Shown here one piece after another: positions 1 through 16,040 of a stretch of 16,040 bases of DNA (the stretch's first letter is position 1; every line of letters starts with the position of its first letter). The notes under the pieces were generated by a model. The model saw nothing but the letters and a program-made list of their open reading frames with translations. It ran no database searches and was not told the origin of the DNA. Location: positions 1 through 16,040 of the forward strand of contig NZ_JOIR01000071.1 of NCBI RefSeq assembly GCF_000720115.1, in the 5' to 3' direction. The stretch is from Streptomyces sp. NRRL F-2580 (GTDB lineage Bacteria > Actinomycetota > Actinomycetes > Streptomycetales > Streptomycetaceae). The position numbers and the translations under genes are program-made.

Positions 1-56
1 ACGAAGACGGACGCCTCACTGGTGCGCACCGTCCTGGTGGCGAATTCCTCGAACAC
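1..56 (-). CDS. Partial CDS, N-terminus only; possibly alpha/beta hydrolase
   Basis: Reading the minus strand from a GTG at 56, the first 18 codons give VFEEFATRTVRTSEASVF and run off the window edge. A GAAAGGG ribosome binding site lies about 7 bases upstream of the GTG, and third positions are G/C-rich, so a real start is likely. The opening resembles the short leader of Streptomyces alpha/beta hydrolases (FEGFxxRRIxTxG...), but no catalytic motif is inside the window, so the family is a guess. It is transcribed away from the window, and the hairpin at 180-208 insulates it from the lamin-tail gene read from the right. Confidence 0.4.
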   Translation of the reverse strand, partial: MFEEFATRTVRTSEASVF

Positions 57-179
57 GAAACGACCCTTTCGCTCCGGGGCCCGGTCCGCGCTACCCCACT
101 GTCCCACCTGCCCATGAGGAGCCCCGGCACTCCGCCAACTGTCGAGCTGCCGGCACGCCCCCGCCTCTTGCAGCAGTAC

Positions 180-208
180 GGGCCGTCGCCCGGGAGGGGC
201 GACGGCCC
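180..208 (-). terminator. GC hairpin terminator of the lamin-tail gene
   Basis: Perfect 11-bp inverted repeat, GGGCCGTCGCC (180-190) with GGCGACGGCCC (198-208). One further C-G pair (191/197) closes a five-base loop. It lies about 100 bases past the stop of the lamin-tail gene in the minus direction and before the next minus-strand gene at 56. There is no T tract, as is common for Streptomyces terminators. The rest of 57-306 shows no gene that I can support. Confidence 0.7.
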
Positions 209-306
209 GTGCGCGTGCCGGTCAGCGGTGGTGGCCGCATGGGCCGGCTACGGGTGGGGCATCTCGCGCAGGCTCACTGGCACGGGGCCCGGCCTGGGCG
301 TGGAGG

Positions 307-777
307 CTAGCGGCGGCGGCCCCAGGTCTCGGTGTCGACGGTGCGGCCGCGGTCGTCGCGCAGGGTGGCGGTGTCGCCGTGGTTGTCCCAGACGTAGTTG
401 CGGCGGTCCTGGAAGAGGTCGGTGCGGGTGTCGCGGCCGTTGCCGGTGTGGATGCGGATGGTGGCGCGGCCGCCGATGCGGACGTTGTCGAAGCGGTAGC
501 GGTTTCCGTCACTGTTGCGCAGGGTCCAGCCGCGGAGGTTGATGGCGTCGCGGGTGGTGTTGGTGATCTCCACCCATTCCGCGTTCAGGGAGCGGTTGGA
601 GCGGTCGTCGTGTCCGGGGCTGTCGGCCTGGACCCGGCTGATCTCGACCCGCGGGTGCCGCTGGTGGTGACGGTCGCCGTCGTGCGCGGCCGCCGGCAGC
701 GCGGCGGCCGAAACGATGGCGCCGGCGGCCAGGACGGTGGCGGCGATACGGCGTGCGGAGGAAGAAGCAGAAGACAT
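307..777 (-). CDS. Secreted lamin tail domain (LTD) protein
   Basis: 156 residues. ATG start at 777 with GAGGGAG about 8 bases upstream. Residues 1-31 form a Sec signal peptide (Arg pair, Ala/Val-rich core, AAA before HD at the predicted cleavage). Residues about 43-152 match a single lamin tail domain, an immunoglobulin-like beta fold: an NAEWVEITNTT strand, an LRGWTL strand, an IGGRATIRIHTGNG stretch and VWDNHGDTATLRD near the end are the family's usual landmarks. Bacterial LTDs are often fused to nucleases or found as lone secreted proteins. Here there is no enzyme domain, so it is probably a small extracellular binding or structural protein. A His/Asp-rich linker (HDGDRHHQRH) follows the signal peptide. 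It stands alone, with a terminator downstream and about 440 bases of non-coding DNA upstream. Family call firm; function unknown. Confidence 0.88.
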   Translation of the reverse strand: MSSASSSARRIAATVLAAGAIVSAAALPAAAHDGDRHHQRHPRVEISRVQADSPGHDDRSNRSLNAEWVEITNTTRDAINLRGWTLRNSDGNRYRFDNVRIGGRATIRIHTGNGRDTRTDLFQDRRNYVWDNHGDTATLRDDRGRTVDTETWGRRR

Positions 778-1220
778 GGGTGGCGCTCCCTCAAGAACAG
801 CGCCTCACCAGCCGAAACAGGCCGGTGAAGGCACCATCGGATTCGGCCCGAAGTGAGCCGAGGGCCACACTCTCGACCCGACACGACCCCCACGGCAGCC
901 CCCGCCAACGCCGGTTACCAGACGTGGACATATCCGCCACAGTCGCCTGCTGGATGCACTCATTCCGCCCGAACATGCCCCTGACATTCACTGACCGCTA
1001 CACCCACCCGCCCCGCAAACCGGACATCAGGGTCGACACGCTCCGGCGCACCACCGGGCGCACTCCTTCCCCGCCTCACCCGACCGGACCAGTGGATCAG
1101 GTAACAGCCGTTCTGCGGAGTTCTTCGCACGTGAGTCCGTAATTCGCACATGAATCCCGCCCTGTGGCAGGCCTCGCACCCTCGCTCGGAGCCACGTACG
1201 CCGATGCCGACCGGGTGCTG
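778..1220. other. Intergenic region upstream of the lamin-tail gene
   Basis: No open frame here has a convincing ribosome binding site plus coding-type third-position bias. It should contain the promoter of the lamin-tail gene (read leftwards), but I cannot place a -10/-35 pair with confidence. The only clear structure is the pair of direct repeats at 1124-1157, annotated separately. Confidence 0.5.
1124..1157. repeat. Imperfect 15-bp tandem direct repeat, 19-bp period
   Basis: TTCGCACGTGAGTCC (1124-1138) is repeated as TTCGCACATGAATCC (1143-1157), 13 of 15 positions identical, start-to-start distance 19 bp. It lies between the 3' end of the minus-strand gene at 1221 and the upstream region of the lamin-tail gene. 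Two half-sites spaced close to two helical turns could be a regulator binding site, but no partner regulator is recognisable and chance is not excluded. Confidence 0.45.
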
Positions 1221-1811
1221 TCATCCGTCCTGCGCGGTCAGAAGGAGCATCAGGGCCTTGGAGCGGGTGGTCCCGAGCCCGGTGGCCACCGCCTCGGCGG
1301 ACACCCCGCCGTCCGCCAGCACGCCGGCCGCCTCCCGCCCGACGCGGGTGGCGATCCGCTCCAGCACGCCGACGGCGCGCAGCGCGGCCAGCGGCGCGTC
1401 CGCGGCCGTGGCGGTCAGCTGCTCGGCGATCTCGACCAGCAGGGCGGCCAGCGGCTCGGGCAGCGGTACCGCCCTGTCTCGGACAAGGGACAAGTGGGCG
1501 TTCCAGTCTGCGAGCGGTCCGGTCAGGTCGACGTCCGCCTCGTACAGCGGCCGATCGCCGATCGCATCCCAGTCCAGCGGGTACTCGGCGGCACCACGCC
1601 ATCCGCACGCACACACGGCCCGAAGCGCCTCGGCACGTGGCCGGCGGTGCCGGCCGTCATAGGCCGACCAGCGCGTCGTAGAGGGCACGTCCGGGCCGCT
1701 CCCGACGTCGAAATACACCGGGCCCGGCTCACCTCCGCCGACAAGGACACCCGCCGCGCCCGCTTGCGCGTCCCCGAACTCCACCGTCCACCAGTCCCAC
1801 TCCACCAGCAC
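1221..1811 (-). CDS. Conserved actinobacterial hypothetical protein with CxCGW motif
   Basis: The minus-strand frame is open from 1958, but the best start is GTG at 1811, preceded by GGAGG with a 5-base gap. The upstream extension is Arg-rich and not protein-like. This gives 196 residues starting with LVEWDWW. Visible parts: an aromatic, acidic N-terminus; a CACGWRG motif near residue 70 in a RAVCACGWRG stretch, which recurs in Streptomyces hypotheticals and looks like a metal- or strand-turn element; a DVDLTGPLADWNAHL segment; then a helical C-terminal part with alternating Ala/Leu and a terminal ATGLGTTRSKALMLLL that resembles a degenerate helix-turn-helix. No signal peptide or membrane segment. 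I do not recognise a named function. It stands alone between the HNH remnant and the lamin-tail gene. Confidence 0.8.
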   Translation of the reverse strand: MLVEWDWWTVEFGDAQAGAAGVLVGGGEPGPVYFDVGSGPDVPSTTRWSAYDGRHRRPRAEALRAVCACGWRGAAEYPLDWDAIGDRPLYEADVDLTGPLADWNAHLSLVRDRAVPLPEPLAALLVEIAEQLTATAADAPLAALRAVGVLERIATRVGREAAGVLADGGVSAEAVATGLGTTRSKALMLLLTAQDG

Positions 1812-1947
1812 TCCGCCCTCCGACGCGTTCCCGCCCGCCACCCTGCCCCGGCCGCGCAGCCGCGCACACCCCCGCCGGCCCAACAGCGCACGTCGTTGGA
1901 CCCGCCTAGGCATGCTGACGCTCACGGGCAGCTGGGGAGCAGGGCAA

Positions 1948-1977
1948 AGGGCCGCCACCAGTCGAGGCGGCGGCCCT
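1948..1977 (-). terminator. Hairpin terminator downstream of the HNH remnant
   Basis: Inverted repeat AGGGCCGCC (1948-1956) with GGCGGCCCT (1969-1977), 9 bp, 12-base loop. It sits 16 bases past the TAG stop of the minus-strand HNH C-terminal remnant (stop at 1993-1995). Its survival suggests that the end of the HNH gene is in its original setting although the body is lost. Confidence 0.6.
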
Positions 1978-1992
1978 CATCTCCGGACCGTC

Positions 1993-2131
1993 CTACAGGG
2001 CGGGGGTGAACTCCACGTCGCTGCCGCCGCGGCCGGCCGCGATGTCCAGCAGCCGGCCACGCTCCGCCTCGTCGACCGCGAGGCCCCAGCGGAGTTTGGT
2101 CGCGGTCCACTCGGCGCCGTACCGGCACAGC
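1993..2131 (-). pseudogene. HNH endonuclease family remnant, C-terminal tail
   Basis: The minus-strand frame ending at the TAG at 1993 encodes LCRYGAEWTATKLRWGLAVD followed by EAERGRLLDIA and an FTPAL end. This closely resembles the C-terminal 45 or so residues of secreted Streptomyces HNH endonucleases, where a CxYxxxWxxxKxRWxLxVDxxE motif follows the catalytic block. The open frame can be extended to 2223, but upstream of about residue 30 the resemblance stops. The catalytic DxDHxVPLxEAW and NRSKxDxDPxxW blocks are absent from all three minus frames to 2500. So this is a 5'-truncated remnant, and a product from it would not be a nuclease. The terminator at 1948 is retained. A matching N-terminal scrap of the same family lies on the plus strand at 13714. 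Confidence 0.68.
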
Positions 2132-2499
2132 GCGTCCGGGGCCGGCCTCGGCGCCGTTCCCGGCGTCAGCGAGGACCAAGTCGGACCATCGGCTTTGGGA
2201 ACGCCCGGACCGGCATCCCCCATAGGCCGTCGCGCGTCCGACCGTCAGCGGCTACGAGGAACCTTAGATCGGTGGCCCGCCCGGCGTCGCCTTCGGCGCG
2301 GTCCACGCCCGCACGCACCGCTCCAGCAACGTGATCGGCCGCGCGCCCGGCACCCCCGGGGCTCTCCAACGGCCCCACACCAAGACCATCGCCAACAAGC
2401 GTGAGGTTCGGTGGACGAGATCCAGACCGGCGGCGCGCTGATGACCGACATCGGGCAGTTCGGCGCCGGAAGACGGACCCTGGCGCCGGCATGGCAGGC
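2132..2499. other. Degenerate region between HNH remnant and AT-rich leader
   Basis: GC-rich DNA with short overlapping frames on both strands, none with a convincing start, family motif or conserved length. Two minus-strand pieces look faintly protein-like (PITLLERCVRAW around 2330 and RFLVAADGRTRDGLWGMPV around 2250) but are in different frames and I do not recognise them. A plus-strand piece near 2411 (VDEIQTGGALMTDIGQF) also looks faintly coding. The region is best read as decayed or rearranged sequence. Confidence 0.4.
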
Positions 2500-2600
2500 C
2501 CATGCCGCTACCTGTATCAGATTGTTACTGTCTAGTAAGTGACAAATTGTCTGATTTGCCGGAAGTTAATGATGTTTTAATGATCAGGTCGTCGCGAACA
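2500..2600. promoter_or_regulatory. AT-rich promoter/operator region of the I36-like gene
   Basis: An abrupt local drop in GC content within very GC-rich DNA. It contains a palindrome TTACT-GTCT-AGTAA (2525-2538), directly followed by an odd-length palindrome GACAAATTGTC (2541-2551). A direct repeat TTAATGAT occurs at 2566-2573 and 2577-2584 (11-bp period). This is what a Streptomyces promoter with operator sites looks like, and the only gene it can serve in the plus direction is the secreted protein at 2827. I cannot assign the sites to a regulator family or fix the transcription start. Confidence 0.5.
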
Positions 2601-2608
2601 GAAAGTCT

Positions 2609-2629
2609 CTGCCGACTGACCCTCGGCAG
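2609..2629 (+). other. Leader hairpin 1
   Basis: CTGCCGA (2609-2615) pairs with TCGGCAG (2623-2629): 7-bp perfect stem, 7-base loop, about 200 bases upstream of the I36-like start. It may be a terminator for something upstream or a structured 5' leader element. Confidence 0.4.
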
Positions 2630-2709
2630 GGGAGGACGACTCATCAAAGCTGCGTATTCAGGGGGAGTTCCGGGCGGCGCCTGGGAGCTCGGGGGGCGAC
2701 GTGCTCACA

Positions 2710-2731
2710 TGAGGCTGCTTGTGCAGCCTCA
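2710..2731 (+). other. Leader hairpin 2
   Basis: TGAGGCTGC (2710-2718) pairs with GCAGCCTCA (2723-2731): 9-bp perfect stem with a TTGT loop, about 95 bases upstream of the GTG start at 2827. It is followed at once by a fully palindromic AGGCATGCCT (2735-2744). There is no T tract, so an RNA-stability or attenuator role for the long leader of the secreted protein is as likely as termination. Confidence 0.5.
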
Positions 2732-2826
2732 AAGAGGCATGCCTGGCATCTGTTTGGTGCCTATCGGCTTCCCGCTGCTCACCGTGCCACTCAGCTCGCT
2801 CGCGTGTGCGCCCGAAAGGCGAATGA

Positions 2827-3321
2827 GTGAAGCTCAACATGAAGTCTCGTTTTGTCATGGCTGCGGTTGCTGCTGCTGCGACGACGCTGGTGATGACCCC
2901 GTCGGCTTACGCCGACGGCCAGCTGCCCAACACGGGTTATGAGAACCAGTGGAGCCCGGAGGTGTGCAAGGACCCGGGTAATTCGGGGTTCAAGTTCACG
3001 CTGTACTTCAACTCCAACTTCAAGAATTCTTACCGGAACATCGGCTACAGCGTCTGGGATTTCGCCGATGAGCGCATGGGTGGGGCACCTCAGGCGGGCC
3101 TGCAGCCTTTGCGGTACTGCGTGTTCGGGGTCAGCTCACCCTGGCCGGGGTCTGGTCAGAACATCAAGAACAATGCTGCTTCGGCAACAAACCGCCATTC
3201 CTCGTATGTGGCCGACGTGTACTTCAACCGCGGCTACAAGGGTGCAGTCGATGACGTCGCCTGGGGCCGCAACCTGAATTACACGTACAACAACAACGCG
3301 TCGTTCGCCTGGCGAGGCTGA
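2827..3321 (+). CDS. Secreted peptidase inhibitor family I36-like protein
   Basis: 164 residues. GTG start at 2827 with AAAGG about 6 bases upstream; the in-frame ATG at 2839 has no site of its own. Residues 1-29 are a Sec signal peptide (Lys/Arg start, Ala/Val core, AYA before DG). The mature part has two cysteines (C47, C98), probably one disulfide. The two halves carry related strand motifs: LYFNSNFKNSYRNIG (about 59-73) and VYFNRGYKGAVDDVAWG (131-147). The second half adds GSGQNIKNNAASATN and ends NYTYNNNASFAW. This layout is typical of Streptomyces proteins labelled peptidase inhibitor family I36, a beta/gamma-crystallin-like fold related to the metalloproteinase inhibitor SMPI. Inhibitor activity is not shown by the sequence. 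Codon use is richer in T-ending codons (GCT, GTT) than in neighbouring genes. It has its own promoter region and terminator. Confidence 0.75.
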   Translation: MKLNMKSRFVMAAVAAAATTLVMTPSAYADGQLPNTGYENQWSPEVCKDPGNSGFKFTLYFNSNFKNSYRNIGYSVWDFADERMGGAPQAGLQPLRYCVFGVSSPWPGSGQNIKNNAASATNRHSSYVADVYFNRGYKGAVDDVAWGRNLNYTYNNNASFAWRG

Positions 3322-3370
3322 CACCAGAGCACTCTCGCTGCGCGGGGTTACTGATCCCCCCGATTTCACA

Positions 3371-3411
3371 TGGCCCCGCAGGTCTCTCACAGGGCGAGCT
3401 CTGCGGGGCCA
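3371..3411 (+). terminator. Terminator after the I36-like gene
   Basis: TGGCCCCGCAG (3371-3381) pairs perfectly with CTGCGGGGCCA (3401-3411), an 11-bp stem with a 19-base loop, 50 bases beyond the stop of the I36-like gene and 66 bases before the lipoprotein start. It makes the secreted protein and the ABC operon separate transcription units. The promoter of the operon must then lie in 3412-3477 or overlap the hairpin; I could not place it. Confidence 0.75.
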
Positions 3412-3477
3412 GCGGGGCGCCCTTCCCTTCGCCCAATCAGCCGAACACAGCCCCGTAGTCCGAGAACGGTAGACCCC

Positions 3478-4362
3478 ATGCGTTCCTTGATCCCTTCCCC
3501 GGCGAGGTCGGCAACGATCCTCACCCTCGTCGTCTTCGGTGCCGTCGCCGGCTGCTCGCCGTCGTCCACATCTGGCGGGTCCCAGCCGCTTCGCTCGGCT
3601 CCTGCTCGTGCCTTCAACGAGGCGGATCCCGCGACGTGGACGCTGCCGATGGAGGGCTACCTTCCGTCCGACGACGAGCGGAGTCAGGTGGCCAAGGCGA
3701 AGAACCTTCTCATCGGCGATTGCATGAAGAAGGCCGGGTACGGCCAGTGGCGCCCGGCACCTGAGCTCCCGAAGATGGGCCCCAAGACGCTGACCGACTG
3801 GCGTTACGGCATCCACGACGGGGAACTGGCCAAGCGGCGCGGATACAAGCCGGACGAGGCCGAGCAGGCTGCCTACGACGCAGCGGTGAACGTGGGCGCG
3901 GTCGACGGGACGTCCGCAGAGGGACCGGACGGCAAGGCGCTCCAAGTGTGCATCGGCGAAGCGCGTACCAAGCTCGGCGGAAACCCGGCCACGTACGGCG
4001 AGGAGGCACAGAAGCTGGGGAACGAGGCCTTTGCCCGGTCCAAGGAGGATTTGAAGGTGGTCGCCGCGTTCCAGGCGTGGTCGTCGTGCATGAAGGAGCA
4101 GGGCTACGACTACAAGCAGCCGTTGGACGCGAGTGACGATCAGCGTTTCGGCGGCCGGGACGTGACTGCGGAGGAGATCGCCACGGCCACGGCGGACATA
4201 TCGTGCCGCAACCGTACCCATGTGGCCAAGATCTGGTGGGAGGCCGAGTCCAAGCTGCAGACCGCCGCGCTCGAGAAGAACGCCGAGACGCTGGAGAAGG
4301 CCCGCAAGGATCTCGACGCTTCGGTCAAAGCCGTGGCCGACGTACTCTCCGGCGAGAAGTAG
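3478..4362 (+). CDS. Four-cysteine lipoprotein of the ABC transporter operon
   Basis: 294 residues from ATG at 3478; the frame is open from 3370, but that extension runs through the terminator. The lipobox VAGC puts the lipidated cysteine at C26, after a short positive N-region and hydrophobic core, so it should be anchored on the outer face of the membrane. The mature part has four more cysteines: C82, C158, C204 and C243. Two of them sit in near-identical motifs, CMKKAGYGQW (82) and CMKEQGYDYK (204), each followed by another lone cysteine. This suggests an internal duplication with two disulfides. The region is mostly charged helix (runs of Lys/Glu/Ala). No enzyme motif. Its stop lies 12 bases before the adaptor start, so it is probably co-transcribed with the transporter and may be its extracytoplasmic partner. 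Family name not recognised. Confidence 0.85.
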   Translation: MRSLIPSPARSATILTLVVFGAVAGCSPSSTSGGSQPLRSAPARAFNEADPATWTLPMEGYLPSDDERSQVAKAKNLLIGDCMKKAGYGQWRPAPELPKMGPKTLTDWRYGIHDGELAKRRGYKPDEAEQAAYDAAVNVGAVDGTSAEGPDGKALQVCIGEARTKLGGNPATYGEEAQKLGNEAFARSKEDLKVVAAFQAWSSCMKEQGYDYKQPLDASDDQRFGGRDVTAEEIATATADISCRNRTHVAKIWWEAESKLQTAALEKNAETLEKARKDLDASVKAVADVLSGEK

Positions 4363-4374
4363 GAGCACCGGTCC

Positions 4375-5718
4375 ATGACGGAACCGACGGCTATGGCTGA
4401 GGCCCGCACACCGGGCGATGAAGCATCTTCACACAGGCGGGTGGCCCCGCCACGCGGGGGTCTGGTGCGCCGCCGCCGGGTCTTGATCGGTGTCGTCGCG
4501 GGAACCGTGGCCCTGACCGGGGTGGGAGCAGGCGCTGCGACCGTGCTGAAGTCGCCGGCGCAGGTCGCGGCGGAGACCGCGCCTCCTCCTGCCGACGTGT
4601 TGACGGCACCGGTGGAGAAGAGGGTGCTGTCCGCCTCGCTGGTCACCCGCGGCAAGGTCGCCGCGTCGCAGCGGATCGACGTCCTGTCGGCCGGGTTGAG
4701 TGGCGGGGACACCATCCGTGCGGTGGTGACCAAGGTCAAGGTGAACCCCGGCGACACGGTGAAGCCGGGCTCGGTCCTCGCGGAGGTCGCCGGCCGGCCG
4801 GTGCTGGCTCTGCGCGGTTCGCTGCCGGCCTACAGGAACCTGACTGCTGGCGTCGTCGGGCAGGACGTGGTGCAGCTGCAGAAGGCCCTAGCGGAACTCG
4901 GCTACCGTCGAGGCAGCGATCCCTCGGGCACCTTCGGACCCGGCACGCAGCATGCGGTCAAGTCCCTCTACGAGGCTGCCGGCTACACCGCCCCCACCAC
5001 CGCCGGAACGAAAACGGACTTGGCGGGTAAGCCGGGTGCCGACAAGCCGGGCGAACCGCCGACCAGCGGTACTCCCTCCGGTGTCACGGCCGCTACTTCG
5101 ACGACCGTGGTACTGCCGGCATTCGAGACCGTGTTCGTATCAGACGGGCCCGTGCGGGTCGAGTCGGTCGATGCGGTGGTGGGTGCCACGGCCGCTGAGA
5201 AGCTGATGACGATCACAGCCGGGGCACTGGGCGTCGACGGGGCGCTGGAGAGCTACCAGAAGGAATCGGTGCGGCCCGGGCAGAAGGTGGACATCTTCGC
5301 TGACAGGAGTGGTGGACGGGCCGTGGGTACGGTGGCGTCCGTGGGACCCGCGCCGGCCCCGTCGGGCAAGGAAGCCGGCGCAGCCGAAGCGGCGCAGCGG
5401 TTTCAGGTGAAGATCACTCCCGACCAGCCGCTGCCCGCCGAATTCGCGGGCCAGGACGTCCGGCTGACCATCAATGCCGCATCTTCCGACGGCGCCGTTC
5501 TGGTGGTCCCGACCGCAGCCGTCTCTTCCCAAGCGGACGGCCGTACGACACTCATCGTCGTCACCAACGGTGGGAAGCAGACCCGCGTAGAGATCCGCAC
5601 TGGAATGAGCGGGGACGGGTACGTGGAAGTCACGCCCGTATCAGGCGCCCTCTCGTCCGGTGACCGAGTCGTCCTCGGCGCGGGACGGGCTCCTGCACCG
5701 AGCGGCGGCAAGCGGTGA
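4375..5718 (+). CDS. ABC exporter membrane-fusion adaptor with peptidoglycan-binding domain
   Basis: 447 residues from ATG at 4375, GGAG about 8 bases upstream. Cytosolic Arg-rich tail (1-35), one membrane segment at about 36-58, then an extracytoplasmic part. Residues about 95-146 look like the biotinyl-lipoyl-like hairpin of HlyD/MacA adaptors (VTKVKVNPGDTVKPGSVLAEVAGRP). Residues about 155-205 are a PG_binding_1 repeat (VVGQDVVQLQKALAELGY ... GTFGPGTQHAVKSLY), which normally binds cell-wall peptidoglycan. A Thr/Pro/Gly linker (205-240) leads to beta-barrel and membrane-proximal domains (to about 440) with VVPTAAVSSQADGRTTLIVV typical of the family. In a monoderm there is no outer-membrane channel, so this protein probably couples the ABC permease to the wall. 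Its stop overlaps the start of the ATPase gene by 4 bases. Confidence 0.9.
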   Translation: MTEPTAMAEARTPGDEASSHRRVAPPRGGLVRRRRVLIGVVAGTVALTGVGAGAATVLKSPAQVAAETAPPPADVLTAPVEKRVLSASLVTRGKVAASQRIDVLSAGLSGGDTIRAVVTKVKVNPGDTVKPGSVLAEVAGRPVLALRGSLPAYRNLTAGVVGQDVVQLQKALAELGYRRGSDPSGTFGPGTQHAVKSLYEAAGYTAPTTAGTKTDLAGKPGADKPGEPPTSGTPSGVTAATSTTVVLPAFETVFVSDGPVRVESVDAVVGATAAEKLMTITAGALGVDGALESYQKESVRPGQKVDIFADRSGGRAVGTVASVGPAPAPSGKEAGAAEAAQRFQVKITPDQPLPAEFAGQDVRLTINAASSDGAVLVVPTAAVSSQADGRTTLIVVTNGGKQTRVEIRTGMSGDGYVEVTPVSGALSSGDRVVLGAGRAPAPSGGKR

Positions 5719-6422
5719 TCCAAGACCGGACGCCCCCTGTGATCCAGTTCGACGCAGTCGGGCTGACCTATCCCGGGCCCCCGCCCGTGCCCGCCCTGCT
5801 CCCCTGTGATCTGACGGTTAGGCGTGGCGAGTACGTCACCATCGTGGGGCCGTCCGGATCGGGGAAGTCCACCTTCCTCAACATCGCCGGCCTGCTGGAC
5901 ACGCCTACCCACGGCACCTACCTGCTGGACGGCATCGACACCACCACCATCAAGGACAAGGAACGCACCACCCTGCGCGGGTCCCGCATCGGGTTCGTCT
6001 TTCAGGCCTTCCACCTCCTGGCGCACCGCAGCGCCCGTGAGAACGTCGAGCTCGCCATGATCTACCAGCGGGTTCCCCGCTCTCAGCGGCGCGCCCGCGC
6101 CCGCGCCGCGCTGATCCGCGTGGGCCTGGGCCACCGGCTGGACGCCCTGCCCACCCGGCTCTCCGGCGGCGAGCGCCAAAGGGTTGCCATCGCCCGAGCG
6201 CTCGTCACCGAGCCCTCTCTCCTGCTGTGCGACGAACCGACCGGAAACCTTGACACCGCCACGGCGGAGTCCGTCCTCGAGCTCCTGGACCAACTCCACC
6301 GTGACGGCGCGACGATCGTTGCCATTACACATGACCCCCAGGTCGCCGCCCGTGGACAGCGCAGTGTCTCGATCCGCGACGGCCGCCTCACCGACAGGCC
6401 TGCCGAGCAGGTGACCGCATGA
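5715..6422 (+). CDS. MacB/LolD-type ABC transporter ATP-binding protein
   Basis: 235 residues from GTG at 5715, in a GTGA overlap with the adaptor stop, which implies translational coupling; GTG at 5739 is a possible alternative start. All ATPase motifs are intact: Walker A GPSGSGKST (45-53), Q-loop Q97 in FVFQAFHLL, signature LSGGERQRVAIARAL (149-163), Walker B LLLCDEPTGNLD (169-180), and switch histidine H206 in ITHD. The DEPTGNLD form and the short 235-residue length are typical of the LolD/MacB/FtsE-like (type VII, mechanotransmission) subfamily, which powers conformational work on the outer side of the membrane rather than conventional substrate translocation. Partner of the following permease, with which it overlaps by 4 bases. 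Confidence 0.95.
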   Translation: MIQDRTPPVIQFDAVGLTYPGPPPVPALLPCDLTVRRGEYVTIVGPSGSGKSTFLNIAGLLDTPTHGTYLLDGIDTTTIKDKERTTLRGSRIGFVFQAFHLLAHRSARENVELAMIYQRVPRSQRRARARAALIRVGLGHRLDALPTRLSGGERQRVAIARALVTEPSLLLCDEPTGNLDTATAESVLELLDQLHRDGATIVAITHDPQVAARGQRSVSIRDGRLTDRPAEQVTA

Positions 6423-7678
6423 CTGGACGCCGCCGCGGCCGTCCGCCTCGCAAGCACGACACGAAGGTCCGCCGTTCAGGACTTGCGGCACACGATCTGC
6501 TCGCCGAGGCCCTCGCCGGCGTACTCCAACGCCCGGCGCGCTCGGCCCTCACCGCGCTGGGCACCGTCCTGGGAGTCGGCGCCTTCATCGCCGTTCTCGG
6601 CCTCACGGGCACCGCCGCTTCCCAGATCGACGGCCGGTTCAGCCGACTGACCGCGACCGAAGTGACCGTTCAGGACACAGGCGGAAGCGACAGTGCCCAC
6701 GTTCCGCTGTCCTTCACCCCGGACGCCGACCAGCGCATCGCAGCCTTGAACGGAGTCACGGCGGGCGGGGTCTTCTGGAAAGTGCGTCTGCGCACCGACC
6801 AGAACGTCAGCACCTCGCTGGTGTCAGCCGACGGGAGCGCCACGCGCCCGCAGGTGATGGCAGCATCGCCTGGAGCACTTCAAGCCACAGGTCCTCACAT
6901 GGCACAGGGAAAGACGTTCGACGACTTCCACGACCGTGAACACCAACAGGTGGCTGTCATCGGCGCGGCGACCGCCAATCGGCTCGGCATCACCGATGTT
7001 CAAAGCCAGCCGGCCATCTTCATCGGCACCACCCCGTTCACCGTCATCGGCATCCTCAAGGACGTCGACCGCAGGCCCGACTTGCTGATGTCGGTCCTCA
7101 TCCCACGCTCCACCGCCGAGCAGATCTGGGGCCCACCCGGCGACGACCGCGCAACCATGCTCATCTCCACCCGCCTCGGCGCCGCCACCCAGATCGCAGA
7201 CGAGGCCGCCCTCGCCCTGCGCCCGGACCACCCGGAGTACTTCAAGGCCCTGCCGCCGCCCGACCCCAAGACCCTGAGGTCCGGCGTCGGCGGAGACCTG
7301 AGTTCTCTCTTTCTCCTCCTCGCCGCCGTATGCCTCGTCATCGGGGCGGTCGGCATCGCGAACACCACGCTGGTCGCCGTGATGGAAAGGACCGGCGAAA
7401 TCGGTCTGCGCCGAGCGCTCGGCGCACGAGGACGGCACATCACCCTGCAGTTCCTCTCCGAATCCACCGCCCTCGGACTCATCGGCGGCCTGATCGGCAC
7501 GTCCATCGGGACTGCAGTCGTCGTCGCGGTTTCCGCGGCCCGCCAGTGGACCCCGGTTCTGGACCCGATCACACAAGCCGCCGCCCCTGTCTTGGGCCTG
7601 GCCACTGGCCTCCTTGCGGGCCTCTACCCCGCCTGGCGGGCCTCCCGAATCCCACCGGCCGAGGCTCTGCGCCGCTAG
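6419..7678 (+). CDS. MacB/FtsX-type ABC transporter permease
   Basis: 419 residues; ATG at 6419 overlaps the ATPase stop as ATGA. Arg/Lys-rich tail, first membrane segment at about 43-64, a large extracytoplasmic MacB-type periplasmic core domain (about 66-290), then three membrane segments at about 297-320, 351-373 and 388-404. The coupling motif EIGLRRALGAR (327-337) after the second segment, and the PAWRASRIPPAEALR end, are hallmarks of the MacB/LolC/FtsX family. With the PG-binding adaptor and lipoprotein this makes a complete tripartite system. The closest described roles for such systems are export of peptides or small toxins from the outer leaflet, or control of wall hydrolases as in FtsEX; the substrate cannot be read from the sequence. 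Confidence 0.94.
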   Translation: MTGRRRGRPPRKHDTKVRRSGLAAHDLLAEALAGVLQRPARSALTALGTVLGVGAFIAVLGLTGTAASQIDGRFSRLTATEVTVQDTGGSDSAHVPLSFTPDADQRIAALNGVTAGGVFWKVRLRTDQNVSTSLVSADGSATRPQVMAASPGALQATGPHMAQGKTFDDFHDREHQQVAVIGAATANRLGITDVQSQPAIFIGTTPFTVIGILKDVDRRPDLLMSVLIPRSTAEQIWGPPGDDRATMLISTRLGAATQIADEAALALRPDHPEYFKALPPPDPKTLRSGVGGDLSSLFLLLAAVCLVIGAVGIANTTLVAVMERTGEIGLRRALGARGRHITLQFLSESTALGLIGGLIGTSIGTAVVVAVSAARQWTPVLDPITQAAAPVLGLATGLLAGLYPAWRASRIPPAEALRR

Positions 7679-7713
7679 GGGACAGCACACCTCACCCGGA
7701 TACACCACACCTG

Positions 7714-7736
7714 CCGCTGGGGTTCCACCCCAGCGG
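7714..7736 (+). terminator. Terminator of the ABC operon
   Basis: CCGCTGGGGT (7714-7723) pairs perfectly with ACCCCAGCGG (7727-7736), a 10-bp stem with a 3-base loop, 36 bases after the permease stop. It separates the operon from the giant secreted gene. Confidence 0.75.
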
Positions 7737-7791
7737 AGGTCCATGCCGCCGGCCTGCCGCCGCTCTGGCCTGGGTTCACCCCAAGTAGCAC

Positions 7792-7810
7792 GCGCCAAGT
7801 CCCTTGGCGC
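7792..7810 (+). other. Second hairpin before the giant gene
   Basis: GCGCCAAG (7792-7799) pairs with CTTGGCGC (7803-7810), 8 bp with a TCC loop. It lies 82 bases before the TTG start at 7892 and 56 bases after the main terminator. It may be a back-up terminator or a leader structure of the giant gene; the promoter for that gene should lie near 7811-7880. Confidence 0.45.
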
Positions 7811-7891
7811 CCATCGAAAGGCTCGCTCGCAGGGCAGCGGGCGAATGTGCTTGCCCCTGTGTAGTGCGGCAATTTCTAGCTAGGAGAAATC

Positions 7892-10800
7892 TTGAGATTC
7901 CGTAGGAGATCCCGGACAGTCTCAGCGGCAGTGGCCGCTGGTGCGCTGTTCGCCGGACTGCTCCAGGTCACGGCCTGGGCCGATGAGAAGCCGCGACCAG
8001 CACCTGCTCCCGCGAAGCCGTTCGAAGTGCCTGCCAAGGACCGCGCCAAGGTTCTTGGCAAGGACTGGCAGAAGTCGGCGGACATAGCCTGGACGACCAG
8101 TTCCGATGCGCAGGGCTTCCACATCCTGACTGCTCGCGAAAGCGCCGGCTACTCGTGGAGCACGCTCGCTTCGCTGTCCGAACCCGGTTTCGACACCGAC
8201 TCGTGGATCGGCAACGCCTGCGTCACCGGGTCGGGCAAGCGAGTTGTGGTCGTATACGCGCCGCGAACCTTTACGAACACGCCGAAGCTGATGGCGCGCG
8301 GCGCGTTCGCCGCGGTTGTGGAGCTGGAGACCGGGCACGTCACCAAGCTGCCCGTGCAGGTCTCCCTGTCCTACTACAACCCCGGCTGCGGGACCGGCGA
8401 AGAGGCCGTCCTCACACAGTCCGGTGGCGAGGACAAAGCCTCGACCCGCCTGTTCAAGCTGGACACGGTCACTGCAACGCTCTCCCAGCCCATCGAAACC
8501 ACGGGGCAGGTCACCTCATCGGTACCGGCTTCCGACGGGTCTGTGGTCGGAGCCGCGGGCGCGCAAATCGTCAAGGTCGACGTCAAGGGTCACAAGACGC
8601 CCGTCGTGGCCACCGACACGGTGCCCTACCGCCTGACCCCTGACGCCGACGGCGGCCTCGTCTTCCTCGATCCGAGTCCCGCTAAGGCCGGTGCACAGGC
8701 GGCACGGGTCAAGCGCGTCGAAGCCACCCAGATCAAAAGTCCGGGCGCAAGGAAGACCGGAGCTGTTCTGCTGGCGGAGGGGCCTCTGGCCGATACCGGT
8801 CTGACGCGAAACGCCGGCATGGTCTACCTGACGGGCAAGGCCAAGCCGGTCTCCGGCAAGAAACTGCCCAAGACCGTGCGGCACCTCAACAGCACGCCCA
8901 AGGACGCCAAGATCTCCACCCGGGGCGAGGCTGTCTTGACAGGAACCACCTGGGCAGACGGCCAAGGCGCCCTTGTATACGGTGCGGACCCGTCCGCCGG
9001 GCGCCCCGTCCAAGTCCAGATGACAGTCCTCGACAGCGGAGACGCGACCGCGTTCACCGTGAGCCCGGACCAGCGGACCAGCCCGCGGATCCAAGAAGGA
9101 CGCGAACGCACCCCCGCGCTGAAGGCTCCCAAGGCCGACGGCGCGACGGTACCGAAGGCGCAGCCCAAGTCGGCAAGCCCGACCTCCGAGGCCCCCGGAG
9201 CGCAGGCTCTCGCCGCCGGAACGCCCACCGAGGTCGTCGAATCCGAGCGTGTGTGCTCCGTTCCGCGCAACGACCCCCGCAATCAGGCGATGCAGCCCAA
9301 GCCCCGCCAGGTTGAATGGGCCGTCAACCAGGCCATCCGCGGAAATCTCAACGCGCACATCAGCCGTCCCGCGAACTGGAAGAACCTGGGCATGCCGGCC
9401 TACCAGCCGCAGACCCTGTTCCCCTACCCGTCCGATCTGCTTGGTGGGGCCACGGTGCCCGCACAGGTGATGCTCGGCATCACCGCCCAGGAATCAAACA
9501 TGTGGCAGGCCTCGCGCGTCGCCGTCCCCGGTGTCACGGCCAATCCACTCATCGGCAACTATTACGGCATCGACCTCTACGACGGCAACCCACTCAACGA
9601 CTGGGACGTCAACTGGGCCGAAGCCGACTGCGGCTACGGCATCACACAGGTGACCGACCACATGCGTCTGGCCGGACGCGAAGACGGCAAGGGCGGTGCT
9701 GCCTGGGACTACCAGAAGCAGCGCGCCGTCGCGCTCGACTACACCGTCAATGTGGCGGCCGGTCTGCAGATACTCGCGGATAAGTGGCGACAGACCAGTA
9801 GCGCAGGCTTGAAGGTCAACAACGGCAACTCGGCCAAGCTGGAGAACTGGACCTTCGCCCTGTGGGCCTACAACTCGGGCTTCTACCCTGACAAGGGAGA
9901 CAGCTCGCCCTGGGGTCTGGGCTGGGCGAACAACCCCGCCAACCCCGAATGGGACGCCGGCCGGTCCCCCTTCATGGAAGACTCGGCAGGCAACGAGGAA
10001 GCCGCGGATGCTGCGCATCCTCAGCACTGGCCGTACCAGGAGAAGGTCCTCGGCTTCGCGGCACACCCGCCGGCCTTCCTCGAGTCCCCGGGCAAGATGG
10101 TCCCCGCCTTCATCGCAGCCTCGTGGAACGGCAAAGAGGGCGGAGCCAGCATCGAGGGCTCAGCAGTCCAGAACCGTGCCAAGGCCAAGCCCCCGGAGGA
10201 CCTCTTCTGCACCCCTCTCGACAACAGCTGCGACCCGAGCAAGATCGGTGACGGCGCCTCGAACGAGACGGGTTCAGGCCCCTGCATACGTGACGTGGAC
10301 TACAAGTGCTGGTGGCACAAGTCCGTGCAGTGGAAGAACGACTGCAACTTCTCGTGCGGAAACGACTTCACCCGCTTCCCTGTCAGCTGGGCCGAGGAAG
10401 CCGACGGCACTGCCTACCCGCCGAACTGCACCACCAGCGGCCTGCCCGCCGGAGCCCTCATAGTCGACGATGTAGCGCAGGGGACTCCTGTCGTCCGATC
10501 AGGATGCCCCAACAGTTCCTGGACCAACCAGGGCACCTTCACTTTCGATTTCGGAAAGGGAGAAACGGCCTGCTCGCTGTGCTACGTGAAATGGCCGGCA
10601 AAGGTCGACCTTCACCAGCTCGGTGCCGGTTTCGGCGGTCACTTCTACTTCGGCCACACCCGGAAGGCTGATGCCAAGGGCGAGCGCCTGAAGATCACCG
10701 GCACATGGAAGCTGAATACGCCGTTGGCCCAACGAGACGCCCGGGTCTGGGTGCACCTGCCTGACCACGGCGCCCAGACCAAGCAGGCGAAGTACGAGAT

Positions 10801-12418
10801 CAAGACAGCTGAAGGCTGGGTCTCCAAGCAGGTCTCCCAGCCCGGAAGCGGCAACCGGTGGGTGGACATCGGCATCTACCGCTTCGAAGGCAACCCTGAG
10901 GTCCGCCTGTCGTCGATCACTGGTGACGGGACCGGCGACCAGGACATTGCCTTCGATGCAGTGGCATTCCAGGGGGGCGACTTCTCTCAGATTCCGGAGA
11001 TCCGCTTCCCCGACCCGGACCCCAACGCACCGGAACCTGAGGCCGTCGAACCGCCGGTAATCATTCCCGGCAACTTCCTCGACCTGAACGCGTCGGCGAA
11101 CCGCAGCGCACCCGCGGCGAAGTCTTCGCTGTCGAGCCCCAGCGGAATCGGTCCCAAGGCTTCAAAGGAGTGCCGGACGGTCAACGAGGCCAAGCAGGAG
11201 GTGATCTGCATGGGCCCGGCCCCCATCACTCCGGAACCGGCCGACAAGCAGTGGGGGCGGAAGGGAGCCGAGGCTCCGGCGGCTGACGCCAGCGCCAGGG
11301 CAGCCGGCAGTGCAGGTGACACCGTTGCATGCTCGCTGGCCCAAGCCTCTGTCTCCTACAAGAGGACGCATGCGTGCATGACCGGTCAGCTCATCCTTGA
11401 GCGGATCACTGCCGGTCGACCCACAGGCCAGGCTATATGGGATTACCGACATGAAATCCAGCTCAACCTCAAGACTGCGGTGATCCAGCAGACTGTCTCT
11501 TTTGACATGAAATCGACTGCCGGTATCAAGGCTGTCAAGCTCGACATGGACTTCGACTGCCTCGGTGCCTGCCAGAGTGAACCTACGCAGTGGACGAACA
11601 GCCAGACCTGGCAAACCGGCGATCGGCACACGCTCAGTGGGTTCAAGGAGATGAAGTGGACCGGAACCTCCGGCCACAGTGACGTTTACCCCAGCTGGAC
11701 TTTCAAGGGGACGATGGACAGCGGCGCCGCCACTCCCATCAAGCGCGACAAATCAGAGCTCAACATTCGCTGCGACCTTGAAGCGAAGAACACCGACGGA
11801 AAGCCCGGCTGTGTGTTCTCGCGCTACATCCCCACCTATGTCGTCGGCACGGCGGAAAACCCGTCGGCGGCGGCGTTCTACTGGATAATCCAGCAGAAGC
11901 TGCCCTCTCACCCTGGGAGCCGCGAGCACAAGAAGCCGCTCACCTATCTGGCAGACTCGAAGCAGGCGGACTACAACCGCAACAAAGTGGTCTGCAACAA
12001 GTACGGCGATGGCAAGTTCCTGAAGCATCCGGACTCGGGAGTGACCAAGCCCGGTGGGCCGAGTTGTGACGAGTACCCGTTTGCAGCTTCCTACCAGAGT
12101 GGTGCCATGCCGGTGGCCACTGGTGGTGGTGGCCTGACACTCGGCACGGGCTGCCTCCAGCTGTACGCGAAGAAGCCCGCGGCTGGCGAGCAATGGACGC
12201 TGAAGGAGGACACCCGCTACGCGCGTGCCAACACGTGGAAGGAGCCTTGCGGGCGGGCTTCTCTGCCCGGGGACGAGAACAGTGGTGCAGCCAACCGGAT
12301 CGGCCTCCACTTCGTTCCCAACAACCGCATCATCGACAAGGACGCCTACTATCTGCTGGCCCCTGGATTCGAGGAATGCACTGATCTAACGAAGATCTGC
12401 TGGGTTCGCACCCGCTAG
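7892..12418 (+). CDS. Giant secreted multidomain protein: lysozyme/SLT-like + golvesin-like + NucA/NucB nuclease
   Basis: 1508 residues, TTG start with AGGAG 5 bases upstream (7882-7886). Signal peptide 1-30 (RFRRRSR, hydrophobic core, AWA before DEK), no transmembrane anchor seen. Residues about 45-400 are a strand-rich, propeller-like region; 400-450 is an Ala/Pro/Lys linker. Residues about 475-750 resemble a lysozyme/soluble-lytic-transglycosylase fold: QVMLGITAQESNMWQ with candidate catalytic E534, DCGYGITQV (579-587) matching the family's GxxQ/xGYGIxQ block, and WTFALWAYNSG. A Cys-rich stretch (about 775-865) is followed by a golvesin-like beta domain (about 868-1030; FTFDFGKG ... DARVWVHLPDHG ... 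DIAFDAVAF). Residues about 1340-1500 are a NucA/NucB deoxyribonuclease domain, with SCDEYPFAAS (1391-1400, D1393/E1394), GCLQLY, and NRIGLHF ... NRIIDKDAYYLL. This implies secreted cleavage of both wall and DNA. Catalytic assignments are inferred from motifs, not tested. Confidence 0.88.
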   Translation: MRFRRRSRTVSAAVAAGALFAGLLQVTAWADEKPRPAPAPAKPFEVPAKDRAKVLGKDWQKSADIAWTTSSDAQGFHILTARESAGYSWSTLASLSEPGFDTDSWIGNACVTGSGKRVVVVYAPRTFTNTPKLMARGAFAAVVELETGHVTKLPVQVSLSYYNPGCGTGEEAVLTQSGGEDKASTRLFKLDTVTATLSQPIETTGQVTSSVPASDGSVVGAAGAQIVKVDVKGHKTPVVATDTVPYRLTPDADGGLVFLDPSPAKAGAQAARVKRVEATQIKSPGARKTGAVLLAEGPLADTGLTRNAGMVYLTGKAKPVSGKKLPKTVRHLNSTPKDAKISTRGEAVLTGTTWADGQGALVYGADPSAGRPVQVQMTVLDSGDATAFTVSPDQRTSPRIQEGRERTPALKAPKADGATVPKAQPKSASPTSEAPGAQALAAGTPTEVVESERVCSVPRNDPRNQAMQPKPRQVEWAVNQAIRGNLNAHISRPANWKNLGMPAYQPQTLFPYPSDLLGGATVPAQVMLGITAQESNMWQASRVAVPGVTANPLIGNYYGIDLYDGNPLNDWDVNWAEADCGYGITQVTDHMRLAGREDGKGGAAWDYQKQRAVALDYTVNVAAGLQILADKWRQTSSAGLKVNNGNSAKLENWTFALWAYNSGFYPDKGDSSPWGLGWANNPANPEWDAGRSPFMEDSAGNEEAADAAHPQHWPYQEKVLGFAAHPPAFLESPGKMVPAFIAASWNGKEGGASIEGSAVQNRAKAKPPEDLFCTPLDNSCDPSKIGDGASNETGSGPCIRDVDYKCWWHKSVQWKNDCNFSCGNDFTRFPVSWAEEADGTAYPPNCTTSGLPAGALIVDDVAQGTPVVRSGCPNSSWTNQGTFTFDFGKGETACSLCYVKWPAKVDLHQLGAGFGGHFYFGHTRKADAKGERLKITGTWKLNTPLAQRDARVWVHLPDHGAQTKQAKYEIKTAEGWVSKQVSQPGSGNRWVDIGIYRFEGNPEVRLSSITGDGTGDQDIAFDAVAFQGGDFSQIPEIRFPDPDPNAPEPEAVEPPVIIPGNFLDLNASANRSAPAAKSSLSSPSGIGPKASKECRTVNEAKQEVICMGPAPITPEPADKQWGRKGAEAPAADASARAAGSAGDTVACSLAQASVSYKRTHACMTGQLILERITAGRPTGQAIWDYRHEIQLNLKTAVIQQTVSFDMKSTAGIKAVKLDMDFDCLGACQSEPTQWTNSQTWQTGDRHTLSGFKEMKWTGTSGHSDVYPSWTFKGTMDSGAATPIKRDKSELNIRCDLEAKNTDGKPGCVFSRYIPTYVVGTAENPSAAAFYWIIQQKLPSHPGSREHKKPLTYLADSKQADYNRNKVVCNKYGDGKFLKHPDSGVTKPGGPSCDEYPFAASYQSGAMPVATGGGGLTLGTGCLQLYAKKPAAGEQWTLKEDTRYARANTWKEPCGRASLPGDENSGAANRIGLHFVPNNRIIDKDAYYLLAPGFEECTDLTKICWVRTR

Positions 12419-12433
12419 GGTTCAAGAGCATCA

Positions 12434-12465
12434 GCTGGGGCCGGGGTTGTTCTCCCGGCCCCAGC
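12434..12465. terminator. Bidirectional terminator between convergent genes
   Basis: GCTGGGGCCGGG (12434-12445) pairs perfectly with CCCGGCCCCAGC (12454-12465): 12-bp stem, 8-base loop. It begins 15 bases after the stop of the giant gene, ends 4 bases before the stop of the convergent DUF6461 gene and is followed by GTTTAT on the plus strand. It serves both genes. Confidence 0.85.
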
Positions 12466-12469
12466 GCGT

Positions 12470-13045
12470 TTATGTGGAAGTGAACGCGAGGGCCGGGAAA
12501 GGATCGCTTCGCAGGGAGGCCCGCGGCAGGTCGACCCCAAAATGCTGCTCCACCAACTTCAGCAGGAGCACCTCGGAGCTTTCTTCGGCGGTCCCTTCCG
12601 GAACGCCGGCCGCAACCAGTCCCGCGGCCACGAGATCGGACGCGAACGTCCGAGGGGTGGACTCGTCGACAACCTCCTGGGCGTCCGACGGTTCGAAGAA
12701 CGCCACGATCTCCCCGGCCACGGCGTGCATGAACCACACTGGGGGCATGCCGCTGTTGAGTACAGCGATGCACTCTGTTCCCATCGATACCCGGCGCGCG
12801 GTCCTGGCTTCCATGCCCTCGGCGCTCCACTGTTCCAGGGAGAACGCCCAATTTCCGCTGGTGCCGAGGCGTGCGACGGGCGCCTTGTCCATGGAGTGCT
12901 CGAATGCCTCGCCCGAGGTCATCGGAGACATCACCGCCTGAGCGTCGTACCCCAGACGGGCAACGAGTTCGTTCACTTCGATCCCACGGACGAGCAACAG
13001 ACAGTAGGCGTCACAGTCCTCCGGCAGCCAGTGAATTCCGTCCAT
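12470..13045 (-). CDS. DUF6461 family protein
   Basis: 191 residues. The frame is open from 13096, but ATG at 13045 has GGAGG 4 bases upstream and gives the family-like start MDGIHWLPEDCDAYCLLLVRG. Other landmarks: ELVARLGYDA, then VARLGTSGNWAFSLEQ, ARTARRVSMGTECIAVLN, VWFMHAVAGEIVAFFEP, and a helical C-terminus ending LVEQHFGVDLPRASLRSDPF. This order (helix with DAYCL, GxWAFSLE strand, GTExxxVL, WFxxAxxGExVxxFEP) fits DUF6461, an actinobacterial family of unknown function. Cytosolic: no signal peptide or membrane segment. It converges on the giant secreted protein, sharing its terminator. A cytosolic small acidic protein beside a multidomain toxin-like gene could be an immunity or regulatory protein, but the convergent orientation argues against simple co-expression, so this remains open. 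Confidence 0.8.
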   Translation of the reverse strand: MDGIHWLPEDCDAYCLLLVRGIEVNELVARLGYDAQAVMSPMTSGEAFEHSMDKAPVARLGTSGNWAFSLEQWSAEGMEARTARRVSMGTECIAVLNSGMPPVWFMHAVAGEIVAFFEPSDAQEVVDESTPRTFASDLVAAGLVAAGVPEGTAEESSEVLLLKLVEQHFGVDLPRASLRSDPFPALAFTST

Positions 13046-13129
13046 GAATCCTCCCGTGTCCTGAGCTTTCAGTGACGTGCCCGATGGCAGGTCCACGGTG
13101 GGGCCAGGGCATCCATTCCCGAACAGATT

Positions 13130-13560
13130 TCATCGTCGGAGCGCCACAGATACCCGCTGATCATACGACCACGGCCTGCGAAAGTGTCGCCCTACCCGCG
13201 ATTCACGCTCGGCCGCCAGCAGAGCTGGCCTGCCAACGGCGTTGAGCCCCGCGTTGGACGTGGCGCGCCCGCGTAGAGCGGCCGTGGTGTCGGCGATGCA
13301 CAGCAACTCGTCGGCGACCGCGCGGACACCTTTGGCCCAGCCGTTCTTCGCCGGCGGGTTCGATGCCGAGGACCTGCTGGCTCATCCACTGCCGCACCCC
13401 GGTGAGCTGGTCCCAGCCGTGCCGGACCGAAGTGACCCACCGTCCGAGGTCCTCGCCCTGGCGCACGACCTCGCCTGCCTTGGTCGGCAGACCTTCGCCA
13501 GCGTCGAGGTGCAGCCGGACGAGGCTGGCCGCTATCGTCGCCAGATGCCTGAAGCTCCCG
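13130..13560 (-). pseudogene. Unrecognised gene remnant with an internal frameshift
   Basis: Minus-strand codons from about 13560 to 13355 (reading LATIAASLVRLHLD ... WVTSVRHGWDQLTGVRQWM) have third positions that are about 87% G/C, higher than the opposite strand. After IEP, near 13350-13357, good coding bias moves to another minus frame, which reads AKNGWAKGVRAVADELLCI then ADTTAALRGRATSNAG and ends at the TGA at 13130. A one-base indel in the CCGGCGGG tract there would join the two. The predicted product is mostly helical. The 5' end is lost where a plus-strand methyltransferase scrap begins. I do not recognise the family. Either a real decayed gene or a sequence error combined with truncation. 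Confidence 0.45.
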
Positions 13561-13577
13561 AGAAGTTCGACACCGCA

Positions 13578-13660
13578 ATGACCACTTGGCAGGAATGGCA
13601 GGACGCCCCCTGGGGTCGTCTGCGTTACGCGATCGCCGAGGCGAACCTGGTCCGCGATCT
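13578..13660 (+). pseudogene. SAM-dependent methyltransferase remnant, N-terminus
   Basis: The plus frame reads MTTWQEWQDAPWGRLRYAIA then EANLVRDLDG before similarity is lost. WQxWQxxPWGRLRYxxxxxNL is the usual opening of a group of actinobacterial class I methyltransferases (cmoM-like), which continue into LRVLDxGGGDG, the SAM-binding motif I. That motif is missing here in all frames, so only the first 30 or so residues remain. The frame stays open on both sides, but those parts look like shadow sequence. An N-terminal extension from ATG 13545 is possible. It directly abuts the HNH remnant. Confidence 0.42.
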
Positions 13661-13704
13661 GGATGGCCTGCCCCATGTGCGCCCCCTGGGCGGTCGGCGG
13701 GTGA

Positions 13705-13845
13705 AGCCTGCCTCGTGGGCACTGGAACGCCGGCGACATCCCGGCCGACGGCTGCAACACCCGCCAGGAGGTCCTCCTGGCCGAGGCGGTCGTGTACCCG
13801 GAGATCGGTCCGGGCTGCACGCTGACCGGCGGCGTGTGGTCCCAC
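13705..13845 (+). pseudogene. HNH endonuclease family remnant, N-terminal part
   Basis: After a TGA at 13702 the plus frame reads SLPRGHWNAGDIPADGCNTR followed by QEVLLAEAVVYPEIGPGC and TLTGGVW. HWNxGxxPxDGCNTRxEVLxxEAVxxPxxGxGCxLxGGxW is the segment just before the catalytic block of secreted Streptomyces HNH endonucleases. After GGVW, where SYYDxxxxxxxxxLDIDHLVPL is expected, the sequence becomes unrelated Ser/Pro/Gly-rich residues up to a stop at 14007. So both the signal peptide end and the catalytic end are missing. The missing 3' part of this family exists as a minus-strand scrap at 1993-2131. Confidence 0.7.
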
Positions 13846-13953
13846 ACCTCCGCACCGGCGGACGGGGAGGCAGCGGGACCGCTCCCATGCCCCGAACTCC
13901 CCGACACGAGCGGCCGGCTCGGACGGCCGACCCCGGCTTGGCGTGGCGAGAGC

Positions 13954-14793
13954 TCATCCACATCGTCCATACTCCCGACGGTGAACTCCTCCTGGGTGTC
14001 GGCGTAGCCGAGCACGGTTCTCGTTGCCGGACGCGCGGGCGTCAGGGGCTTGAAGGTGCTGGCCGAGAGATCCGGCGTCGAGGACTCGGAGGACTCCCTT
14101 TCCGCTTCCGCGCTCGTGACCTGCGTTGACACGACGGAAACGGCGTCTTCGAGCTGGTTGTCGGATCCGGCGGGGGGTCTCTTCGAGGAGGGTCTTGTTC
14201 TGACGGCGCAGGACCTCGACCTCCCGCTGCACGAGGAGGACCTGGTCGTGCTGCGCGGTGAGCTCGGCCTCCAGGCCGCGCGTGTAGGACTGCGCGTCCC
14301 GCAACTGCTTGTCCTGCCGCTCCACACGCCCTTCCAGGACGGCCCATCCGGCCTCCGCGTGACGGGCCTGCTCCAACGCCTGCTCCAGCTCGACGGCCAA
14401 CTGCTCCGCACGTTGCTTGAGCACGGTCAGTTCCGCCTCGCCGGCTTGCTTCTCTTCCCGTATCCGCAGGAGTTCCTCTTTGAGGTGGGCCAGCTGGACC
14501 GCCGGCGACCGACTCGCCTCGTGGGCCCGCCCGCACAGGCGCGTCAACTCCTCCCGCACGCCGGCGGCCAGGGGCAGGCCACGTTCCGCGAGGAATGTGT
14601 CCAGCGCCGCGATGAAGTGGTGGGGGGCGACCCGCTCGCTGCTCAGGTACCGCGAGAGGGTGGCAGGGGCGATATGCGCGCCGACCGCGATCTCCTTCTG
14701 CGTCCCGCCCCGAGCGGTGAAGCCGTGGACCGCGGCACGTAACCCGGCCGCGTACGCGGCCGCTGCCGACCCCGCGTTCTTCGGTTCGTCCAT
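13954..14793 (-). CDS. Helix-turn-helix, coiled-coil protein; frame disrupted at a G6 tract
   Basis: ATG at 14793 with GAGGGGGG about 7 bases upstream. As written, the product has 279 residues. Residues 16-52 form an XRE-type helix-turn-helix (GGTQKEIAVGAHIAPATLSRYLSSERV); 60-95 is the small helical unit usual behind it; 97-205 is a long Glu/Lys/Leu coiled coil (KEELLRIREEKQ ... VELEQALEQ ... VQREVEVLRRQNK). After LLEETP (207) the frame turns into Arg-rich RRIRQPARRRRF, which is not protein-like. One base fewer in the tract at 14172-14177 would continue as AGSDNQLEDAVSVVSTQV ... YADTQEEFTVGSMDDVDELS, with high G/C third positions. So the C-terminus is probably frameshifted by mutation or error. 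Actinobacterial proteins of this type are often cytosolic regulators linked to phage-like or signalling modules; no partner gene is evident. Confidence 0.7.
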   Translation of the reverse strand: MDEPKNAGSAAAAYAAGLRAAVHGFTARGGTQKEIAVGAHIAPATLSRYLSSERVAPHHFIAALDTFLAERGLPLAAGVREELTRLCGRAHEASRSPAVQLAHLKEELLRIREEKQAGEAELTVLKQRAEQLAVELEQALEQARHAEAGWAVLEGRVERQDKQLRDAQSYTRGLEAELTAQHDQVLLVQREVEVLRRQNKTLLEETPRRIRQPARRRRFRRVNAGHERGSGKGVLRVLDAGSLGQHLQAPDARASGNENRARLRRHPGGVHRREYGRCG

Positions 14794-15016
14794 CCCCGTG
14801 CCCCCCTCGACCGTGCCGCGCGTGCGCTCTGGCGCCGACCCGGATTCAACGATTGTCACGCACCGGTACGCGGCGTGAAAGCCCGTTCCGGCCAGCGGTG
14901 CTGACCTGCCGTTACCAGTTGTCCGGGAAGCGCTGTTCCCACTGCCGCACCGATCCGCCCGGGTCGACGCTCGATCTGTGGCCGCATCCGGCACCACATA
15001 CGAGCAGAAACGAGGC

Positions 15017-15298
15017 ATGACGGTGACCATGCTCCAGAACCTGCTGACAGGCTTCCTGACAGCATTGACCAGTGGCCTTGCCGCCACCCTGCCCACCTCA
15101 CTCCAGAGCCCCGCCATACTCCTCGGCCTGGCCACCCTCACGGTCCCCGCACTGCGCGCCGTGTTGCGATACCGGCTCCAGGCCAAGGCCGTCGACAAGG
15201 CCGCCACACACGATCTCCCCGCCCTCTTCAACGCCTTCGGCGCCGCTGAAGCCGACCCGGCCGACCAGCAGCCGCCGCCACCCGCCACCGAGCCGTAA
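15017..15298 (+). CDS. Small hypothetical membrane protein
   Basis: About 93 residues from ATG 15017. GAGG at 15012-15015 fits better with the in-frame GTG at 15023 (7-base gap) or ATG at 15029, so the true start may be 2-4 codons later. Residues about 5-50 are hydrophobic, with a likely helical hairpin or one long segment (LLTGFLTALTSGLAATL and PAILLGLATLTVPALRAVL), followed by a basic amphipathic stretch RYRLQAKAVDKAA, then an acidic, Pro-rich tail ending PPPPATEP. Divergent from the helix-turn-helix gene across a 220-base gap. No family recognised; size and layout resemble the small membrane proteins next to regulators in Streptomyces. Confidence 0.6.
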   Translation: MTVTMLQNLLTGFLTALTSGLAATLPTSLQSPAILLGLATLTVPALRAVLRYRLQAKAVDKAATHDLPALFNAFGAAEADPADQQPPPPATEP

Positions 15299-15612
15299 CG
15301 GCCGACGGACTGCCCGTCCCCGCGGACGGCTCTATCCGTTGCTGTTAGGCGGGCGATCGACCAGAGACAGGGTCTGCGGGTTCATGCCTGCCCCTGCACA
15401 TGACCGGGGCGGTACTCACGGACGTCGTCGGCCGGTGGCACTGCGGCCCGCCCGTCACGGGAGCGCACCACTTCCCTCAGCGGCCGCCAGCCGCCCCAGG
15501 GGTAGGGGAGTTCCGCCGAATTTTCCGATCTTGCCCCCGGCACCCCAGGCTTAACCCCCTCTGCTGGCCGGCTCGGCGGTGTTCGGCGTGACCTGGCCGC
15601 GTTGGGCATGGC
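15299..15612. other. Intergenic region with a weak hairpin
   Basis: No supported gene. CCGTCC (15314-15319) pairs with GGACGG (15324-15329) across a CCGC loop, 15 bases after the stop of the small membrane protein; this may be its terminator. The minus-strand open frame at 15382-15852 is a shadow, Arg/Pro/His-rich without a start signal. Confidence 0.4.
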
Positions 15613-15957
15613 ATGGAGATGGAGCGGTTGCGGGCCCCGGTCGCGGTGACGTACGTCCGGTGCGCGCAGTGCGGGGCACTCGGTGAGATCGTCCTCGAGG
15701 GCGGGCGGCTGGACCTGGCGATGGCCCGGGCCGGCGCTCACGTCCGCGAGATGCACCCGGGTGTGAACGTCCCCGAGGCGCTCCGGCTCGTGCCGACTCG
15801 CCTGCCCGCCGGCGGACTGTTCCGACGTCGCCGACCGAGTCGCGCAGTACAACGCCTGAAACTACGGGACGCAAACCAGCGGCCCGGGGTGACGAGACGG
15901 CTGTGGGGCGGCCTCACGGGGCCGCCCTACCTGGTTCGCCGGGATGGGCTGTCGTGA
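15613..15957 (+). CDS. Small C2H2-like zinc-finger hypothetical protein, probable 3' frameshift
   Basis: 114 residues as written. ATG 15613 and ATG 15619 are both in frame with only weak ribosome binding sites, so the start is uncertain. Residues 17-48 contain C17-x2-C20 (CAQCG) and H43-x4-H48 (HVREMH), spaced like a single zinc-binding finger with a short strand-helix between (LGEIVLEGGRLDLAMARAGA). Up to LRLVPTRLPAGG (about 15815) third positions are strongly G/C. After that this frame becomes Arg-rich with many A-ending codons. The +1 frame instead reads CSDVADRVAQYNA with 11 of 12 G/C third positions and stops at TGA 15855-15857. So the natural gene probably ends at 15857 and is shifted by one base near 15800-15820. 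The hairpin at 15906-15927 then lies correctly downstream. Confidence 0.55.
   Translation: MEMERLRAPVAVTYVRCAQCGALGEIVLEGGRLDLAMARAGAHVREMHPGVNVPEALRLVPTRLPAGGLFRRRRPSRAVQRLKLRDANQRPGVTRRLWGGLTGPPYLVRRDGLS
15906..15927. terminator. Hairpin terminator between convergent genes
   Basis: GGGCGGCC (15906-15913) pairs with GGCCGCCC (15920-15927), 8 bp with a 6-base loop. It lies 36 bases upstream of the stop of the minus-strand gene at 15963, and 49 bases past the TGA at 15857 that would end the zinc-finger gene in the alternative frame. It probably serves both directions and supports the shorter zinc-finger product. Confidence 0.55.
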
Positions 15958-15962
15958 TCTCT

Positions 15963-16040
15963 TCAGAACGAGACGTCGATGTAGTCGATGTCGGTGAATT
16001 CGACTTCGAGCTGGTCGGCGCGGGTTCCGCCGTCTTTGAA
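15963..16040 (-). CDS. Partial CDS, C-terminal 25 residues only
   Basis: The minus strand from the right edge reads FKDGGTRADQLEVEF then TDIDYIDVSF and a TGA stop at 15963-15965, with coding-type third positions. The tail is acidic with alternating Asp and aromatic/aliphatic residues, suggesting a terminal beta strand. The body of the gene lies outside the window; no family can be named. Confidence 0.6.
   Translation of the reverse strand, partial: FKDGGTRADQLEVEFTDIDYIDVSF

What the first reader, a model, noticed from the sequence alone, without database searches (positions are those of the whole stretch)
7892..12418. One secreted polypeptide that appears to attack both cell wall and DNA
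The 1508-residue protein has a signal peptide, a lysozyme/transglycosylase-like domain (candidate catalytic E534, DCGYGITQV at 579-587), a golvesin-like beta domain and a C-terminal NucA/NucB nuclease domain with the SCDEYPFAAS signature. NucA/NucB enzymes are normally small secreted DNases of about 110-140 residues. Putting one at the tip of a large wall-lytic, propeller-bearing protein resembles a polymorphic-toxin or predation-effector layout (carrier domains first, toxic tip last), or a scavenger enzyme for lysed mycelium. I do not know of a described function for this exact architecture.
Basis: partly seen in the sequence, partly recalled or inferred. Interest (0 to 1): 0.78.

Follow-up and report, generated by a model that had tools for sequence, protein, structure and literature searches.

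The report
Swappable-tip secreted toxin with immunity gene
A bacterium of apparently Streptomyces kind carries a large secreted protein that looks like a modular weapon against other bacteria: a wall-binding, probably wall-cutting body with a DNA-cutting tip that is exchanged for other tips in related strains, and a neighbouring gene that probably protects the producer from its own tip.

Summary
The 1508-aa protein has a signal peptide, a beta-propeller, an SLT/lysozyme-like region with invariant E534, a golvesin/xanthan-lyase-type domain and a NucA/NucB nuclease tip with active-site D1393, E1394 and N1463. Residues 1-~1030 are a shared carrier; the rest is swapped among relatives (NucA/NucB, SGNH/GDSL hydrolase, DNase-I-like, RHS, one unknown ~440-aa type). 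The carrier tree needs 20 tip changes; in sister loci DNA homology stops at the carrier/tip junction and resumes within or about the end of the next gene. Each main tip type has its own kind of neighbour. In 20 of 25 NucA/NucB loci a convergent DUF6461 or SUKH gene lies 51-213 bp downstream, against 1 of 79 other loci, and that one faces a second toxin with a NucA/NucB-like tip. SGNH tips are followed by a small co-directional membrane protein in 30 of 54 loci (28 of 518 control genes). The window's DUF6461 gene (12470-13096, minus) is the only one found in its genome. Best reading: an actinobacterial polymorphic toxin-immunity system on a carrier known so far as NocE, of unknown function. The lysozyme fold is weakly supported. 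Toxicity, immunity and membrane crossing are untested; a growth phenotype of a nocE mutant argues for another or additional role.

The parts
7892..12418 (+). Toxin gene, 1508 aa, TTG start: carrier (about residues 1-1030) plus NucA/NucB tip (about 1031-1508)
7892..7984 (+). N-terminal signal peptide (residues 1-31, by inspection; no predictor run)
   Evidence: translation
8042..9067 (+). Beta-propeller (about residues 51-392)
9299..9991 (+). SLT/lysozyme-like region (residues 470-700), candidate catalytic E534 at 9491-9493
   Evidence: E534, S535, G583, Q586, Y660, N661, G663 identical in 49 of 49; Pfam SLT in 36 of 49, not in the window's own copy
10445..10981 (+). Golvesin_C / xanthan-lyase C-terminal-like beta domain (residues ~852-1030)
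10973..10990 (+). Carrier/tip junction (residues ~1028-1033), where homology to relatives with other tips ends
   Evidence: matches stop at residue 1027; exchange point in L070/L071
11360..11776 (+). Ig-like beta-sandwich that belongs to the tip (residues ~1157-1295)
11849..12415 (+). NucA/NucB DNase domain (residues 1320-1508), D1393/E1394/N1463
   Evidence: the only PF14040 match found in the genome
12434..12465 (.). 13-bp stem between the two convergent genes, possible terminator
   Evidence: 1 found, 0.7 expected by chance
12470..13096 (-). DUF6461 gene, predicted cytosolic immunity protein to the NucA/NucB tip
   Evidence: Pfam E 3.5e-10; no other copy found in the genome by Pfam profile or by its own sequence; 9 of 25 NucA/NucB loci have a convergent DUF6461 gene 54-213 bp after the toxin
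2827..3321 (+). Small secreted protein, weakly I36-like, accessory cassette
   Evidence: E 0.005, below cut-off; same order in L068 and plasmid L147
3370..4362 (+). Lipoprotein, carrier-associated accessory
   Evidence: a relative lies upstream in 19 of 107 loci (window included) against 5 of 107 downstream
4375..5718 (+). HlyD-type adaptor with peptidoglycan-binding domain
   Evidence: Pfam; conserved in L068 and L147
5715..6422 (+). ABC transporter ATPase (MacB/LolD-like)
6419..7678 (+). MacB/FtsX-type permease

Best explanation
The gene encodes a secreted polymorphic toxin. The carrier (propeller, SLT-like region, golvesin-type domain) is exported through its signal peptide, binds the surface of another actinobacterium and probably nicks its peptidoglycan. 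The exchangeable NucA/NucB tip then reaches the cytoplasm and cuts DNA. The convergent DUF6461 gene at 12470-13096 makes a soluble cytosolic protein that neutralises the tip in the producer and its kin. Shown here: domain content, conserved active-site residues, tip exchange, and tip-specific neighbour genes. Inferred: binding, wall cutting, membrane crossing, toxicity, and neutralisation.
For: (1) Carrier constant, tip variable: in 121 proteins (query plus the 120 listed of 814 hits) the tips fall into NucA/NucB 72, unknown 37, SGNH 11, one cut short; in 80 genome loci (the best of 252) SGNH 39, NucA/NucB 22, unknown 17, DNase-I-like 2 (Exo_endo_phos by Pfam in one of the two); two further loci carry RHS-type tips (Pfam run on one). 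(2) On a FastTree of 104 carriers, 20 tip changes (minimum 5; shuffled mean 43.3); starred branches force at least 9, 7 and 7 for SGNH, NucA/NucB and unknown. The window's four nearest carriers hold three tip types. (3) Exchange at the junction: L070 and L071 are 93.9% identical in DNA up to position 12869 (last carrier match 12871), then unrelated, then 96% identical again from within the old SUKH gene; L071 has a tip closest to those of L079 and L068, followed by a DUF6461 gene, and keeps the old SUKH gene (shortened at its 3' end). L072 and L070 are 85% identical to about 50 bp past the junction, unrelated over the tip and most of the neighbour gene, and about 90% identical beyond; carrier 84%, tip 34% at protein level. 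(4) Immunity-type neighbours: convergent DUF6461 (9) or SUKH (11) 51-213 bp after 20 of 25 NucA/NucB loci against 1 of 79 others, Fisher p 8e-16; 7 of the 20 had been used to build the profiles. The one exception is a SUKH gene that faces a second carrier frame of 1547 aa whose tip matches NucA/NucB tips. In L047 and L108 a transposase gene (a fragment in L047) lies between toxin and SUKH gene; in L071 one interrupts the tip. Three plasmid loci with NucA/NucB tips all have an annotated SMI1/KNR4 gene at that place. (5) The pair also occurs without this carrier: of five places with the tip outside it, three (L162, L163 remnant, L164) have a convergent DUF6461 gene, two (L165 remnant, L166) do not. 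(6) SGNH loci: small co-directional membrane protein within 150 bp in 30 of 54, against 28 of 518 other genes (p 1e-19) and 4 of 73 secreted-like ones.
Against: No killing or neutralisation data. No dedicated secretion system is linked to most loci. The route of the nuclease across the target membrane is unknown. DUF6461 is a wider family: of 20 other DUF6461 loci fetched from relatives (27 places found), none shows a NucA/NucB tip or this carrier in the flanks held, so only some DUF6461 proteins can be immunity proteins for it. L079 has an intact tip and no such neighbour; L105 has a shortened tip and none. Deleting the SGNH relative nocE in S. clavuligerus lowered growth in each medium tested, and constitutive expression raised it in one (PMC6856088 section 14), which fits a nutritional or developmental role better than a pure weapon. 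For the unknown tips the downstream membrane gene is only weakly enriched (4 of 15, p 0.009). Related loci are not independent samples and genes were called by a simple codon-composition script, so the p-values are optimistic.
Confidence: 0.8

Rival explanations
1. Extracellular recycling enzyme: a large secreted hydrolase that breaks wall and DNA of dead mycelium or competitors for nutrition; the variable C-terminus reflects different nutrients (DNA, lipids or esters).
For: The recognised tip enzymes (NucA/NucB, SGNH, DNase-I-like) are hydrolases; nocE deletion reduced growth and its authors proposed nutrient acquisition (PMC6856088). NucB-type DNases are ordinarily secreted. A 529-aa NucA/NucB protein without this carrier (L166) has no immunity-type neighbour.
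Against: A scavenger DNase needs no soluble partner in the cytosol (inference), yet 20 of 25 loci have one, from two families without detectable relation. RHS tips and exchange of tip together with neighbour gene are toxin hallmarks.
Confidence: 0.12
2. Self-directed developmental lysis: the protein takes down the producer's own old mycelium (programmed death, cannibalism), with the neighbour gene restricting damage to a cell type.
For: The growth effect of nocE deletion; convergent orientation would allow separate timing of the two genes; several paralogues in some genomes.
Against: Patchy presence (a match in 16 of 61 relatives), plasmid copies and tip swapping do not look like a conserved developmental function.
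Confidence: 0.1
3. The carrier is the functional unit (peptidoglycan remodelling) and the tips plus neighbour genes are neutral or selfish passengers.
For: The carrier is more conserved than the tips; forms with an 18-aa tail exist (L059, L064).
Against: Active-site residues are kept in 23 diverse NucA/NucB tips and matched neighbours are kept next to them.
Confidence: 0.05

Closest known systems
NocE (nocardicin and clavulanic-acid-like clusters; SGNH/GDSL C-terminus)
   Same: Same carrier: a database protein named NocE (P0028, SGNH tip) aligns over 68% of the query at 69% identity; SGNH-annotated plasmid proteins align to residue 1027
   Different: Tip is an SGNH/GDSL hydrolase; usual neighbour is a small membrane protein; published work treats it as an extracellular hydrolase of unknown role (PMC6856088, passages and section 14)
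Polymorphic toxin systems (survey of Zhang et al. 2012, PMC3482391, passages read)
   Same: Variable C-terminal toxin, adjacent immunity gene; Tox-NucA is listed there with Imm-SUKH among its immunity families
   Different: Carrier of propeller + SLT-like + golvesin domain not seen in the passages read; export by signal peptide only (the survey also lists T2SS export for Tox-NucA); immunity-type gene convergent; DUF6461 as partner
NucB of Bacillus licheniformis (PMC5758888, passages read)
   Same: D-E pair and Asn of the active site
   Different: NucB is a free enzyme of about 110 residues; here it is the tip of 1508 residues behind an Ig-like domain
Streptomyces umbrella toxins (PMC11062931, passages read)
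   Same: Secreted polymorphic toxins of Streptomyces with downstream immunity genes
   Different: Umbrella toxin uses ALF repeats and a multi-protein lectin particle; no ALF match here
Tde5 with Tdi5a/Tdi5b (PMC13392607, abstract, start of introduction and section 8 read)
   Same: A beta-beta-alpha metal DNase toxin met by unrelated immunity families, one of them widespread in other contexts
   Different: T6SS effector of Pseudomonas; both immunity proteins in one locus

Membership tests
Polymorphic toxin system | Conserved N-terminal part with diverse C-terminal toxin domains | tested here: met
Polymorphic toxin system | Tip-specific immunity-type gene adjacent | tested here: met
   (by family and position; function untested)
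Polymorphic toxin system | Tip and immunity gene exchanged as a cassette, old immunity gene retained | tested here: met
   L070/L071/L072
Polymorphic toxin system | Dedicated export system or trafficking domain | tested here: inconclusive
   Signal peptide only, by inspection; HlyD/ABC/FtsX cassette complete in 3 of 107 loci
Polymorphic toxin system | Toxicity and its neutralisation | not testable with these tools
   -
NucA/NucB DNase (PF14040) | Profile match above curated cut-off | tested here: met
   24.5 vs 23.8 bits
NucA/NucB DNase (PF14040) | Active-site D, E, N | tested here: met
   invariant in 23 against PMC5758888
NucA/NucB DNase (PF14040) | NucB fold | tested here: inconclusive
   tip model confident but structure rows shown are Ig-like domains
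SLT/lysozyme-like transglycosylase (PF01464) | Profile match in the window's protein | tested here: not met
   no match at E 0.1 nor among the genome's SLT matches; 36 of 49 aligned sequences match at E 0.01
SLT/lysozyme-like transglycosylase (PF01464) | Catalytic Glu with G-x-x-Q and Y-N-x-G motifs | tested here: met
   identical in 49 of 49; motif definition recalled
SLT/lysozyme-like transglycosylase (PF01464) | Lysozyme fold | tested here: inconclusive
   low pLDDT around 510-571 of the model; structure rows dominated by the propeller; profile-profile test against 4 SLT proteins of the same genome weak
SUKH immunity superfamily | The window's neighbour is a SUKH protein | tested here: not met
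   it is DUF6461; hhalign of the two sets gives probability 0.5%
RHS toxin | RHS repeats in the window's protein | tested here: not met
   none in window; present in relative L062
Umbrella toxin | ALF repeats | tested here: not met
   no such Pfam match at E 0.1

The most novel reading that the evidence does not exclude
A so far unrecognised class of free, signal-peptide-secreted polymorphic toxins spread through Actinobacteria (the NocE class), in which the delivery body carries its own wall-cutting domain and accepts DNase, ester/lipid hydrolase, DNase-I-like, RHS and unknown tips, and in which the place of the immunity protein (cytosol for NucA/NucB tips, membrane for hydrolase tips) follows the site of action of the tip; DUF6461 contains a new immunity family.
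Probability: 0.6. Interest if true: 0.82.

Novelty: new variant of a known kind. Interest (0 to 1): 0.74.

Why it matters
It would give a function to NocE-type proteins, which sit in or near some beta-lactam gene clusters and have been knocked out without a clear answer, and would add a second kind of secreted polymorphic toxin in Streptomyces beside umbrella particles. It makes a concrete, cheap prediction: the DUF6461 protein next to the tip neutralises a NucA/NucB DNase. It also raises a mechanistic question about how a protein with a probable wall-cutting body but no known injector gets a nuclease into a Gram-positive cell.

Full report
What is there. The finding is real. The ORF 7892-12418 encodes 1508 residues from a TTG codon preceded by AGGAGA. 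Pfam gives Golvesin_C and DNase_NucA_NucB above their cut-offs. The AlphaFold model of residues 31-1033 (mean pLDDT 76) shows a beta-propeller and, at ~852-1030, a domain matching the C-terminal part of a xanthan lyase. Between them lies a partly helical region whose conserved residues follow the SLT order: E534-S535, G583-x-x-Q586, Y660-N661-x-G663, identical in 49 of 49 aligned sequences. Pfam SLT is found in 36 of those 49 at E 0.01, but not in the window's own copy. The model of the tip (mean pLDDT 88) shows an Ig-like sandwich followed by the nuclease region. C1392, D1393, E1394 and N1463 are invariant in 23 tips, matching D93, E94 and N117 of NucB (PMC5758888, passages). The lysozyme fold is probable, not shown: the structural and profile-profile tests were inconclusive.

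Carrier and tip. A protein search returned 814 hits, 120 listed; many cover only about two thirds of the query, and matches of that kind end at residue 1027. The listed 120 plus the query fall into three tip classes: NucA/NucB 72, unknown ~440 aa 37, SGNH/GDSL 11, one cut short. The window's genome has four copies of the carrier; the other three have SGNH tips and each is followed by a 150-153-aa protein with four hydrophobic segments. Among 61 related genomes 16 have a match to the carrier, with 11 matching places in one and 8 in another (some of these are fragments, and in two genomes the only match is a short one) and none in 45. A scan of GTDB representatives found 252 relatives; the 80 kept have SGNH 39, NucA/NucB 22, unknown 17 and a DNase-I-like type 2 (Exo_endo_phos by Pfam in L133). 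Two relatives carry RHS-type tips behind the same carrier (RHS repeats by Pfam in L062), and two end 18 residues after it.

Exchange. After removing six repeats and three loci without a usable tip, 104 loci remained, window included. On their carrier tree (FastTree, 1043 columns) tip type changes at least 20 times. The nearest carriers of the window are L068 (NucA/NucB), L067 and L103 (unknown) and L038 (SGNH). L068 and L067 share 73% of the carrier and no tip similarity. At DNA level L070 and L071 are 93.9% identical up to 12869 (the last carrier match in L070 is at 12871). Beyond that point L071 has a different tip, closest to those of L079 and L068 and interrupted by a transposase gene, then a DUF6461 gene; homology at 96% resumes from within the SUKH gene that in L070 follows the old tip, and L071 keeps that gene in a form shortened at its 3' end. 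L072 against L070 shows 85% identity to about 50 bp past the junction, then a different tip and DUF6461 instead of SUKH, then about 90% identity again from about the far end of the neighbour gene. Tip and neighbour are thus replaced together, and an old immunity-type gene can stay behind.

Neighbours. Directly after the window's gene, convergent and 51 bp away, lies a DUF6461 gene (12470-13096, -). In other NucA/NucB loci the same place holds DUF6461 or SMI1/KNR4 (SUKH-1) genes (two of the three SUKH matches are below Pfam's cut-off). With profiles built from four and three of these, all 104 loci (1.91 Mb) were searched in six frames. Twenty of 25 NucA/NucB loci have one of the two 51-213 bp downstream on the opposite strand (9 DUF6461, 11 SUKH); two more have a SUKH gene behind a transposase gene or fragment (L047, L108); L071 has both further down; L079 and L105 have none. 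Seven of the 20 were members of the profile sets; the other 13 were found by them. Of 79 other loci one scored (L075), and there the SUKH gene faces a second carrier frame on the other strand whose tip matches NucA/NucB tips. Three plasmid loci not in this count have an annotated SMI1/KNR4 gene at that place. Of five places with the tip but without this carrier, L162, L163 (remnant) and L164 have a convergent DUF6461 neighbour; L165 (remnant) and L166 (a more distant 529-aa protein) have none. In the window's genome one DUF6461 and one NucA/NucB place were found, side by side. DUF6461 is not confined to this role: at least 27 places in 19 of 61 genomes; of 20 other loci fetched, none shows this tip or carrier in the flanks held.

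For SGNH tips, 30 of 54 loci with a called downstream gene have a co-directional gene within 150 bp, at most 280 aa, with a hydrophobic segment; the same test on 518 other genes of 250 aa or more in the same loci gives 28 (4 of 73 secreted-like ones); for unknown tips 4 of 15; for NucA/NucB 0 of 21. The SGNH neighbours form several families; the seven scanned had no Pfam match. NucA/NucB tips are thus paired with soluble proteins and SGNH tips often with membrane proteins, as expected if each partner sits where its toxin acts (inference).

Upstream cassette. A small secreted protein, a lipoprotein, a peptidoglycan-binding HlyD-type adaptor, an ABC ATPase and an FtsX/MacB permease precede the toxin. 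The full set is in the same order in L068 and on plasmid L147; a relative of the lipoprotein is upstream in 19 of 107 loci with NucA/NucB, SGNH or unknown tips, against 5 of 107 downstream. It may help export, wall passage or protection; it is not obligatory.

What is known. NocE, named in nocardicin and clavulanic-acid-like clusters, has an SGNH C-terminus; database proteins named NocE match this carrier. Deleting nocE did not affect beta-lactam production but lowered growth (PMC6856088), the main experimental result against a pure-weapon reading. The 2012 survey lists Tox-NucA with Imm-SUKH among its immunity families (PMC3482391 passages). Umbrella toxins are the described secreted polymorphic toxins of Streptomyces that I know of (PMC11062931 passages). 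Unrelated immunity families for one DNase family are known for Tde5 (PMC13392607, abstract and section 8). In the library searched, 'golvesin' with 'Streptomyces' gives 0 papers, 'golvesin' alone 10 (listing), 'DUF6461' 0, 'NocE' with 'nocardicin' 2, 'NocE' with 'SGNH' 12, 10 listed, 'polymorphic toxin' with Streptomyces and NucA 2, and with Streptomyces and immunity since 2018 52, of which I saw a listing of 20. In these I found no description of this carrier as a toxin, but most subscription papers are not held.

Verdict. A polymorphic toxin-immunity locus on an unrecognised carrier class: new variant of a known kind. The system reading is strong; the wall-cutting step is probable; entry, killing and neutralisation are predictions.

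Noticed in passing
window 2827-7678: Conserved cassette (small secreted protein, lipoprotein, HlyD with peptidoglycan-binding domain, ABC ATPase, FtsX permease) upstream of the toxin, complete also in L068 and on a plasmid (L147); relatives of the lipoprotein lie upstream of the carrier with several tip types.
   Followed up: partly
L062, L063: The same carrier fused to RHS-type tips with their own C-terminal ends (Pfam RHS repeats, golvesin and weak SLT checked in L062 only).
   Followed up: partly
tips of P0029, P0066, L067 and others: A ~440-aa tip without a Pfam match in the two scanned (P0029, P0099), in a few loci followed by tiny two- or three-span membrane proteins (56-85 aa): candidate new toxin family.
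   Followed up: partly
L133 12824-13747: DNase-I-like (Exo_endo_phos) tip on the carrier in Micromonospora; a similar tip in L135 (Sphaerisporangium).
   Followed up: partly
L075 13877-19698: Two toxin genes with different tips face each other, with a membrane-type and a SUKH-type gene between them.
   Followed up: yes
L059, L064: Carrier forms that end 18 residues after the golvesin domain.
   Followed up: no
window 307-777 (-): Secreted lamin-tail-domain protein.
   Followed up: no
L150 13079-14307: Pycsar defence genes a few kilobases from an SGNH-tipped carrier on a Streptomyces plasmid.
   Followed up: no
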